A stretch of DNA of 64,000 bases from an uncultured Ilyobacter sp. (GTDB taxonomy: Bacteria > Fusobacteriota > Fusobacteriia > Fusobacteriales > Fusobacteriaceae). The stretch lies in contig NZ_OY764864.1 in assembly GCF_963668515.1 (NCBI RefSeq), positions 1,302,001-1,366,000 on the forward strand, written 5' to 3'. Below, in pieces: positions 1 to 64,000 of the stretch. The notes under the pieces are model-generated. The model did no database searches and was not told the origin of the DNA. It was given only the letters and a program-made list of their open reading frames with translations. Every line of letters starts with the position of its first letter. Position 1 is the stretch's first letter. The position numbers were made by a program, and so were the translations under genes.

Positions 1-2
1 TA

Positions 3-560
3 AGAGAAAACAGCAAAGAGGCTAGGGAGCTTCTTATAGATGGATTGAAAGAACTGGGAATAAAGCAGTCTCCAGAAGATATCACTGTCACATTTCTAAA
101 TCCCAGCACTACCACATGGGCTAGGAAATATTCTGAATACCTTGCACAAATGTACAAAGAAACACTAGGTATCAATGTGAAGTCTGAGTTTGTTCAGTGG
201 TCTATTTTTGAAGGAAAAGTTGCCAAACTCGATTATGACTTTGCAGGTATGGGATGGTTTGGAGACTATAATGACCCTTCAAGTTTTTTGGAGCCTTTCA
301 TAAGTGACCAAGGTTCCATTGTCACTGGATGGGAAAACATCAGGTATAACCAGCTACTAAAAAAAGCTATTATGACTCTAGATGAGGAAAAAAGATACGG
401 GTATTTCAAAGAAGCAGAGGAGATGCTTATCGAAAAAGCCGTTATTGCTCCTACAGTATTTTTAAAAAGAAGAATCTTTCACAAAAAAAATCTAAAAGGT
501 TTATTAATATCGGCATTTGGTAGCACCGACTATAAAAATGTATTTGTTGAAAAAAAATAA
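3..560 (+). CDS. Peptide-type ABC transporter substrate-binding protein, C-terminal part (5' end outside window)
   Basis: Open frame entering from the left edge (first full codon at 3) and ending at 560; the TTG at 45 is internal, not a start. About 185 residues of the C-terminal lobe of an SBP family 5 (OppA/DppA-like) protein are visible, including the typical segment LGINVKSEFVQWSIFEGKV and the aromatic stretch MGWFGDYNDPSSF that lines the peptide pocket in this family. It binds substrate outside the inner membrane and hands it to the permeases encoded just downstream. Substrate (oligopeptide, dipeptide or nickel) cannot be told from this fragment. Confidence 0.88.
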   Translation, partial: RENSKEARELLIDGLKELGIKQSPEDITVTFLNPSTTTWARKYSEYLAQMYKETLGINVKSEFVQWSIFEGKVAKLDYDFAGMGWFGDYNDPSSFLEPFISDQGSIVTGWENIRYNQLLKKAIMTLDEEKRYGYFKEAEEMLIEKAVIAPTVFLKRRIFHKKNLKGLLISAFGSTDYKNVFVEKK

Positions 561-575
561 TGAATAGCTTAAAAT

Positions 576-608
576 AGTGGTGGTATTATATAATACTGCC
601 ACTTTTAT
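576..608 (+). terminator. Intercistronic terminator/attenuator hairpin
   Basis: Arms 576-587 and 592-603 form a 12-bp stem with two G-U pairs and a 4-nt loop, followed by TTTTAT. It lies between the binding-protein gene and its permeases. Partial termination here would give more binding protein than membrane components, as is common in such operons (inference). Confidence 0.6.
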
Positions 609-620
609 ATTGGAGGAATC

Positions 621-1547
621 ATGAAAAATTTCATTTTAGGAAAAACTATAAATATGATAATAAGCCTTTTTACTGTGCTTACACTGACATTTTTTATGCT
701 AGAATCCCTTCCAGGCACTCCTCTATCACACCTAGGAAAGACTATCAACTCTCAGTCTAAACATAATTATCTGGAACACTACAACCTCAATGATCCAATT
801 TTAAAAAAATATATAGCTTTTACTAAAAATATTTTTCTTCACCGAAATTTAGGGGAATCCATGATATACCCAGGAAGGAAAGTAATAGACGAAATAAAAA
901 GATACGGCAGCACCTCTTTTTCTATGGGGATAAAAGGCATTCTCTTAGGACTGTTTATAGGGGGTGCGACAGGGATTTTTAGCATTACCGCCAATAGTAG
1001 ACTGGTCAGAAATATTTTGGTCGTTATATCCATCCTGATGGTTTCTATTCCTAGTTTTATAGTTGCGACACTTCTCTATTATATATTTATTGTCAAACTT
1101 ACAACTCTTTCAGCCCTTACCCTAGACGGAGAAAACGTAATTCTACCTGTTGTATGTGTCGCCATCTCCACAGCAGGAATATATGCAAAATATTTTAGAG
1201 AGGGAATTTTGGAAGAATTACATAAAGATTATGTCCTCCAGGCAAGGGCTAAAGGAAATACCAGATGGAGTCTTCTTAAAAAGCATGTTTTAAAAAATGC
1301 ACTTTTCCCGATGATCGCTCTTGTTCTTCCTCAGATTGCCGGAATTTTTATGGGTTTTTATGTTATTGAAAGTATTTTCTCAGTTCCAGGTTTTGGAACT
1401 GTATATATTAATTCTGTAAACAACAGAGACTATAACATGATTTTAGGGGCAACTTTAATTTTTACAATAAGCTATATTATATCTGTTTATGTTGCTGAAC
1501 TTCTTTTTATTATTGCAGACCCGAGACTGAGGAGGAAAAATGGATAA
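621..1547 (+). CDS. ABC transporter permease, OppB/DppB family
   Basis: A 308-residue inner-membrane protein that begins with a hydrophobic helix (residues about 10-30) and the family's LESLPGTPL region. The BPD_transp_1 domain follows, with the EAA loop near KDYVLQARAKGNTRWSLLKKHVLKNA, where the ATPase docks. Several further membrane spans end at the conserved ADPRLRRK. The start ATG has a GGAGG ribosome site 7 nt upstream. It overlaps the next permease gene by 8 nt, so the two are probably translationally coupled. It forms the channel with the following permease. Confidence 0.92.
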   Translation: MKNFILGKTINMIISLFTVLTLTFFMLESLPGTPLSHLGKTINSQSKHNYLEHYNLNDPILKKYIAFTKNIFLHRNLGESMIYPGRKVIDEIKRYGSTSFSMGIKGILLGLFIGGATGIFSITANSRLVRNILVVISILMVSIPSFIVATLLYYIFIVKLTTLSALTLDGENVILPVVCVAISTAGIYAKYFREGILEELHKDYVLQARAKGNTRWSLLKKHVLKNALFPMIALVLPQIAGIFMGFYVIESIFSVPGFGTVYINSVNNRDYNMILGATLIFTISYIISVYVAELLFIIADPRLRRKNG

Positions 1548-2415
1548 ATTCGACAAATTAAGCAATTATTCCTCTGATGAAAAATATTTAAAAAATAAAA
1601 AAAAGAATTATGACTCCGTGTTGTTATGTGAGATTGGTTTTATTGTTTTTATTATTCTTTTATCATTTATAATACCAGACCACCTCTCGGAAAACAGATG
1701 GGATATGAATATGCTACCATCTTCAGAACATCTCTTTGGTACCGATGACCTTGGTAGAGATATATTTTTCAGAACCCTGAAGGGAACCAAAATATCAATG
1801 ACTATAGCAATTTTTGGAGGGCTGATAGAACTTTTTATCGGTGGAGGATACGGGGCTATAGCCGGCTATATGGGAGGAAAAACTGAATTTCTTATGATGA
1901 GAATTTTAGATGTATTTTCATCTATACCCTACCTTGTGCTAGTGACTCTTATCCCTATTTTCCTTGGAAGAAACCTTTTGGGAATTACCGTTGCCATCAC
2001 CTTTACAGGATGGTTTTCCACTGGAAGGGTAATAAGGGGAGAAGTTTTGCATCTGAAGGAGGAAAATTATGTAAAAGCCTCAAAATTAATGGGTGCATCT
2101 CCATTTTCAGTTATAAAAAATCATATATTCCCAAATTTAATAGGGATATTATCGGCCTCTGTTATCATGAATATACCAAAGTATATTTTTGCAGAAGCTT
2201 TTCTACAAATTTTAGGTCTTGGGCTTGGGTATCCAAATATAACATGGGGAATGTTGATCGCAGGCTCTCAGGAGAACCTCTTCTTTTATCCCTATCAAAT
2301 TATTTTCCCAAGCATTATACTGGTAACCGTCATTTTTATAATAACTCATATTGGAGAACGAATTAAAAAACTTGTAAACGGCAGCAGGCTTCACTGGAAG
2401 GGATACTATGGATAA
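1540..2415 (+). CDS. ABC transporter permease, OppC/DppC family
   Basis: A 291-residue permease. A charged N-terminus leads into a membrane span at about residues 28-46, then the OppC N-terminal signature SEHLFGTDDLGRDIFFR, the BPD_transp_1 core, and an EAA loop near EENYVKASKLMGASPFSVI. It overlaps its neighbours by 8 nt on both sides. It pairs with the OppB-like permease to form the translocation pore for peptides or similar solutes. Confidence 0.92.
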   Translation: MDKFDKLSNYSSDEKYLKNKKKNYDSVLLCEIGFIVFIILLSFIIPDHLSENRWDMNMLPSSEHLFGTDDLGRDIFFRTLKGTKISMTIAIFGGLIELFIGGGYGAIAGYMGGKTEFLMMRILDVFSSIPYLVLVTLIPIFLGRNLLGITVAITFTGWFSTGRVIRGEVLHLKEENYVKASKLMGASPFSVIKNHIFPNLIGILSASVIMNIPKYIFAEAFLQILGLGLGYPNITWGMLIAGSQENLFFYPYQIIFPSIILVTVIFIITHIGERIKKLVNGSRLHWKGYYG

Positions 2416-3352
2416 GCTGCTTCAAATAAGAAATCTTTCTGTGAAGCTTGGAAAAAAAGAAGTGATAAAAAATCTTAGCCTGGATATTAAAAGAGGCGAA
2501 GTAGTGGCCCTGGTAGGTGAATCAGGGAGTGGAAAAAGTACCCTTGCCAGAACTATAATGGGATTCGAAAAAAAATTCAAGGGTGAAATTTTCTTTAAAA
2601 ACAGAAGAATTGATATTTTAAATGACAGAGAATATTCAAAAATAAGAGGAAAAGACATTGCAATGGTTTTTCAAAACTCAATGAACGCATTTAATCCAAC
2701 AATTCGGACGGGGTCTCAGATAGAAGAACCCCTATACATTCACACAGAAGAAAAAAAGAGAACAGCTTTTGAAAAGGTGTATTCAGCCCTTGAAAAATTA
2801 AATTTAGATAAAAAAAGAGCCTATTCCTCCTTTCCTCATGAACTTTCAGGTGGCATGAAACAACGGGCGGCCTTTGCCATGGGATCGATCTGTGACCCGG
2901 AAATTTTGATTTTAGACGAGGTTACCACTGCCATCGACATAGTAAATTTCCGTACAATCACCGCCTCTGTGAGGGAGAGAAAAAAGAAATCTGGAGTACT
3001 ATTGATTACCCACAATATGAATCTTGCCAGAACTCTCGCAGACAGGATCGCAGTTATAAAAAACGGTGTGGTCATCGAAGAGGGAGAAAATATCCTCAAT
3101 GATCCCCTGCACCCATATACGAAACTCCTAGTCTCCTCAGAACTCACCACCTCGTGTAAGAGAAAAAAAATAAAAATCCCAGTGTACAACAAGACTGACA
3201 GGGAATCTGCCGGCTGCCCCTTCGCACCGAACTGTTTTGACGCCATGAAGATATGCATGGAAGAGGTTGGGTATGAAAAAAAAATAAATAACAGAATTAT
3301 TAGATGCTGGAAGTACCACCCAAACTGTTTGAGGAGGAAAGATTGTGAGTAA
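2408..3352 (+). CDS. ABC transporter ATP-binding protein, OppD/DppD family
   Basis: A 314-residue ATPase. Walker A is GESGSGKST, the ABC signature is LSGGMKQR, Walker B is ILILDEV and the switch His is in LLITHN. The C-terminal oligopeptide extension contains cysteines (CPFAPNC, MKIC, IIRC) in the pattern that in OppD-type proteins can hold an Fe-S cluster. It overlaps both neighbours by 8 nt. One of two motor subunits of the importer. Confidence 0.92.
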   Translation: MDKLLQIRNLSVKLGKKEVIKNLSLDIKRGEVVALVGESGSGKSTLARTIMGFEKKFKGEIFFKNRRIDILNDREYSKIRGKDIAMVFQNSMNAFNPTIRTGSQIEEPLYIHTEEKKRTAFEKVYSALEKLNLDKKRAYSSFPHELSGGMKQRAAFAMGSICDPEILILDEVTTAIDIVNFRTITASVRERKKKSGVLLITHNMNLARTLADRIAVIKNGVVIEEGENILNDPLHPYTKLLVSSELTTSCKRKKIKIPVYNKTDRESAGCPFAPNCFDAMKICMEEVGYEKKINNRIIRCWKYHPNCLRRKDCE

Positions 3353-4094
3353 GCTCTTTGATATAAAAAATCTCACTGTAAAATTTAACAAAGGGTCCTT
3401 TAAGGCCCTTGACGGGGTAAACCTCTGCCTAAAAAAAGGGGAGATACTAGGAGTTCTAGGGGAAAGTGGTGGAGGTAAGTCAACTTTGGCAAACTCCATG
3501 ACACTTTTAAATGATCGGTATACCGGTGAAATACTGTATAGGGGGAAAGAGATAAAGTCCATGAACTCCAGGGAAAAAAAGATTTTTTCCAAGGAAGTTC
3601 AGCTTATATTTCAGGATCCATATTCCTCACTCAATCCAAAAATGAGATTAAAAGATATAATTCTTGAGGGGGCGTTCATCCACGGACTTATTCCAAAGAA
3701 TGCCAGCGACGGTTTTGTAAAAAAGCTTTTAAAGAAGGTGGGTTTAAAAGAAAATTACTTGGATAGATATCCCGGCGAACTCTCGGGGGGAGAAAGGCAA
3801 AAGGCAGCTATAGCAAGGGCACTGGCCCTTTTTCCAGATGTCATCATATTTGATGAGGCAACTACAAACCTAGACCTCGTAAGTCAAAGAGAGATATTGA
3901 ATATCATACTTGAACTTCAAAAGTCCGGGGTCACCTGTGCAGTCATATCACACAACCTTCCTCTGATAAATATAATCTCCGACAGGGTTATAGTCATAAA
4001 CAAAGGTAAAATAAAAGAAGAGGGTAAGACAGAAGATGTTTTCTCAGCTCCAAAAAGTAAATATCTAAAAGAGACTATTAATAACAAAATATGA
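3345..4094 (+). CDS. ABC transporter ATP-binding protein, OppF/DppF family
   Basis: A 249-residue ATPase with a GTG start after the ribosome site GGAGG. Walker A GESGGGKST, signature LSGGERQK, Walker B VIIFDEAT and switch His in VISHN are all present. It is shorter than OppD and lacks most of the C-terminal oligopeptide extension, as in many DppF/NikE-type subunits. Last gene of the operon; its TGA lies inside the following terminator stem. Confidence 0.9.
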   Translation: MSKLFDIKNLTVKFNKGSFKALDGVNLCLKKGEILGVLGESGGGKSTLANSMTLLNDRYTGEILYRGKEIKSMNSREKKIFSKEVQLIFQDPYSSLNPKMRLKDIILEGAFIHGLIPKNASDGFVKKLLKKVGLKENYLDRYPGELSGGERQKAAIARALALFPDVIIFDEATTNLDLVSQREILNIILELQKSGVTCAVISHNLPLINIISDRVIVINKGKIKEEGKTEDVFSAPKSKYLKETINNKI

Positions 4095-4130
4095 TGAAAG
4101 GTTCAAAACTTCTGAACCTTTCATCATATT
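4088..4130. terminator. Bidirectional terminator between convergent genes
   Basis: Perfect 18-bp inverted repeat (4088-4105 and 4113-4130) with a 7-nt loop. The stem holds the stop codon of the + strand ATPase gene and the start of the stop codon of the - strand LolA-like gene, so one hairpin can serve both convergent operons. There is no long T run; the T-rich flanks are modest. Confidence 0.75.
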
Positions 4131-4854
4131 AGTTTCTTCTTTCTAAATTTTTAAGGGTGAACACAGATTTGGGGATATCCGGATCGATAATTATATTATT
4201 TAGGATGATTTCCGTGTAGGAGTTTTCTCTTATTTTGTCTTCCATCCTGAATTTTGTTATGTAATATCTATCTCCTATCCACATGGCATCATCTACATAA
4301 AATACCTTGAGAAGCTTCCCAGAAAGGGCATACATCTCGGATCTTATCAGGATATAATTTTCCCTATCCACCTCTATAACCCTTTTGTAGTAGGCCGTGT
4401 CCTGTCCCTCTCTCGCTATTAGCTCGAGAATATAGGAGTTATCTGACTCTTCCAGTATTTTTGAGGTATAGAGGTCTGTGAGATGACTTCTGTCAGTCTG
4501 GTCTTCATAGGATATATCGCTTCCCATCATATTTTGTCTCAACATATGCCCGGAGATTTTCACTGTTCTGTCTGCCTTGGGGAGAAATATCCAAAGATTT
4601 TCACCATTTCTTAAGTACTTTGTCCCCTTGTCCCTCGGTGGTGATGTAAACTCAATAAAAGCCAAGTCCTTCCCCACTGCCTGAATCTCCATATTTTTTA
4701 CAAATTTTTTATTTTTTTTATGGATGATCATCTCTCCATGATATTTTATAGAGCTAGGAGTCATATTGTAGTCCACTCTTTCTAATATCTCTTCTGCTGT
4801 AATTGCAAATAAAAAAACTGGAAAAATCAGATATATAATAAAATATTTTTTCAT
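4129..4854 (-). CDS. LolA-like outer-membrane lipoprotein-sorting protein
   Basis: A 241-residue exported protein with a signal peptide (residues 1-17, ending LFA). The body matches the LolA-like family found beside ABC permeases, including the marker RQNMMGSDISYEDQ and the strand pattern of an open beta-sheet that carries acyl chains. Last gene of an operon with two FtsX-type permeases and a LolD-like ATPase, so it probably takes a lipid or lipoprotein extracted from the inner membrane across the periplasm. It is more like the LolA-like proteins of such clusters than canonical LolA; substrate unknown. Confidence 0.78.
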   Translation of the reverse strand: MKKYFIIYLIFPVFLFAITAEEILERVDYNMTPSSIKYHGEMIIHKKNKKFVKNMEIQAVGKDLAFIEFTSPPRDKGTKYLRNGENLWIFLPKADRTVKISGHMLRQNMMGSDISYEDQTDRSHLTDLYTSKILEESDNSYILELIAREGQDTAYYKRVIEVDRENYILIRSEMYALSGKLLKVFYVDDAMWIGDRYYITKFRMEDKIRENSYTEIILNNIIIDPDIPKSVFTLKNLERRN

Positions 4855-4864
4855 AAAACTCCTC

Positions 4865-6079
4865 CTACCTGCTTCTAAGATTATCCACAGCTTCTTTTTT
4901 TATTTCCGGAGTTACTGTTATAAAAGTTACAAAAACAGATACTATAGATCCCAATAAAAAAGCAAAGATAAGAAGTCTCCAGCTAAAAAACATATAAATG
5001 GTACTCTGAATATTCATAGCATCAGAAACAGTCTCCAAAACTTCTCCAAGCCTTATACCCTTTACTGAAAAATAATATACAATAGTACCTCCTATTACAA
5101 TTCCAAGCATAGATGCAAAAGCCCCTATAAGACCTCCTTCGAGACAGAAAAGATTCCTTATTTCAGAATTTCTCATCCCTTGGGACTTTAGGACTCCGAT
5201 CTCTTTTCTTCTTTCAAAAACCACCATCATCATTGTATTAGTGATACCTATTCCGGAAAGGAGACTCAATATTACAGTGAATATCAATTTTACAACTGGA
5301 AAAACCGATGACATATATTCATTTATCCCTATCTCACTCCAGAGTTTTACCAGATAATTTTTCCCGAGTTCCGATACAAGCATTTTTTTATAATCTTCAG
5401 AGTCCTTTTCTGGCTCGGGATAGAGAAGAAATTCAGTCACCGCCCCGTCCATATCCAACAGGTACTGAGCATCTTTTAGAGTAATATAAAAACTCCTATT
5501 GAGCCGTCCGTTATCCATCTTATAAAATCCGACTATTTTATAATTAAGAGCTGAAATAGACCTGTCCTGGGTAAAAGTAAGGACAGTAACAGACTCTCCT
5601 ATTTCTAATCCGAGTTTCTCTTTTACCTTACTTCCTATTATTATCTCCCCATTTTTTTCAAAGTCTAAAAATCTCCCCTCGTAAATAAAATTATCAAACT
5701 CTATTATCTTTCTGTCCTCTTTTTCAATTCCAACTCCCATGGCTCTCTCGTCTTTATCATGAGAAAAAATCATTGCCCCAAATTTTATCCTTCCAATGGC
5801 AGTTCCCTTAAAATCTTTGAGATATTTCTGAATTTCCTCAGAAGATATATTAGAGGATATATCCAGGGATTTTTCTTTTAGCTGAAAATCCGAAGCAGTC
5901 ACCCTCACAATTCCAGTGAGCTTCTTTCCCTCCTCTGTAAACATTCTTTCCACTCCATATACCCAGCCTAAGCCAACTGTGACTCCCATTATGCCCACCA
6001 TGGTGGAGATCACCGTGAGAAAGGACCTTCTTTTGTTTCTAAATATATTTCTAAAGGCTATTTTCAACATGACCTTCAC
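4865..6079 (-). CDS. ABC transporter permease, FtsX/LolE-MacB family
   Basis: A 404-residue membrane protein: one N-terminal span (residues 17-38) after the RNIFRNKRRSFLT motif, a periplasmic MacB_PCD domain (about 45-260), then three C-terminal spans of an FtsX domain. The cytoplasmic coupling region reads FERRKEIGVLKSQGMRNSEI, typical of LolC/LolE/MacB. It overlaps the upstream permease by 4 nt. Type VII ABC systems use such permeases for mechanotransmission, extracting lipids or lipoproteins rather than pumping through a channel. Confidence 0.88.
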   Translation of the reverse strand: MKVMLKIAFRNIFRNKRRSFLTVISTMVGIMGVTVGLGWVYGVERMFTEEGKKLTGIVRVTASDFQLKEKSLDISSNISSEEIQKYLKDFKGTAIGRIKFGAMIFSHDKDERAMGVGIEKEDRKIIEFDNFIYEGRFLDFEKNGEIIIGSKVKEKLGLEIGESVTVLTFTQDRSISALNYKIVGFYKMDNGRLNRSFYITLKDAQYLLDMDGAVTEFLLYPEPEKDSEDYKKMLVSELGKNYLVKLWSEIGINEYMSSVFPVVKLIFTVILSLLSGIGITNTMMMVVFERRKEIGVLKSQGMRNSEIRNLFCLEGGLIGAFASMLGIVIGGTIVYYFSVKGIRLGEVLETVSDAMNIQSTIYMFFSWRLLIFAFLLGSIVSVFVTFITVTPEIKKEAVDNLRSR

Positions 6080-7269
6080 CGGTCCTTTATAGCTTCTGAA
6101 GGGTCTAATCTTATGGATTTCATCGCAGGATATATTGAAGCAACTGCAGAAAAAAGGATTCCCACAATAAATATAATTAGGGACTTCTCTAAATCAAAAT
6201 AAAGATAAAGTCGATCTGAAAAGGGGATGTTTATTCCTAGGTCGCTACTTTTTATTGCTATTTGTATCCCGTTGTTTTGGTAATATTTAGTGGTTATAGC
6301 TCCAAAAAGAAAGCCTATAAAACTTCCCAAGCTCCCTACAAAGGTACCCTCACCTAGAAAGAGAAGTAAAATTTCCCTGTTATTCATACCATTTGCCATC
6401 ATTATGCCTATCTCTTTTTGACGTTCTAGCATGGCCATGAGCATTGTATTGGCTATTGTCACACCTGCCATGACTAGGATGGTCATGCTTATTATGGCAA
6501 AGGCTTTTCTTCTTATAGAAGTTATCCTAAGTATGTCCTTTATCTCTTCCTGCCAGGGAATAAAATCTATCTGCAGTTTTTTCAGACTTTCAACTTCTTC
6601 ATCAGTCAGTAGAGTTTTTACAGCTATATCATTTACAAAAGGTGTGTCTGCAAATCTATGGGCAAAATCTAGATCGATAAAAATACTGCTGCTGTCCATA
6701 AGGGTGTTCCCGGTTTTTATTATCCCCGTTATAACGAGACTGTATGCGTTTATACTCTGTGATGCAGTTCTTGCTATGAGGGTCACCTCGTCCCCTATAC
6801 CCAGATCCAGAAGCCTTGCCATCTCCAGTCCTATGACCAGTGAATTCTCGTTATCCACAAAGGACCCCTCGACCATGTAATTGTCCCTTTCAAATACCAG
6901 GTTTTCTTTTTGAGATTCGACCCCTATAAACTGAGCTATAAGTTCCTCCCTGCCGTCAGTTATATTCCCCTTAAACAGAAGCCTCTTACTGTAATCTTTA
7001 TTTTTTAGTATTTTCTCTATCTTTTCTAGATTTTCTATGGGATATTCCAGCTGGTCGTTATCATCTTTTTCTAGATAAAAATCCTTACCGTATATCTTAT
7101 AATGGGATGTGTCTGTTTTTATGTAAATATCAGTTATTTGATTTTCCAGCCCTGAATTCAGACCCTCACCTAAAATTGCAAGGTATATCCCCACAATCAT
7201 TGTTATCAAGGTGAGAACAGTTCTTTTCTTATACCTGAATATATTTCTAAAGATCATTTTCAATATCAT
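6076..7269 (-). CDS. ABC transporter permease, FtsX/LolC-MacB family
   Basis: A 397-residue paralogue of the next permease, with the same one-plus-three membrane topology. It has an N-terminal RNIFRYKKRTVLTL anchor, a periplasmic MacB_PCD domain, the coupling segment LERQKEIGIMMANGMNNREI and a final span ending SIYPAMKSIRLDPSEAI. It overlaps both neighbours by 4 nt. The two permeases probably form a heterodimer like LolC-LolE. Confidence 0.88.
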   Translation of the reverse strand: MILKMIFRNIFRYKKRTVLTLITMIVGIYLAILGEGLNSGLENQITDIYIKTDTSHYKIYGKDFYLEKDDNDQLEYPIENLEKIEKILKNKDYSKRLLFKGNITDGREELIAQFIGVESQKENLVFERDNYMVEGSFVDNENSLVIGLEMARLLDLGIGDEVTLIARTASQSINAYSLVITGIIKTGNTLMDSSSIFIDLDFAHRFADTPFVNDIAVKTLLTDEEVESLKKLQIDFIPWQEEIKDILRITSIRRKAFAIISMTILVMAGVTIANTMLMAMLERQKEIGIMMANGMNNREILLLFLGEGTFVGSLGSFIGFLFGAITTKYYQNNGIQIAIKSSDLGINIPFSDRLYLYFDLEKSLIIFIVGILFSAVASIYPAMKSIRLDPSEAIKDR

Positions 7270-7949
7270 GATGAGTCACCCTCTTTGATTCCGTCTCGAA
7301 GCCTTATAACTCGTTTTGCTTTTTCAATTATTTTGAGATCATGAGAGGAAAAAATAAAGGTTATATTGTGTTCCTCATTGAGTTTTTTCATCATTGCAAG
7401 AATGGACTCACCTGTCACACTGTCTAGGTTTGCCGTAGGTTCATCTGCCAGTATAATACTTGGTTTTTTTACCAGAGCCCGGGCCACTGCAACCCTTTGC
7501 TGCTGCCCCCCGGAAATTTCAGAGGGCCTTCTGTCTCTTAGTTCATAAATATCCATCTCTTTTAAAATAGTTTCCACCATCTCTTTCTTTGTGCCTTTAT
7601 CGTAAGTCCCTAGAAGGTCTAGAGAAAACTCCACGTTCTCATATACTGTCAGCACAGGAATAAGGCTGTAGTCCTGAAATATAAACCCTATCTTTTCCCT
7701 CCTAAAATTTGAAGCATCCTTAGGTTTTAAAAGGGAAAGGTCAACTCCGTCCACCACAGCCTCGCCAGAGGTGGCTCTGTCCATAGCCCCTATAATATTT
7801 AAAAGGGTAGTCTTTCCTGACCCTGAAGGTCCAGCCAAAACTGTGAACTCACCCTTTTGAATATCAAGACTTATGCCATTTAGAGCCTTAACTTCTAGAG
7901 CACCTTTTAGATAAATCTTTTTTATATTTTTAAGACTCACTATAGCCAT
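7266..7949 (-). CDS. ABC transporter ATP-binding protein, LolD/MacB family
   Basis: A 227-residue ATPase of the LolD/MacB/FtsE subfamily. Walker A is GPSGSGKTT, the signature is ISGGQQQR, Walker B is IILADEPTANLD and the switch His is in SSHD. It overlaps the first permease gene by 4 nt and follows the beta-barrel gene by 12 nt, so all five genes look co-transcribed. It powers the FtsX-type permease pair. Confidence 0.92.
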   Translation of the reverse strand: MAIVSLKNIKKIYLKGALEVKALNGISLDIQKGEFTVLAGPSGSGKTTLLNIIGAMDRATSGEAVVDGVDLSLLKPKDASNFRREKIGFIFQDYSLIPVLTVYENVEFSLDLLGTYDKGTKKEMVETILKEMDIYELRDRRPSEISGGQQQRVAVARALVKKPSIILADEPTANLDSVTGESILAMMKKLNEEHNITFIFSSHDLKIIEKAKRVIRLRDGIKEGDSS

Positions 7950-7961
7950 CCTCTGCCTCCT

Positions 7962-8936
7962 CTAAAAAAATCCTTGGATCTCAAAAACCACTTCACTGTC
8001 TAACTCTTCTTCGTAGGAGTATTGGTACAAACCCCTAAAATTATTATAATAATTATAAGATACCTGAATATTGAAATAATCATTTAATTTACAGGTAAGG
8101 CCTGACCTCACATAGAGATAGCTTATTTTCCCGTCTACGAGTAAACTCTGAAAAACCTCTATGTCTTCACTGACCACATAGTTGTATCTGAGATAAAGAG
8201 CAACTATGTCTTCCTCTTTTATATATATGGTCTCTGCCAGGGTATATAGTAGATTTCCCGCTAGATCAAAGCTGTAGTCTCCTCCTAACACAACTGCATT
8301 CTGGTCTAGCTCATCTGATTCTCTGTGTATAAGCTGCGACCAGATTCCTATGCCGGCATCTCCCTTTACCTCCAGTACCACATCTTCATTCTTGACTGCT
8401 TCTCCCACAAAATTTCTTTTGTCATAATGAAAATAATTTGCCATGAATTCATAGTTGTCCACCAAGAAAGTGTAACGGGCCCCTATATTGTCATCCCTGG
8501 CTGTGTTTTTAAAAATTACCCCTTCAAGACGGGACATATTTTCTAAATTATATTTCATCCTCATTGAATCGATCCCGTCCTTATCACTTCTAGGATTTTC
8601 GAGATCAACTTCATTAAAAACATCTGCTCCATTGAAAATATAGGCACTTCCCCAGACTATCATCTGCCGACCTGCACTAAAGGTGGTAGAATCACCATAG
8701 AGTTCGAAATAACCTCTATACAACTTTAGGTATTTCTCTGAATCATCAGTAGCCTTTAGAGATACCTGTGAATAAAAATTCTCCTCCTGATGCTCTGCTC
8801 CTAATATAAGCTCTATAGAACCGTAGCTGCTATTGTAAGATTTAAATCTTTGGGTCCCCTCTACCTCCCCAAAGTAATCTAGCGAGAAAACTTCAGAAAA
8901 AATAATTAAAAACATAAAAACATATAATCTTTTCAT
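7962..8936 (-). CDS. Predicted outer-membrane beta-barrel protein
   Basis: About 324 residues from the ATG at 8936, preferred over an upstream in-frame GTG or ATG because it gives a clean signal peptide (MKRLYVFMFLIIFSEVFS) and a GGTGGGG ribosome site. The mature part is made of short alternating strands rich in Tyr and charged residues, and ends in Phe-Phe as many outer-membrane barrels do. The segment GRQMIVWGSAYIFNGADVFN resembles DUF1302-type barrel proteins, which often accompany lipid-export systems. First gene of the LolCDE-like operon, so it may be the outer-membrane end of that pathway (inference). Confidence 0.7.
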   Translation of the reverse strand: MKRLYVFMFLIIFSEVFSLDYFGEVEGTQRFKSYNSSYGSIELILGAEHQEENFYSQVSLKATDDSEKYLKLYRGYFELYGDSTTFSAGRQMIVWGSAYIFNGADVFNEVDLENPRSDKDGIDSMRMKYNLENMSRLEGVIFKNTARDDNIGARYTFLVDNYEFMANYFHYDKRNFVGEAVKNEDVVLEVKGDAGIGIWSQLIHRESDELDQNAVVLGGDYSFDLAGNLLYTLAETIYIKEEDIVALYLRYNYVVSEDIEVFQSLLVDGKISYLYVRSGLTCKLNDYFNIQVSYNYYNNFRGLYQYSYEEELDSEVVFEIQGFF

Positions 8937-9026
8937 CTGTTTTCCCCACCTTTTCAAAAGAATAAAAATTCCCGCTCTCATTTATTCTATTCTGACTTAT
9001 AAATAAATTCCTTTGACCCTTTAAAT

Positions 9027-9056
9027 ATTATAATACACACAAAAAAAGACCGGTCA
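9027..9056 (-). promoter_or_regulatory. Probable promoter of the LolCDE-like operon
   Basis: On the - strand a TATAAT (plus 9027-9032) is preceded by an 18-nt spacer and TGACCG (plus 9051-9056). The upstream half overlaps the 8-bp palindrome GACCGGTC. It sits about 90 nt before the barrel gene start. The -35 match is weak. Confidence 0.4.
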
Positions 9057-9231
9057 GATAGGAAGATACTCCTCCTTCACTCTCACTAGAAGTTCCCTCA
9101 TCTCCTTTATAAACTTAAACTGAACAAACCTATTTACTATGGTAAAGTCCAGCCCCAATAAGTAAAACAATAAGTACATAGGACCAAAGTATCGTCTTTC
9201 CAGTGTTAATAATCCACGTCAAAACTCCCAA
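9054..9231 (-). pseudogene. Remnant of an AGCS (sodium:alanine/glycine) symporter
   Basis: From a TTG at 9231 with a GGAGGG site upstream, the frame encodes the N-terminus of an AGCS symporter (WIINTGKTILW, then SYVLIVLLIGAGLY), then drifts into HSK and a stop at 9130. In the next frame the sequence continues exactly where the family should: FTIVNRFVQFKFIKEMRELL, ending with TGA at 9054-9056. Only about 60 of the usual 450-500 residues remain. This indicates a small deletion near 9145 (about 4 nt fits) plus loss of the remaining gene. Identification rests on recalled family patterns. Confidence 0.72.
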
Positions 9232-9462
9232 TGTAAATCCCTCCAAGTTTAATTTTTTATTATATTTTAATTGATAAAAAATCTTTTTATGATTTATATT
9301 TAATCTAATTTTAATATAATTCACATAATATACTATTTGTTTTTTTATAAGTCAATAGATCAGCTTTTTATTTGTAAACACTTTTATCTAAATAAAGTAC
9401 ACTTAGGTTACAAAACAAATATCTTATTATGGTATTTTAATTTCAGAAGAGATCACCAGTTC

Positions 9463-9491
9463 TTGACTTATAGGAAAAACTTATGTAGACT
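9463..9491 (+). promoter_or_regulatory. Probable promoter of the metallo-hydrolase gene
   Basis: TTGACT (9463-9468), 17-nt spacer, TAGACT (9486-9491), about 35 nt before the start codon. Good -35, moderate -10. Confidence 0.5.
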
Positions 9492-9526
9492 TTAAGAAAT
9501 GGAAAACAAGTAAGAGGAGGACAATA

Positions 9527-10315
9527 ATGGTCATTAAAGTACTGGTAGAAAATAACTCAGGTGACCTGTGTGAGGGAGAAAAAGGGCTTTCCCTCTATAT
9601 AGAGGCTGATAATAAAAAAATACTTCTCGACACAGGAGAGACATCTCTTTTTTTAGAAAACGCGTCTAAACTGGGAGTAACTATAAATGATTTAGATTGT
9701 ATCGTCCTGAGCCACGGTCACTTTGACCACGGAGACGGCCTGAGATTTATAAAAGGTAAAAAACTCATCTGCCATCCTGATTCTTTTAAAAAACGATTTC
9801 GAAAAAGAGATAGTTCTTACCTTGGACTTCATACTACTCTTGAAAAGGCCAGTTTAAAATTTGACCTTACCCTGACTAAAAAACCTTATAAATTATCTGA
9901 AAACATAATTTTTCTAGGAGAAATCCCCAGGGAAAACGACTTTGAAAGTAAAAATACGCCTTTTAAATTTGAAAATGGTCAGGATGACTTTGTCTTAGAC
10001 GATTCGGCTCTTGTTATAAATTCTGAAAACGGCCTCGTAGTAATCCCAGGATGTTCTCACTCAGGTATATGCAATATAATCAATTATGCAAAAAAAGTCA
10101 CAGGTGTGGATAATGTTTACGCAGTTATAGGTGGGCTTCATCTTATGAACTTAGACAGCACAACCTACAAGGCCATTGATTTTTTGAAAAAAGAAAATAT
10201 CAGTATATTTTACCCTATACACTGCACAAAAAAACTTGTAGCAGATGAAATCTCAAAGTTATTGATTAATACAGATGTAAAAAGAAGTTTTTCAGGAGAC
10301 ACCATATCTCTCTAA
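9527..10315 (+). CDS. Metallo-beta-lactamase-fold hydrolase (COG1237-like)
   Basis: A 262-residue cytoplasmic enzyme. The metal motif HGHFDH is at residues 63-68, a further metal-ligand segment is PGCSHSGICN at about 172-181, and the C-terminal IGGLHL and YPIHCT segments are present. This pattern matches the archaeal and bacterial family named after 7,8-dihydropterin-6-methyl-4-(beta-D-ribofuranosyl)-aminobenzene-5'-phosphate synthase, although most bacterial members have no proven substrate. Ribosome site AGAGGAGG precedes the ATG. Monocistronic, with its own promoter and terminator. Confidence 0.85.
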   Translation: MVIKVLVENNSGDLCEGEKGLSLYIEADNKKILLDTGETSLFLENASKLGVTINDLDCIVLSHGHFDHGDGLRFIKGKKLICHPDSFKKRFRKRDSSYLGLHTTLEKASLKFDLTLTKKPYKLSENIIFLGEIPRENDFESKNTPFKFENGQDDFVLDDSALVINSENGLVVIPGCSHSGICNIINYAKKVTGVDNVYAVIGGLHLMNLDSTTYKAIDFLKKENISIFYPIHCTKKLVADEISKLLINTDVKRSFSGDTISL

Positions 10316-10330
10316 AAAATAGAAACAACT

Positions 10331-10371
10331 AAAAAAATCCCATTGAACTGAGGTTCAGAGGGATTTTTTTT
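10331..10371. terminator. Bidirectional terminator
   Basis: AAAAAATCCC and TGAAC pair with GTTCA and GGGATTTTTT around a TGAG loop, giving A/T runs on both sides. It ends the + strand hydrolase gene and can also stop the - strand pel operon, which finishes at 10422. Confidence 0.8.
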
Positions 10372-10421
10372 AGAAATTAAATCACTTGCACTGTCACTGC
10401 TAATTAATAAGTTACTCAAAT

Positions 10422-11408
10422 CTACCAAATATACTGTACTCCAATCAAGGCAAGAAAATAAATACCTGAATCTGTACTAGAACTGCTATCAGAAACATTC
10501 TTTTTATAGCCATATCCAGGGAGTCCTATTTTAGAAAAAACTCTTAAATTTGGATAAAACTCCTTTTTATAAAGTAAATGGGGATATAAAGTAAGTTCCG
10601 CCGTATAATCCTGACTTGTACCCCCTATAAACTTATCTACATCCACCTCTGTTTCAAAGCAAAAGGCCCAGTTTTCAGTATACTCATAGGTCCATCTGGT
10701 TATGCTCTCTAATGCCAAAAGATACGTCCCCTCATATCCTCTATAATCATAATATTCATTATAAAGGGTATTGAAAGTCTGCCATCCATATCCCCAGTTT
10801 GTAGCTGTGAGAAGATTGCCTTCAAGGGAATATCCATCCCTTCCAGTAATAAATACCTTCCCCAACCAGAAATCAAGGCCCCAGTAAGTACCTCCCATTC
10901 CTATGTCGGTATCGGTTCTTACTCTGTATCTCAGGGCAAGTTCATTTTTTTCATAGTTTCCTCCGCTTTCATCAGGAAGTCCTAGCTGATTATACTCCCA
11001 CATAAATCCAAAATCTGTACCCCATATCTTATCTGCGAAATTATGGTAACCTGTATCTTTTACAAAACCCACAAGACTATCCCATCCATTATAATTCACG
11101 CTCCCGTTTCCCAAATCATCATCAATATAGAATTCACGGTCTGTATCATATTCAAAATCCCATTTTTTATCCAAAGCGATATAGCCCAGGGCTATTTTCC
11201 ACTCCACCAGTGAGTAGTCTGCATCATATTCATAGCTTAAGTAATGCCTTATACTATTCTGCTCCGATACAGATTCATAAAAATTGAGCACATCAATACC
11301 TCTGTTTTTTCCTACAAAACTTCTTTCCTCTAGTACCAACTCATCTTTTGAAAAGGAGGTCAGAGACATTAAAAATATCAAAAGAAATATACTTTTCACT
11401 CTACTCAC
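10422..11408 (-). CDS. Predicted outer-membrane beta-barrel protein of the pel operon
   Basis: A 328-residue protein with a signal peptide (about residues 1-20, ending SFS). The mature region consists of many alternating aromatic/polar strands (for example YHNFADKIWGTDFGFMWEY and ENWAFCFETEVDVD) and ends in IGVQYIW, an aromatic C-terminus typical of barrels recognised by the BAM complex. Its start overlaps the pelG-fusion gene by 8 nt, so it is translated as part of the pel operon. No TPR region like that of PelB is present. By position it may be the polysaccharide exit pore; the sequence alone does not prove this. Confidence 0.72.
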   Translation of the reverse strand: MSRVKSIFLLIFLMSLTSFSKDELVLEERSFVGKNRGIDVLNFYESVSEQNSIRHYLSYEYDADYSLVEWKIALGYIALDKKWDFEYDTDREFYIDDDLGNGSVNYNGWDSLVGFVKDTGYHNFADKIWGTDFGFMWEYNQLGLPDESGGNYEKNELALRYRVRTDTDIGMGGTYWGLDFWLGKVFITGRDGYSLEGNLLTATNWGYGWQTFNTLYNEYYDYRGYEGTYLLALESITRWTYEYTENWAFCFETEVDVDKFIGGTSQDYTAELTLYPHLLYKKEFYPNLRVFSKIGLPGYGYKKNVSDSSSSTDSGIYFLALIGVQYIW

Positions 11409-14094
11409 CTACATACCTCCCCTCTCTGCCAAATCCATTTCTGTCAATTCCTGAGGAGTTGTATCCCCTTCGGTCATATCCAACTTTATCATAGCCGTTT
11501 ATATCATAGCCTTTAGAATCATATAGTGTTCCTGTAAGTATATGTGTTGTATCATTTTTCCATCCAGCTTTACTGTAACTTTTACCGGTAGTTTTGTGTA
11601 GCCCATTCCTATCAAAACCAAGGGTATCATATTTTGTACCTGTTATTTTGCTTACCCCACGGCTGTTCCATCCGTATTTATCATACCGGGTACCTGTTTC
11701 TTTATTTATTCCTCTCACATCAAATCCATAATAATCATACCTGGTGCCTGTTCCTTTAAAGATACCTTTCCTACTCCATTCTGCCCTGTTATATCCATCA
11801 GAATCAAATCCCCTCTTATCATACCCACTTTTATCATAACCTTCTTTATTGTACCCCCTAACATCATAATAATCTTCCGTCTCTGAATTCAAACCATACC
11901 ATGTCCAGCCTTTAACATCATATTCTGTTCTTGTATTTTTATTAATCCCCTGAGGATCAAATCCAAGAAGGTCATATTTTATTCCTGTTTTATTATGAAT
12001 CCCTTTAAAATCAAAACCTCTCTCATCATATTTCGATTTTGTTGCTAGGTTATATCCGGCTTTGTCAAAGCCTCTATAGTCCACAGTGGTGCCGGTGTAT
12101 TTAAACACCCCATTCTCATTCCAACCTTCACGGTCAAATCCCTCGGCATCCTTTCCTTTCCTGTTATACCCCTCTTTGTCATATCCCTGTATGTTGTACC
12201 CCAGGTAATCATAGTATTTTCCAGTGTCTTTGTTTACATCGTACTTGTTCCATCCGGCTTTGTTAAATGCCGTTCCAGTATCTCTGTGAATCCCCTCTCT
12301 CGTAAACCCATCTTTATTATATACTGAGTCTGTCTCACTACTACAGCCGGAGACATCGAACCCCTCTTCATCAAAGGATGTCCCTGTCACAGAATGATTT
12401 CCAAAGAAATTAAATCCATAGTAATCATAGGGTGAGTCTGTGAAAACATTCCAGCCTAAAGATGTAAAGCCTCTTCTGTCTGCACCATCAGAATTATAAC
12501 CCTGCATATCATAACCACTGAGATCATAGGTACTCATGCTATGCCAGTTATGCTTTGTTATCTCATTAAATCCTCTTTCATCATATCTAGAGCACCCATT
12601 CAAGAATCCAGACAAAAGTATAATAACTATCACAGACAGATAACCTTTTCTGCTCAGAAACTTGTCCAACATATCTATAAGAGGACTACCTATTACACTT
12701 TTAAAATTTTGCCTGTAAAAAGTGATATAGGTGATATTTTTAAAAAGTTTATCTAATAAAACATTTGCAAACAAAAGAGTTATAAAGGAAGAGAGAAAAA
12801 ACCCTAGCCCAGTATATTCATTTCCAAATTTTACAAAATAAAGAGAAAATAAAAGATCTGTTATAAAAAACACAAAAGACACCATAAGAGCTTGTATCCT
12901 AGCATCAAAATATAAAAATATAGTTATGATCATAGATATAAACACAGCACAAAAGGCTGAAAAAAGTGATATCCTAAATAGATCCAATAGATACAGATCC
13001 AGTCCAAAATTTTCAAATATCAATTTGGAAAGAAGTGCCAAGGATATACTTATGAAAAACTGCATCTCCATGCAATAAAACATCTCTCTCTTTAATACAT
13101 CCATCATTGTAGCCAAACTTTTGTCTATATCATCTAAAGTTCCCTTATAAGATATATGGGCATAATAGGTTTTATAGTCTGGGAAAAATTTAGTTTCTAA
13201 AAAAACAACAAAATATACCATACTTGGAATAGTTATGAAGAAGGCGTAAAATAGTGCCACTTCATAAAAAGGTGAAGCCGTAAAAGTCCCGGCAATTATA
13301 TAATGGTCTCCCTTTGTCCAAACAATAAAAAGATGAACCCATATTCCCAATATATAGAATAATCCCATAAAAAAAAGAGAGGAATAATTCTTTAAATACT
13401 TTAAAAATCCGAACTCAGTACCCCCTCTTTCCTTAAAGGCTGAAAGAAGATAATAGGACAAAAGCAGAAAAGTCAGAAGTATTCCCATTGTATAGGCAAA
13501 AATAAGATTGGTAGCCAAAAAGTTTTCCGGAAAATCAATTGGGTTTTTTATGAGATAGAACCCCAAAACCATTGCCAGAAGATTTCCTGCAAAGTAGGAA
13601 AAAGCCACAAATCTATAGTTTTTTAATACGTTAACAAAACACATCCCTATCCACGATGCAGATAGTAGAGTAAAAAGAATCACAGCCATTTTTTTATAGT
13701 AAAACGGAAGTGGAGAATTACGAAAAAACCAGCTTCCAATTATAAATGCCATTATGATTATTATTTTTATTACTCCTATATATGTTTTTCTCAGCTCGTC
13801 ACTTCTCTTTTGATAGATGCAGTCTGACATATACCTCGTTACCACATACTGCCATGGGGTTGCCAGTAACTGAGAAAATATAAAACAGTAGAGTACCGTA
13901 GACATAAACAGTACCCTCTCATCTCTTATAGATATATATTCTCTCGATATAAACATAAGAAAATTCAGACTCACTGTTGTGATCAGCCAAGGTCCTACAC
14001 TTACAAGAGTGGAATAGGCTATGGCTTTAAGATCTCCAAGGGTACTGTTACTTTTTGAGAATAACTTTCTAAATTCAAATCCTATTCCTGCCAC
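11401..14094 (-). CDS. pelG: PelG-like polysaccharide transporter fused to a C-terminal repeat domain
   Basis: An 897-residue protein, about twice the usual PelG length (about 456). Residues 1-460 are a PelG-type multi-span flippase: the start MAGIGFEFRKLF, the VGPWLITT helix and the ATPWQYVVTRYMSD region match the family. Residues 481-500 form another hydrophobic segment ending LSGFLNGC, with Cys501 in a lipobox-like context. Residues 503-890 are hydrophilic Gly/Tyr/Asp repeats. The frame is continuous, so this is a fusion and not two genes. An internal ATG (residue 475) has no clear ribosome site. PelG moves Pel polymer across the inner membrane with PelD, PelE and PelF. Confidence 0.85.
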   Translation of the reverse strand: MAGIGFEFRKLFSKSNSTLGDLKAIAYSTLVSVGPWLITTVSLNFLMFISREYISIRDERVLFMSTVLYCFIFSQLLATPWQYVVTRYMSDCIYQKRSDELRKTYIGVIKIIIIMAFIIGSWFFRNSPLPFYYKKMAVILFTLLSASWIGMCFVNVLKNYRFVAFSYFAGNLLAMVLGFYLIKNPIDFPENFLATNLIFAYTMGILLTFLLLSYYLLSAFKERGGTEFGFLKYLKNYSSLFFMGLFYILGIWVHLFIVWTKGDHYIIAGTFTASPFYEVALFYAFFITIPSMVYFVVFLETKFFPDYKTYYAHISYKGTLDDIDKSLATMMDVLKREMFYCMEMQFFISISLALLSKLIFENFGLDLYLLDLFRISLFSAFCAVFISMIITIFLYFDARIQALMVSFVFFITDLLFSLYFVKFGNEYTGLGFFLSSFITLLFANVLLDKLFKNITYITFYRQNFKSVIGSPLIDMLDKFLSRKGYLSVIVIILLSGFLNGCSRYDERGFNEITKHNWHSMSTYDLSGYDMQGYNSDGADRRGFTSLGWNVFTDSPYDYYGFNFFGNHSVTGTSFDEEGFDVSGCSSETDSVYNKDGFTREGIHRDTGTAFNKAGWNKYDVNKDTGKYYDYLGYNIQGYDKEGYNRKGKDAEGFDREGWNENGVFKYTGTTVDYRGFDKAGYNLATKSKYDERGFDFKGIHNKTGIKYDLLGFDPQGINKNTRTEYDVKGWTWYGLNSETEDYYDVRGYNKEGYDKSGYDKRGFDSDGYNRAEWSRKGIFKGTGTRYDYYGFDVRGINKETGTRYDKYGWNSRGVSKITGTKYDTLGFDRNGLHKTTGKSYSKAGWKNDTTHILTGTLYDSKGYDINGYDKVGYDRRGYNSSGIDRNGFGREGRYVGE
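11410..12588 (-). repeat. Coding repeat array: YDxxGFDxxG and TGTxYD units
   Basis: In the C-terminal half of the PelG fusion, pentads of the form G-[YFW]-[DN]-x-x alternate with roughly 20-residue units such as GINKETGTRYDKYGWNSRG. Pure pentad runs occur near GYDKEGYNRKGKDAEGFDRE and GYNKEGYDKSGYDKRGFDSD. There is almost no hydrophobic core beyond the regular aromatic residue, suggesting an extended or solenoid structure. I recognise no named family with certainty. Confidence 0.8.
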
Positions 14095-15515
14095 TGTTTA
14101 TCACCCAACTCTCTATATATCTTTCTGTAACCTTCGATAAAAATTTCTCTGGAATAATATTTTTCTACTATTTTTTTTCCATTCTCTCCCATCTCTTTTA
14201 ACCTGTCTCGGCTGTGGTACATCTTTACAAGTGAATCTGCAAGATCCACATATGATGTAGGAGGAATTATGACTCCAGCCTCACCTATTTCCACTTTCCC
14301 TGTTAGTATCTCCCTGCAGTTTCCTACATCTGTAGCTATGAATGGTATTCCTGCAGAAAGGCCCTCTAATATGCTCAAGGGCTGCCCCTCCGATATTGAG
14401 GTCAATAATAAAAGGTCTAAAAACTTGTAATAATCAGTCACATTTACTTTTCCCGTAAATTCCACATAATCTTCCATCTCAAGATTTTTAACCATCTGTA
14501 CACACTCTTCATAGTACTCTGGGTTTTCATCTATAGGTCCTATCAGGTAGAGTTTTGCGTTCCTTAGTTTCCTAAGGGCCACACGGAATCCCTTTAGCAT
14601 CATCTTTACATCCTTTATAGGGACGACTCTCAAGATAGCCCCTATACTAAATGTCTCTTTTTTTTCAAAATCAAGATTACCGAAGCTATCCTTATCTATT
14701 CCATTTGGAATAACCAAGCATTTTGATGGGTCTGCCCCGTTTTTTATCTGAAAATTTCTGTTATAGTCAAATAAAGTAATTATGACATCACTATATTTAT
14801 AGGTTATTTTAGAAAGAAAGTAAAAGAAGTCTATCCATATACTTTTGAAACTTTTGTCCACCCACTGGGCATGCACTATCTCTTCCTCCCTCTCTCTTGG
14901 ATATATCCCGTGTTCAGTGAGGACTATCTTCCCCTTTCCCCTATACCCTGCCATAGCTGCTATAACACCTGCATACCCTGTGGCGACAGAGTGGTAAATA
15001 TCTGCTTCAGGTATCTCCTCCTGAAGAATCCCAATTAAATTTAAAAAAATATTTCTATAGGTCCAGTAATATATATTGTAGTTGGTGTTGCTGAAATTTT
15101 CCCTATAATTTCTCAAAAGTGGATTCCAAAATATCTTGCTCACAACTACTTCCATGGGATTTCCGTATTCTTTTCTAGAAAGACTGTCAAGGATTTCAGC
15201 GGACTTTTCCACAGATGCCTCTCTGAAGTTCATTAAGTTAAAAAGTTCCTCCTTAACCTTATCTTTTCTAATATAATTATTTTTAAATATTCTGAATCCG
15301 GTTACAGGGAGATCCGGATTCAGGGTTATATTTTTAACCTCCTTTATATTATCTGGAAGCTCATATTTTGAAACGGCAAATTCCTTGTTTGGAATAATAC
15401 ACAGTATAGAAAATTCATGTTCCTTATTCAAATTTATCAGGTCCTGTACCCACGAAGATACTCCTCCCACAACATAGGGATAAGAACCCTCACAAATCAA
15501 GCATATTTTCGCCAT
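14082..15515 (-). CDS. pelF: PelF glycosyltransferase (GT4)
   Basis: About 477 residues. The N-terminus MAKICLICEGSYPYVVGGVS carries the PelF hallmark of a GGVSSW nucleotide-site loop. The C-terminal GT-B half has the GT4 E-x7-E pattern in SILEGLSAGIPFIATDVGNC. The second ATG (15515) is chosen because AAGGAG lies 9 nt upstream; the ATG at 15521 is too close to it. PelF is the cytosolic polymerase that builds Pel from nucleotide-sugar donors. The gene overlaps pelE (upstream) and pelG (downstream). Confidence 0.92.
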   Translation of the reverse strand: MAKICLICEGSYPYVVGGVSSWVQDLINLNKEHEFSILCIIPNKEFAVSKYELPDNIKEVKNITLNPDLPVTGFRIFKNNYIRKDKVKEELFNLMNFREASVEKSAEILDSLSRKEYGNPMEVVVSKIFWNPLLRNYRENFSNTNYNIYYWTYRNIFLNLIGILQEEIPEADIYHSVATGYAGVIAAMAGYRGKGKIVLTEHGIYPREREEEIVHAQWVDKSFKSIWIDFFYFLSKITYKYSDVIITLFDYNRNFQIKNGADPSKCLVIPNGIDKDSFGNLDFEKKETFSIGAILRVVPIKDVKMMLKGFRVALRKLRNAKLYLIGPIDENPEYYEECVQMVKNLEMEDYVEFTGKVNVTDYYKFLDLLLLTSISEGQPLSILEGLSAGIPFIATDVGNCREILTGKVEIGEAGVIIPPTSYVDLADSLVKMYHSRDRLKEMGENGKKIVEKYYSREIFIEGYRKIYRELGDKQWQE

Positions 15516-16413
15516 CGCCATACGCTCCTTTTATGTCGTTTCTAAGATGATAGGGCATCTCGAGTCCATTTTTTATAAACCTTTCTTTCATCTGTATTAT
15601 TTTTTCATACCAGTTCTTTTCATAGTAATATTCCAGGGCAAAATTAACTACCTCTGCATCAGGTTCCTCTTCTTCTAAAAGTCTCTCCAAATGAATCTGA
15701 CATTTTTTATCGTCCATATTTTTATAAAACTCTAGAAGTTTTGCAGCATAGCTTTTATCCTTATCAAAAAGAGTTTTTAAAGTATTAAGAGCTTTTTTCT
15801 GAGCTATGAGTAGTACATCTCCCTTTAAAAGACCTGATTCTATATAGTCATTATAACTTTTAAAAATTTTATCTAAATCCCCACTTTGATCAGTCTTTTG
15901 TATGTTAATCCCGTGCTTTTCATAGATCCAGTTTAATTCCGTAGCGGCATAATGTATCACATCTATATCTTCATCTAAAAGGGCCTTTTCTAGGACCTCT
16001 ACCTTAAAGCGTTCATCAGGAGGATTAAAGTTTATCAAAAATCTTTTTTTCTCTTCTGGAGTCCCTGTGGCAAGTATATCAAAGGCTCCCATTGTCCCGA
16101 GCTCCACCGCCAGATCTATAAACTTTACCTCTCTTCTGTTCTTAAGATATCTTTCAAAATCTGAACTTTCCTCTATCATCTGATAATCAAAATCCAGTCT
16201 GGGAATAAGTTCTATAAAGAGTAGTCCTCCGAAACCCATAACTGGAAAAAGGAAAATAAAAAGATCAAAATAATATATGTCCTCATTAAAAAAAATATGG
16301 TTTATTAAAAGAAAAATTAAGCCAAGGCCTATATGAAAATACCAAAATTTTTCCAGTGGACGCCTAAGACTATAAGTAAATAAGTATGAGTCTAAAAAGG
16401 TAGCTAAAATCAA
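15490..16413 (-). CDS. pelE: PelE-like membrane protein with helical-repeat domain
   Basis: At least 307 residues: two or three membrane spans in the first 75 residues, then a soluble all-helical domain with TPR-like pairs (for example near EVVNFALEYYYEKNWYEKI). This matches PelE, which bridges PelD, PelF and PelG at the inner membrane. The start is uncertain. The TTG at 16413 has no good ribosome site. The open frame extends upstream to 16443 as IKKRWIFILILILATF, a natural first membrane segment, but only ATA or ATT could start it. The nearby ATG (plus 16431-16433) is out of frame and gives a 20-residue dead end. Confidence 0.72.
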   Translation of the reverse strand: MILATFLDSYLFTYSLRRPLEKFWYFHIGLGLIFLLINHIFFNEDIYYFDLFIFLFPVMGFGGLLFIELIPRLDFDYQMIEESSDFERYLKNRREVKFIDLAVELGTMGAFDILATGTPEEKKRFLINFNPPDERFKVEVLEKALLDEDIDVIHYAATELNWIYEKHGINIQKTDQSGDLDKIFKSYNDYIESGLLKGDVLLIAQKKALNTLKTLFDKDKSYAAKLLEFYKNMDDKKCQIHLERLLEEEEPDAEVVNFALEYYYEKNWYEKIIQMKERFIKNGLEMPYHLRNDIKGAYGDGENMLDL

Positions 16414-16439
16414 AATCAGAATAAATATCCATCTCTTTT

Positions 16440-18272
16440 TTATAATCCTTCACCTCCCAGTATTATATGTGATTTTTCAGCATCAAACTTCACAAGATAA
16501 AGGTTATCTTTAGCAGTCTTTTCAATTAGCTGAAACTCTCCATTTTCAACATCTTTAATCCTATTACCTCTTATTCTCACAAAGGTGTTTACCGGACCTC
16601 TATAATTATTAAAATTAATTTTTATAATATTCTTTATTTTCTCATGATCTATAACTAGCCCTTCCATCTGCATATACTTAAGAGTTGCGTCACTCTGAAC
16701 ATCTGCATCTAAGAATGGAAAATGAATATTTATCTGTGAAAATATCTTTTCATACTCTTTTTTCAGCTGCTCCCAGGATTTACCCTTGCCTCTCTCCTGA
16801 TCTGTAATATCATCAGGATGTACAAAATGACTAACACAACCATAGGCTCCTATGGCATTGTATATACTCCACATTAGATCCTCGCTGTAGTGGAATCCTG
16901 CAGAAAACCTAGGCAGACTGTAAAGCTGCGGGTAGTCTGGATCTCTTCCTACTTCCTGCAAAAGTAACCCAGGCTCATAATCTCCCATATAAATTCCGGA
17001 AATTGATTTTAGTTCAGGCAGAGCAGCAATCAGGGCTTTTTTTCCATCTTTTGTTATAATATTACTTGGTGGCACATAAGAAAATATTTTTACTTCCTCA
17101 CCGTAGAGGTCCTTGGTCAGATCTTTTAGTTTTTCAAGGGAAAAAATCATATCCTCTATCCCTGTCCAGGGGATATAACCATAATCCTCAAAATTCATAC
17201 CACCCTCTAAAACCAGGGAAAAGTGATTATATCCGTGGAAACCTAGCTCTCCCTCATCTTGAAAAACTTCCCGCCCAAAATATCCTGTTGTTTCTCTTAA
17301 CTTCTCTGTAAAATCTACAATTTTTCTTTTATCTGTGGCATCGGTGTAATCCCCTATTATAAAAGTGGTGTATCGAAGCTTCTCTCTCTGAGCTATAGAC
17401 TCCATGTCAGGCCACCATACTTTTTTAAAGAAATTAATATTATTCATATTATATTCTTCATGAATTTTTTTATTGTCCCCAGAAGGTATCGGTGCTGGAA
17501 AATCATCAATATGAGCTATCTTGGAGTTGAACACCGGCATTATGAAATAATCATTTCCGTAGGCTATAAGCTGAGTCAGAAGCCCCCGAGTCGTGTTCCC
17601 TTCAAACATTGAAGTATTGGAATATATTATTCTTCCCTTTCCGTAAGGGATTTCCCAGATCAAGGGGGTGTCATCATCAGACGCAACTATAATCTCTGCA
17701 TCAGGAGAGAGGTTTAGCTTTAATGAAGACCCCGATATAAATTCACCACTTGGTTTTGTAGTTTCCATTCCCGGAAAAAAACTTGTATAAAACTTAATCC
17801 CTGACGTCTCTGTAAAACCATCAATGTTCAGTATCCCCCCCATGGAATTAAAGGGACTTTTAAAGGATCTTTCCAAAACAATGAGGTTTCCCCCATCTTC
17901 GATGAATTTTTTTATACCTAAAAAAACTTCTTTTCTCATTCCTGTAAAATCCTCTGCTACAATTATCACACTGGAATAACCAGATATTTCTCCTTGATAG
18001 CCATTTATCTTTTGACTGTCATGTTTAGTCTTTGTAAATTCAAAAACTTTATTTAGATTATATAAAATCTCCCTAGTTCCTATACCGTCTTCACTGTAAA
18101 GAAGAAGCTGTTTTTGGGGATTTTCTATATTCAGATCACCCTTTTTACCTTCAGGTACAATAAAATCCCTTTCCTGCTTTAAAGTAAAGTATGTGGGAAG
18201 TTTCTTTACACGAAAATACTGAAGCCCCAGTGCAGTTATAAAAGTAATCAGCATAAAATATTTAAATTTCAT
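16440..18272 (-). CDS. DUF2194 polysaccharide deacetylase, PelA deacetylase module
   Basis: A 610-residue protein with an N-terminal signal anchor (about residues 4-20). Residues 50-250 form a glutamine-amidotransferase-like domain (for example FIEDGGNLIVLERSF). A carbohydrate-esterase-4-like deacetylase follows: HIDD at 254-257 gives the metal and catalytic Asp pair, and GFHGYNH at 344-350 supplies the metal His residues. DUF2194 proteins replace the deacetylase half of PelA in many non-proteobacterial pel clusters. It would partly deacetylate the polymer outside the inner membrane. Overlaps pelD by 11 nt. Confidence 0.85.
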   Translation of the reverse strand: MKFKYFMLITFITALGLQYFRVKKLPTYFTLKQERDFIVPEGKKGDLNIENPQKQLLLYSEDGIGTREILYNLNKVFEFTKTKHDSQKINGYQGEISGYSSVIIVAEDFTGMRKEVFLGIKKFIEDGGNLIVLERSFKSPFNSMGGILNIDGFTETSGIKFYTSFFPGMETTKPSGEFISGSSLKLNLSPDAEIIVASDDDTPLIWEIPYGKGRIIYSNTSMFEGNTTRGLLTQLIAYGNDYFIMPVFNSKIAHIDDFPAPIPSGDNKKIHEEYNMNNINFFKKVWWPDMESIAQREKLRYTTFIIGDYTDATDKRKIVDFTEKLRETTGYFGREVFQDEGELGFHGYNHFSLVLEGGMNFEDYGYIPWTGIEDMIFSLEKLKDLTKDLYGEEVKIFSYVPPSNIITKDGKKALIAALPELKSISGIYMGDYEPGLLLQEVGRDPDYPQLYSLPRFSAGFHYSEDLMWSIYNAIGAYGCVSHFVHPDDITDQERGKGKSWEQLKKEYEKIFSQINIHFPFLDADVQSDATLKYMQMEGLVIDHEKIKNIIKINFNNYRGPVNTFVRIRGNRIKDVENGEFQLIEKTAKDNLYLVKFDAEKSHIILGGEGL

Positions 18273-19479
18273 AGAAATCAGCCTCTATACCTTGGAACAG
18301 AGTTGCTATTTTTTCCATTAATAGCTCTTTACTAGCTGCAGTTGTGGCAGGGAAAAGTATTCTTAACCTCACATCATCCATTGCTATAAAGTCACTCTCA
18401 CGAACCTTTCCTTTTATCATCTCTGCAACCTCCTCTGGTGTGACTCCTTCAAGTTTGGTTTCAAAGACCATGAAATCCATATCCAGAAGTTTTTTCCTTC
18501 TCTCCTCTTCAAGCATAATTTTATTAAAATATCCCATGGTAAATATCCCTGTATTTCCAAGAGAGTTTTCTTTTATCTCTTTTTTCTCTTTGACAACTGC
18601 CTCTGATAAAGCTTCATTTAGCCAGTGGGTTATTATCTTAAACATCTCATAACTGTACCTCTCGCTGGCTTCAAGACTCATTCTTTCTATATTTATAAAT
18701 CCTAAAATTTCATTATTATTTCTGATGGGGGAAACAAAAACCGGAGAATCCCCCTCTATATCAAGGGGAAATTCCATGGTAGCTCCCGCTTTTATAACCT
18801 CACTGAATACACTGTTCTCTTTTACTTGTAGAAATCCTGGCATTCGTCCGTTTCCTGCTCTTAATATTAGCCTCATAAAATTCTTCTCAAGATTAAAGCT
18901 GTAAATAGACACCACATCACATTCTAAAAACTGTCTCATTATAAGTACTGCTTCTGTGTATATCTGTTCTACACTCATATTTTTAAAAGATGACTTTATC
19001 TGGTTCAGAGTCAGTATACTCTCACGACTGCTTATTATTCTTTTTTTCAGCCTACTGTTTACGGTGATAAGTTTGACATTATTTTCCTTTTGTTTCTCAT
19101 AGTCCTCTCTGGCTTTAGAAACCTCTTCCTCTAGATACATTATCCTTTCATCAGTGGTATCTCTCAGTTTCCCTAGAAAAAGTGCTGTAAAGAAAAACAT
19201 CAAGATAAATTTATAATATTCAAAGCTTGAAAAAAATATGATCATATCCCTTCCCAGTCCTATATAGGATAAAATATAGTAAATTATAGAAAAAGAAACT
19301 ACAAATCCGCTCATATAGGTTCCGTACTTAAGTGATATCACTGCTATCACAATCAAAAAGGGATGCAAGTTCATATTCAAAAAACTGTATTTAAAGGAAG
19401 AAAAATAAAAAAATACAAGATAAACTGCCGTGGTGTACAATAAACTCTCTGTAAAACAATTAAAAGTTTTGCTTTTCAT
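18262..19479 (-). CDS. pelD: PelD c-di-GMP receptor
   Basis: A 405-residue inner-membrane protein: four spans within residues 12-105, a coiled coil (about 108-150), a GAF domain (about 165-300) and a degenerate GGDEF domain (about 305-405). RESD at residues 360-363 occupies the I-site (RxxD) position, five residues before where GGDEF should be; there the sequence reads AMDDVRL, so cyclase activity is lost. This is the PelD layout: c-di-GMP binding switches on Pel synthesis. An AAGGAG ribosome site lies inside the end of the upstream gene, 3 nt away. Confidence 0.9.
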   Translation of the reverse strand: MKSKTFNCFTESLLYTTAVYLVFFYFSSFKYSFLNMNLHPFLIVIAVISLKYGTYMSGFVVSFSIIYYILSYIGLGRDMIIFFSSFEYYKFILMFFFTALFLGKLRDTTDERIMYLEEEVSKAREDYEKQKENNVKLITVNSRLKKRIISSRESILTLNQIKSSFKNMSVEQIYTEAVLIMRQFLECDVVSIYSFNLEKNFMRLILRAGNGRMPGFLQVKENSVFSEVIKAGATMEFPLDIEGDSPVFVSPIRNNNEILGFINIERMSLEASERYSYEMFKIITHWLNEALSEAVVKEKKEIKENSLGNTGIFTMGYFNKIMLEEERRKKLLDMDFMVFETKLEGVTPEEVAEMIKGKVRESDFIAMDDVRLRILFPATTAASKELLMEKIATLFQGIEADFYEI

Positions 19480-19482
19480 AAT

Positions 19483-20397
19483 TTACTCCTTTTCCTCAAA
19501 AAACCTATAGGTGTCCACCGTATCCAAAAAATACCCGTCAAAGCCTGCAGAATCTATTTTTTTCTGATAATCCTTACTTATTTTTTTCCAAGCGGGATCC
19601 CAGTATTTCACAATATAATTTCCCTTCCAGTTGGGATTTTCCTTTTCTATCCATCCAGGCAAAATTTTACTCCACTGCTTTTTCCAGTATCTCCTATAAT
19701 TTTCTGCCTCGCCTATACTAAAATATGCCACGACCAGTCTTCTAGATCCATTTTTCTTCCTTTTCAATCTTTCTACCTGAGATCTGCTGAGAGCTTTCCC
19801 CATATGGTCGGCGTCTATTATAAGGAGGTCATAATCCAAATTTTCCAGTGTTTTTATAAAACTTTCAGCACTCTTAAATTTTTCAGGATTCAGCAGGCAT
19901 AAAAAATTTTCCACATCTTCTAAAGACTTTACACTCTTATTGTTAAAGCCCAACAAGGGTTTATAAATTGAATTTAGCTCATATGTATCGAAGCTTTCCC
20001 CTATAAAGTCATATTTTTTTATATATTTTTTTATTTTCTGCTTGTTCCACATTCTGTCTGTATATTCTATCAAGAGAATCTTTTTATTTTTTTTCCTTAT
20101 TCCTATGAGTTCTTTTAAAGTCTGTTGAATCTGCTCAGAAGTATTTTTTTTGTTGTAAGCTCCTTCACCGTAAAAAAGCGATTCCCGGGATATTCCGTCT
20201 ATTTTTGATAATAATTTTTCATCTGATTTTTTGTCCTTGTAAAACAGTTCTGTACTATTTTGCACTATGATAATTTTACCCTCTTCAGATCTTTCCCTTA
20301 TCTCCCCTATAAAATTTATCATCTCTTTCCTATAATCTATATCCTCTCCACTGCTGGGTAGAAAGATAGAAAACATAAGAATAAATAAAATCAGCAT
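19483..20397 (-). CDS. GH114-like glycoside hydrolase, PelA hydrolase module
   Basis: A 304-residue exported protein with a signal peptide (1-16, ending PSSGED) and an AAGGAGGG ribosome site. The C-terminal half carries the endo-alpha-1,4-polygalactosaminidase/PelA hydrolase landmarks: SIGEAENYR (Glu near 230-232), YWDPAW (265-270) and FDGYFLDTVD (Asp 292 and 295). The first 160 residues are an extra domain I do not recognise. First gene of the pel operon. In the family this enzyme cuts Pel, which is rich in galactosamine residues. In other bacteria hydrolase and deacetylase are often one PelA protein. Confidence 0.82.
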   Translation of the reverse strand: MLILFILMFSIFLPSSGEDIDYRKEMINFIGEIRERSEEGKIIIVQNSTELFYKDKKSDEKLLSKIDGISRESLFYGEGAYNKKNTSEQIQQTLKELIGIRKKNKKILLIEYTDRMWNKQKIKKYIKKYDFIGESFDTYELNSIYKPLLGFNNKSVKSLEDVENFLCLLNPEKFKSAESFIKTLENLDYDLLIIDADHMGKALSRSQVERLKRKKNGSRRLVVAYFSIGEAENYRRYWKKQWSKILPGWIEKENPNWKGNYIVKYWDPAWKKISKDYQKKIDSAGFDGYFLDTVDTYRFFEEKE

Positions 20398-20559
20398 TTT
20401 ATACCCTCCTTGGTAATTACCTTAAGTTTTACATCAGAAATTAACTTTTCTAAAGCCAAGTTCAAAAGATTAATTTTAAAAAATTTAATATATTTTCATT
20501 ATTTATTGAGTTACACTGCTTAATTTATACCATATTCACTCTTTAGTATCATTTTTTGA

Positions 20560-20592
20560 AATTTAACTTTGTAATTATTACAAAATTAAATT
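20560..20592. promoter_or_regulatory. 33-bp palindrome, possible operator
   Basis: Arms 20560-20574 and 20578-20592 are complementary at 14 of 15 positions around a 3-nt centre (core TTTGTAATTATTACAAA). It lies between divergent pel and mtl genes, about 165 bp from pel and 290 bp from mtlA. There is no T run after it, so a protein-binding site is more likely than a terminator. Confidence 0.45.
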
Positions 20593-20800
20593 TTGATTCC
20601 TTTTTTTTGCCATTTAGATATATCCACTTCTGTGAAAAGCTCATTATAATTACTTTATTTTTACTTTCTCACCTTTTGAAGAAAAGATTTTAAATCTTAA
20701 GATAGCTCTTTAAGATAATTTATTTCAAAAAAAAGTGAAATCTAATATTTCTTTCAAAAAGGAAAACAATTACTTCTCTTTACAAGGAACTGTTTGGACA

Positions 20801-20829
20801 TTGAACATTCAGGACGTGAAGAGTATACT
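20801..20829 (+). promoter_or_regulatory. Promoter of mtlA-mtlD
   Basis: TTGAAC (20801-20806), 17-nt spacer, TATACT (20824-20829), a strong sigma-70 match about 53 nt before the mtlA start. MtlR from the nearby gene is the likely activator (inference). Confidence 0.7.
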
Positions 20830-20882
20830 TAATACATGAAGAGAGTTGAAGTTTAAAAAATAAAAATTGGGAGGAAAATATT

Positions 20883-22769
20883 ATGAATCAGACTGAAGTT
20901 AATAATGAAAGTCAAAGTTTAAAAGTTAAGGTTCAGGCCTTTGGTAGATTTTTAAGTGCGATGGTTATGCCAAATATAGGGGCGTTTATCGCTTGGGGGT
21001 TTATCACAGCACTGTTCATCCCTACAGGGTGGCTTCCAAATGAAACCTTTTCAAAACTGGTAGGCCCAATGATAACTTACTTACTACCCCTACTAATAGG
21101 ATACAGCGGTGGTAAAATCGTTGCCGGAGAGCGTGGAGGAGTGGTAGGAGCTATCGCTACTTCAGGAGTAATTATCGGTACTTCAATACCTATGTTTATG
21201 GGTGCTATGATTGCAGGTCCTACCGGAGGATACGTAATCAAGAAGTTCGACGAAGCTATCCACGGAAAGATAAAATCAGGATTTGAGATGCTTATAAATA
21301 ACTTCTCATCGGGATTATTAGGTATGACTTTAGCTCTATTATTCTTCAAGGTTATAGGGCCTGTAGTTCAGATGCTTAATACACTCCTCGGAAATGCAGT
21401 TAAAGGATTAGTTGAGATGAACCTTTTGCCACTTACATCTCTTATCGTAGAACCTGCAAAGATCCTATTCCTTAATAACGCAATAAATCATGGTGTGTTC
21501 TCACCACTAGGAATACAACAATCAACTGAAGTTGGAAAATCATTATTTTTCTTGATAGAAGCTAACCCTGGTCCTGGACTTGGAATACTACTTGCCTATA
21601 TGTTGTTTGGTAAGGGAATGGCCAAAGAATCTGCACCTGGTGCCGCTATTATCCATTTCTTCGGAGGAATTCACGAAATTTATTTCCCATATGTTCTTAT
21701 GCAGCCGCTATTAATAATAGCTGTAATCCTTGGTGGAATGACTGGGGTGTTTACAAACGTAATTTTAAATGGTGGTCTTATAGCACCAGCATCACCAGGA
21801 AGTGTCTTTGCAGTACTTGCTATGACTCCTAAGGGTGGATTTATGGCAACCATGACATCAATCATTCTTGCAACACTAGTATCAGGTTTCGTGGCTATGG
21901 TTATTCTTAAGAAAACTGCCACTGGAAAAGATCTTGATGAAGCTACAGAAAGTATGAAATCTATGAAAAATAAGCCAACTATTTCTGGATCAAAAGATTT
22001 ATCTGAAAATATATCTAAAATAGTAGTTGCCTGCGATGCCGGTATGGGATCTAGTGCAATGGGTGCAAGCCTTCTAAGAAAGAAAATAAAAAATGCAGGA
22101 CTCGATATCGATGTCACAAATCTGGCTATAAACAACCTTACTGAGGATATTGATATAGTTATCACTCATAAAGATCTAACTCCAAGAGCTGAAAAGAAAG
22201 TTACAAATCCTGTGCATATGTCATTAGATAACTTTATGGACGGTAAATTCTATGACTCACTAATAGAAGAACTGAAGGGCAAAGTCGCTGCAGGCAGCGG
22301 TGAAAAAACTGAGGAAGCCCCAGCTAAAGAAGTGTCAGGAGATAATACTATCCTGGTAAAAGACGGAATCATCTTAGGACTTCCTTCTGTCTCTAAAGAA
22401 GAAGCAATCAAAAAAATAGGTATGCAGATGTCTGAAATGGGCTATGTAAAAGATACTTATTATGAATATATGCTTGAAAGAGAAAGTAAATCTACAACTT
22501 TTATAGGAAACAATGTTGCTATCCCTCATGGAACTCTAGAAGGAAAAGCAAGTGTTTTAAAAACTGGTATTGTTATCAATCAATATCCTGAAGGCGTTGA
22601 TTTCGGAGACGGTAACATAGCGTATCTACTCATAGGAATAGCTGGTAAAAATGACGAACATGTGGATATAATCTCTAATATCGCAGATGCAATAGAAGAG
22701 GAAGAAACAGTAGAACTTCTGTCTAAAACAAAAGACGTAGAAGAAATTTATAGCAGATTTTCATCATAA
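20883..22769 (+). CDS. mtlA: Mannitol-specific PTS enzyme IICBA
   Basis: A 628-residue three-domain enzyme II: IIC membrane domain (1-345) with the mannitol-type GGIHEIYFPY segment, IIB (375-465) with phosphocysteine Cys384 in VACDAGMGSS, and IIA (490-628) with phosphohistidine His549 in AIPHGT. Length and domain order match E. coli MtlA (637 residues). It imports mannitol and phosphorylates it to mannitol-1-phosphate. Ribosome site GGGAGG. Followed after 22 nt by mtlD. Confidence 0.96.
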   Translation: MNQTEVNNESQSLKVKVQAFGRFLSAMVMPNIGAFIAWGFITALFIPTGWLPNETFSKLVGPMITYLLPLLIGYSGGKIVAGERGGVVGAIATSGVIIGTSIPMFMGAMIAGPTGGYVIKKFDEAIHGKIKSGFEMLINNFSSGLLGMTLALLFFKVIGPVVQMLNTLLGNAVKGLVEMNLLPLTSLIVEPAKILFLNNAINHGVFSPLGIQQSTEVGKSLFFLIEANPGPGLGILLAYMLFGKGMAKESAPGAAIIHFFGGIHEIYFPYVLMQPLLIIAVILGGMTGVFTNVILNGGLIAPASPGSVFAVLAMTPKGGFMATMTSIILATLVSGFVAMVILKKTATGKDLDEATESMKSMKNKPTISGSKDLSENISKIVVACDAGMGSSAMGASLLRKKIKNAGLDIDVTNLAINNLTEDIDIVITHKDLTPRAEKKVTNPVHMSLDNFMDGKFYDSLIEELKGKVAAGSGEKTEEAPAKEVSGDNTILVKDGIILGLPSVSKEEAIKKIGMQMSEMGYVKDTYYEYMLERESKSTTFIGNNVAIPHGTLEGKASVLKTGIVINQYPEGVDFGDGNIAYLLIGIAGKNDEHVDIISNIADAIEEEETVELLSKTKDVEEIYSRFSS

Positions 22770-22791
22770 AATTATAAGGAAGGGGTAAATA

Positions 22792-23931
22792 ATGAAAATA
22801 GCAATTCAATTTGGTGCGGGAAACATCGGACGTGGATTTATAGGTAAACTATTATCTCAATCAGGGTACAATGTGTACTTTGTGGATGTAAATGAAAAAA
22901 TCATAGATGAACTTAAAGCTAAAAAACAATACACAGTAGAAGTGGTAGGAGAATCCAAGGAGGATATCCTTGTAACAAATGTAGATGGCATGATGTCAAC
23001 TAGTCCTGAAGTTCTAGATCTGATATCTAAGGCGGAAATTATTACTACAGCAGTAGGACCAAATGTTCTTAAAATAATCGCAAAAACTATAGCAAAAGGA
23101 ATCGAAAAAAGAATCCAAGATGGAAACAAAGAGAATCTAAACATAATTGCGTGTGAGAATATGATAAACGGTTCTACTTTCCTAAAAGAGGAAGTGGAAA
23201 AGCATATATCTTCTGACGCATTAACTGAAATGACATCTCTTGTTGGATTCCCAAATTCAGCTGTTGACAGAATTGTTCCTCCCATGGAAGGGTCTGACGA
23301 TGTACTTAGAGTACGTGTAGAGCAGTTTAAAGAGTGGATAGTAGAAGAGCCTTTATTTAAGGGAGAAATACCTAAGATAGAGGGAATGCAACTTACAGAC
23401 AACCTTATGGCTTTCGTTGAAAGAAAGCTTTTCACCCTCAACACAGGACATGCTATAACTGCATATTTAGGTGTTCTAAAGGGGTATGAGACTGTAAAAG
23501 AGAGTATAGAGGATGAAGAGATTGCAACTATTGTAAAAGAAGCCATGAAAGAAAGTGGAGAAGTTCTTATCAAGAGATACAGTTTTGAAAGAGAAAAACA
23601 CTATCTTTACATCGATAAGATACTCAACAGATTCAAAAATCCTTATCTGAAAGATGAAGTTAGCAGAGTAGGAAGAGAGCCTTTAAGAAAATTGAGCTTC
23701 AACGACAGACTGATAAAACCTCTGAGAGGAACCATCGAGTACAATACAAAAAATGACAATCTGATAAAAGGTATTGCAGCAGCTTTAAAATACAGAAACC
23801 CTGCAGATGAACAAGCTACCAAATTAGAAGAAAGATTAAACAGTGATGATCTGAAAACTGCAATTGAAGATATCACATCACTTAGCAACAAATCTGTGAT
23901 AGAAAAAATAATAGAAGCTTATAAGGCTTAA
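22792..23931 (+). CDS. mtlD: Mannitol-1-phosphate 5-dehydrogenase
   Basis: A 379-residue NAD-dependent long-chain polyol dehydrogenase. It starts with the Rossmann motif FGAGNIGRGFIG and contains the family segments CENMINGS, GFPNSAVDRIVPP and KLFTLNTGHA. It oxidises mannitol-1-phosphate made by MtlA to fructose-6-phosphate, which enters glycolysis or feeds GlmS, encoded next door. Second gene of the mtlAD operon. Confidence 0.96.
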   Translation: MKIAIQFGAGNIGRGFIGKLLSQSGYNVYFVDVNEKIIDELKAKKQYTVEVVGESKEDILVTNVDGMMSTSPEVLDLISKAEIITTAVGPNVLKIIAKTIAKGIEKRIQDGNKENLNIIACENMINGSTFLKEEVEKHISSDALTEMTSLVGFPNSAVDRIVPPMEGSDDVLRVRVEQFKEWIVEEPLFKGEIPKIEGMQLTDNLMAFVERKLFTLNTGHAITAYLGVLKGYETVKESIEDEEIATIVKEAMKESGEVLIKRYSFEREKHYLYIDKILNRFKNPYLKDEVSRVGREPLRKLSFNDRLIKPLRGTIEYNTKNDNLIKGIAAALKYRNPADEQATKLEERLNSDDLKTAIEDITSLSNKSVIEKIIEAYKA

Positions 23932-23962
23932 ATTTAAAAGTCTGACATTTGGCTTACATTAT

Positions 23963-24005
23963 AAAAGGTGTAATTCTTATATTATTAAGAATTACACCTT
24001 TTTTT
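23963..24005 (+). terminator. Terminator of mtlAD
   Basis: Perfect 17-bp stem (23963-23979 with 23986-24002), 6-nt loop, followed by a T run. Confidence 0.9.
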
Positions 24006-24061
24006 ATTTTCCAGTCAACAATGCAAAGGTCTTAGTTGTTCACAGAGATCTTCTATCTTAT

Positions 24062-24091
24062 AAAAAAATAAAGCCGGAGCTCTGCCCCGGC
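24062..24091 (-). terminator. Terminator of glmS
   Basis: On the - strand GCCGGGG pairs with CTCCGGC (one G-U) around CAGAG, followed by TTTATTTTTTT. It lies 10 nt after the glmS stop codon. Confidence 0.85.
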
Positions 24092-24100
24092 ATCTAAATT

Positions 24101-25927
24101 TTATTCTACTGTAACTGATTTTGCTAAGTTTCTAGGTTTATCAACATCTATTCCTCTCATAGCTGACACGTGGTAGGCTAGAAGTTGAAGTGGTACAATT
24201 GCAGTTATCCCGGCAATAAGGTCATCCGATTCAGGGATATAAATAACTTCATCAGAAATCTCCTCTACCACTGTGTTATTTTCTTGAGTAACAGATATTA
24301 CATAGGCACCTCTTGCTTTTACCTCTTTTATATTAGAGATAGACTTTTCAAAAAGGTTAGACTGGGTAGTTATTGCAACTACAGGGATATCATCCTCTAT
24401 AAGGGCAATAGTACCATGCTTTAACTCTCCAGAAGCAAATGCCTCTGTATGCATGTAGGCAACTTCCTTCATTTTAAGAGAAGCCTCTGTTGCTACACTA
24501 TAGTCAAGTCCTCTTCCTAGATAAAAACCTTGAGTACAGTCTTTTATTTTTTTAGCTATTGCTTTTATCTTGTCTTCCTGAGCAATTATTTTTTCAATTT
24601 TTTCAGGTATTTCATTAAGACCCTTTAAAATAGTTGTATAATCTTCATCAGAGATTATCTCTTTAAGCTTTGCAATATAAAGGGAAAGCATGTAGAAAAC
24701 CACCACTTGAGTTGTATAAGCCTTTGTAGAAGCAACAGCGATTTCAGGACCTGCCCATGTATAAATTACATTGTCTGCCTCCCTTGCTATTGATGATCCG
24801 ATAACGTTTGTTATTGCTAAGGTTTTAGCACCTTTTTGCTTGGCCTCACGAAGAGCTGCCAGTGTATCTAGAGTCTCACCAGACTGACTTACCAGTATTA
24901 CAAGAGTTGTTTCGTCCATGAAAGGATCTGAATATCTAAATTCTGAAGCTATGTCAGCATCTGCTTTTATTTTTGCTATCTTCTGTAGTGCAAACCTTCC
25001 TTGAAGACCAGCATTGTAAGCTGTACCACATGCTATGATATAAATATCTTTTATAGCCTTAAGCTCTTCTTTACCGAGGTTAATATCATCAAAATGGATG
25101 AGGTTATTTTCATCTACTCTTCTTTTTATTGTCTCTCTTATTCCCTCTGGCTGTTCATTTATCTCTTTTAGCATAAAGTGAGGGTATCCAGCTTTGGTAG
25201 CCTGCTCTAAAGACCACTCGATTGTAACTTTTTCTTTTTTTATCTCATTTTTCTCTATATCATATACCTCTACAGAGTCTTTCTTGACAATACCTATCTC
25301 TCCATTCTCAAGGAAATATACATCCTTAGTATACTTTAGAAGAGCAGGAACGTCAGAAGCTATGAAGTTTTCGTCTTTTCCAAGACCTATTACTAAAGGA
25401 CTGTCCTTTCTGGCACAAAATACAGTGTCTGGATATTTTGTATTTAATATTCCAAGTCCATAAGATCCTTTTACCTTTTTCAGAACTTTCTGAATAGTGG
25501 CAAAAAAGTCCTCTTCCAAATATAAATCTAGAAGGTGTGCTAATACCTCTGTATCTGTATCTGAAAGAAACTCATAGCCCTTTTCAATTAACTCTTTTTT
25601 TATCTCTATATAGTTTTCTATTATACCATTATGAACCACTGAGATGTTTTCACTGGAATTTGAGTGAGGGTGAGAATTCTCATCTGATGGCTTACCGTGA
25701 GTAGCCCATCTAGTATGACCTATGGCCACATGTCCCTCTATAGGATTTTTATCGATGTAGTCTTGTAAAATTCTCAGCCTTCCCTGCTTCTTTTTTACAA
25801 TTAACTTATCTCCAGAACTGACAGCAATACCTGCTGAGTCATATCCCCTATACTCTAATCTGCTTAATCCATCTAAGATAACCCCACTGGCATCTCTGTC
25901 TCCTACATAACCTACGATTCCACACAT
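24101..25927 (-). CDS. glmS: Glutamine--fructose-6-phosphate aminotransferase (isomerizing)
   Basis: A 608-residue enzyme making glucosamine-6-phosphate, the first step to UDP-GlcNAc. The class II glutaminase domain starts MCGIVGYVGDRDA with nucleophile Cys2 (after Met removal Cys1). Two SIS isomerase domains follow (ILVSQSGETLDTLAALREA in the first; ending KPRNLAKSVTVE). Ribosome site GAAGGAGG. The leader contains a glmS ribozyme, so expression should fall when glucosamine-6-phosphate accumulates. Confidence 0.97.
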   Translation of the reverse strand: MCGIVGYVGDRDASGVILDGLSRLEYRGYDSAGIAVSSGDKLIVKKKQGRLRILQDYIDKNPIEGHVAIGHTRWATHGKPSDENSHPHSNSSENISVVHNGIIENYIEIKKELIEKGYEFLSDTDTEVLAHLLDLYLEEDFFATIQKVLKKVKGSYGLGILNTKYPDTVFCARKDSPLVIGLGKDENFIASDVPALLKYTKDVYFLENGEIGIVKKDSVEVYDIEKNEIKKEKVTIEWSLEQATKAGYPHFMLKEINEQPEGIRETIKRRVDENNLIHFDDINLGKEELKAIKDIYIIACGTAYNAGLQGRFALQKIAKIKADADIASEFRYSDPFMDETTLVILVSQSGETLDTLAALREAKQKGAKTLAITNVIGSSIAREADNVIYTWAGPEIAVASTKAYTTQVVVFYMLSLYIAKLKEIISDEDYTTILKGLNEIPEKIEKIIAQEDKIKAIAKKIKDCTQGFYLGRGLDYSVATEASLKMKEVAYMHTEAFASGELKHGTIALIEDDIPVVAITTQSNLFEKSISNIKEVKARGAYVISVTQENNTVVEEISDEVIYIPESDDLIAGITAIVPLQLLAYHVSAMRGIDVDKPRNLAKSVTVE

Positions 25928-26029
25928 AAATTTTTCCTCCTTCTTGTCTGAAAGTATCCACTACTTCAGTAAATATGAATTTTTTCACAACAAAAAGAGC
26001 CTATTATAACTCTTTTATGAGAAGGAAAT

Positions 26030-26168
26030 GTTACTGAAACGTCTTTTGTCCCAAAGATCACTCTTTGAATTTGTAACGTTACTGAGGTTGTAACCACCTT
26101 CGGAGCATCCGCCGAATTTTCGATAACTCCGTTCCTCGTCAGCTTATATATTCATAAGCCCTGGCGCT
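26030..26168 (-). ncRNA. glmS ribozyme (glucosamine-6-phosphate-activated)
   Basis: On the - strand, starting at 26168, the conserved core appears in order: AGCGCC at the cleavage site (cut expected between 26168 and 26167), GACGAGG, GGAGTTATCGA, AATTCGGCGGATGCTCC, then P3 (GGTTACAACC) and P4-like pairing ending in GTTTCAGTAAC near 26030. This matches the glmS ribozyme family and lies about 100 nt before glmS. Exact 3' limit is approximate. Confidence 0.92.
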
Positions 26169-26386
26169 TTTTTTATTTTTATTTCCCTCTTGTTGCCTTT
26201 ATATAGTATATTATAATGAATACATACTACCTGTTTATTGTAACAGAAAAAAAATTTATTTACAATTCAATTTTTCAGCATCTCATCAAATCATTTTTTT
26301 CAAAAAAAACTGAAAAGATTTGTTAGTGTTTCGATTTGGTGAAAACAGTACAATATGCAAACAATACAAGGTGAGGGGATATCTTT

Positions 26387-28192
26387 ATGAAAATAAAATT
26401 AAAAAAGATTCCGGAATTTCTGAGTCATATAATTGTAGAAAATATACCACTTTTTATAGTTATAGGAATACTTAATTTCTTCGATTTGGGAGATTTAAGA
26501 TTATTCCTGTATAATGTTATCATGCCTTTGGTTATAGCCTATACATCTGGGGCTGCAGTGGAAAAAAAATACGGAGGTATAACTGCCGTAATAATAATCG
26601 GGGGAGTATTATCTAGGTACAAGGTAGAAACTCTCTTAGAACCTGTTTTTATAGGTGCTTTGGCAGGATTTGCCATAAAAAAATATCACAGTTTTTTGAA
26701 AAAATATAAGTTCCCAGGTTTTGAAATGCTTCTAAATAATCTTGGAGTCGCACTTATAAGTTTAGGACTTATAATTATAATAAACAAAGTGCTCCCATTT
26801 TATGAAGGATTCCAAGCTATCTTTTATAAAAATATAATCTCAAAAATCTTCAAGACTGGCTACCTCCCTCTTTACTCAATAATAATAGAACCTGCAAAGG
26901 TTCTTTTCATGAATAACTTCGTCAACCACGGTATTTTTTCAGTTTTGGGTCTTTCAGAACTCAATGAAAAGGGAAAATCCATTTTTTTCCTCTTAGAAAC
27001 AAACCCTGGACCTGGAATGGGACTGCTTTTAGCTTATTTTTTTAGAAAAAAGGAAAAAGAGAAAAAAAAGGAAACCCTTTCAAATATATTTATACAGTCT
27101 ATAGGAGGAATCCACGAGGTATACTTCCCCTATGTCCTCAGAAACCTTAGATTAATTTTACCTTTGATTTTAGGCGGAATGTCTGGTATATTTTTATTTT
27201 CAATATTTGACTCTGGCCTTATGGGAGTAGCCTCTCCAGGAAGCATCCTTCTCATAACTGTTTTGGCTCCGGCACAAAAGAGACTTACTCTGCTCCTTGC
27301 CATAGCTGTCTCTGCAGCTGTTACTTTTTTCCTATCTTATATTATGATAAGGCAGGAAGACATTGCAAGAGAGAAAGCAGAACCAAAAGAATCAAAAGAG
27401 ATTCTGTCTGAGATTGAAGCTGATTTTGTTCAAAATAAAGATTATAAGAATATATACATAGTCTGCGATGCAGGAATGGGCTCAAGTGCCATGGGAGCCA
27501 CATTTTTACGACGTAAACTAGAAAAAGCAGGTTTAACAGATATAAATGCAGCAAACTGTTCCATAGATAATATAAAATCAGAAAATCCAGATATCATTAT
27601 CGTTCACAGACAGCTTCTTGAGAGGGTAAAAAAAGAGATTAATAATGCAGAGATAGTTATAGTGGATGATTTTCTTGATCCAAAACCATACGACCTGCTC
27701 ATTGAAAAAATCAAAAAGTATAAATTTTTTAAGAAAACTCCATCACATGATGCTAAAATACTAGAGCATTCAAGTATACAGCTAGGACTAAAAAGAGTAA
27801 AAAAAGAAGAGGCTCTTATAAAAATCGGAGAATCTATGATACAAAAAGGATATGTAGAGCCTTTTTATCTAGATAGTATCCTTGAAAGGGAAAAAATATC
27901 AAATACATATCTTGAACATGGGATTGCCATTCCCCATGGAACCTCTGAAGGAAAAGTTTACATCAAAAAGACAGGAATGGTTATACACCAGTACCCCTAC
28001 GGAATTAATTTTGGAGATGGGAACACTGCCTATGTACTTATAGGAATCGCAGCCTTAGAGGATGAACATATTGATATAATTTCCAAAATAGCAGATATTG
28101 TGGAGGATGAAAAGCTTTCAGAGAGCCTTACTACGGCTATAGAGGTTGAAGAAATTTACAAAATACTATGTTTGGAGGATGACCGTGCTTAA
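26387..28192 (+). CDS. Second mannitol-type PTS enzyme IICBA
   Basis: A 601-residue paralogue of MtlA, clearly diverged. Its IIC domain (1-330) is shorter at the N-terminus but keeps the GGIHEVYFPYV segment. IIB has the phosphocysteine motif VCDAGMGSSAMG and IIA the motif AIPHGTSEG, so phosphotransfer residues are intact. It ends over the start of mtlR (8-nt overlap), so the two are co-translated. It may carry another hexitol or serve mainly as a signal-giving partner for MtlR (inference). Ribosome site GTGAGGGG. Confidence 0.88.
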   Translation: MKIKLKKIPEFLSHIIVENIPLFIVIGILNFFDLGDLRLFLYNVIMPLVIAYTSGAAVEKKYGGITAVIIIGGVLSRYKVETLLEPVFIGALAGFAIKKYHSFLKKYKFPGFEMLLNNLGVALISLGLIIIINKVLPFYEGFQAIFYKNIISKIFKTGYLPLYSIIIEPAKVLFMNNFVNHGIFSVLGLSELNEKGKSIFFLLETNPGPGMGLLLAYFFRKKEKEKKKETLSNIFIQSIGGIHEVYFPYVLRNLRLILPLILGGMSGIFLFSIFDSGLMGVASPGSILLITVLAPAQKRLTLLLAIAVSAAVTFFLSYIMIRQEDIAREKAEPKESKEILSEIEADFVQNKDYKNIYIVCDAGMGSSAMGATFLRRKLEKAGLTDINAANCSIDNIKSENPDIIIVHRQLLERVKKEINNAEIVIVDDFLDPKPYDLLIEKIKKYKFFKKTPSHDAKILEHSSIQLGLKRVKKEEALIKIGESMIQKGYVEPFYLDSILEREKISNTYLEHGIAIPHGTSEGKVYIKKTGMVIHQYPYGINFGDGNTAYVLIGIAALEDEHIDIISKIADIVEDEKLSESLTTAIEVEEIYKILCLEDDRA

Positions 28193-30293
28193 TAAACGTT
28201 GTTTGGACATAATCAAATATTTGATCGATCACGAAAATCAGATATCCATAAGAGAACTTTCTGATGTTTACGAAATAAGTGAAAGAAGCATCAGATATGA
28301 TATCGACAATATCAACTATTTCTTGAAAAAAAATGGATTTAGGCAGCTAAATAAAATGTCAAAAGGAATCTATGAAATCGATGAAACCAAAGAAAACTTA
28401 ACCACAGTAATCGAAATTCTAAATGCCAGTTTTTACAGTTTTTCAAAGCATGAGAGAAAGGAATATATAAAAGCTATATGCCTTTTTTCAGAAGATATCA
28501 TAAAGCTTCATGAGATATCAGAAACCCTGTCTGTAAGTCTGAGCACAATAAAACTTGACCTAAAAGAGATAAAGGCCTTTCTCAGTGAGAAAAAATTAAA
28601 TCTTAAATTCTTTTCTAAAATGGGGCTGGTTTTAGAAGGGGAAGAAGAAAAACTAAGGAAAGCCCAGCTCAAATTTCTTCTTGATTATCTAGAGTTTTTT
28701 AAAGATGAACTTACAACTAAAAATAATATTGAAGAAACTTTAGGATATAAAATGATAACTGAGGAGCTGTTCTCATACTTTGAAGAATTCCCAATAAGGG
28801 ATATTAGAATTTTTATAAAAAGAATTGAAAAACACTTAGAAACAGTCATCTCAGACGAGGCATATAAGGTTTTAGAATTTTATCTGATGATTACATTAAA
28901 AAGATTAGAGAAAAAATTCTCCATAACTCAAAGAGAGGAAAATGAGAATTTTCTCAAAAAAACAAGAGAATATAACATACTTTTAAAAGAGTTAAGACAC
29001 TTTGAAGAAAATTTCAGTGTGGAATTTAATGATTCTGAGATTCTTTTACTGACTGAACTTTTTTTGGGGAGTCACTCTTATAATTTTAAATCTTCCTTTT
29101 ATGAAAAATGGATTGAAATCGAAATCTCAGTAAATGAGATAATAAAAGAGGTCAGTCAAAACATAGGAATCGATCTCTCTAATGATAAAATACTTTTAGA
29201 TGGCCTATTAAATCATATAAAACCTGCAATTTACAGAATAAAAAATGATATCGTTTTAGAAAACGAGATATCTAATGAAGCAAAATTTTTATATGAGGAA
29301 CTCTTTGAAAATGTGAGAATTGTATGCAACAAACATTTGCATCCCTACATGAATAAATCAGTTCCTGAAGAAGAAGTTGCATTTTTGACAATTCACTTTA
29401 AAATCGCAATTGACAGAAAGGCAAATATAAGCAAAGAAACCAAAAATGTATTACTCGTCTGTGGTTTCGGCTATGGTAGTTCAAAACTTCTATCACAGAA
29501 ATTACTTGAAAGATATGATGTAAATATCCTCGATATCCTTCCATACCATAAATTTTTGGAAATAGAAAATTATGATGATATAGACCTCATAATATCTACC
29601 CTAGATGTAGATGAACATATCAAATATCCTTTCCCCATCATAAAAGTACATCCTATCTTTTCAAAAAATGACAGGATAAAACTCGAAGAATATGGTTTAA
29701 CTGAAGTTAGAAAAAAAATATCTTTGGCAAAACTTTTAGAAGTAATAAAAAATGAATGTACCATAAAAAATGAGGATAAACTGGCAGCTAGTCTTAAAGA
29801 TTTTTTTGCTTCAAAAATTTTTGATGACAGAGATAAATTCAACAAAAAAAGCCTGTCTAATCTTTTGTCAGAAAAAAATATAAAATTGAACTCCCAAGCC
29901 AAAGACTGGCAGGATGCCATAAGAATAGCAGGCAACATCTTGGTGGAAAATGGCTCTGTAACCAATGATTATGTGGAAGATATGATCAAAGCAGTAAATA
30001 AAAATGGAAGTTACATGGTGGTCGCAGAGATGATCGCTCTCCCTCACGCCAGAGTGACAGAATCGGTTTTAAAAACAGATATGAGTTTAATAAGACTGGT
30101 TGATCCAGTTGTTTTCCCAGGAAATAAAAGTGTCAAAATAATTTTCCCTTTTTCAAGTGTGGACCAAAATGAACACATTGAAGCTCTTTCCGAGCTGGTT
30201 ACTTTGATAGAGGATTACGACCTCATAAAAATTATTGAAAAAACAGAGGATCCTAAACAATTGATAGAATTTATAGCTGACAATAAGATCTAA
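28185..30293 (+). CDS. mtlR: MtlR-type PRD transcriptional activator
   Basis: About 702 residues from GTG 28185, which has GGAGG 6 nt upstream; an upstream ATG at 28146 lies deep inside the previous gene and lacks a site. Order: HTH (ISIRELSDVYEISERSIRYD), second HTH, two PTS-regulation domains (PRD2 near CNKHLHPYMNKSVPEEEVAF), a GatB-like IIB domain (CGFGYGSSKLL) and a C-terminal IIA domain (IALPHARVTES). PTS phosphorylation of these sites controls DNA binding. Probable activator of both mannitol loci. Confidence 0.92.
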   Translation: MLNKRCLDIIKYLIDHENQISIRELSDVYEISERSIRYDIDNINYFLKKNGFRQLNKMSKGIYEIDETKENLTTVIEILNASFYSFSKHERKEYIKAICLFSEDIIKLHEISETLSVSLSTIKLDLKEIKAFLSEKKLNLKFFSKMGLVLEGEEEKLRKAQLKFLLDYLEFFKDELTTKNNIEETLGYKMITEELFSYFEEFPIRDIRIFIKRIEKHLETVISDEAYKVLEFYLMITLKRLEKKFSITQREENENFLKKTREYNILLKELRHFEENFSVEFNDSEILLLTELFLGSHSYNFKSSFYEKWIEIEISVNEIIKEVSQNIGIDLSNDKILLDGLLNHIKPAIYRIKNDIVLENEISNEAKFLYEELFENVRIVCNKHLHPYMNKSVPEEEVAFLTIHFKIAIDRKANISKETKNVLLVCGFGYGSSKLLSQKLLERYDVNILDILPYHKFLEIENYDDIDLIISTLDVDEHIKYPFPIIKVHPIFSKNDRIKLEEYGLTEVRKKISLAKLLEVIKNECTIKNEDKLAASLKDFFASKIFDDRDKFNKKSLSNLLSEKNIKLNSQAKDWQDAIRIAGNILVENGSVTNDYVEDMIKAVNKNGSYMVVAEMIALPHARVTESVLKTDMSLIRLVDPVVFPGNKSVKIIFPFSSVDQNEHIEALSELVTLIEDYDLIKIIEKTEDPKQLIEFIADNKI

Positions 30294-30344
30294 TTTTTCA
30301 TATGAGTAACTAAACTTTTACTGTTTAAAATTAATATTATAACT

Positions 30345-30378
30345 AGAGTAATTGCTAATAACAGCGATTACTCTTTTT
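30345..30378 (+). terminator. Terminator after mtlR
   Basis: AGAGTAATTGC pairs with GCGATTACTCT (one G-U) around an 8-nt loop, followed by TTTTTT. Confidence 0.8.
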
Positions 30379-30490
30379 TATCTGCTCTCTTTTACTAACA
30401 TTTAAAATAAAATACACTCATTTTAAGCCACTCATATAAAAATTTATCAAATCAGTATACTGACCTTCTCTGCAATTAATTTTCCAATAC

Positions 30491-30537
30491 AAAAACCTTC
30501 AGAATTACCAAATTATATTTTGGCTGAAATCTGAAGG
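30491..30537 (-). terminator. Terminator after the patatin gene
   Basis: On the - strand CCTTCAGA pairs with TCTGAAGG, with an inner CCAAA/TTTGG helix, followed by TTTTTG. About 40 nt after the stop codon. Confidence 0.7.
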
Positions 30538-30578
30538 AATCTAGTTTTTTAGAATTTGGCTGATTAGCAGTTATTTCC

Positions 30579-32867
30579 TTAAAATATGTATCCTATATTG
30601 AACTGTGTCAATATATTTTCGGTATCGCTGTCTTCCATTAAACTAAGTTCAAGAGGTCCGAAAGGACTATCTATTCCAAGAGTGATACCATAACCTCGGA
30701 CTTTATTATCCCATATTTTTTTATCATCCTCTCCCTGTATAGAGGATCCTGTGTATGTGGCTATATTCCATTTCCCAGCTAAGTATATATTTGAATAAAA
30801 TCTATACTGTAATCCAAGCTGAGCCATTGCAAATTCTTCAACAAGTTTTCTCTGGGAATTATATCCATAAAAGACAAACTCCTTATTGGATATGTCACTT
30901 CTCACACCTCCCAGTTTGAAGTATTCATCTGGAAGTATTCCTTCGCCATTTATACTTCCTCCAGCTACTACTGATAAGAGAGACAATCTTTTGGTAACTG
31001 GGAAATAACCTTCTAGAAGATAAGCCGGCCCGTAAAAATCTACACTTTCAGTACCAAAATCGCCGCCCCATGTATACTGAAAATCACTTTTTATCCCACG
31101 ACTGGGATACATTTTATTATCCAAATTATCCAAAACAATTTGGAAAAAAATATTCCCGTAACTTTCATCATACTCAAGACTCTCGTCGGAACTCAGACCA
31201 ATGTCCTGCTCTAGTTCACTAAACTTCTGTGAAAATCCATAGGAGATAAAAAACTGGTTTTCAAACTGAGTGGCCAAAGCACCTGTAAATTCAAAAGTTT
31301 TATTTGTAAATTCACTTCTTTTTTCATCCCCCTCATAAAAGAAAAAGGGTTTTTCGTTATAGCCAATCTCAAATATAAATCCTATTTTGTCTTCGATTCC
31401 ATAGTAGGTATAATTTTTTGCACTTGCCCCGAAATAATCTCCGAATTTGAAATCAAAAACAGTTTTACGTCCGGTTTTCCCTATAGACAGTGTATTTGTC
31501 TCCAAGGCTATTGTTGTTCCATATTCACTATTATAATTCATCCCAAGTTTTAGATAATTTGTAGGTTTTTCAACAGTTTCTACATAGAGATCTTTTCCTT
31601 TTATTTTATAATAAGCTTTTTCTATATATGGCAGTGCATAAAGATTCAGTATCATATTTTCCAGGTCTGACTCTGTAACTTTACCTGGAATTTCCTTTCC
31701 CAAGTTCCCCTCTATAATTTCCCGGTCTACATTTACATTTCCAACCAAATATATATTCTCCAGGTACAAGGAATCCGAATCTTTAGATTTCAAAACCACT
31801 CTTTTCTCAGAAATTTTCTCTGTCTTGTCTATATTTTCCATAGATTTTATTTTAGATCTTGCTTCTTTTTCACCGACTTTTATTATCTCTTCTACTTTTT
31901 CAAAATCTGTGCTCTTAAATTTTGAAATATCAGGCTCTATTATATAATTTACCATGGACTTTTGAACTGGGGTAGATCCTGAACTCTGTATGGCAAGAAC
32001 CTGATCTAAGACTGTTAGTATGTTATAATCCTTTTTTTCTTTTATACGAGTCCCTACATCCACTCCTATTATTATGTCAGCTCCCATCTCAATTATATCC
32101 TCTACTGGGAAGTTCCTTGTCACAAGACCATCTACGTAATTTCTGCCATCTATCTCTACAGGTCCAAAAAGTGTAGGAATCGCTATACTTGCACTTATTA
32201 CCTTAGAAAGATCCCCACTTGAAAAAGATTTAACCTTTCCACTGTCTAGGTCAGTGGCTATTATCCTCATAGGGATAGGAAGATCATCAAAATCCTCTAT
32301 ATCCCCCACATCCCAGAGGAGTTCCTTTAGTTTCAGATATATTTTCTGTCCCTGCTTCAGTCCTCTTGGAAAATAAATATTGAGTTCTTTGTCAAAGGCT
32401 ATAGAAGCCGGGTATTTTTTCTTTCCCATTTTATCTTCTAGAGGAACATCCAATCTGTCCGGAGCATCTTTTAATATCTCATTCCAGTCAGTTTTTATCA
32501 TCACATCTTCTATCTCGTCTGGAGAGTACCCCACAGAATAAAGTGCTCCTATAACTGCCCCCATGCTGGTTCCTGTAATGTAATCCACCTTTATATTGTT
32601 TTCTTCGAGAACTTTGAGAACCCCTATATGGGCAAATCCCTTGGCCCCACCTCCACTTAATACAAGTCCTATTTTAGGTCTTTTCTTCTCTCTGTCTTTA
32701 GTTATTCTCAGTTCCCGAGATCTCTTCAATCTATCAATTTTACTCTGGATATTCTCTATCTCTGTTTCTAACTGTTTTATTTTTATGTCTTCATAATAGG
32801 TTTTTTCATTTGCCTGCATAGCTATTGAAAAAATAAAAAATATCAGTAAGATAATTTTTTTTAACAT
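30579..32867 (-). CDS. Patatin-like phospholipase, type Vd autotransporter (FplA/PlpD family)
   Basis: About 762 residues from ATG 32867 (AAAGGGGAA site; the upstream start would spoil the signal peptide). Signal peptide ends MQANE; a coiled-coil stretch (about 20-55) precedes the patatin domain with GGGAKGFAHIGVL (oxyanion hole), catalytic Ser in GTSMG and the Asp in DGLVTRNFP. A POTRA domain (about 360-430) and a 16-strand-type BamA-like barrel close the protein at FNIGYIF. In Fusobacterium nucleatum the family member FplA is a surface A1 phospholipase. Confidence 0.92.
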   Translation of the reverse strand: MLKKIILLIFFIFSIAMQANEKTYYEDIKIKQLETEIENIQSKIDRLKRSRELRITKDREKKRPKIGLVLSGGGAKGFAHIGVLKVLEENNIKVDYITGTSMGAVIGALYSVGYSPDEIEDVMIKTDWNEILKDAPDRLDVPLEDKMGKKKYPASIAFDKELNIYFPRGLKQGQKIYLKLKELLWDVGDIEDFDDLPIPMRIIATDLDSGKVKSFSSGDLSKVISASIAIPTLFGPVEIDGRNYVDGLVTRNFPVEDIIEMGADIIIGVDVGTRIKEKKDYNILTVLDQVLAIQSSGSTPVQKSMVNYIIEPDISKFKSTDFEKVEEIIKVGEKEARSKIKSMENIDKTEKISEKRVVLKSKDSDSLYLENIYLVGNVNVDREIIEGNLGKEIPGKVTESDLENMILNLYALPYIEKAYYKIKGKDLYVETVEKPTNYLKLGMNYNSEYGTTIALETNTLSIGKTGRKTVFDFKFGDYFGASAKNYTYYGIEDKIGFIFEIGYNEKPFFFYEGDEKRSEFTNKTFEFTGALATQFENQFFISYGFSQKFSELEQDIGLSSDESLEYDESYGNIFFQIVLDNLDNKMYPSRGIKSDFQYTWGGDFGTESVDFYGPAYLLEGYFPVTKRLSLLSVVAGGSINGEGILPDEYFKLGGVRSDISNKEFVFYGYNSQRKLVEEFAMAQLGLQYRFYSNIYLAGKWNIATYTGSSIQGEDDKKIWDNKVRGYGITLGIDSPFGPLELSLMEDSDTENILTQFNIGYIF

Positions 32868-32977
32868 TCCATTCCCCTTTATCATATGTAGCTTATAATA
32901 TCTGAAATTTTTTTGGGATTACCTATAGAGTTCCAAGTTAAAAAATAATGACGCCAATGAATTTATCTCCCCTGACC

Positions 32978-35551
32978 CTAAAGTCTCTTTATACTCATCA
33001 TCAACTGCTCTTTTGTAATATCTTTGCAGTCAAGCTGCCTGTATAGTAAGCCTTCAAGTATTTTCCTAAATTTCGGACTTGGCTTATACCCCGTACTGAT
33101 AAGATCAGCTCCTGTGACAAGAGGTTTTATTTTAGAAAGGTCAAATATAAACTTTCTTATCTTTTCCCTTGCTGGCTTTTTACCTTCTAAATATATCAGC
33201 ATAAGTACTTCAAGACTTATCTCATTTAGAATATCATAAATTTCAGAATTTTTATCAGCTTTTTTTAATTTTGAAAGTGCCTCTGATCTTTTTCTTATTC
33301 CGAATTCATACTTCTTTCTGAAATCCTGAGAGAAACTAAACTTATTGAAGATCAGCTCTATTTCATCGCTTTTTAAGTCCTCCATGAGAATCAGAAACGC
33401 CATAATCCATTTTTCAAGTTTTAGTTGGGAGATCATTTCCCCCAGAGAATTAAGCTCCTCTAAGTGTTTTTTCATCTTTTCAGTAAGTTTTATATTATGG
33501 TGAATATTTTTTAAAACATCATATTTTTCAAGAAAATTTAAAGCCTTCTGGGGATTTTTATCACCTAAAATTATTTTAAATTCATTTTTTACCCTTGGCC
33601 AGGATATTTTCTTCAGAAAACCGTTTTCAACGGCATCTTTTAAAAATCTTTCTGTCTCTTCTTCAATTTTAAAGTTGTATCTACTGGCAAACCTAAAGGC
33701 CCTTATTATTCTCGTAGGGTCCTCTACAAAGCTGAAATTATGAAGTATTCTGATCTCTCCCTTCTGAATATCTCTGTAGCCATTAAAAAAATCCACCAGC
33801 TCTCCAAATTTCTGATAGTCTACCTCTAAAGCCAGAGAATTTATTGTGAAATCCCTTCTGTACATATCCTCCCTTATGCTGCCGTAATCAACACTTGGAA
33901 GTGAAGTAGGGTATTCATAGTATTCCACCCTAGATGTAGCTACATCTATTTTAAGCTCTCTGCTTACTATTACCACTGCCGTCTTAAATTTTTCATGGAC
34001 GACTATTTTTTCTCCATTGAGCTCATTTTTCAGATCCCAGGCAAAGGCTATCCCCTCGCCTTCCACCACTATGTCAATATCTTTATTGGGGATTCCCAAA
34101 ATTATATCCCTTACTATACCGCCTACCATATAAACTTTTTCTTTTCTCTTTTTAGCTACTTTTTCTATGGCTTTTAAAAGATCAATAAGATCTTTTGGAA
34201 TCTTGTCCAAAAGCTGCTCCCTCACAGCCTTTGAAACCTCTCTTTTTTTTATATCCATTCTTTTTTTCTGAGCATAGAGAAACCTCAAAATATCGGCCCT
34301 TGTCACTATTCCTACCAGCTTTTCTCCCCTCAATATGGGAATTCTTCCTACCTCATTTTCCACCAATGTCTGTTTCAGATCATCAATGGAGGTTTCTTCT
34401 GTGGCCGTTATGAGTTTTGATGTCATATAAACCTTAACTGGTGCATTGGCAAAACCGTGGCCCATTGAACGATCGATATCACGTCTTGATATTATCCCTG
34501 CAAGTTTTCCGTCTTCTACCACAGGAAGACCTGTATAACCAAATCTAGTCATTATTTTATGGGCATCCCTCAATTTTGTTTCCATGGTAATGGTCTTGAC
34601 TGGAGTTGACATTATCTCTTTAGTTGTTTTACCCTTTTTTACATTTTTGAGTATAATCTCTCGCAGTTGATCATAGAGTTCATCCACAGGTATATTTTTT
34701 ACCACCACAGAGGATGCACTGGTGTGTCCTCCACCCTGGTATCTCTCTAATATCTCGTCCAATGGAACCCCTATACTGGAGCTTCTAGCTATTATATTAG
34801 ACTTTTCATCATTGCCGCATATTATAAAGCAGGCAGTGCAGTCCTCTACATCCTTTATCTTGTTTATTAGCTCATCTATTCCCCCGAGGAATTCCTCTGA
34901 ATATAACTTAGTCAGAAATATTCTCTCTGTTGAAAATTTTATAGTTTCTCCTGCCTCAAGGAGTTCTATAAAGGTTTCCTTCTGATCCTCTCTAAGTCCC
35001 TTGGTTGTATATTCATGAACAAATTTAAGATCTCCACCTTTTTGTATCAAAAAAGCCCCGGCTTTTAGATCTTTAGGAGTTGTTATAGAGTATGTAAAGT
35101 TTCCCGTATCTTCGTATAGTCCCATCAAAGCCAGATTGAGCTCATATTTTTCAAACTTCACAGTGCTGCCTAATCTCTCTTTTATAATCTCTAGAAGATG
35201 TGTGGTATTAGATCCATAGCTCACTCTGACTATATCTCCACCTATATCCTCGTCACTTTCAGGATGGTGGTCGTATATCTCTATAGGAACTCTCCCTATG
35301 AGCTCGCTGAACCTTCCTATCCTTGAAACTTTTGCCGTATCAACAACTATTAGCTTCTCTACCTGATCAAAATCAATATCCTTGGTTTTGGTTATTCCAA
35401 GAAAATCCTGGTAAAGGGTCACAAATTTTTTCACATTATTACTCACATTTCCCGGAAAAGCTATAACAGCTTTTGGATATAGTTTTTTTGCCAAAACCAT
35501 GGACGAAAGAGCATCTAAGTCTGCATAAATATGTGTTGTAATCAGTTCCAT
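32978..35551 (-). CDS. DHH phosphoesterase - CBS - CCA-adding/poly(A) polymerase fusion
   Basis: About 857 residues in three modules. DHH (YDHHP near 95-99) with DHHA1 (GGGH near 275) forms a phosphoesterase related to NrnA/exopolyphosphatase. Two CBS domains (about 310-430) bind adenine nucleotides. A class II CCA-adding/poly(A) polymerase follows with MVGGIVRDIILG and active-site DIDIVVEG at about 475-500, then the arm and tRNA-binding helices. Start ATG 35551 has GGTGGGG 7 nt upstream; GTG 35563 is an alternative. This fused form is known in several phyla and probably maintains tRNA 3' ends. Confidence 0.9.
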   Translation of the reverse strand: MELITTHIYADLDALSSMVLAKKLYPKAVIAFPGNVSNNVKKFVTLYQDFLGITKTKDIDFDQVEKLIVVDTAKVSRIGRFSELIGRVPIEIYDHHPESDEDIGGDIVRVSYGSNTTHLLEIIKERLGSTVKFEKYELNLALMGLYEDTGNFTYSITTPKDLKAGAFLIQKGGDLKFVHEYTTKGLREDQKETFIELLEAGETIKFSTERIFLTKLYSEEFLGGIDELINKIKDVEDCTACFIICGNDEKSNIIARSSSIGVPLDEILERYQGGGHTSASSVVVKNIPVDELYDQLREIILKNVKKGKTTKEIMSTPVKTITMETKLRDAHKIMTRFGYTGLPVVEDGKLAGIISRRDIDRSMGHGFANAPVKVYMTSKLITATEETSIDDLKQTLVENEVGRIPILRGEKLVGIVTRADILRFLYAQKKRMDIKKREVSKAVREQLLDKIPKDLIDLLKAIEKVAKKRKEKVYMVGGIVRDIILGIPNKDIDIVVEGEGIAFAWDLKNELNGEKIVVHEKFKTAVVIVSRELKIDVATSRVEYYEYPTSLPSVDYGSIREDMYRRDFTINSLALEVDYQKFGELVDFFNGYRDIQKGEIRILHNFSFVEDPTRIIRAFRFASRYNFKIEEETERFLKDAVENGFLKKISWPRVKNEFKIILGDKNPQKALNFLEKYDVLKNIHHNIKLTEKMKKHLEELNSLGEMISQLKLEKWIMAFLILMEDLKSDEIELIFNKFSFSQDFRKKYEFGIRKRSEALSKLKKADKNSEIYDILNEISLEVLMLIYLEGKKPAREKIRKFIFDLSKIKPLVTGADLISTGYKPSPKFRKILEGLLYRQLDCKDITKEQLMMSIKRL

Positions 35552-35726
35552 ATTTGACCCCACCCTTCTTTATATATTCATATTTATTTTAGCTTTTTTT
35601 AATATAAAAGTCTAGTTATAATGATATTCTTGACTTGTCGTAAATTTTCATCAGAATTTTTGATGTGCAAAATTATCATATTTTTAGTATAATATGATAT
35701 AGTCGTTGTTTAAAGGAGGGGTTATT

Positions 35727-36935
35727 TTGAAAAAATTCATCTTTCTTTTTCTTCTTGTATTGACAATCTCAGGTTGCAGCAATGTGGAGAAAGCAGAGTA
35801 TCTCAGCATAAATAAATCTGAATTAAAATCATCCTATGATTCCTCAGATTATGACAAATTAACAGATGATCTCAAAACAAACACCATCTTTTTAGCAGGT
35901 GAAATGCACGGCATAAAGGAAAATTACACCCTCAGACTGAATCTTATTAAGTTCCTTAGGGAAAATGCTGATGTCAAGTACTACCTGGCCGAGATGGGTT
36001 ACAGCAGCAGTTTTTATATAAACAGATACCTATCCACAGGAGATGAGAAATATCTTTTTCTCGTGACCAACTCTATAGTAGGTTCATACGACTATTCTCT
36101 AGAGGATGTTGAATTCTGGAGAAGCCTATATAAATATAATAACTCCCTTCCGGAAAAGGAAAAGATTAAAGTCATAGGCCTTGATTTAGAGCATCAATAT
36201 TGGATATCCATTATACACCTTAATGATATTTTAAGAAACAAAGATCTAGGATCTGATATGACAGAGGTTTTAGAGAATCTAAACAGACTTAGCTCTTATA
36301 TCTGCCCTGATATGAATAACACAGAAAATATCCTCAAAAATACCCAGGGAATAAAAATTTTATACCTCAAAAAAATAACAGAGAGTATAAACACAGACCT
36401 GAGAAAAAGAAAATTCCTCTATAAAAAAATTCTCAGCAAAGATGAATTCCGTGACTTAGAGTTAACTCTGTCTAATTCTAGCGATACTGCTAGAATCTAT
36501 AGTAATACAGGTAACAGTAGATATTTCAACTGTGAGAGAGAAAAAAGTATATATAATAATTTTCTGAAAGTCTACGGTAAACTTGGCAGCGGAAAGTATT
36601 TCGGTCAGTGGGGAGGGTTTCATATCCTTCAGAAAAGCAGATCTGATGAAGATTCTTTTGCCTCATATCTGAATTTAAAGGATTCTCCTGTGAGAAAAAA
36701 GGTGGTAAGTATAAAATTTGTCTATGACAATAACAAACACAAGTCCACAAACAGAAAATTATTAAATGCTTTTAAGGAGTATAGTAGTTCTAAATTCACT
36801 TTATACAAACTTAAAAATTTTAACAGTATAGGGGAGAGCCCTTGTCCCATAAATGATTATGACCCTTCTGATATAACTGAATATTTCCAGTATGGAATTC
36901 TTATTAGGAATCCTAAAAAAGTAACTGCATTATAA
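35727..36935 (+). CDS. Lipoprotein resembling erythromycin esterase family
   Basis: About 402 residues from TTG 35727 (AAGGAGGGG site), giving the lipoprotein signal MKKFIFLFLLVLTISGC with lipidated Cys17. The mature part starts near FLAGEMHGIKEN (about 56-65), which resembles the active-site GExxHG motif of the EreA/SuccA-like esterase fold; a matching EMGYSSSFYINRYL segment follows. True macrolide esterase activity should not be assumed, as most family members have unknown substrates. Single-gene unit ended by a strong terminator. Confidence 0.65.
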   Translation: MKKFIFLFLLVLTISGCSNVEKAEYLSINKSELKSSYDSSDYDKLTDDLKTNTIFLAGEMHGIKENYTLRLNLIKFLRENADVKYYLAEMGYSSSFYINRYLSTGDEKYLFLVTNSIVGSYDYSLEDVEFWRSLYKYNNSLPEKEKIKVIGLDLEHQYWISIIHLNDILRNKDLGSDMTEVLENLNRLSSYICPDMNNTENILKNTQGIKILYLKKITESINTDLRKRKFLYKKILSKDEFRDLELTLSNSSDTARIYSNTGNSRYFNCEREKSIYNNFLKVYGKLGSGKYFGQWGGFHILQKSRSDEDSFASYLNLKDSPVRKKVVSIKFVYDNNKHKSTNRKLLNAFKEYSSSKFTLYKLKNFNSIGESPCPINDYDPSDITEYFQYGILIRNPKKVTAL

Positions 36936-36960
36936 AAGGTCTGCCACTGGCAGACCTTTT
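36934..36960. terminator. Bidirectional terminator
   Basis: Perfect 12-bp stem (AAAAGGTCTGCC with GGCAGACCTTTT) and a 3-nt loop, between convergent genes ending at 36935 (+) and 36985 (-). Confidence 0.88.
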
Positions 36961-36984
36961 ATTTTGATATTTTTAAGATTAAAC

Positions 36985-38214
36985 TTATTTTTTTACAGGT
37001 AAAATTCTTCTTATCATATCCATCTCTTCCATAGAATGATCTATATTTATTTTTACAAAAGAGTTTGGATTTGCAGCTTCTACCTCTTCTTCATGTCTGT
37101 TTTTTACCAGGGTCATTTTAGGAAGAATTATTTTTTTAGGTTCTCCCTTAGGTGATACTATCTCTAGCTCCTGTCCGCTTTCTATACGGTTTCTCACAGC
37201 CAGAAGATACTCATTTTTAGATATCTTTTCCTCTACCTTGGCTACTAGTTGATGACTCTGGCTGTATGAATTTCTGTCATTATAATTTTGTGCCTTATCG
37301 TCAGGTCTTCCAAAATAAAATCCTGGTGTATAAAGTCTGTGGGAAACTGTCTCTAGCTCCTTCAGCCAATCTTCCTTAAACTTATAATTTCCCTCATAAT
37401 AACTGTCTACAGCCTCGCTGTATACCTTCACCACGTTAGAAACATAATATATTCCCTTCATTCTTCCCTCTATCTTGAGAGAATCAACACCTAGGTCTAA
37501 GATTTTATCTATGAACTCTATTGTGCAAAGGTCCTTTGAATTGAAGATGTGGGTTCCACCTTCATCTTCATATACAGGCATATACTCCCCTGGACGAGTT
37601 TCTTCCACTATAGAGTACTTCCACCTACAAGATTGGGCACAGTCACCTCTGTTGGCGTCTCTCCCTGTCATATAGTTGCTCAAAAGACATCTTCCTGATA
37701 TGGACATACACATGGCTCCGTGTACAAATACCTCAATCTCAATATCTGGGACCTTAGCTCTTATTTCGGCTATATTTTCAATGGAGATCTCTCTTGCCAG
37801 AACCACTCTTTTGGCTCCCATATCCTTCCACATTTTTACTGATCTCCAGTTGGTATTACTGGCCTGGGTACTTATACTTATTGGAATCTCGCTATTTTCT
37901 CGAACTACCTGAAAAACACCGAGGTCTGCCACAATAACACCATCTACCTTGATTTTTTCTAAAAATTTTACATATCCAGGAAGGATTTCTAGCTCTTCAT
38001 TATGAGGTATTATATTTAGAGTCACATACACCTTTTTCCCCATACCATGTGCATAATTAACTGCTTCTTCCAACTCTTTATCAGAAAAATTATGACTTCC
38101 TGCTCTAAGATTAAATATTTTCCCACCTAGAAAAACTGCATCTGCCCCATAATGAAAGGCCATTTTTAATTTTTCCATATTTCCTGCAGGAGCCAACAAC
38201 TCTGCTCTTTTCAT
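36985..38214 (-). CDS. U32 family peptidase-like protein (TrhP-type tRNA hydroxylation)
   Basis: A 409-residue protein with a TIM-barrel start AELLAPAGNMEKL and the U32 signature EVFVHGAMC, supplying cysteines at about 169, 176, 192 and 196, in line with an Fe-S site. A C-terminal beta-barrel extension follows residue 310. Closely related family members (TrhP/YrrO) hydroxylate U34 of tRNA using prephenate, rather than act as proteases; assignment between these is inference. Follows dnaB by 20 nt in the same direction. Confidence 0.85.
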   Translation of the reverse strand: MKRAELLAPAGNMEKLKMAFHYGADAVFLGGKIFNLRAGSHNFSDKELEEAVNYAHGMGKKVYVTLNIIPHNEELEILPGYVKFLEKIKVDGVIVADLGVFQVVRENSEIPISISTQASNTNWRSVKMWKDMGAKRVVLAREISIENIAEIRAKVPDIEIEVFVHGAMCMSISGRCLLSNYMTGRDANRGDCAQSCRWKYSIVEETRPGEYMPVYEDEGGTHIFNSKDLCTIEFIDKILDLGVDSLKIEGRMKGIYYVSNVVKVYSEAVDSYYEGNYKFKEDWLKELETVSHRLYTPGFYFGRPDDKAQNYNDRNSYSQSHQLVAKVEEKISKNEYLLAVRNRIESGQELEIVSPKGEPKKIILPKMTLVKNRHEEEVEAANPNSFVKINIDHSMEEMDMIRRILPVKK

Positions 38215-38234
38215 TTATTTCATCCTTTCTGAAT

Positions 38235-39575
38235 CTAATCTATTTTTGTAGTATAATCAGCAAATTTTGTAAGTTCGTGGAAAAACCTTAAGTTTACAGT
38301 TCCTACGGGACCGTTTCTCTGTTTTCCTATATTTATTTCAGTTATCCCCTTAAACTCACTCTCTTCGTTATAGTAGTCATCTCTGTAGAGAAATACTACC
38401 ATGTCTGCATCTTGCTCTATGGCACCAGACTCACGGAGGTCAGATAGTATAGGTCTTCTGTCTGCCCTTTGCTCAGGTGCACGGGATAGCTGTGACAGGG
38501 CTATTACAGGTACATTCAGTTCCCTAGCTATTCCTTTTAGTGCTCTTGATATATCTGAAATCTCCTGTTGTCTACTGTCATTTTTACTTCCAGAACCACT
38601 TATCAGCTGGAGATAATCTATAAGAATCATATCAAGTTTTCCTGCAGCTTTTAGTCTTCTGGCCATGGCTCTTATTTCAAGAACCGATACATTTGGAGTA
38701 TCAGCTATATGAATCTTAGAATTTGCCAGTTTTGCACTTGCTATTCCTAGTCTTCCCCATTCCTCATCATTCAAAAATCCGTTTCTTATCTTCTGAAGTG
38801 GAAGACTTCCTTCTACAGCAAGAAGCCTCTGTAAAAGCTGGGAATTAGACATCTCTAAACTGAATATAAGGACTCCATTGTCCCCGTTTTTTACTGCGTT
38901 CAGAGCCAGGTTAAGTACAAAGGCTGTTTTTCCCATGGAAGGTCTAGCCGCTATTATCACCAGGTCCGAAGGATGAAATCCACTTGTCATATCATCAAAA
39001 TGCTTGAATCCAGAAGATATCCCTATCGTGGCTCCCCTGTTATTTTGAAGATTTTCAAGCCTTTCAAACTCTTCACCCAAAATATGGCTTATGCCCACCA
39101 CATCTTTCGCTTCCTTGGTCTCTGATATTTTAAATATCATCCCCTCGGCCTTATCCAAAATAGCATCGGCGTCCTCGTATCCTTCATAGGTCATCTCAAC
39201 TATTTTTGTTCCTACATCTCCTAGTCTTCTCAAAATAGCCTTTTCTTTTACTATCTTTGCATAGCTTAAAATATTGGCGGCAGTTGGAACCTCTTCTATA
39301 ATCTCATAGATTATAGAGTTTCCTCCGCTTTCGTCAAATTTTTCCTGCTTTTTTAATTTATCAATTAAAACAATGGGGTCGATAACTTCCCCATTGTTAT
39401 AAGCTGCTATCATAGCCTCATAGATATTTCTATGTGCTGCCTTGTAAAAATCTCCCGGCGATAGTATCTCTACAACATCACCTAATGCATCTGGTTTTAA
39501 TAGTATCCCTCCTAGAATTGACTTTTCAGCTTCTAGGCTGCTAGGAACTTTTCTCAATTTATCTAAATCATGCAT
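38235..39575 (-). CDS. dnaB: Replicative DNA helicase
   Basis: A 446-residue DnaB: N-terminal domain beginning PSSLEAEKSILGGILL, linker, and RecA-like C-terminal domain with Walker A RPSMGKTAF, Walker B ILIDYLQLI and the arginine-finger region LRESGAIEQDADMV. It unwinds DNA at the fork as a hexamer. Placed directly after rplI, an arrangement found in many bacteria. Confidence 0.97.
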   Translation of the reverse strand: MHDLDKLRKVPSSLEAEKSILGGILLKPDALGDVVEILSPGDFYKAAHRNIYEAMIAAYNNGEVIDPIVLIDKLKKQEKFDESGGNSIIYEIIEEVPTAANILSYAKIVKEKAILRRLGDVGTKIVEMTYEGYEDADAILDKAEGMIFKISETKEAKDVVGISHILGEEFERLENLQNNRGATIGISSGFKHFDDMTSGFHPSDLVIIAARPSMGKTAFVLNLALNAVKNGDNGVLIFSLEMSNSQLLQRLLAVEGSLPLQKIRNGFLNDEEWGRLGIASAKLANSKIHIADTPNVSVLEIRAMARRLKAAGKLDMILIDYLQLISGSGSKNDSRQQEISDISRALKGIARELNVPVIALSQLSRAPEQRADRRPILSDLRESGAIEQDADMVVFLYRDDYYNEESEFKGITEINIGKQRNGPVGTVNLRFFHELTKFADYTTKID

Positions 39576-39588
39576 AGATTATACTCCT

Positions 39589-40035
39589 TTATCCTTTAGC
39601 CACCAATTTTAGTTCCGCTTTTACATCGCTATGCAGTTTAAGAGTAACTATGTGCTCACCTGTGGTCTTTATATTTGCATCTATCTTCTTCTTGTCTATA
39701 TTCAGGCCAAAATCCTTTTCTATTGCTGCAGAAATTTCCTTAGTAGTTACTGAACCGAATATTTTTCCACTTTCTCCGGCCTTAACTTCCATTACCAGTA
39801 CCTTCTCCTCTATAAACTTTTTAAGCTCTTGGGCTTTTGCCTTCTCCTCGGCCAATTTTTTTTCTGCTTTTAGCTTTTTATTTTCAAGCTTTTTAAGCTC
39901 CTCATCTGTTGCGATTATCCCTTTATTATTTTTTAAAAGGAAGTTTTTTGCATATCCTTCAGACACATTTATAATTTCACCTTTTCTACCTTGTCCTGCT
40001 ACGTCTTGTGTAAGAATAACTTTGATCTTTGACAT
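39589..40035 (-). CDS. rplI: 50S ribosomal protein L9
   Basis: 148 residues from ATG 40035 (GGGGGA site; the upstream in-frame start at 40050 is too early). N-terminal rRNA-binding domain KVILTQDVAGQGRKGEIINV with YAKNFLLKNNKG, long connecting helix of Lys/Glu/Ala, and C-terminal domain with SGKIFGSVTTKEI. Standard length for the family. Confidence 0.97.
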   Translation of the reverse strand: MSKIKVILTQDVAGQGRKGEIINVSEGYAKNFLLKNNKGIIATDEELKKLENKKLKAEKKLAEEKAKAQELKKFIEEKVLVMEVKAGESGKIFGSVTTKEISAAIEKDFGLNIDKKKIDANIKTTGEHIVTLKLHSDVKAELKLVAKG

Positions 40036-40053
40036 TATAAATTCCCCCAAACT

Positions 40054-40854
40054 CTATTTTTTTTCAACATTTATTTTTACTATATCAAAACTTTTTACAG
40101 CTCCTATTATAAAAACTGCAGTTGGAAACATCGCCGCAGTAAGCACTGCCAAGATTTTTGTAAGCCCTTTTATGCTGAATTTTTTACCAAACATCGAGTA
40201 AATTACCTTTATACCGAATATCATATACATAAGCTTGCTTATACTCAAAAGGTTGTTGAGGTAGAAATTTTCTGTACCCATTAACTTTGTGGAAAAAAAC
40301 GCTACTATATAAATAAGGGTCCACTTATAAGAAAAGTCCCATACTCTATAGGTTTTTGAATTCAGATTGAAATAAGTGAAATAGTTGCATATAAAGGAGT
40401 ATATAAACATTATAAACAAGGAATTAGCTGATATATATTTAAAAACCTCCTCCATCTGTTGCGGGTCCATCTTCAAAACTTCCGTGTATAGATTTTTATT
40501 TGCCTCAATAACAGTTGCCGAGTCTTTTACTACAAGCAGTGAAAAAACAAGAGCAAGAAGGGTTATTATAGAGGTCGATATAAAAATCCTGTCAAATATA
40601 GCCGTATCAGGCTTATATTTTTCAAAATAATAATACAAGATCTCTATTACAAGAAATACTCCTATGTATGCAATCAAAAGACTTATATCAAATATTCCAA
40701 TAGCTGCCATAGCTAGGAAGTTAGCAACCAATCTGGATTTAATATTCATGGTACGCATCTTCTTTATCTTGTATACTGGAAGTAAAAAGGATAAAAAAGG
40801 AACCATCAGGGCTACTAAAAACAATCCGAAAATATTAATTGCTGCTATTATCAT
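40054..40854 (-). CDS. DUF2232 (YybS-like) membrane protein
   Basis: A 266-residue integral membrane protein with about seven or eight spans and few charged loops. Sequence type and position immediately before rplI and dnaB match the DUF2232/YybS family, whose role is unknown. Spacing to rplI is 18 nt, so it probably leads this operon. Confidence 0.75.
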   Translation of the reverse strand: MIIAAINIFGLFLVALMVPFLSFLLPVYKIKKMRTMNIKSRLVANFLAMAAIGIFDISLLIAYIGVFLVIEILYYYFEKYKPDTAIFDRIFISTSIITLLALVFSLLVVKDSATVIEANKNLYTEVLKMDPQQMEEVFKYISANSLFIMFIYSFICNYFTYFNLNSKTYRVWDFSYKWTLIYIVAFFSTKLMGTENFYLNNLLSISKLMYMIFGIKVIYSMFGKKFSIKGLTKILAVLTAAMFPTAVFIIGAVKSFDIVKINVEKK

Positions 40855-41007
40855 CTTAAACTCCTTTCAAAAAAATAATAAGTTACCTGTGAACTCAACA
40901 TATAAAAATACTTTAAATCATTATAGCATAATTTCATTATTTTGTTAACTTTAGGTAATTTGCCTCTTTAGTCAAAAACCTTATCGACACATATGAAAAT
41001 CATTGAT

Positions 41008-42468
41008 TTACATTCGTTCCCCGTCAAAAAACTCTATTATTTTGTCAGAGAAAGATTTTCCGGTTTCAGTTTTTTTATTTTTTTCTCCAACTATTTCATA
41101 TACTATTTTGAGCCCTGGATGCGTGAGTCCCCTCATAGAACTTAGAAATATATCCCTGTATTGAGCCTCTTCCATTTTGTCCCTAGAAAATCTATTTTCC
41201 GGGTAAAATCCCACATAGAGAGTCCCCTCTGAAACTTTCACAGGAAAGGCCCCTGCAAGAAGTGCGGCTATAGTTATCTTTTCATTTTTGGCTCTTTTTA
41301 CAGCCTCATCCCATGACCTTTTTACATCATCTATAGTTACCCTTATTTCAGATTCAGGGAGTGCTTTTTCAAATGCTTCTTCAGAGTTAGGCTCTCTCAC
41401 CTCAGGAATATACTTTGTTTTTTCTTCTCTGTAGACAGTTTTAGCTAAACTAGCTTCTCCCGAAAGTTTATGAAGAATTACATATCCAAGAAGCCTCTTG
41501 TCCTCTTCATACTTAAACTTTGTTATCACGTCATATATCGCCCCTATAATGGGCATCCCCTCCCCTGGGGTCAACTCACCTTTCAACATGAGCTCTTTTG
41601 ACAACTTTGCCAGATCCCTAAAGAAACTCTCTATATTCACAGAACCGTTCCAAAGCTTATCCAAAAATTTTATCCCTCTATAACTGTCTCCTTCCCTTGC
41701 TATTTGAAGAAATTCCATAAGCTGTTTCTCTGGGATAACCCCTAAAACTTTCTGACTCTTTTCCACTGTGATACTTTCTCCATAGCAGCTTGAAATAAGC
41801 TTTTCAAATATGGATATGGCATCTCTCATGCTTCCCCCCGCCTTTTCATAGATAAGAAGCAAACTTTCATCATCCACCTCTATACCCTCGCTTTTACCTA
41901 TTTCAAGCAGCCTCTCCCTTGTATTTTCAAATGAGATAGGTTTAAAATCATATCTTTGGCATCTCGATATGATAGTTGGGAGTATTTTATCAGGTTCAGT
42001 TGTTGCCAGTATAAATAATACATGGCTTGGAGGTTCTTCCAAGGTTTTTAAAAGGGCATTAAAGGCTTCTTTTGTGAGCATATGGGCCTCATCTATTATA
42101 TATACTTTTTTTCTCCCTCTCACAGGTCTGTAGTTTATCTTGTCCTTTAGCTGCCTTATCTCATCTATACCTCTGTTTGACGCAGCATCTATCTCTATCA
42201 TGTCGACAAAATTTCCCTCGTTGACTGCCAGACAGTTATCACAGGTATCGCAGGGATCGTCTGTTATCCCTTTTGTCAGGCAGTTCAGCCCCTTAGCTAT
42301 GAGTCTTGCAGTTGTCGTCTTCCCCACACCCCTTGGTCCTGCAAAAAGATATGCATGGGCCATTCTGTTTTCTCTTAAGGAATTTTTAATGGTTTTTATT
42401 ATATCCTCTTCTCCAGCCACCTCATTAAAATTGGAAGGCCGGTATTTTCTATATAAAGTGAGATGCAT
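41008..42468 (-). CDS. dnaX: DNA polymerase III gamma/tau subunit
   Basis: A 486-residue clamp-loader ATPase. The start is YRKYRPSNFNEVAGEEDI, Walker A GPRGVGKTTTAR, the zinc site uses cysteines in NCLTKG, PCDTC and DNC, Walker B is YIIDEAHML and the sensor region is LFILATTEP. The C-terminal domain (after about 370) is short and variable, as expected for a tau of this length. Good GGAGG site. Confidence 0.96.
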   Translation of the reverse strand: MHLTLYRKYRPSNFNEVAGEEDIIKTIKNSLRENRMAHAYLFAGPRGVGKTTTARLIAKGLNCLTKGITDDPCDTCDNCLAVNEGNFVDMIEIDAASNRGIDEIRQLKDKINYRPVRGRKKVYIIDEAHMLTKEAFNALLKTLEEPPSHVLFILATTEPDKILPTIISRCQRYDFKPISFENTRERLLEIGKSEGIEVDDESLLLIYEKAGGSMRDAISIFEKLISSCYGESITVEKSQKVLGVIPEKQLMEFLQIAREGDSYRGIKFLDKLWNGSVNIESFFRDLAKLSKELMLKGELTPGEGMPIIGAIYDVITKFKYEEDKRLLGYVILHKLSGEASLAKTVYREEKTKYIPEVREPNSEEAFEKALPESEIRVTIDDVKRSWDEAVKRAKNEKITIAALLAGAFPVKVSEGTLYVGFYPENRFSRDKMEEAQYRDIFLSSMRGLTHPGLKIVYEIVGEKNKKTETGKSFSDKIIEFFDGERM

Positions 42469-42560
42469 TGTTTCCTCCTAAAAGCTACCTTTTTTTGAAT
42501 TACAGCAGCAAAATCAATCTTTGATCATACAGCTCTAATACAATCTTATCAGATAAATCA

Positions 42561-42595
42561 CCGCGGAGCGATGTTTTTCTTCCACCCCTCCGCAG
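42561..42595. other. GC-rich hairpin between dnaX and the NtrC-like gene
   Basis: CCGCGGAG pairs with CTCCGCAG (one G-U on the - strand) across a 19-nt loop. It is by far the most GC-rich spot nearby. No T run follows on either strand beyond TTTATTATAA on the + side, so it may be a weak terminator for the - strand gene ending at 42612, or an RNA structure. It does not contain SRP RNA landmarks. Confidence 0.4.
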
Positions 42596-42611
42596 TTTAT
42601 TATAAGACCGG

Positions 42612-44009
42612 TTATTCCAGCCCGTAATTATTCATTTTTGTTCTAAGTGTATTTCTTGTTATTCCGAGAATTTCTGCCGTTTCTACTTTTTTACCACTTG
42701 TCATCTCAAGAACCTGTCTTATAAGCTCTTTCTCCACTCTTGATATTACGTTTCCATAATAATCTTTTTGAGAATTTCCTTTGAGGACAGATACCTCTCC
42801 CTCTATCCAGTCTGCAAGTATCCAGTCCTGGATATCTCCTCTTCTTTTACTTATTTTAGCTCCTATAACATTTGCCGGAAGGTCTTCCACCAGTATTGAG
42901 TTTCCTCTGCAAAGTGCCACTGCAGATCTAACTGCATTCTTTAGTTCACTTACATTCCCAGGCCAGTCGTATCTCATGATTTTTTTAATGGCCGGTTTTG
43001 ACACCCCTTTTACATTTTTTCCAAACTCCTCATTACAATCCATTATATAGTGATCTATTATAAAAGGTATGTCGTCCTTTCTGTCTCTAAGTGGTGGGAT
43101 ATCTATCTCTAGGACTTTTAACTTGTGGTAGAGTTCCTCTATAAACTTACCGTTTACTATAAGCTCCTCTATATTTTCGCTAGAAGCCGTTATTATCCTA
43201 AGATCAGTCTTCAAGAGGTTGGTTCCTCCGATTCTGAAGAATTCACCCTCCTGGAGTACTCCTAAAATTTTTGACTGCATATCTATACTGAGGGATTCAA
43301 TATTTCCCAGATATAAAGTTCCACCGTTAGCTTTCTCCAGCTCACCCATTTGGTCAAAAGCTGCTCCTGGAAAAGCTCCTTTTTCATAACCGAATATTTT
43401 TCTCTCTAAGAACTCATTTTGAAAAGCGGTACAATTTATACTCACAAAGGGCTTGTCGCTAAAATCACTAAACTGGTGTATTGATATGGCCACAGACTTT
43501 TTTCCAGTACCTTTTTCACCTGTTACCAGCACCGGTACTCTGCTGGCAGCCATTTTCCCCACCATCTTATATACTTCGACTATCTCCTTTGTCTGGCCTA
43601 TGAGTTTGTCTCCAGTATCTTTATTCTTGTCCACCTTCTCAGCTTTTAGTTTATGATCCCTCACTGCCTTTTCCAAAAGTCTTGATACCTTGAGTATTTC
43701 TACAGGTTTCAAAATATAATCATAGGCCCCTGCTTTTATGCTTCCTGCAACCAGATCAAGATTTGATCTCTCCCCTAGGATCATTATAATAATCTTTCTC
43801 TGAGCTGAACTTATCATTTCAATTGACTCAATAAGCTGAGACTTCTCCATAGTATCGCTGTCCAATAATACAGCATCATACCTGGCTTCTTCCAGTATTT
43901 CAAGGGCCCTCAAGACTCCATCTGCAAATTCTATACTTCCGTCGATGGATTCAGCTATCCCATTCTTCAGTTTTTCATCTAACAGTATCCCTAAAACATT
44001 CAAATACAT
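42612..44009 (-). CDS. NtrC-family response regulator with degenerate AAA+ domain
   Basis: About 465 residues: receiver (1-115; probable phospho-Asp near 50, Lys in ILKP), AAA+ domain (about 135-370) and Fis-type HTH (RNTLRTKMNNYG). Walker A (GEKGTGKKS) is kept, but other key sites are changed. GAFTGA reads GAFPGA, Walker B DE reads GN (TLYLGNI), sensor I ATN reads ASS, both arginine-finger Arg become Ile and Lys (FIEELYHKL), and the sensor II Arg becomes Ser (WPGNVSELKN). It should not hydrolyse ATP or remodel sigma-54 holoenzyme. Start ATG 44009 follows the tonB stop directly. Confidence 0.85.
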   Translation of the reverse strand: MYLNVLGILLDEKLKNGIAESIDGSIEFADGVLRALEILEEARYDAVLLDSDTMEKSQLIESIEMISSAQRKIIIMILGERSNLDLVAGSIKAGAYDYILKPVEILKVSRLLEKAVRDHKLKAEKVDKNKDTGDKLIGQTKEIVEVYKMVGKMAASRVPVLVTGEKGTGKKSVAISIHQFSDFSDKPFVSINCTAFQNEFLERKIFGYEKGAFPGAAFDQMGELEKANGGTLYLGNIESLSIDMQSKILGVLQEGEFFRIGGTNLLKTDLRIITASSENIEELIVNGKFIEELYHKLKVLEIDIPPLRDRKDDIPFIIDHYIMDCNEEFGKNVKGVSKPAIKKIMRYDWPGNVSELKNAVRSAVALCRGNSILVEDLPANVIGAKISKRRGDIQDWILADWIEGEVSVLKGNSQKDYYGNVISRVEKELIRQVLEMTSGKKVETAEILGITRNTLRTKMNNYGLE

Positions 44010-44012
44010 CAC

Positions 44013-44921
44013 CTACTCTCCCCTGACTAGATTAAATCTATATTCTAGTAAAACTGTCCCCTTTACGCTGAGACCATTTTTCGTCAAATATATCTTCCAT
44101 GTTCTTACTACCTCTTCTATAGCCCTGTTGATCTCAGGAATTCCACTTCCCTTTTCTACAATCAGTGAGTTTATTCTGCCGTCAATTCCGATATCAATTT
44201 TAAGCTTTACAACCCCTGAAAGTCCTCTTTCCAAAGCTGTTTGAGGATAGATCGGTTCTCTGTTGGCACTGTCCCATTTAGCAGTTATATCTCCATCTGC
44301 AAATCCCATCTTATGACCCTTTGGAAGGCCATCTATCTTATCTGAATCTGGAGACAGCAATGTAAATTCCATCTCTTTTCCCTTTTCTTCAGATGAGAAA
44401 CTCCCAGTTATCTCTTTCTCACTTAGGACACTCTTTATATTCTTTTGCTCTATCTCCTTTAGCTTCTCCTGACCTTTCAGCTCTCCATCTGTTACTTCAA
44501 GTTTTTCACTTGTTTCTACCTGGGGAGCTGCCTTGTTATTCAAGGTATCCTTTTTTATGACTACTGTTCTCTCCACCAAAGATTTATCTGCTGCCAGTAG
44601 AGAGTCTATTTCAAAATCTGGATTTTCTATTTTCACAGGCTCGATCTTTTTTTTCTTCACAGGATTTAAGTTTTCTTTCTCTACCTTTATCTCCTTTTTA
44701 ACCTGAGGAATAGTTTTTTCCACTGACTCTTTTTCTGTTTTCTTGGGGGGAACCTTTTTATTTTCATCCTTTAGTTCTATAAATCCCACGCTTATTTTAG
44801 CTGTATCCACTACTGTTTCACGGATTCCAGGTAGAAGTAATATGATGAAAAGATTCAGAATCAGCGATATCCCAAGACTACGAATATCATTTTTTTCCAT
44901 AGTCTGCCTCCTACTTTGCAA
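44013..44921 (-). CDS. tonB: TonB-like energy transducer
   Basis: A 302-residue protein: short cytoplasmic N-terminus, one span (about 12-30), a long Lys/Glu/Pro-containing linker (50-210), and a C-terminal TonB domain with YPQTALERGLSGVVKLKIDI and an ending LLEYRFNLV. It would carry the proton-motive signal from ExbB-ExbD to outer-membrane receptors. Overlaps exbD by 11 nt. The HxxP-like anchoring motif of classical TonB is not obvious, so a TolA-like role is possible. Confidence 0.82.
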   Translation of the reverse strand: MQSRRQTMEKNDIRSLGISLILNLFIILLLPGIRETVVDTAKISVGFIELKDENKKVPPKKTEKESVEKTIPQVKKEIKVEKENLNPVKKKKIEPVKIENPDFEIDSLLAADKSLVERTVVIKKDTLNNKAAPQVETSEKLEVTDGELKGQEKLKEIEQKNIKSVLSEKEITGSFSSEEKGKEMEFTLLSPDSDKIDGLPKGHKMGFADGDITAKWDSANREPIYPQTALERGLSGVVKLKIDIGIDGRINSLIVEKGSGIPEINRAIEEVVRTWKIYLTKNGLSVKGTVLLEYRFNLVRGE

Positions 44922-45348
44922 CAGCTGTATCTATATCTAGAGAACTGGCTCCTGCTTCTTTGGCTATTGTCATTATTTCCACTATGAAACCATAATCAAG
45001 TTTTTTATCAGCAGTTATTATTACATTTTTCTCACTGCTGTTCAAAAGTTTTTCTCCTAGTTCCTCTTTCAGATTTTCAAGAGTAACCTTCATACTCTTT
45101 TTAGATTTAGAAGCCTCTCTGTAGTTGAGATATAGTTCGCTGTCTTCATCTATTAATATCTGTATCTCCTTGACCTCTTTGATCTCTTTTATCGTAGACT
45201 GAGGAAGGTCTATTTTTATTCCGCTCAAATCTTCAAAAGTAGTGGCCACCATAAAGAATATAAGAAGGAGGAACACTACGTCAATAAGAGGCGTAAGTTC
45301 TAAAATCATGTTGCCGCTGTTTCTTCTGGTCATTCTCTTCAATCTCAT
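44911..45348 (-). CDS. exbD: ExbD/TolR family protein
   Basis: A 145-residue protein with one N-terminal span preceded by the conserved LTPLIDVVFLLLIFFMVATT; the Asp in LIDVVF is the proton-carrying residue of the family. The periplasmic domain follows, ending with the ExbD/TolR-type KEAGASSLDIDTA. Lies 9 nt after exbB. Confidence 0.92.
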   Translation of the reverse strand: MRLKRMTRRNSGNMILELTPLIDVVFLLLIFFMVATTFEDLSGIKIDLPQSTIKEIKEVKEIQILIDEDSELYLNYREASKSKKSMKVTLENLKEELGEKLLNSSEKNVIITADKKLDYGFIVEIMTIAKEAGASSLDIDTAVAK

Positions 45349-45357
45349 GGTCTATAC

Positions 45358-45969
45358 CTACTTTCTGAAAAAGTTGATCATTTCAACACTAGACTTTTCC
45401 ATATTATTTATTACAGTGTCTATCCTTTTGTTAAAATAGTTATAGAAAATTACTGCCGGTATTGCCACAGTTAGTCCCCCTGCTGTTGTTATAAGAGCCT
45501 TGGATATTCCTTCAGCAAGAACTGAAGGGTCTCCCGTTCCGTAAGAGGCTATTGCATGGAAAGCCTGTATCATTCCTGTAACTGTACCTAATAGTCCTAG
45601 AAGCGGAGTGGTATGAGCTACTATCCCTAATAACCACATTCCTCTTTCAAGCCTTGGAAGCTGTGCAAGTCCTACCTCTCTGGCCTTTTCTTCCATGTGA
45701 ACTATATTGCAATCTTGGTTTTTAGTACACTGAAGGAGGAGTTCTTTTAGAACTTTATAGGTAGAACAATCATGTTTTTCAAGAAGTGCAAAGGCTCCTG
45801 TATAGTCACCTTTTTCTATATACTCTTTCACATTCCATTTTATATCATCAAAATTCCCCTTCTCTTTTGATGCAAAATAAATAATCTTTTCTATTACAAC
45901 TGATAATCCGATCACTGACATGGCAACTATAAAATACATGAGTATCCCGCCGTTTTGTATCCACTCCAT
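45358..45969 (-). CDS. exbB: ExbB/TolQ/MotA proton-channel protein
   Basis: A 203-residue protein with three spans and the MotA/TolQ/ExbB signature LGLLGTVTGMIQAFHAIA, then GISKALITTAGGLTVAIPAVI. Together with ExbD it forms the inner-membrane proton channel that energises TonB. First of the exbB-exbD-tonB set, 30 nt after the small membrane protein gene. Confidence 0.93.
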   Translation of the reverse strand: MEWIQNGGILMYFIVAMSVIGLSVVIEKIIYFASKEKGNFDDIKWNVKEYIEKGDYTGAFALLEKHDCSTYKVLKELLLQCTKNQDCNIVHMEEKAREVGLAQLPRLERGMWLLGIVAHTTPLLGLLGTVTGMIQAFHAIASYGTGDPSVLAEGISKALITTAGGLTVAIPAVIFYNYFNKRIDTVINNMEKSSVEMINFFRK

Positions 45970-45999
45970 TTTTGATTCCTCCTTAAAAAGCTATTAAAA

Positions 46000-46356
46000 C
46001 TAAAAAGCTGCTACTCCCACTATGATAACTGCTGCTACCCCTATAAGATATTTCCAAAGAGGCTTGTCTGATGCCATATCCTTTGACAGTTCATTTTCAA
46101 GTTCAATGTTGTTTTCCTGTTGCTTGGCAAGATCCAATTTTTCCTTACTCTGCTGCACCTCATCACTCTTTAGTTTTGCATCTACCTCACTTAGATCCTC
46201 ATCCTGGATATTTTCAAGGACTGTTATCTCTTTACCACTTTCTAGAGTCTCCTGGCTGACACCTGTTACCTCTTGGCTGATTTCAGCAGTGTCATCTTGT
46301 CCGTATGAAAAAACAAAAGACAGCATTAACATTAAAAAAACTAATTTTTTTTTCAC
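46000..46356 (-). CDS. Small exported protein with C-terminal membrane anchor
   Basis: 118 residues: signal peptide (1-19, ending FSYG), an acidic Gln/Glu-rich, probably coiled-coil middle (25-95), and a C-terminal span WKYLIGVAAVIIVGVAAF. It overlaps the TPR gene by 4 nt and precedes exbB, so it probably acts with both. I recognise no family. Confidence 0.7.
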   Translation of the reverse strand: MKKKLVFLMLMLSFVFSYGQDDTAEISQEVTGVSQETLESGKEITVLENIQDEDLSEVDAKLKSDEVQQSKEKLDLAKQQENNIELENELSKDMASDKPLWKYLIGVAAVIIVGVAAF

Positions 46357-49199
46357 TGTTTTTCCCCCTCCTCAAAATATTCAATATACTTTTTTGACTT
46401 CTCAGGTGATTTTTCCTTGAGCTCCTCATAATATGAGAAAGCTTCCTCTTTATTTTCCTCTTTCAAATTCATACTGATTAGCTTTTCTAGTACAAAATCT
46501 TTAAACTTGGACTCTTTATATTGTTCTAAAAACTCATTATAACTTTTCTTTGCCTCTTTTTCATCTCCCATGGATTCATAAACAACAGCAATCTTTATTA
46601 CTGAGGATTCCTTCAGAGGGCTGTCTTCGTACAAAAGATTTACCTTGGTAAACATTCTAAGGGCATTGTTAAAATCTTCTTCTTTTTCGTATATAACTCC
46701 TAATTGAAATGCCGCAGTATCCTTATACTGACTTTCACTGCTTCTATCTACTATTTCATAGTACTTTTTTGACTCTGTGTAATTTTCTTTTTTAAAATAA
46801 TAATTTGCCAGGTTAAATGCCACCCTGTCCTTGTATTTTTCATCTTCAAGAAGTTTCTTGTATTCAGCATGAGCCAAATCCACCTCACCTTTTTTGTCAT
46901 AGGTGATCGCCTTCCAGTAACTTGCCTTGTTTTTTACAGGAATCTTATCTGCCCATAAGAGTGCATCATCAAGGCTGTTGCCTTTATAATAAATCTCAGT
47001 CAGTTTAGAGGCAGAATTCCCCTTTAGATTTTCATCCTCTGTAGTACCGTAAAGCTCTTTATAAGTAGCAATTGCACCTTGGAAATCTTCAGAAGCCATA
47101 TTTGCGTCTGCACTAAAAAGCATAACATTTCCTCTATAGGTACTTTTCTTATAATTCTTCAGAAATTCCGATGAACTTTTCTTCAAAAGCTCAAACTCCT
47201 CTAGGTTATAAAGTGAATTTATTTCCCAGTATAACGAGTCCTCGGCATATTTTCCTTTTGGATCTTTATTGTAGATCTCTCTATAGATCTTAGAGGCCTC
47301 TTTATATTCACCTTGGCTATAAAAACTTTCTCCAGTCTGGAACAATGCATAGTCACTGTAGCCCTCTATACCCTCGAGCTTTTCATAACTTTCCCTGCTT
47401 TTTTCATACTCTCCCATCCTAAAGTAAGATAGAGCTATTTTATCCAAAACGTCTCCCTTATTTTTTCCATACCCTTTTCCTAGGTAACTTTCACCGGTTT
47501 CCACAGCTTCAGAATACTTTTCCCAGGAAAAATAGGTTTTCAGGAGATTATACTGGGCTTTTTCTTTTATCTCACTGTTTCCAGATTCAGCTGCTTTTTT
47601 AAAGTAGCTTTCGGCATCCTGATATCTCATCATACCAAGAGACACTATCCCCTTAAGATATGTATTTTCAGGAGATGAATTTTGCATATTAAGATATTTT
47701 GACATCTTTTCATACTGTTTTTCATTTAAGAGTATGGCTATCAGGTTTCCTAGTATCTCCTCATCTCTGCTGCTTCTTAAATATTCTTCATAGACACTTT
47801 GAGCCTTAGATATATCCCCTGCAGCGTAATAAGAAGCCCCTACAGCCAGATAGACATCTTTTTTATACTGCTGATCCCTTACAAAAGTTTTTCTGTACTC
47901 ATCAAAACGTATCTTAAGGTCTTTCATGTCTCCTATCTTACTGTTTACTACGATAATTTTATAGAGTTCATCTTTTCTATAGGATTTTTCATAGACTTTC
48001 ATATAATAATCTCTTGACAGCTTATATTTACCAGTTTCATAGGCAGAACTAGCCATCATAAGATACAGATTTTCGTTGTATAGAGGTTTAACTTCCCTGC
48101 CATCTAAATCTTTGGTCAGTTCTAAAACATCTTTATATCTATTTTTTTCATAATTTATAAATGCCGAGTAATAAAGTGCATCATCTTCGTATTCAGTTTC
48201 TTTGAGATTTTTAAAGTAATTCAGGGACTTGGTTTTTTCACCTTTTTTAAATAAAGAATAAGCATACCCGTAAATTACACTGGGGTCATCTGACCCAGAA
48301 ACTATTTTTTCATAATATCTTGCAGAATTAGAATAATCTCCCTTGTTTAGGTTATATTCTGCCACAAGTTTATATGCAGTATCGGCTTCCTTCCCCTCTT
48401 TTAGTTTAGATACAGCACTCATCATTTCAGTTTCATTTTTCATATCCCTGTATATAGACACCAGAGAAAGAAGACTACGCTGCGCATAAGTATCTTCTGG
48501 GTATTTTTCTGCCACCTCTTTAAAATACCCTTCTGCTTTTGCTATATCATCCATCTTATAGTAACATGACCCGTATATGTAATTCATAAGGGGGTAGTTT
48601 TTATCTTTTTCAGTTCCCTTATAATATTCATCAAGATAGACGATACTCTTGACATACTGTTCGTTGTTATAAGATGACAGGGCGAGATATAATACCCCCT
48701 TAGCATAATACTCCCCTTTGCTGCTTAGGAGCCTAGACAGTTCTATCTGGGCCTTATTATATCCCCCGGAGTTATAATACTCTTTCCCCAGCTCATAGAC
48801 GGCTTTGTCATAATAGTCACTTTTCACATCAAGATTTTTCTGATAGGCTATGGCATCATCAAAGTTCCCTAGATATGCACAGTTTACTGTCTGATAGTAA
48901 TAGAACTCATCTTTTTCTATCCTTTTTAGCCTGTAGTTTGCCAAAAGAATATCAAAATACTTTTTGGATTTTTCATGATTTTTTTCCATAAAATAGGTTT
49001 TGGCAAGTCTTTCCTGTATTGTTTTTACATATTTGGATTTAGGGTAATTTTTTAGAAAACCTTCCAATTCAAGAACTGCAACCTTATAATTTTTGCTCCT
49101 ATACAGTTCATCTATATACTTTATGTCCTCTTTTTCCCCTGCAAAAGACATGGTATTAAGAACAATCAGAAAAGCCATGATTGTCAGCTTTTTTTTCAT
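46353..49199 (-). CDS. Large periplasmic TPR-repeat protein
   Basis: About 948 residues from ATG 49199 (TAAGGAGGA, 8 nt away; the upstream in-frame start at 49235 lacks a site). Signal peptide ends MSFAG. The rest is a chain of about 20 or more TPR units, many with the form AxxxYxKxxxxY or AESYFKKAAESG. Similar to BamD/YbgF-type scaffold proteins but much longer. First gene of the exb-ton operon, suggesting an envelope scaffold that works with the proton-driven complex (inference). Confidence 0.82.
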   Translation of the reverse strand: MKKKLTIMAFLIVLNTMSFAGEKEDIKYIDELYRSKNYKVAVLELEGFLKNYPKSKYVKTIQERLAKTYFMEKNHEKSKKYFDILLANYRLKRIEKDEFYYYQTVNCAYLGNFDDAIAYQKNLDVKSDYYDKAVYELGKEYYNSGGYNKAQIELSRLLSSKGEYYAKGVLYLALSSYNNEQYVKSIVYLDEYYKGTEKDKNYPLMNYIYGSCYYKMDDIAKAEGYFKEVAEKYPEDTYAQRSLLSLVSIYRDMKNETEMMSAVSKLKEGKEADTAYKLVAEYNLNKGDYSNSARYYEKIVSGSDDPSVIYGYAYSLFKKGEKTKSLNYFKNLKETEYEDDALYYSAFINYEKNRYKDVLELTKDLDGREVKPLYNENLYLMMASSAYETGKYKLSRDYYMKVYEKSYRKDELYKIIVVNSKIGDMKDLKIRFDEYRKTFVRDQQYKKDVYLAVGASYYAAGDISKAQSVYEEYLRSSRDEEILGNLIAILLNEKQYEKMSKYLNMQNSSPENTYLKGIVSLGMMRYQDAESYFKKAAESGNSEIKEKAQYNLLKTYFSWEKYSEAVETGESYLGKGYGKNKGDVLDKIALSYFRMGEYEKSRESYEKLEGIEGYSDYALFQTGESFYSQGEYKEASKIYREIYNKDPKGKYAEDSLYWEINSLYNLEEFELLKKSSSEFLKNYKKSTYRGNVMLFSADANMASEDFQGAIATYKELYGTTEDENLKGNSASKLTEIYYKGNSLDDALLWADKIPVKNKASYWKAITYDKKGEVDLAHAEYKKLLEDEKYKDRVAFNLANYYFKKENYTESKKYYEIVDRSSESQYKDTAAFQLGVIYEKEEDFNNALRMFTKVNLLYEDSPLKESSVIKIAVVYESMGDEKEAKKSYNEFLEQYKESKFKDFVLEKLISMNLKEENKEEAFSYYEELKEKSPEKSKKYIEYFEEGEKQ

Positions 49200-49252
49200 G
49201 ATGTGATCCTCCTTAAAGTAATTATAGTTACCCATCTTAGACTAAGTTTAAG

Positions 49253-49789
49253 CTATTTTTTTCCAACTAAATCAAAAATTTTTTTTATCTCTTCTAAAGA
49301 GACATCTGTGTTCATGCATGGCCCATTTTCAAGTTTATTGAATATTCCGTAAACCATCATAGGAAAAGAATCATATATCCCTGCAACAAGATCCCTTTCA
49401 CACGCTACCGCCACTACAAAATCTGGTTTTTCATTTTTCAAAAAAAGCCTTGCCAAAGTACCCCCTGTAGCTATTTTTACCATGGCATTTTTTCTCTTTA
49501 CAAATTTAGATATCTCACCTATTTTGCACAGTCCGCACTCCCTGCAGTTTCCTATATCAGAAGTTATCTTATAGGGACACGAATAATTTTGAATACAGTG
49601 AGGAAGGAGAAGAGCTATTTTTTCTATCTCTACCTTCTTACTTCTCTCTATAGCCAGTCTGTTATTAAACTTTATAAAACTCCTTGAAACACAATTATTT
49701 TCACATCTGTTTTTGTTAAATTTTTTCGCCACAATATAGGCAAAATAATAAAATGTATAAGCTATTTTCAACAGTAAATTTTTGACCAT
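49253..49789 (-). CDS. DUF116 protein
   Basis: A 178-residue protein with a hydrophobic start and conserved cysteines: LLPHCIQNYSCPYK, then NCRECGLCKIGE and VACERDLVAG. These are the DUF116 landmarks and suggest a metal or Fe-S site. Function of the family is unknown. Ribosome site just before the ATG is AAGGAAA, weak. Separated from dnaN by a terminator. Confidence 0.82.
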   Translation of the reverse strand: MVKNLLLKIAYTFYYFAYIVAKKFNKNRCENNCVSRSFIKFNNRLAIERSKKVEIEKIALLLPHCIQNYSCPYKITSDIGNCRECGLCKIGEISKFVKRKNAMVKIATGGTLARLFLKNEKPDFVVAVACERDLVAGIYDSFPMMVYGIFNKLENGPCMNTDVSLEEIKKIFDLVGKK

Positions 49790-49857
49790 TTCCTTTTTCC
49801 CCTTGTGGATTTTATCATAATCAGTATAGCATATTTATTTTCCCTTTTCAAACAATG

Positions 49858-49883
49858 AAAAAAGCAAGTCTGTTGACTTGCTT
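49858..49883 (-). terminator. Terminator of dnaN
   Basis: On the - strand AAGCAAGTC pairs with GACTTGCTT around AACA, followed by TTTT. The stop codon of dnaN (49882-49884) overlaps the foot of the stem. Confidence 0.85.
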
Positions 49884-50997
49884 AATCTCTTAGGGCTAAA
49901 GGCATAGCTATATATAAATATTTTTCATCTTTACTGTTTTTAAGTTGTATGGCACTATTTGAAGTTAAAAGATCAATTATTAACCTGTCATTTTTATCCA
50001 GCTGTTGTATAAAATCCAAAAGGAATTTTACATTTAGGGAAATTTTTACATCCTCCCCCTCCTGCTCTACCTCTATATGCTCATTCACTTTTGCAGTTTC
50101 CGACACTCCGCTTACATAAAAGCTTCCGGCCTCTAGACTAAATATTGCACTGTATTTAGATTCACTGTTATTTTTTACAAATATCTGGACTCTTCTCAAT
50201 ATTTTAGAAAATTCTTCAGTATCCACCGATATTTTTTTATTGTGAGACACAGATTTCATTATCCCATTATAATCTGGAAATGGTAGATCTATTACTCTGC
50301 TCAAAACCATTGAACTACCCACTTTAAAGAAAACCTGATTTTCTTCAAATTTAAATTCTACATTTTCTTCATCTAAAGTTCTAAGGGTCTTTATCAAAGC
50401 CTCTACTGTAGTCAGTGGGATGCTAACTTTGAGAGAACCATCATACTCTATATCATCCTCTAAATATACCAGACGATAAGTGTCAGTGGCTACAACCTTT
50501 ACCTTTTTATCTCCTATTTCCACTCTCACGCAATTTATAGACAAATTATCAGTAGAGGTAGAGGCACTAAACTTTGTTTTTTCAAGCATTTCAGCAAGTT
50601 TTTCTCTAGAAAAAACTATACCGGCTCCCTCTATACTATCCTTTATCCTGGGATACTCTTCAGGATCCATTACAGAAAATTCAGACGATGAATCAGAGGT
50701 CTCTATAATAAGAAGGCCCTCCTTCACCACTAAATTTATTTCCTTGTCAGTTATTTCCTTAAGGTATTCTTCCACCAGTTGGTATGAAAATACCGCTTTT
50801 CCCTTTTGCTGAACCTCTCCATCCATAAAAGATGTTATAGTAAGTTCAAGATTCGTACCTCTTAGTACAATTTTCCCGTCTTCCTGTGCCTCTAAGTACA
50901 CACAAGAAATTATAGGTCTTATTTTATTTTCGGATATGGCTTTTTCAACTATCCTAAGAGTCTTTAAAAACTCCTGTCTGTCTACCTTGATATTCAA
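49882..50997 (-). CDS. dnaN: DNA polymerase III beta sliding clamp
   Basis: A 371-residue protein with three repeated clamp domains: N-terminal MNIKVDRQEFLKTLRIVEKA, middle TDTYRLVYLEDDIEY, and C-terminal ending YLYIAMPLALRD, close to the usual VMPMRL ending. It encircles DNA to hold polymerase III. Note the location: it lies after a sigma-factor gene, not beside dnaA. Confidence 0.96.
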   Translation of the reverse strand: MNIKVDRQEFLKTLRIVEKAISENKIRPIISCVYLEAQEDGKIVLRGTNLELTITSFMDGEVQQKGKAVFSYQLVEEYLKEITDKEINLVVKEGLLIIETSDSSSEFSVMDPEEYPRIKDSIEGAGIVFSREKLAEMLEKTKFSASTSTDNLSINCVRVEIGDKKVKVVATDTYRLVYLEDDIEYDGSLKVSIPLTTVEALIKTLRTLDEENVEFKFEENQVFFKVGSSMVLSRVIDLPFPDYNGIMKSVSHNKKISVDTEEFSKILRRVQIFVKNNSESKYSAIFSLEAGSFYVSGVSETAKVNEHIEVEQEGEDVKISLNVKFLLDFIQQLDKNDRLIIDLLTSNSAIQLKNSKDEKYLYIAMPLALRD

Positions 50998-51019
50998 ATT
51001 ATTTCCTCCTGCTTAGAGA

Positions 51020-51847
51020 TTATTTAAAAAGATATGGTTTCAACTCTTCACTAAACTTATTACGAAGTTTTTGAAGTGTCTTTTTCTCTATCTGTCTAAC
51101 TCTCTCTCTGGTTATATTAAAACTCTTCCCTATCTCCTCTAGGGTGTGTATCTCATAACCGTCAAGTCCATATCTCAGTTTTAATATCTCCTTCTCACGG
51201 GGTTTTAGCACTTCTAATATATCATTTATCTCATTTCTTCCTATCTCTCCTAATACTTCATCTTCTAGAGATTCCTCATCAGGCTGGCTGATTGTATCTT
51301 CTAGGAAAATGTCGTCCCCGATCGACGCATTTAGAGACAAAAGATCTTGGAACTCAAGCATGACTTTCTGAACCTTTTTAGGACTGATGTCTAATCCGAA
51401 TGCTATATCCTCTATATTTGGATAAACACTATTTTTCATCACAAATCCCATTATAAATTTATTTACCTTGTTTAAAAGATCGTGCTTATATGAAGGAATT
51501 CTTATCTCTCTTCCCTTGCTTATGATAGCCTTACTTATAGACTGTTTTATCCACCAGACAGCATAAGTAGAAAACCTAAAACCTTTATCTACATCAAATT
51601 TTTCTATAGCATGCATGAGTCCAAAATTACCCTCACTTATCAGGTCAATAAAACCCATTCCTTTATGGACGTAACTTTTAGCTATATTAACAACCAATCT
51701 TAAATTAGAAAGAATGAGTTTGTGCTTAGCATCTTCACAGCCGCTCTTAGCCCTTATTAAAAGGTCTAACTCCTCTTCTTTCGTTAAAATGTCATAACTA
51801 CGGATATCCTCAAGATAAAGTGAAACTAAATCTCTTTCTTTTTCCAT
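51020..51847 (-). CDS. Sigma-70 family RNA polymerase sigma factor (group 2 type)
   Basis: 276 residues from ATG 51847 (GTGGGGAAG site). Region 1.1 is absent; region 1.2 starts VSLYLEDIRSYDILTKEEEL, region 2 includes FRFSTYAVWWIKQSISKAI, region 3 and a full region 4 with REKEILKLRYGL and HTH ERVRQIEKKTLQKLR. Size and region 4 suggest an alternative sigma of the RpoS/RpoD-like group rather than the main sigma factor, which is usually longer. Lies 23 nt upstream of dnaN. Confidence 0.85.
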   Translation of the reverse strand: MEKERDLVSLYLEDIRSYDILTKEEELDLLIRAKSGCEDAKHKLILSNLRLVVNIAKSYVHKGMGFIDLISEGNFGLMHAIEKFDVDKGFRFSTYAVWWIKQSISKAIISKGREIRIPSYKHDLLNKVNKFIMGFVMKNSVYPNIEDIAFGLDISPKKVQKVMLEFQDLLSLNASIGDDIFLEDTISQPDEESLEDEVLGEIGRNEINDILEVLKPREKEILKLRYGLDGYEIHTLEEIGKSFNITRERVRQIEKKTLQKLRNKFSEELKPYLFK

Positions 51848-51895
51848 ATATCTCTTCCCCACTTCTTTTAAGTTTTAGTAAAAATAAGATACAGA

Positions 51896-52897
51896 TTAAT
51901 AAAATTCCTCTTTTAGGTCTCTTTCCATTAGTTTCTTTACCATCTCTTTGGCATTGGCATCCTCATAAAGTACCTTGTACACAGCGTCAAGGATAGGCAT
52001 AGATACCTTGTAGGATTTAGACTTTTCATAGACAGCCTTCACTGTCGGCACCCCTTCGGCTACCATGAGCATCTCATCTAGTATGGCCTGGAGCTTCATA
52101 CCTTTTCCAAGTTTATCCCCTACGTGTCTGTTTCTGCTGTGTTTACTAGCGCAGGTAACAATAAGGTCCCCTATACCACTGAGTCCGCTGAAGGTTTTTT
52201 CCTTTGCCCCAAGTTCTACTCCAAATCTTGTTATCTCTGCAATCCCTCTGGTTATAAGGGCAGCTTTGGTATTGTCTCCAAACTCCATTCCGTCTGCCAT
52301 TCCAGCTGCGATAGCCAGACAGTTTTTTACTGCTCCTCCTATTTCTACACCTATTATATCCTCATTGATGTACACTCTAAAAGTTCCCGTATTAAATATT
52401 TCCTGTATTTTTTTTGCATTTTCAAGATTCCCAGCCGCTACAATGGTAGAAGGTATCTTATTGGCTACCTCTTCTGCATGAGTAGGCCCTGACAGCACAA
52501 CTATATTTTTATGGAATTTTCCCATTACCTCATCTTTCATAACCTCTGAAAGTCTCATCCCTGTTGAAACTTCCAAACCCTTAGCAGTATTTACAAGGAT
52601 TATATCTTTGGTTATCTGAGGAGCTATACTTCCGATTACCCCCCTAAGTACCTGGGAAGGAACTGAAAAAACAACACACTGGGCCCCTTCTAATAAAGCA
52701 TCTAACCCGGAAGTTACACTTAAGGTATCAGGAAACCTTATTCCTTTCAGGTACATTGGATTTTCTCTTTCCGCCTGAAGTTTTTCCGCTCTTTCCTTTT
52801 GATATTCCCACAAAGTAACTGGATACCCCTTCTCAGCCAATAATACCGCCAAAGCCGTTCCCCAGCTTCCTGCGCCCATTACAACAATTTTGTCCAT
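51896..52897 (-). CDS. gpsA: Glycerol-3-phosphate dehydrogenase [NAD(P)+]
   Basis: 333 residues from ATG 52897 (the upstream ATG sits too close to GGGAG). Rossmann motif VMGAGSWGTALAVLLAEKG, catalytic Lys region GGAVKNCLAIAAGMADG, and LSGIGDLIVTC match GpsA. It makes sn-glycerol-3-phosphate for phospholipids; the preceding gene plsY uses the product. The two are separated by 10 nt. Confidence 0.96.
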   Translation of the reverse strand: MDKIVVMGAGSWGTALAVLLAEKGYPVTLWEYQKERAEKLQAERENPMYLKGIRFPDTLSVTSGLDALLEGAQCVVFSVPSQVLRGVIGSIAPQITKDIILVNTAKGLEVSTGMRLSEVMKDEVMGKFHKNIVVLSGPTHAEEVANKIPSTIVAAGNLENAKKIQEIFNTGTFRVYINEDIIGVEIGGAVKNCLAIAAGMADGMEFGDNTKAALITRGIAEITRFGVELGAKEKTFSGLSGIGDLIVTCASKHSRNRHVGDKLGKGMKLQAILDEMLMVAEGVPTVKAVYEKSKSYKVSMPILDAVYKVLYEDANAKEMVKKLMERDLKEEFY

Positions 52898-52907
52898 ATC
52901 CATCTCC

Positions 52908-53513
52908 CTATTTAAATTTAAATTTGTTTTCGCTTCCGTTCATAAGCCTAGATATATTTGTTCTGTGTCTGTATATCACAAACGCACCTATCAAAAATGT
53001 CATAATGAAAAGTTCTACCCTTATAAGGGACTCTCTTATGGGCATGATAAGAGTAAGTATCGGCAGCAGTGCTGCACAGGTAACAGATGCGAGAGATACA
53101 TACTTGCTAAAGTATGCCACTATAACAAAGACCCCTATGGTCACAAGCATAATCTGTGGAACAAGATAAAGAAACACCCCCAAACTCGTAGCCACACCTT
53201 TACCACCCTTGAATTTTAGAAAAATTGACAGAGAATGTCCCATTATAGTTATTAGACCTACCAATATCAGAAAAGTCCCCTTAACCCCTGCAAGGTCTGC
53301 AAACATAACCGGAAAAAAACCCTTGGCTGCATCTGCCGCCAGCACCATTACTCCATACCTAGCACCTAGAACTCTGTAAGCGTTTGTGGCCCCTGAGTTT
53401 TTACTTCCGTGCTCTCTTATGTCTATGCCCTTCAGTTTTTTTCCTATTATAACACCTGTTGGTATTGATCCCATAACATATGCCAAAACTGCAAAAAATA
53501 TAAATTTAAACAT
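52908..53513 (-). CDS. plsY: Glycerol-3-phosphate acyltransferase
   Basis: A 201-residue membrane enzyme with the PlsY marks: GSIPTG near the N-terminus, the HGSKNSGATNAYRVLG motif and the KFKGGKGVATSLG motif, among five spans. It transfers acyl groups from acyl-phosphate to glycerol-3-phosphate. Pairs with gpsA. Confidence 0.96.
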   Translation of the reverse strand: MFKFIFFAVLAYVMGSIPTGVIIGKKLKGIDIREHGSKNSGATNAYRVLGARYGVMVLAADAAKGFFPVMFADLAGVKGTFLILVGLITIMGHSLSIFLKFKGGKGVATSLGVFLYLVPQIMLVTIGVFVIVAYFSKYVSLASVTCAALLPILTLIMPIRESLIRVELFIMTFLIGAFVIYRHRTNISRLMNGSENKFKFK

Positions 53514-53522
53514 CCGCCCCTC

Positions 53523-54884
53523 CTAAGTTCTTTTTACAAATTTCCCCACAACCTCTATATGGCTCGTTTGAGGAAACATGTCTACAGGCTGTACCTTCAA
53601 AAGATCGTAACCTATTTCATTTAAAACATTGGCATCCCTTGCAAATGTAGAAGGATTGCACGATATGTAAACTATCTCATTTATTCCGGTTTTTGCAACA
53701 CTGTGAAGGACGCTTTCCTCTATCCCCTTTCTAGGTGGGTCAAAAATAATGGCATCTATTTTTTCTTTTTTCTCGAGAAGTTCTTCTAGTTTGCTTTCCA
53801 CTTTTCCGTTTATAAAATCAATATTTTTAATTTCATTTTCTATACTTGTTTTTTTTGCATCTAAAGTGGCAGATTTAACCATCTCTATGGCAAATACTTT
53901 TTTCGCCCAACGGGAAAGTATCATAGCTATTGTACCTGTCCCAGAATAAGCATCTACTATCTTTTTATTATTTACGTCATCAAAATAGGAAACGGCCGTT
54001 TCATAAAGTTTTTTTGTCTGTTCCAGATTTATCTGAAAAAAAGATTTGGGAGATATATTGAATTTTATACCAAAAAGCTCCTCTTTTAAGGCTTCGTCTC
54101 CGTATACATAGATATCTTCATCTCCAAGGGCCACATTGGTTTTCTTATCATTTATGGATATATACGCAGATTTTATCTCAGGACACCGGTCTCTCAGATC
54201 AAATAAAATCTTTTTTAAATTTTTGGCAGGCTCCCCTTTCACAACAAGTACCACCATGGCTTCATCAAAAGAATTGGTTCTCACCATGACATGTCTTAAG
54301 ATTCCTCTGTGCCTTTTCTCGTCATAGACAGGTATTCTTTTTTTATTAAGTATTTCCTTCAGCTCTTTTATTATTCTATTAGCAAGCTTTGACTGAAGCA
54401 TATTTTCAGGTACCTCAAAAACTTCGTGAGATTTTTTCTTAAAGAAACCTGAGATTACCCTCCCATCTTTAAAGGCAAAAGGCTCTATTACCTTATTTCT
54501 GTAATACTTAGGGGAATCACTTCCTATCGTATCGTAGATTTCAAAATTTTCCAGTTTGCCTATTTTTTTTAATACGTCTTCTACCATCTCTTTTTTATAT
54601 TTCAGCTGGCTTTCATACCTCAGCATACCGAAGTCGCATCCATGGAAATCTTCAAATGTAACTTTGTCTTTATCTGCTGCTCTTTCTTCACCTGGTTTTA
54701 TTATCGCCTCTATAATCCCCCTGGCATAACTCTTCTTCAGGGATATAATTTTAACTCTCACCCTGTCTCCAGGTACAGACATAGGAACAAACACAGCCAT
54801 TTTTTCAAAATAACCCAGTCCCTCTCCTCCAAAAATAAGCTTTTCTATATCCAGCTCAATTATCTGATCTTTTTTTAACACCAT
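53523..54884 (-). CDS. 23S rRNA (uracil-5-)-methyltransferase, RlmD/RlmC type
   Basis: 453 residues from ATG 54884. N-terminal TRAM domain (about 5-60), then the methyltransferase with SAM-site DAYSGTGTIAMILS, DPPRKG, and catalytic Cys in YISCNPSTFARD. The usual Fe-S motif (C-x5-CGGC) is reduced to HGCDFGML with a single Cys, so the cluster is probably absent. Lies 10 nt upstream of plsY. Confidence 0.9.
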   Translation of the reverse strand: MVLKKDQIIELDIEKLIFGGEGLGYFEKMAVFVPMSVPGDRVRVKIISLKKSYARGIIEAIIKPGEERAADKDKVTFEDFHGCDFGMLRYESQLKYKKEMVEDVLKKIGKLENFEIYDTIGSDSPKYYRNKVIEPFAFKDGRVISGFFKKKSHEVFEVPENMLQSKLANRIIKELKEILNKKRIPVYDEKRHRGILRHVMVRTNSFDEAMVVLVVKGEPAKNLKKILFDLRDRCPEIKSAYISINDKKTNVALGDEDIYVYGDEALKEELFGIKFNISPKSFFQINLEQTKKLYETAVSYFDDVNNKKIVDAYSGTGTIAMILSRWAKKVFAIEMVKSATLDAKKTSIENEIKNIDFINGKVESKLEELLEKKEKIDAIIFDPPRKGIEESVLHSVAKTGINEIVYISCNPSTFARDANVLNEIGYDLLKVQPVDMFPQTSHIEVVGKFVKRT

Positions 54885-54974
54885 ATTATTTGGTTTCCCC
54901 TCTTTTTGTACTTTTTTAGTATATATTGTATGAAAAAAAATGTCAACGAAAGCCAAATTATCAATAAATAAAGT

Positions 54975-55247
54975 TTATTTTAATTTAAAGTATTCAATCT
55001 CGTTAGAGACTTCCATCCCCAATTTAACTTTGGCTTCTTTTTCTATCTTTTCAAGGTCTACCTTGTTTTCAAGTTCTATTTTTTTGCTTTGGTAAAGCTC
55101 CTCAGATTCACTCACAATTTTTTTTATCTTTCTGACCTCGCCCTGTTCCTTTGCCAGCTTTATAACATAGCTGAGGTGAACTATAGGAAGACCTATAATC
55201 AAAAAGATAATAAGTAACGTATATACCTCTTTCAGCTTTTTTTTCAT
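54975..55247 (-). CDS. FtsL/FtsB-like cell-division protein
   Basis: A 90-residue protein: short basic N-terminus, one span (LLIIFLIIGLPIVHLSYVI), then a coiled coil (35-75) and a conserved-looking KLGMEV end. This is the FtsL/FtsB architecture, and the position 4 nt after rsmH is where ftsL usually lies. Identity is by size, topology and neighbour rather than sequence. Confidence 0.72.
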   Translation of the reverse strand: MKKKLKEVYTLLIIFLIIGLPIVHLSYVIKLAKEQGEVRKIKKIVSESEELYQSKKIELENKVDLEKIEKEAKVKLGMEVSNEIEYFKLK

Positions 55248-55251
55248 ACTT

Positions 55252-56196
55252 TTACCCCAGTCTTTCCACCACTCTCAGTTTTGATGAACGGGCTCTCTTA
55301 TTAAATTTAAGTTCATCTTCCTTTGGAGTAATAGGTTTTCGTGTTATTATCTTTACCTTGGCCTTGTTGTCACATCTGCATACCGGGAGTTCAGGTGGAC
55401 ATATACAGTCTACCGACATCTCCTTAAACTTATTTTTCACCATTCTGTCTTCCAGTGAATGGAAGGTTATTATAGCAAGTCTGCCTCCAGGTTTAAGAGC
55501 ATTTACGGCCTTGTCTATAGACCGTTCCAAAACATCTAGTTCTCTGTTTACCTCTATTCTAATGGCCTGAAAGGTTTTCATAGCAGGGTGCTTTGGGCTT
55601 TTCCCCTTGTATGCTCTTTTTATTATTTCCACAAGGTCTCCAGTTGTTTCTATGGGCTTTTCTGCCCTGATCTCACATATAAGCCTTGCTATTTTTCTGG
55701 CATGACGTTCTTCTCCGTAATCATATATTATTTTAGAAAGTCTGCCTTCTTCATACTCATTTACAACTTCATAGGCTGAGACCTTGGCATTTTTGTTCAT
55801 TCTCATATCCAGCCTAGTGTCAAATCTATATGAGAAGCCTCTTTCTGGGTCATCTAACTGTGTAGAGGAAACCCCTATATCCATAAGTATTCCATCTATC
55901 TTATCATAACCTGCAAGGTATAGCACAGTGTCCAGATTTTCAAAGTTATCCTTATGGGCCTCCCATTTCTTACCATATTTACCCAGCCTTTCCCCTGCAA
56001 AGTCAAGGGCTTGCTGATCCTGATCAATAGAAATAAGTTTTCCATTTTCAGACAGGCTCTTTAGAATTCCCTCTGAATGACCTCCGCCTCCTAAGGTACA
56101 GTCTAGATACACCCCGTTTTTATCTTTTACAAGATTTTCTATTGTTTCACGATACAACACAGGTATATGATATTCACATTCTATATCTTCAAACAT
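55252..56196 (-). CDS. rsmH: 16S rRNA (cytosine-1402-N4)-methyltransferase
   Basis: A 314-residue enzyme: start HIPVLYRETIENL, SAM motif YLDCTLGGGGHSEGIL, ILMDIGVSSTQLDDPERGFS and the C-terminal RARSSKLRVVER. It methylates C1402 in the ribosomal P site. Followed by the ftsL-like gene, as at the start of many division clusters, but the cluster is not continued here. Confidence 0.97.
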   Translation of the reverse strand: MFEDIECEYHIPVLYRETIENLVKDKNGVYLDCTLGGGGHSEGILKSLSENGKLISIDQDQQALDFAGERLGKYGKKWEAHKDNFENLDTVLYLAGYDKIDGILMDIGVSSTQLDDPERGFSYRFDTRLDMRMNKNAKVSAYEVVNEYEEGRLSKIIYDYGEERHARKIARLICEIRAEKPIETTGDLVEIIKRAYKGKSPKHPAMKTFQAIRIEVNRELDVLERSIDKAVNALKPGGRLAIITFHSLEDRMVKNKFKEMSVDCICPPELPVCRCDNKAKVKIITRKPITPKEDELKFNKRARSSKLRVVERLG

Positions 56197-56494
56197 TAAT
56201 TACACTCCCAATTTTTAAAAGATAGATTATTAGCTTCATTTTACTATAACGAGCAAAAAAAAGCAACTTAAGGGGATCTGTCCAGAATAATATTTAATTT
56301 CATTTTCATGTATCTTTCTAGACAAACTTTCTTAATAATTCAAAATATGAGTTTAATTTCCTTTCGATTTTGCATCACCTTTTACGCTGTTTTTATATTT
56401 TTTATACATTGAGCAGTAAAAAAAGAATTTTCTTGAATAACCTAAGTTGCTAACTTTTTTCAAATTAAAGTATTGAATTTCTCCGAAAACCTGT

Positions 56495-56526
56495 GTTACT
56501 TTCTTTTCTTGATAAAAGAAAGTAAC
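56495..56526. repeat. Hairpin element GTTACTTTCTTTT / AAAAGAAAGTAAC
   Basis: Perfect 13-bp inverted repeat with a 6-nt loop, followed by CAAAGAAAATCAAGA. The ACTTTCTTT...AAAGAAAGTAACCAAAGAAA pattern resembles an intergenic element that I recall from many unrelated bacterial genomes. Recollection only; multi-copy status here is untested. Confidence 0.6.
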
Positions 56527-56719
56527 CAAAGAAAATCAAGAATTTTCAAACGTCTAGGAAGTAGATATTTCTTTTAACGCCTTTATGAGCTACAGTCCTC
56601 GGTTCCCTGTGGAACTTATTCTGTAGGACGGCTGAGTGCGGGTTTTTTCCTGTATAAGCCCTGCGACTTGAAAATTCAAAAAATCTTCTCTATGAGACTC
56701 TTCTCCTGTCTCTGTGTCT

Positions 56720-56809
56720 TCTGTGACCAAAAGATTTTGTTATTATTCGTGTTAATTTCCCTATCTTTTATTGGTGTTCATTCGTGATAAAATCTTTTGA
56801 CTTTAATAT
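56720..56809. repeat. 90-nt intergenic repeat, copy 1
   Basis: About 90% identical (9 differences) to 56839-56928, offset 119 nt. Its ends are complementary (CCAAAAGATTTTGT near the left, ATAAAATCTTTTGA near the right), so each copy can fold on itself. Contains two ATTCGTG words. Confidence 0.8.
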
Positions 56810-56838
56810 CGCTCTCCTCGTGATACTCTCTTCTTTTC

Positions 56839-56928
56839 TCTGTGGCCAAAAGCTTTTGTCCTTATTCGTGCTAATTTCCCTATCTTTTATTAGTGTCCAT
56901 TCGTGACAAAATCTTTTGATTTTAATAT
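56839..56928. repeat. 90-nt intergenic repeat, copy 2
   Basis: Second copy in direct orientation. Differences from copy 1 are mostly transitions. The complementary ends (CCAAAAGCTTTTGT and ACAAAATCTTTTGA) are retained. Confidence 0.8.
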
Positions 56929-57015
56929 TCAGATAAATTCAGTAATTTATAAGAATTTCTTTCAAGCAGCAACTTGAGTTAAACAACATATTAAATCTAG
57001 TCCATACATTAGGAG

Positions 57016-57035
57016 GCCTTGTGGTGGCACAAGGC
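57016..57035. other. Small GC-rich hairpin
   Basis: GCCTTGTG and CACAAGGC form a perfect 8-bp stem with a GTGG loop inside a moderately GC-richer stretch (57010-57110) that differs from the flanking AT-rich DNA. Could belong to a small RNA or a mobile-element remnant. Confidence 0.4.
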
Positions 57036-57156
57036 AGAGCCCAAATAAAAGCTGATACCTCATTAACCTATCATCCCATGTAAGACCTGTATTGAGCCTT
57101 AACTTTGTGTGTTGTTTATCAATTTTATATCAATAAACCAGTTTAAACTATGAACT

Positions 57157-57183
57157 AAAAAAGGGAGCCTTAAAAGGGCCCCC
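57157..57183 (-). terminator. Terminator of the small periplasmic protein gene
   Basis: On the - strand GGGGGCC pairs with GGCTCCC (one G-U), followed by TTTTTT; 15 nt after the stop codon. Confidence 0.8.
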
Positions 57184-57197
57184 TATATTTTACTAGC

Positions 57198-57623
57198 TTA
57201 AGCTTTCCAAGTCATCCTGTTGCAGTTTTCGCCTTTACTCATCATACCTCCCATAATTTTTATGCCAAACTTATCCTTAACTTCAAGTTTAAACCTCAGC
57301 ATCTTTTTTTCTTGCTTAGCCTGAAGTCTAGATTTTTTATTAGTAAGCTTGTTTATTTTTTTTATATTTGGTCTTTTGTTGTGTTTCTCTTTTCGAATTT
57401 GAATATCAATTTCCTTTATAGCTAGCTTATTTTTTTTCATATCAGCCATAGTTCTTTCGTGAATAACCTTATACTCTTTTTGTTGCCTGTGATTAAGATC
57501 ACTAACTTGTTTAGTCATTTGAGATTTTCCTGACTTCTTATGAATAGAATGGTCTACTGGATGGTTTTTAGAAAATGCTGTAGTTGAAATTATTATTGCC
57601 AAGATTACGATTGTTTTTTTCAT
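57198..57623 (-). CDS. Small basic periplasmic protein
   Basis: 141 residues: signal peptide (1-18, ending TTAFS), then a highly basic, helical domain with LNHRQQKEYKVIHERTMADM and many Lys/Arg. Size, export and the helix pattern recall Spy/CpxP-type periplasmic proteins, but key motifs are not convincing. The His-rich start of the mature part (HPVDHSIHKK) may bind metal. Good GGAGG site; own terminator. Confidence 0.65.
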   Translation of the reverse strand: MKKTIVILAIIISTTAFSKNHPVDHSIHKKSGKSQMTKQVSDLNHRQQKEYKVIHERTMADMKKNKLAIKEIDIQIRKEKHNKRPNIKKINKLTNKKSRLQAKQEKKMLRFKLEVKDKFGIKIMGGMMSKGENCNRMTWKA

Positions 57624-57765
57624 TATTTATATTTCCTCCTGAAATGTTTTTTTCCACAGGGATATACTAACCTGATTAGGTGACAGTTCTGTGAAAATAA
57701 TATGTCACATCTCCTGTTTTTTTCTTCCTTACATTTCAGAAATAATTTCTTAAAACTTGCATATA

Positions 57766-57796
57766 TAAAAAAAAAGGAGAAGCAAAAGCTTCTCCT
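57766..57796 (-). terminator. Terminator of yggT
   Basis: On the - strand AGGAGAAGC pairs with GCTTCTCCT around TTTT, followed by a run of nine T. The stop codon of yggT touches the stem. Confidence 0.9.
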
Positions 57797-58055
57797 AACG
57801 CAACAACAGTCCAAATGCCAAACTTCTGATGAGATTAAGGGCAAAGTAGGCAAGTATAGGGGATAGATCCATCCTCATAGACCCTAACGGTATAAGCATC
57901 CTAAAAGGTCTGAGTATCGGTTCTGTCACCTGGTATACAAGATGAGTAAACTCATTTCTGCTATATGGAGCTACCCAAGATATTACAATTCTTATCAAAA
58001 TCAACATTTTTAAGGCTCTTATAGCAAGATCTATAATTTTTAAAATCGACAACAT
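57795..58055 (-). CDS. YggT family membrane protein
   Basis: An 86-residue protein with two spans and the YggT motif LIRIVISWVAPYSRNEF followed by VTEPILRPFRMLIP. The family is linked to cell-division and osmotic functions in other bacteria. Lies 18 nt after pgsA. Confidence 0.88.
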   Translation of the reverse strand: MLSILKIIDLAIRALKMLILIRIVISWVAPYSRNEFTHLVYQVTEPILRPFRMLIPLGSMRMDLSPILAYFALNLIRSLAFGLLLR

Positions 58056-58073
58056 TATATAATCCCCTTTCTT

Positions 58074-58610
58074 TTATTTTACATTCATAAAGTAGTGTTT
58101 AGCTTTTACAGTATATTCCCATCCTGACCATATAGTTAATATTACAGGGATCAACATCAGATAAAAGTTATATTGATTTTTACCAAATATCATTATGATT
58201 ATTATTACTATCATTTGGGAGGTAGTTTTGTATTTCCCTAGTTTTGCCGCTGGGATTACCTCACCCTTGGCTGCAGCCAGTGTCCTTATACCACTTATCA
58301 AAAACTCTCTGGCAATTACCACTATAGACATCCACGCCGGGATATATTTTATATCTACAAATATTACAAGGGCAGATATAACAAGGATTTTGTCTGCTAA
58401 TGGATCCATCAGTTTTCCAAAATCAGTTATAAGATTTCTTTTTCTTGCTATGTAACCGTCAAAAAAATCAGTTATTGAAGCAACTGAAAATATCACCAGT
58501 GCAATAACTCTGTAGACAAAACCTCCAGTTTCTGCATTTCCCAAAAAGAATATAAATGGAATTGCTAAAATTATTCTGAGTAGTGTTAGTTGATTAGGCA
58601 GATTCATCAT
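58074..58610 (-). CDS. pgsA: CDP-diacylglycerol--glycerol-3-phosphate 3-phosphatidyltransferase
   Basis: About 178 residues. The start MNLPNQLTLLRI is typical, and the CDP-alcohol motif D-G-x2-A-R-x8-G-x3-D-x3-D is seen in DFFDGYIARKRNLITDFGKL followed by MDPLADK. Start chosen at ATG 58610 (GGAGG 5 nt away); ATG 58607 is equally possible. Makes phosphatidylglycerophosphate at the inner membrane. Confidence 0.95.
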   Translation of the reverse strand: MMNLPNQLTLLRIILAIPFIFFLGNAETGGFVYRVIALVIFSVASITDFFDGYIARKRNLITDFGKLMDPLADKILVISALVIFVDIKYIPAWMSIVVIAREFLISGIRTLAAAKGEVIPAAKLGKYKTTSQMIVIIIIMIFGKNQYNFYLMLIPVILTIWSGWEYTVKAKHYFMNVK

Positions 58611-58748
58611 GTTATCCTCCATTAATTATGTTTGTCTTTTTTCCAAAATTTATCAATCAATATAAACTCATACAGGATTCATTAAAAATTTGTAAAATTA
58701 AAAACAAATTACAGCGAAAAACACAACGAACCCAAATCAAAAAATAAT

Positions 58749-60095
58749 TTATCTTACTGCATTTTCATTTTCTACAATGGCCCCTAGAAGATCATAATCA
58801 AAATTCTGTTCGATTTTGACCTTCACTATCTCTCCCTGTTTTGCTGTCCCATCGTTGGTCAAAATCTTTCCGTCTATTTCTAAAGCCTGACCTCTAGTTC
58901 TTCCCTCAAGCATATATTCACTTTCTGAAGATACTGTGTCTATCATAACTTCTATAGTTTTACCTATAAATTCTCTGTTTTTTATTTCAGCTATTTCTGA
59001 CTGAAGATTTGTGAGCTCCACCCATCTTCTGTGTTTCACTTCCTCATCTATCTGTTCATCCATATCGTGAGCTACTGTGTCCTCTTCTCTAGAGTACTTG
59101 AATACTCCCACATAGTCAAATTTAAATTCTTCAACAAACTCTTTAAGCTCGACAAAATCCTCTTCTGTTTCTCCTGGGAACCCTACAATAACAGTAGTTC
59201 TTATGGTTGCATCAGGTATTTCCCGCCTTATTTTATAAAGCAGGTCTTTTATTTGTCGCCCTGTTTTGGCACGTCCCATATTACGCAGTACGCTGTCAGA
59301 AACATGCTGCACAGGCACATCAAAATAATTACATACTTTTTCCTCTTCCTTCATTGTCTGAATCAGTTCATCAGTTATGGAATTAGGGAACATATAATAT
59401 GTTCTTATCCACTCTATCCCCTCTACTTTTGAAAGAGCCTTCATAACATCTGGCAAGGCTTTCTTTTTGTAGAGATCGATTCCATATTCAGTAGTTTCCT
59501 GAGCCAGAAGATTTATCTCTCTCACTCCACCAGCGGCAAGCCTTTGAGCTTCTTCTAGTATATCCTCTATAGTCCTACTTCTAAGATCCCCCCTGAGCTT
59601 TGGTATAATGCAGTATGTACATCTCCTGTTGCATCCTTCGGCAATTTTCAGGTAAGCTGTGTGAGGATGTGTGGTTAGTATCCTTTCTGTATCGGCATTT
59701 GCAAGAAATTCCAAGCTTTCACTTTTTATTATCTTTTTTCCAGCTAACACCTCGTCTACGACCTCTTCTATCTTATCTATCTCTCCAGTACCTATTACTG
59801 CATCTACTTCAGGCATCTCATTTATTATCTCTTCTGCGTACCTTTGTGCAAGGCAGCCTGCCACTATTATCTTTTTCAGGTTCCCCTCTCTCTTATGTTC
59901 CCCTATTTCAAGTATTGTTTGGATAGATTCCTCCTTTGCATCTCCTATAAATCCGCAGGTATTTATAAGAGCTATATCTGCCTCCTCTATATCAGTTGTT
60001 ATCTCAAATCCTTTTTTGTTGACCATTATCCCTATAAGATTTTCACTGTCAACCAGGTTTTTACTGCACCCTAAACTTATCAACGCTAACTTCAT
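58749..60095 (-). CDS. rimO: Ribosomal protein S12 methylthiotransferase
   Basis: A 448-residue radical-SAM enzyme: N-terminal MTTase domain LISLGCSKNLVDSE with three cluster cysteines, radical-SAM motif CNRRCTYCIIPKLRG, and a C-terminal TRAM domain. The LGCSKN start distinguishes RimO from MiaB. It methylthiolates an Asp of S12. Confidence 0.95.
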   Translation of the reverse strand: MKLALISLGCSKNLVDSENLIGIMVNKKGFEITTDIEEADIALINTCGFIGDAKEESIQTILEIGEHKREGNLKKIIVAGCLAQRYAEEIINEMPEVDAVIGTGEIDKIEEVVDEVLAGKKIIKSESLEFLANADTERILTTHPHTAYLKIAEGCNRRCTYCIIPKLRGDLRSRTIEDILEEAQRLAAGGVREINLLAQETTEYGIDLYKKKALPDVMKALSKVEGIEWIRTYYMFPNSITDELIQTMKEEEKVCNYFDVPVQHVSDSVLRNMGRAKTGRQIKDLLYKIRREIPDATIRTTVIVGFPGETEEDFVELKEFVEEFKFDYVGVFKYSREEDTVAHDMDEQIDEEVKHRRWVELTNLQSEIAEIKNREFIGKTIEVMIDTVSSESEYMLEGRTRGQALEIDGKILTNDGTAKQGEIVKVKIEQNFDYDLLGAIVENENAVR

Positions 60096-60184
60096 TTAAT
60101 ACTCCTTTTAATATTTTTCATAGTCAATTATAACACATTTGATCGGCTAATAAAACCTATAAAATTCTTCATTTCTGAGACAAT

Positions 60185-60217
60185 AAAAAGAACACAGAAC
60201 TAACTGTGTCCTTTTTT
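60185..60217 (-). terminator. Terminator after pnp
   Basis: On the - strand GGACACAG pairs with CTGTGTTC (one G-U) around TTAGTT, followed by TTTTT. About 30 nt after the pnp stop. Confidence 0.8.
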
Positions 60218-60247
60218 AACTCAATAAATTTTCACGAATACCAATTT

Positions 60248-62398
60248 TTACTTAGTCTCTTCTGAAGATTTTTTGTCACTTTCTTTTACAGGTTTTGCAA
60301 TAAGCTGTTTTCTACTTAAACTTACCTTACCGTTTTCATTAGATATAACCTTTACTTCTAAAATATCTCCTACAGAAAGTACGTCGTCTACATTTGCCAC
60401 TCTCTCATGGGCTATTTCAGAAACATGCAGAAGTCCCTCTTTCCCAGGAAGTATTTGCATAAAGGCCCCAAACTTAGCAACTTTAACAACTTTCCCCTGA
60501 TATATTTCTCCTGCTTCGATATCTTTCACATAGTTATTAACAAGGTTTATTGTTTTTTCTAGAATCTCTCCGTCACTTGAGAAGATTGAAACTTTTCCAT
60601 CGTCCTCTATATCAATGGTAGCACCTGTTTCCTCTATTATCGCCTTGATGTTTTTCCCGCCTGGTCCTATTAGAGAAGCTATCTTGTCGGTAGGTACCAT
60701 CATCTGATAGATTCTAGGAGCACTTGGTGCCAACTCAGCCGGTATCTCTATGGCATTTTTCATTACTCCGATAATCTGCAGTCTTGCATCTAGAGCCTGC
60801 TTAAGTGCTGTTCTCATTACATTTTCATCTATTCCTGTGATCTTTATATCCATTTGGAGTGCGGTAATTCCTGCTTCAGTTCCTGCCACTTTAAAGTCCA
60901 TATCTCCAAGGTGATCTTCTAATCCCATAATATCAGTAAGGACTGCATAGTCGTCTCCCTCTTTTACTAGACCCATAGCTATACCGGCAACATGACTCTT
61001 AACAGGGACACCTGCTGCCATAAGTGCTAATGAGCCTCCGCATATAGAGGCCTGTGATGATGAACCGTTTGATTCAGTTATCTCAGAAACCACTCTTACT
61101 GTATAGGGGAAGTCATCTGTTGAAGGCATTACGTAACTGAGGGCTCTCTCTGCAAGGGCACCATGTCCTAATTCTCTTCTTCCTGGAGCTCTCATAAATC
61201 TTGCCTCTCCCACTGAGTAAGGAGGGAAGTTGTAGTGGAGATAAAACTTCTTATAGAACTCTTCATTTAACCCGTCTACAAGCTGCTCATCCTGCTTTGT
61301 TCCAAGAGTTGTTGTAACTATTGCCTGAGTTTCTCCCCTTGTGAACATTGCAGAACCATGAGGTAAAGGAAGTGTTCCTATCTCAGCATAAAGATCTCTT
61401 ATTTCATCAGTTTTTCTTCCGTCCACCCTGTGTTTATTGTAGACGATAGCTTCTCTTACAAATTTTTTCATTAGGTCGTGATAATAATTTTTAAACTCCC
61501 CTTCTATCTCTTCAGGAAGTTCTTCAAGTTCATTCTCTTGAATATATTTTTCAGTAAAGCTTGCTAAAAGCTCATCTTCAAGATCATTAACTGCATCTTC
61601 CCTAGCCTGTTTTCCTATTGCCAGCACAGCTTTCTTTAATCTCTCTCCACCATTTTCATCGATAAAACTTTTAACTGTTTCATCAACCTCAGGTTTTACA
61701 AATTCAAAGTTCTCTTTTCCTGCTAATTTTGCAAATTCCTCTTGAAATTCACAAATTTTCTTTATATTCTCATGAGCAAAAAGAATAGCCTTTAACATTA
61801 CCTCTTCTGACATTTCAGCAGCTCCTGCCTCAACCATGTTTACGGCATCTTTAGTTCCTGCTACAGAAAGGTTAAGAGGGCTCTCTTCTAGCTCTTTGGG
61901 TGTAGGGTTTAATATGAATTCATCACCCTTCATAGCAACTACAACTCCGGCTACAGGTCCTAAAAATGGGATGTCGGATAACATAAGTGATGCTGACGAT
62001 CCTATTATTCCCAGATAGTCAGGGGTATTGTCTCCATCATATGAAAACACCGTATTTACAATATGTACATCATAGTTGAACCCATCTGGAAACATAGGTC
62101 TTATTGGTCTATCTATCAGTCTTGCAGTTAGAGTCGCATCTGTAGACGGTCTTGATTCTCTTTTGTGAAACCCTCCTGGGAATTTTCCCACTGCATAATA
62201 TTTTTCCAAGAAATCTACAGTAAGAGGGAAAAAATCCGCTCCTTTTCTTCCTTCTCTACTTCTGTTTACTGTACTTAAAAGTATAGTGTCTCCATATTGG
62301 ATCATCACTGCTCCGCAAGATTGTCTAGCTATTTTACCAGTTGAAAGTGAGAGGGTTCTCCCTCCAATTTCCATTTTCATTTTTTTTTCTTCAAACAC
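60248..62398 (-). CDS. pnp: Polyribonucleotide nucleotidyltransferase
   Basis: 716 residues from GTG 62398, which has GAGG 5 nt upstream and gives MFEEKK, in keeping with the family; the ATG at 62404 is too close to the site. Two RNase PH domains ([15 protein letters not shown] start; [23 protein letters not shown] in the second), a KH domain ([16 protein letters not shown]) and an S1 domain ([18 protein letters not shown]). 3'-5' phosphorolytic RNA decay. Confidence 0.96.
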
Positions 62399-62408
62399 AC
62401 ACATTCCT

Positions 62409-62431
62409 CCTCATTTTTTATCAAGATGAGG
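62409..62431 (-). promoter_or_regulatory. Hairpin next to and overlapping the pnp ribosome site
   Basis: On the - strand CCTCAT pairs with ATGAGG across an 11-nt loop. The 3' arm overlaps the beginning of the GAGGAGG ribosome site, so folding could limit pnp translation. Confidence 0.4.
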
Positions 62432-62445
62432 TCAATTGGAACAGC

Positions 62446-62496
62446 AAATAATAAGGAGTAAAGCTTCCCTTTGAGAACCTTCGCTTCTTACTACTT
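62446..62496 (-). promoter_or_regulatory. Stem-loop in the pnp leader
   Basis: On the - strand AAGTAGTAAG pairs with CTTATTATTT (two G-U) enclosing a smaller AAGC/GCTT helix. In enterobacteria the pnp leader holds an RNase III-cut stem used for self-control; a similar role here is inference. Confidence 0.4.
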
Positions 62497-62590
62497 ACGC
62501 CCTTTCTATGACCACAATCGTTCTTATCATTATAACACCTTTAAAAATAAAAATCAAAACTTATTTGTCCTTAAACTGTACAATTAAATA

Positions 62591-62619
62591 TTGTATTACT
62601 TGGGCTTACATAGTATAAT
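62591..62619 (+). promoter_or_regulatory. Promoter of the 86-residue membrane protein gene
   Basis: TTGTAT (62591-62596), 17-nt spacer, TATAAT (62614-62619), 24 nt before the start codon. Confidence 0.65.
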
Positions 62620-62643
62620 ATACAAAAAAATCAGAGGTGGATT

Positions 62644-62904
62644 ATGGGAAAAACTATTAAATTTAATAAAATCGGAATTAAAAGACGTTTTATTCAATAT
62701 ATCGTTATTCTCCTTATCTCTATCTTTGTTCTCTTTTTAGCTTCTAAGCTAATTGAAAAAAGAAAGCGTTCTAAAATAAGGATCTATAACAGTCAAATAG
62801 AGGACCTTCAAGATGAAAAACAGAGAAAGATAGATTTAATTGAAAAAGAGTACAATGATAAAATCGAGGCTCTTTTAAACAAAATCGATAAAATCAATGA
62901 TTAA
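62644..62904 (+). CDS. Small membrane protein with coiled coil
   Basis: 86 residues: basic N-terminus, one span (YIVILLISIFVLFLASKLI), then a charged coiled coil to the end. The FtsB-like outline is suggestive, but no family motif is seen. GAGGTGG site, own promoter and terminator, so a real single gene. Confidence 0.7.
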   Translation: MGKTIKFNKIGIKRRFIQYIVILLISIFVLFLASKLIEKRKRSKIRIYNSQIEDLQDEKQRKIDLIEKEYNDKIEALLNKIDKIND

Positions 62905-62929
62905 AAAATTTTAATTTTCTTAATTAATT

Positions 62930-62962
62930 GTGGAATATCATATGGGATATTCCACTTTTTTT
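62930..62962 (+). terminator. Terminator of the 86-residue gene
   Basis: Perfect 10-bp stem GTGGAATATC / GATATTCCAC followed by TTTTTTT. Confidence 0.88.
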
Positions 62963-63357
62963 ATCCCCTATAAATTCAAAATCACTATGCATCTAAGGGA
63001 ATACTTTTACTCTGTTTTATTTTTACAACAATTTTCCATAAAGAACTATTCAAAAATTAAATATCATTTTTTTCCAATATCTTACATGGCTGTATCAAAC
63101 CCTTGTAAATAAAGATATAGATAATGTAAAGTTCAATCGAACCCCTAATGTACCATTAATCTCATAAATACAAAAATAAAAAAAACTATATTTCATCAAT
63201 AACACCCTTGACATATCTACGTTATTAATATATAATCTTTGTATAGATATACAACATAAATAAAACTTAAAAGACGCGAATAAAAAATTGAAGTGCATCA
63301 AAAGGCACTGAATAGAAATTTTATTTTTTCATCACTTATTTCAGGGAGGTAATTATT
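62963..63357. other. AT-rich intergenic stretch
   Basis: Apart from the consensus promoter at 63208-63236 and the leader of the 55-residue gene, nothing is seen; reading frames here lack ribosome sites. Confidence 0.5.
63208..63236 (+). promoter_or_regulatory. Perfect consensus sigma-70 promoter
   Basis: TTGACA (63208-63213), 17-nt spacer, TATAAT (63231-63236). It leaves a leader of about 115 nt before the 55-residue gene. Confidence 0.8.
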
Positions 63358-63525
63358 ATGATACTAAAAAAAATGAAGAAATCACACGGAATTTTACAGG
63401 CTATGTTAATACATGAAAACGGGATCGTATCTCACAGAGGATTTACATCATACGATGAAATTGTCGCTTATAGGGAAAGAAATAAAAATGACAAAGTAAT
63501 TATAGAGGTTGGAACTAAATCATAG
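63358..63525 (+). CDS. 55-residue protein of unknown function
   Basis: ATG at 63358 with GGGAGG 7 nt upstream, stop at 63523-63525. The protein is MILKKMKKSHGILQ..., mixed polar/hydrophobic, with no signal peptide or membrane span; the second half (YDEIVAYRERNKNDKVIIEV) looks like a helix-strand. Full promoter and terminator make it a real gene despite its size. No family recognised. Confidence 0.75.
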   Translation: MILKKMKKSHGILQAMLIHENGIVSHRGFTSYDEIVAYRERNKNDKVIIEVGTKS

Positions 63526-63545
63526 TTTTTAACAGAGAAAAAAAC

Positions 63546-63580
63546 CAAGAGCTATCCTTCAATGGATGAGCTCTTTTTTT
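63546..63580 (+). terminator. Terminator of the 55-residue gene
   Basis: AAGAGCT and TCC pair with GGA and GAGCTCTT around a short loop (one bulge), followed by TTTTTTT. Confidence 0.8.
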
Positions 63581-63705
63581 ATATGCCTTTATCGAGCTAT
63601 CAAAAAACTTTCTCAATACGAGTATGCAATAAATCGAGCTTATTTCTGCCGTCCCATGGTATACACAATGATTCAATTCAAAAATAACTTGGAAAAACCT
63701 GGTTT

Positions 63706-64000
63706 TTATCCAGAAAATTTTTCTATGTCTAATTTTTCCTTTTCAAGCTCTTTGAAATATTTTACAGTTTTTACCTTCAGCTCCATCGTAGAAGCTTCAT
63801 CACAAACTATCATTCCTTTTTTATGCAGTTGGATTGCTGTAATTGTCCACATATGGTTAATGCTCCCCTCTATAGCCTTTTGAAGAGCTTTTGACTTATT
63901 CTCTCCTTCTACCATTATCAGGACCTCTTTTGAATCTAAGATTGTCCCTACTCCCACAGTAAGAGCTTTTTTAGGGACTTTTGATATATCATTATCAAAA
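63706..64000 (-). CDS. nagB: Glucosamine-6-phosphate deaminase, C-terminal part (5' end outside window)
   Basis: The last 97 residues of Nag[20 protein letters not shown], then [25 protein letters not shown] and [20 protein letters not shown]. The frame is open to the right edge, so GTG 63957 is internal. NagB converts glucosamine-6-phosphate to fructose-6-phosphate and ammonia, the reverse direction to GlmS. Confidence 0.93.

Follow-up and report, generated by a model that had tools for sequence, protein, structure and literature searches.

The window analysed here is the whole 64,000-nt stretch of DNA from an uncultured Ilyobacter sp., and it contains an ORF in which a PelG flippase continues in frame into a long repeat-rich tail. 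This raises the question of whether the gene gives rise to one protein or to two. The ORF encodes 897 aa at window positions 11401-14094 on the minus strand. The span given in the initial annotation is right; read on the plus strand, it has many stops in this frame. Its description of PelG running in frame into a hydrophobic helix ending at Cys501, followed by repeats, was borne out: the order is PelG (residues 1-459), a linker, the hydrophobic helix up to Cys501 and a 396-residue domain of YDxxG/TGTxYD repeats. The features of the ORF and its operon are listed in Table 1.

Table 1. Predicted features of the pelG fusion and neighbouring pel genes (window coordinates).
Feature	Position	Strand	Basis
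PelG flippase core, residues 1-459, MOP/MATE-like fold	12718..14094	-	Pfam PF16933
Linker, residues 460-483, positive RK shortly before the hydrophobic stretch	12646..12717	-	Sequence and junction alignment
Hydrophobic helix, residues 484-500, read as h-region of an internal lipoprotein signal peptide, end L-N-G	12595..12645	-	
Cys501 codon, lipobox cysteine, predicted Lgt/LspA site	12592..12594	-	Lipobox conservation
YDxxG/TGTxYD repeat domain, residues 502-897, predicted exported lipoprotein part	11404..12591	-	
Outer-membrane beta-barrel-like protein, 328 aa, signal peptide (by eye), candidate exit channel	10422..11408	-	No confident family match
PelF glycosyltransferase	14082..15521	-	NCBIfam NF038011, 339.8 bits, cut-off 100
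PelE-like protein, by position	15490..16413	-	Synteny; no confident family match
PelA deacetylase-like protein (DUF2194)	16440..18272	-	Pfam PF09960, E=3.6e-101
PelD-like membrane protein with GAF domain	18262..19479	-	Weak GAF_3 below cut-off; synteny
GH114/TM1410-like glycoside hydrolase, first gene of the operon	19483..20397	-	PF03537, E=1.5e-14; TIGR01370 below cut-off

Residues 1-459 gave a full-length match to the PF16933 profile (E=7.7e-138, 460.6 bits against a cut-off of 29), and this part has the MOP/MATE fold. No family in Pfam or NCBIfam covered the tail in a profile search. Residue 501 is a cysteine, the stretch preceding it ends SVIVIILLSGFLNGC, and a lipobox of the form Lx[GAS]C (RKGYLSVIVIILLSGFLNGC) was found at the end of the hydrophobic stretch, with positive charges before it. 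The ORF has no N-terminal signal peptide of the lipoprotein kind; the signal is internal, at residues 484-501. Helix 484-500 was read as a signal from its hydropathy, the helix modelled at residues 484-501 and its likeness to the N-terminal signals of split homologues. The Asn at position -2 (LNGC) counts against cleavage. One Lgt and two LspA homologues are encoded in the genome.

The tail was initially described as about 390 residues of YDxxGFDxxG/TGTxYD repeats, and motif counts over its 396 residues agree with this. Downstream of Cys501 the motif [YF][DN]xx[GA] occurs 36 times, where 1.9 are expected and 2,000 same-residue shuffles gave at most 7, and TGTx[YFV][DN] occurs 7 times against 0.01 expected (maximum 2 in the same shuffles). 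Spacing between glycines peaks at 5, 18 and 36 residues. The domain modelled alone reached a pLDDT of 90.5, and the model had no match in the PDB.

To place the fusion among its relatives, PelG loci were compared. The usual length of about 456 residues without a tail, as given in the initial annotation, agrees with a genome scan in which 56 of the best 80 PelG loci (of 537 relatives) encode tail-less proteins of about 455-500 aa; in these 56 PelGs of 500 aa or less, used as a control, the extra helix is always absent. A search for PelG homologues with C-terminal extensions, also proposed initially, found them in Fusobacteriota and in Bacillota. The fusion is present in 18 of 24 Fusobacteriota genomes whose PelG exceeds the Pfam cut-off (in one of the 18, G078, the PelG part is interrupted); two genomes have another tail, and four, all of one genus, have a split form with the repeat domain as its own gene about 20 bp after pelG. 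The Hypnocyclicus-type PelG has a different tail without a lipobox. The split repeat proteins (304-359 aa) bear their own N-terminal lipoprotein signal, such as MKYIWIIIITILISGC-TSYDEKGFN, and the fused junction of locus L035, ...KKIYMVLVFISMIFLTGC-SSYDNRGFN, resembles such an N-terminus. According to the initial annotation, homologues with the repeats in an unrelated gene of their own would speak against a true fusion; this objection does not hold, as the separate gene found here is homologous and adjacent.

In a PelG tree built with a quick method (SH-aLRT support only, midpoint root), the 18 fused Fusobacteriota rows form one branch (99) beside the four split rows. This tree left out L053 (a contig-end fragment), L054 (interrupted pelG), and L055 and L056 (the same loci as L034 and L051). 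Alignment A2 comprised the window and 45 PelG proteins, alignment A3 the window tail and 37 proteins, and a further homologue listing covered the best 120 of 569. In the lineage of the window, the lipoprotein joined to PelG was probably that of the next gene.

The junctions themselves point to processing. Among 57 distinct fusion junctions, the lipobox Cys is kept in 47, an AxA-like signal peptidase I site takes its place in eight (seven by script, L054 by eye), and P0016 and P0053 have neither. Three of the 80 sequences, P0008, L031 and L033, have no readable YD start; the L054 string was read by eye and the other 56 were counted by script. An AxA-like site accompanies the lipobox in two of the 47, L037/P0028 and L038. 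The +2 residue at the lipobox junctions is T (22), S (19), A (3), N (2) or I (1) and never D. Cysteine is scarce elsewhere, with five in 19,015 residues from position 521 onward in 69 distinct tails.

The same architecture was found with another cargo in Bacillota. Seventeen PelGs among the best 80 loci, from Paenibacillus and relatives, are 1029-1041 aa long and consist of PelG, a helix, a lipobox Cys and a long tail; the lipobox helix is present in all 17 (scanned for the last lipobox per protein, L079 and L097 included). In the three tested, the tail is CotH (PF08757; 213.7-224.8 bits against a cut-off of 23.8), which is unrelated to the Fusobacteriota repeat domain, and on the PelG tree the PelG-CotH proteins form a separate branch of their own (100). 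In 12 Paenibacillaceae sister loci (10 distinct) PelG is short and is followed directly by a gene of its own for the CotH lipoprotein, whose N-terminus bears a lipobox signal (11 loci by script, L088 by eye). Of 11 short PelG frames, 7 were retrieved. The separate CotH of the Clostridia loci L059-L061 has an N-terminal hydrophobic stretch without a lipobox, and no CotH match lies next to pelG in L068. Gram-positive pelDEADAFG operons are known to carry an accessory cotH as a separate gene (PMC7112168), and the secreted CotH is encoded next to pel, as in the Paenibacillus group. In the accessible parts of two papers on these operons (PMC7112168, PMC12345266) the genes are separate and no fusion is mentioned, whereas in the Paenibacillus group CotH is fused behind the lipobox helix.

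Our best reading of these comparisons is that pelG was fused to the following lipoprotein gene at least twice and that an internal signal peptide was left behind; one ORF would therefore yield a flippase and a lipoprotein. For the window, we consider it likely that the pelG product is cut at Cys501 into a flippase of ~58 kDa and a repeat-rich lipoprotein of ~46 kDa, as predicted from its sequence. This cleavage had been put forward in the initial annotation; it is well supported by the split homologues, the lipobox, the exchange for AxA and the Bacillota parallel, from which we infer the cut itself. The twelve helices of PelG would leave its C-terminus in the cytoplasm, and helix 13 would insert N-in/C-out like a signal peptide. 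Lgt could then lipidate Cys501, LspA would cut before it, and the repeat domain may travel to the outer membrane. There, judging by composition and gene neighbours, its Tyr/Asp-rich repeats would bind the emerging polymer and hand it over to the neighbouring beta-barrel-like protein, a PelC-like job. Deletion of SIR_1594, the secreted CotH beside pel in S. intermedius, reduced Pel and aggregation, and Pel was still made (PMC12345266, available in part); that this separate CotH is dispensable for Pel production counts against our preferred explanation. Our search of the literature, as far as its texts were accessible, found no example from bacteria in which signal peptidase II cleaves a many-helix protein at an internal signal. 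The initial statement that no PelG of such form had been described fits the literature and database listings within their limits.

The same helix could serve as a plain membrane anchor. The protein would then stay whole, with a thirteenth transmembrane segment holding the repeat domain in the periplasm beside the PelG exit, where it would guide polymer across the periplasm. This tethering, the other option of the initial annotation, is possible and less likely than cleavage; we consider it rather unlikely. In the structure model, a helix spans residues 484-501, reaching up to residue 501, and three human MATE1 entries (9r1f, 9r10, 9r1g) align beyond residue 500. Moreover, the split-genus PelGs retain an additional helix at the C-terminus that lacks a cleavage motif, and P0123, P0124 and L057 also have one, so that a thirteenth helix can occur in PelG for its own sake. 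An anchor would not need a Cys, yet the lipobox recurs across the Fusobacteriota junctions and in every PelG-CotH protein, lost ones are mostly AxA-like, and split homologues bear lipoprotein signals at their N-termini. A cytoplasmic location of the repeat domain, with the helix belonging to the flippase alone, is very improbable. Among the best 120 of 417 protein matches, the repeat family does also occur on proteins that show no export signal, for example fused to helicase and kinase domains; however, the charge pattern and the twelve-helix topology place the tail outside, and besides the split homologues at least six other repeat proteins, picked by eye (P0126, P0128, P0152, P0172, P0203, P0228), begin with lipoprotein-like signals.

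Internal translation initiation might also make the exported part, the gene being a nested pair and no polyprotein. Such a start may operate in a Leptotrichiaceae-like lineage (family f4, so called via P0022, named uncultured Leptotrichia, whose junction equals that of L054). In five of five f4 loci (L037, L038, L040, L042, L054) an in-frame, Shine-Dalgarno-like GGAGG is followed by seven bases, TTG or GTG and a Lys codon just before the signal, and starting there would give a full signal peptide. Where the triplet is TTG (four genes), this codon encodes 8-18% of the Leu residues; in the fifth gene, 28% of the Val codons are GTG. The rows of the protein alignment with the Gly-Gly motif have Leu or Val at the start position. 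The five loci are, however, related, and GGAGG partly follows from the Gly-Gly pair because Gly is most often encoded by GGA in these loci (47-66%). The sole candidate in the window, an ATG at residue 475, has no Shine-Dalgarno sequence and is replaced in L032 (Ilyobacter polytropus), while L043 has no ATG, GTG or TTG at the junction; outside f4, a 4-base match precedes GTG/ATG in one fused locus, L047. Internal starts in the 17 PelG-CotH genes have at most three Shine-Dalgarno bases and five genes have no candidate, whereas split CotH genes have five or six (11 loci scored, L088 outside the score). As the source of the exported part, a nested start is improbable. An artefact of sequencing or assembly, or a gene in decay, is next to impossible as an explanation and already refuted by the conservation of the fusion, the interrupted pelG of G078 notwithstanding: 18 fused pelG genes from 17 genomes and two families have an unbroken frame. 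Two other genomes of the window's genus keep the fusion with tails 84-85% identical, and it also occurs in isolate and metagenome proteins among the best 120 of 417 matches; a sequencing error can therefore be dismissed.

The gene neighbourhood is that of a Pel operon, with PelF and DUF2194 assigned by profile, PelD weakly and PelE by position. The DUF2194 protein is taken to be the PelA deacetylase on the basis of its position. The initial annotation also suggested that tethered repeats might replace PelB/PelC. PelB is characterised by TPR repeats and a C-terminal beta-barrel. Profile searches recognised no pelB or pelC among nine genes scanned at the operon, and the genome had no match to one PelC-like query (from L131) in a run without a positive control. 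The beta-barrel-like gene overlaps the pelG stop by 8 bp at its start. Of 25 Fusobacteriota pel loci retrieved, 21 have a homologue of it, and the last residue of complete members is Trp or Phe.

If the cleavage reading is true, this is a bacterial polyprotein cut by the lipoprotein signal peptidase, and two phyla have evolved such a protein at one and the same gene boundary. The operon, with no pelB or pelC recognised among the scanned genes, would then hold a candidate for the periplasmic partner in Fusobacteriota Pel export. The fusion makes it possible to test directly whether signal peptidase II acts on an internal signal behind twelve transmembrane helices, and bears on how Pel-type polymers may exit diderm cells without PelB/PelC. 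Source databases name several fused proteins just 'exopolysaccharide Pel transporter PelG', a label that would cover two products. More broadly, PelG may have served repeatedly as a carrier, in two phyla or more: a signal peptidase-processed polyprotein would deliver an export-partner lipoprotein in a fixed ratio, a nested start would add partner copies in the Leptotrichiaceae-like lineage, and a solenoid repeat domain without a known structural match would take the role of PelC. We see this larger scheme as finely balanced, tipping slightly towards doubt.

The window PelG shares with the PelG of P. aeruginosa and B. cereus (PF16933) the full-length match, the MOP/MATE fold and the gene order with PelF and PelD-, PelE- and PelA deacetylase-like genes. 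B. cereus PelG is described, in the accessible text, as a 12-helix bundle (PMC13254593), to which the window protein adds the lipobox helix and the repeat domain. PelC forms an outer-membrane lipoprotein ring in P. aeruginosa Pel export, according to the available part of PMC12141448; similarly, the repeat part encoded in the window is a predicted lipoprotein that would work between export across the inner membrane and a barrel in the outer membrane. Unlike PelC, it is a repeat domain encoded inside pelG, and this cargo also differs from the CotH of Gram-positive pel systems. A precedent for the layout is Bradyrhizobium fbcH, the signal peptidase-cut cytochrome b/c1 polyprotein, in which a single ORF joins a membrane protein to an exported one through an internal signal peptide. 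The products of fbcH are cytochromes and the cut is made by signal peptidase I, whereas the fusions in the window lineage and Bacillota mostly have a lipobox and carry two different cargoes.

The PelG protein of the window matches the Pfam PelG family over residues 1-459, and no family match was found in Pfam or NCBIfam for the residues that follow. C-terminal of this core lie a linker, the hydrophobic helix RKGYLSVIVIILLSGFLNG, Cys501 and 396 repeat residues, in which 36 [YF][DN]xx[GA] motifs were counted against 1.9 expected, far above chance, with glycine spacings of 5 and 18. The gene belongs to a tight operon encoding, from first to last, a GH114-like hydrolase, a PelD-like protein, a DUF2194 deacetylase (PelA-DA-like), a PelE-like protein, PelF, the PelG-tail protein and a 328-aa beta-barrel-like protein. 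The start of this last gene overlaps the pelG stop, and of 25 Fusobacteriota pel loci that were fetched, 21 contain a homologue of it. For lipoprotein processing, the window's own genome has one homologue of Lgt and two of LspA. The Lol-type set beside the operon has equal gene lengths and order at the matching place in two same-genus relatives (L030, L032).

Positions of the fused gene and of other features described here
Feature	Sequence	Position	Strand	Remarks
Fused pelG ORF	window	14094-11401	minus	897 aa; GTG start
Lol-type set	window	4129-8981	minus	adjoins pel operon; LolA_like (PF17131), two FtsX/MacB permeases, ABC ATPase, outer-membrane-like protein
pelG of genome G078	L054	10208-12906		flippase part interrupted; repeat-tail frame open
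Hypnocyclicus-type PelG	L031	9142-12240		Asn-rich linker; tail by eye beta-barrel-like, ending in Phe
Hypnocyclicus-type PelG	L033	4198-7359		as L031
Planctomycete PelG	L108	7001-9649		883 aa; long acidic tail; no lipobox seen

PelG was matched in 26 of 98 Fusobacteriota genomes, 24 of them above the Pfam cut-off. The repeat tail is in frame with PelG in 18 of these 24 (including G078, with its interrupted PelG core). The single-frame fusion of PelG, lipobox helix and repeats described in the initial annotation was borne out. In four genomes of one genus, the repeat protein is instead a separate gene ~20 bp downstream of pelG, with its own N-terminal lipoprotein signal (e.g. MKYIWIIIITILISGC-TSYDEKGFN); PelG there ends after one extra helix, at which no cleavage motif is present. 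By the initial annotation, homologues with the repeat region as an unrelated separate gene would have refuted a true fusion, but the separate protein and the fused tail share the same YDxxGFN...NWHSM beginning. The remaining two genomes, G041 (matching Hypnocyclicus thermotrophus) and G040, carry a different tail, and no OMP homologue was found beside the Hypnocyclicus-type pelG in L031 and L033. When the tail only was used as query, 33 of the 98 genomes matched, mostly through short and weak hits, and some of these 33 have no PelG. The repeat domain, for which Pfam has no family, is also joined to kinase, helicase and other domains (P0033, P0040, P0045, P0107, P0116 and others), including a TM7 protein.

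To characterize the junction, 80 fused PelG sequences were compared; the repeat start was readable in 77, giving 57 distinct junction strings. A lipobox Cys was found in 47 of the 57, followed by Thr or Ser in 41 and by Asp in none. In E. coli, the absence of Asp at this +2 position is the rule for sorting lipoproteins to the outer membrane. The script placed an AxA-like site right before the repeats in seven other junctions (e.g. GGKANA-AYD, GHKAYA-AYD). Two of the 47 lipobox junctions have both motifs, and two of the 57 (P0016, P0053) have neither; for L054, where the script anchor was wrong, AxA was recognized by eye. From residue 521 on, five Cys occur in 19,015 residues (69 distinct tails). 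Exchange of lipobox and AxA within one clade is expected under selection for cleavage, whereas a plain membrane anchor requires neither motif. Judged by these motifs, the junction has the character of a signal peptide.

An exported part, if made, could arise by cleavage or from an internal start. Neither the window nor the two relatives nearest to it showed an internal start with a Shine-Dalgarno match of at least 4 bases, and the locus L043 has no candidate internal start codon at all. All five loci of a Leptotrichiaceae-like family, named from one protein's junction (L037, L038, L040, L042, L054), have an in-frame GGAGG, 7 nt, TTG or GTG and then a Lys codon, immediately ahead of the internal signal peptide. 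In the four TTG genes, TTG accounts for 8-18% of Leu codons; in the GTG gene, GTG accounts for 28% of Val codons. This is suggestive of a nested start in that family but not proof, since the five loci are relatives of one another and use GGA most often for Gly. Cleavage into a flippase and a separate lipoprotein is the best-supported reading, and we predict it as the probable outcome.

C-terminal extensions were also sought among other PelG homologues, as the initial annotation had proposed, and lipobox-helix tails were found in Bacillota. A bacterial genome scan was made with the PelG core as query and the best 80 of 537 loci were kept. Among these 80, 56 PelGs have at most 500 aa and no extra helix, seven are of other lengths (extra helix in three), and 17, all from Bacillota, have 1029-1041 aa, each bearing an extra helix that is closed by a lipobox Cys (LSAC, LTAC, MSGC and similar). 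The 17 loci (L062, L063, L066, L067, L070, L071, L075-L079, L084, L085, L089, L097, L098, L104) come from Paenibacillus and unclassified Paenibacillaceae, Brevibacillus, Psychrobacillus, Solibacillus and Rummeliibacillus. Their tail is CotH (PF08757) in all three tested; no internal start with more than 3 Shine-Dalgarno bases was found in the 17, and five have no candidate. A family sample around one such fusion (148 genomes) gave 27 full-length PelG frames; sorted by their length, 16 have at least 1037 aa and 11 at most 521 aa. In 12 short-PelG loci (10 distinct; seven of those 11 plus L064, L065, L080, L082 and L088), CotH is encoded separately, immediately downstream of pelG, and bears a lipobox signal of its own (recognized by script in 11, by eye in L088); the 11 scripted genes have Shine-Dalgarno matches of 5-6 bases. 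Against the parallel, the separate CotH of three Clostridia loci (L059-L061) has an N-terminal hydrophobic stretch without a lipobox; L068 has no CotH beside pelG.

In a quick, midpoint-rooted PelG tree without L053-L056, the 17 CotH fusions form one branch (SH-aLRT 100) and the 18 repeat fusions another, distant one (99), beside the genus with the separate repeat gene. These separate branches suggest that the boundary between pelG and a lipoprotein gene was joined at least twice, with the signal retained each time; the direction would have been fusion rather than fission. No description of a PelG-CotH fusion was found in the titles, abstracts and passages on CotH and PelG.

We infer every step after synthesis: PelG would insert with twelve helices, helix 13 would act as an internal signal peptide, Cys501 would be processed by Lgt and LspA, and the repeat lipoprotein would go to the outer membrane and hand the polymer to the barrel-like neighbour. 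Passages of the respective papers describe Bacillus cereus PelG as a 12-helix bundle (PMC13254593), Pseudomonas aeruginosa PelC as a lipoprotein forming a ring on the barrel of PelB (PMC12141448), and induction of the Fusobacterium nucleatum pelG operon under putrescine scarcity (PMC12826042). In S. intermedius, deletion of a separate CotH gene is described as reducing Pel and aggregation without abolishing Pel (PMC12345266), and pel-linked secreted partners can thus matter yet be non-essential. The PelG-tail architecture is a variant on known Pel machinery, not a new system.
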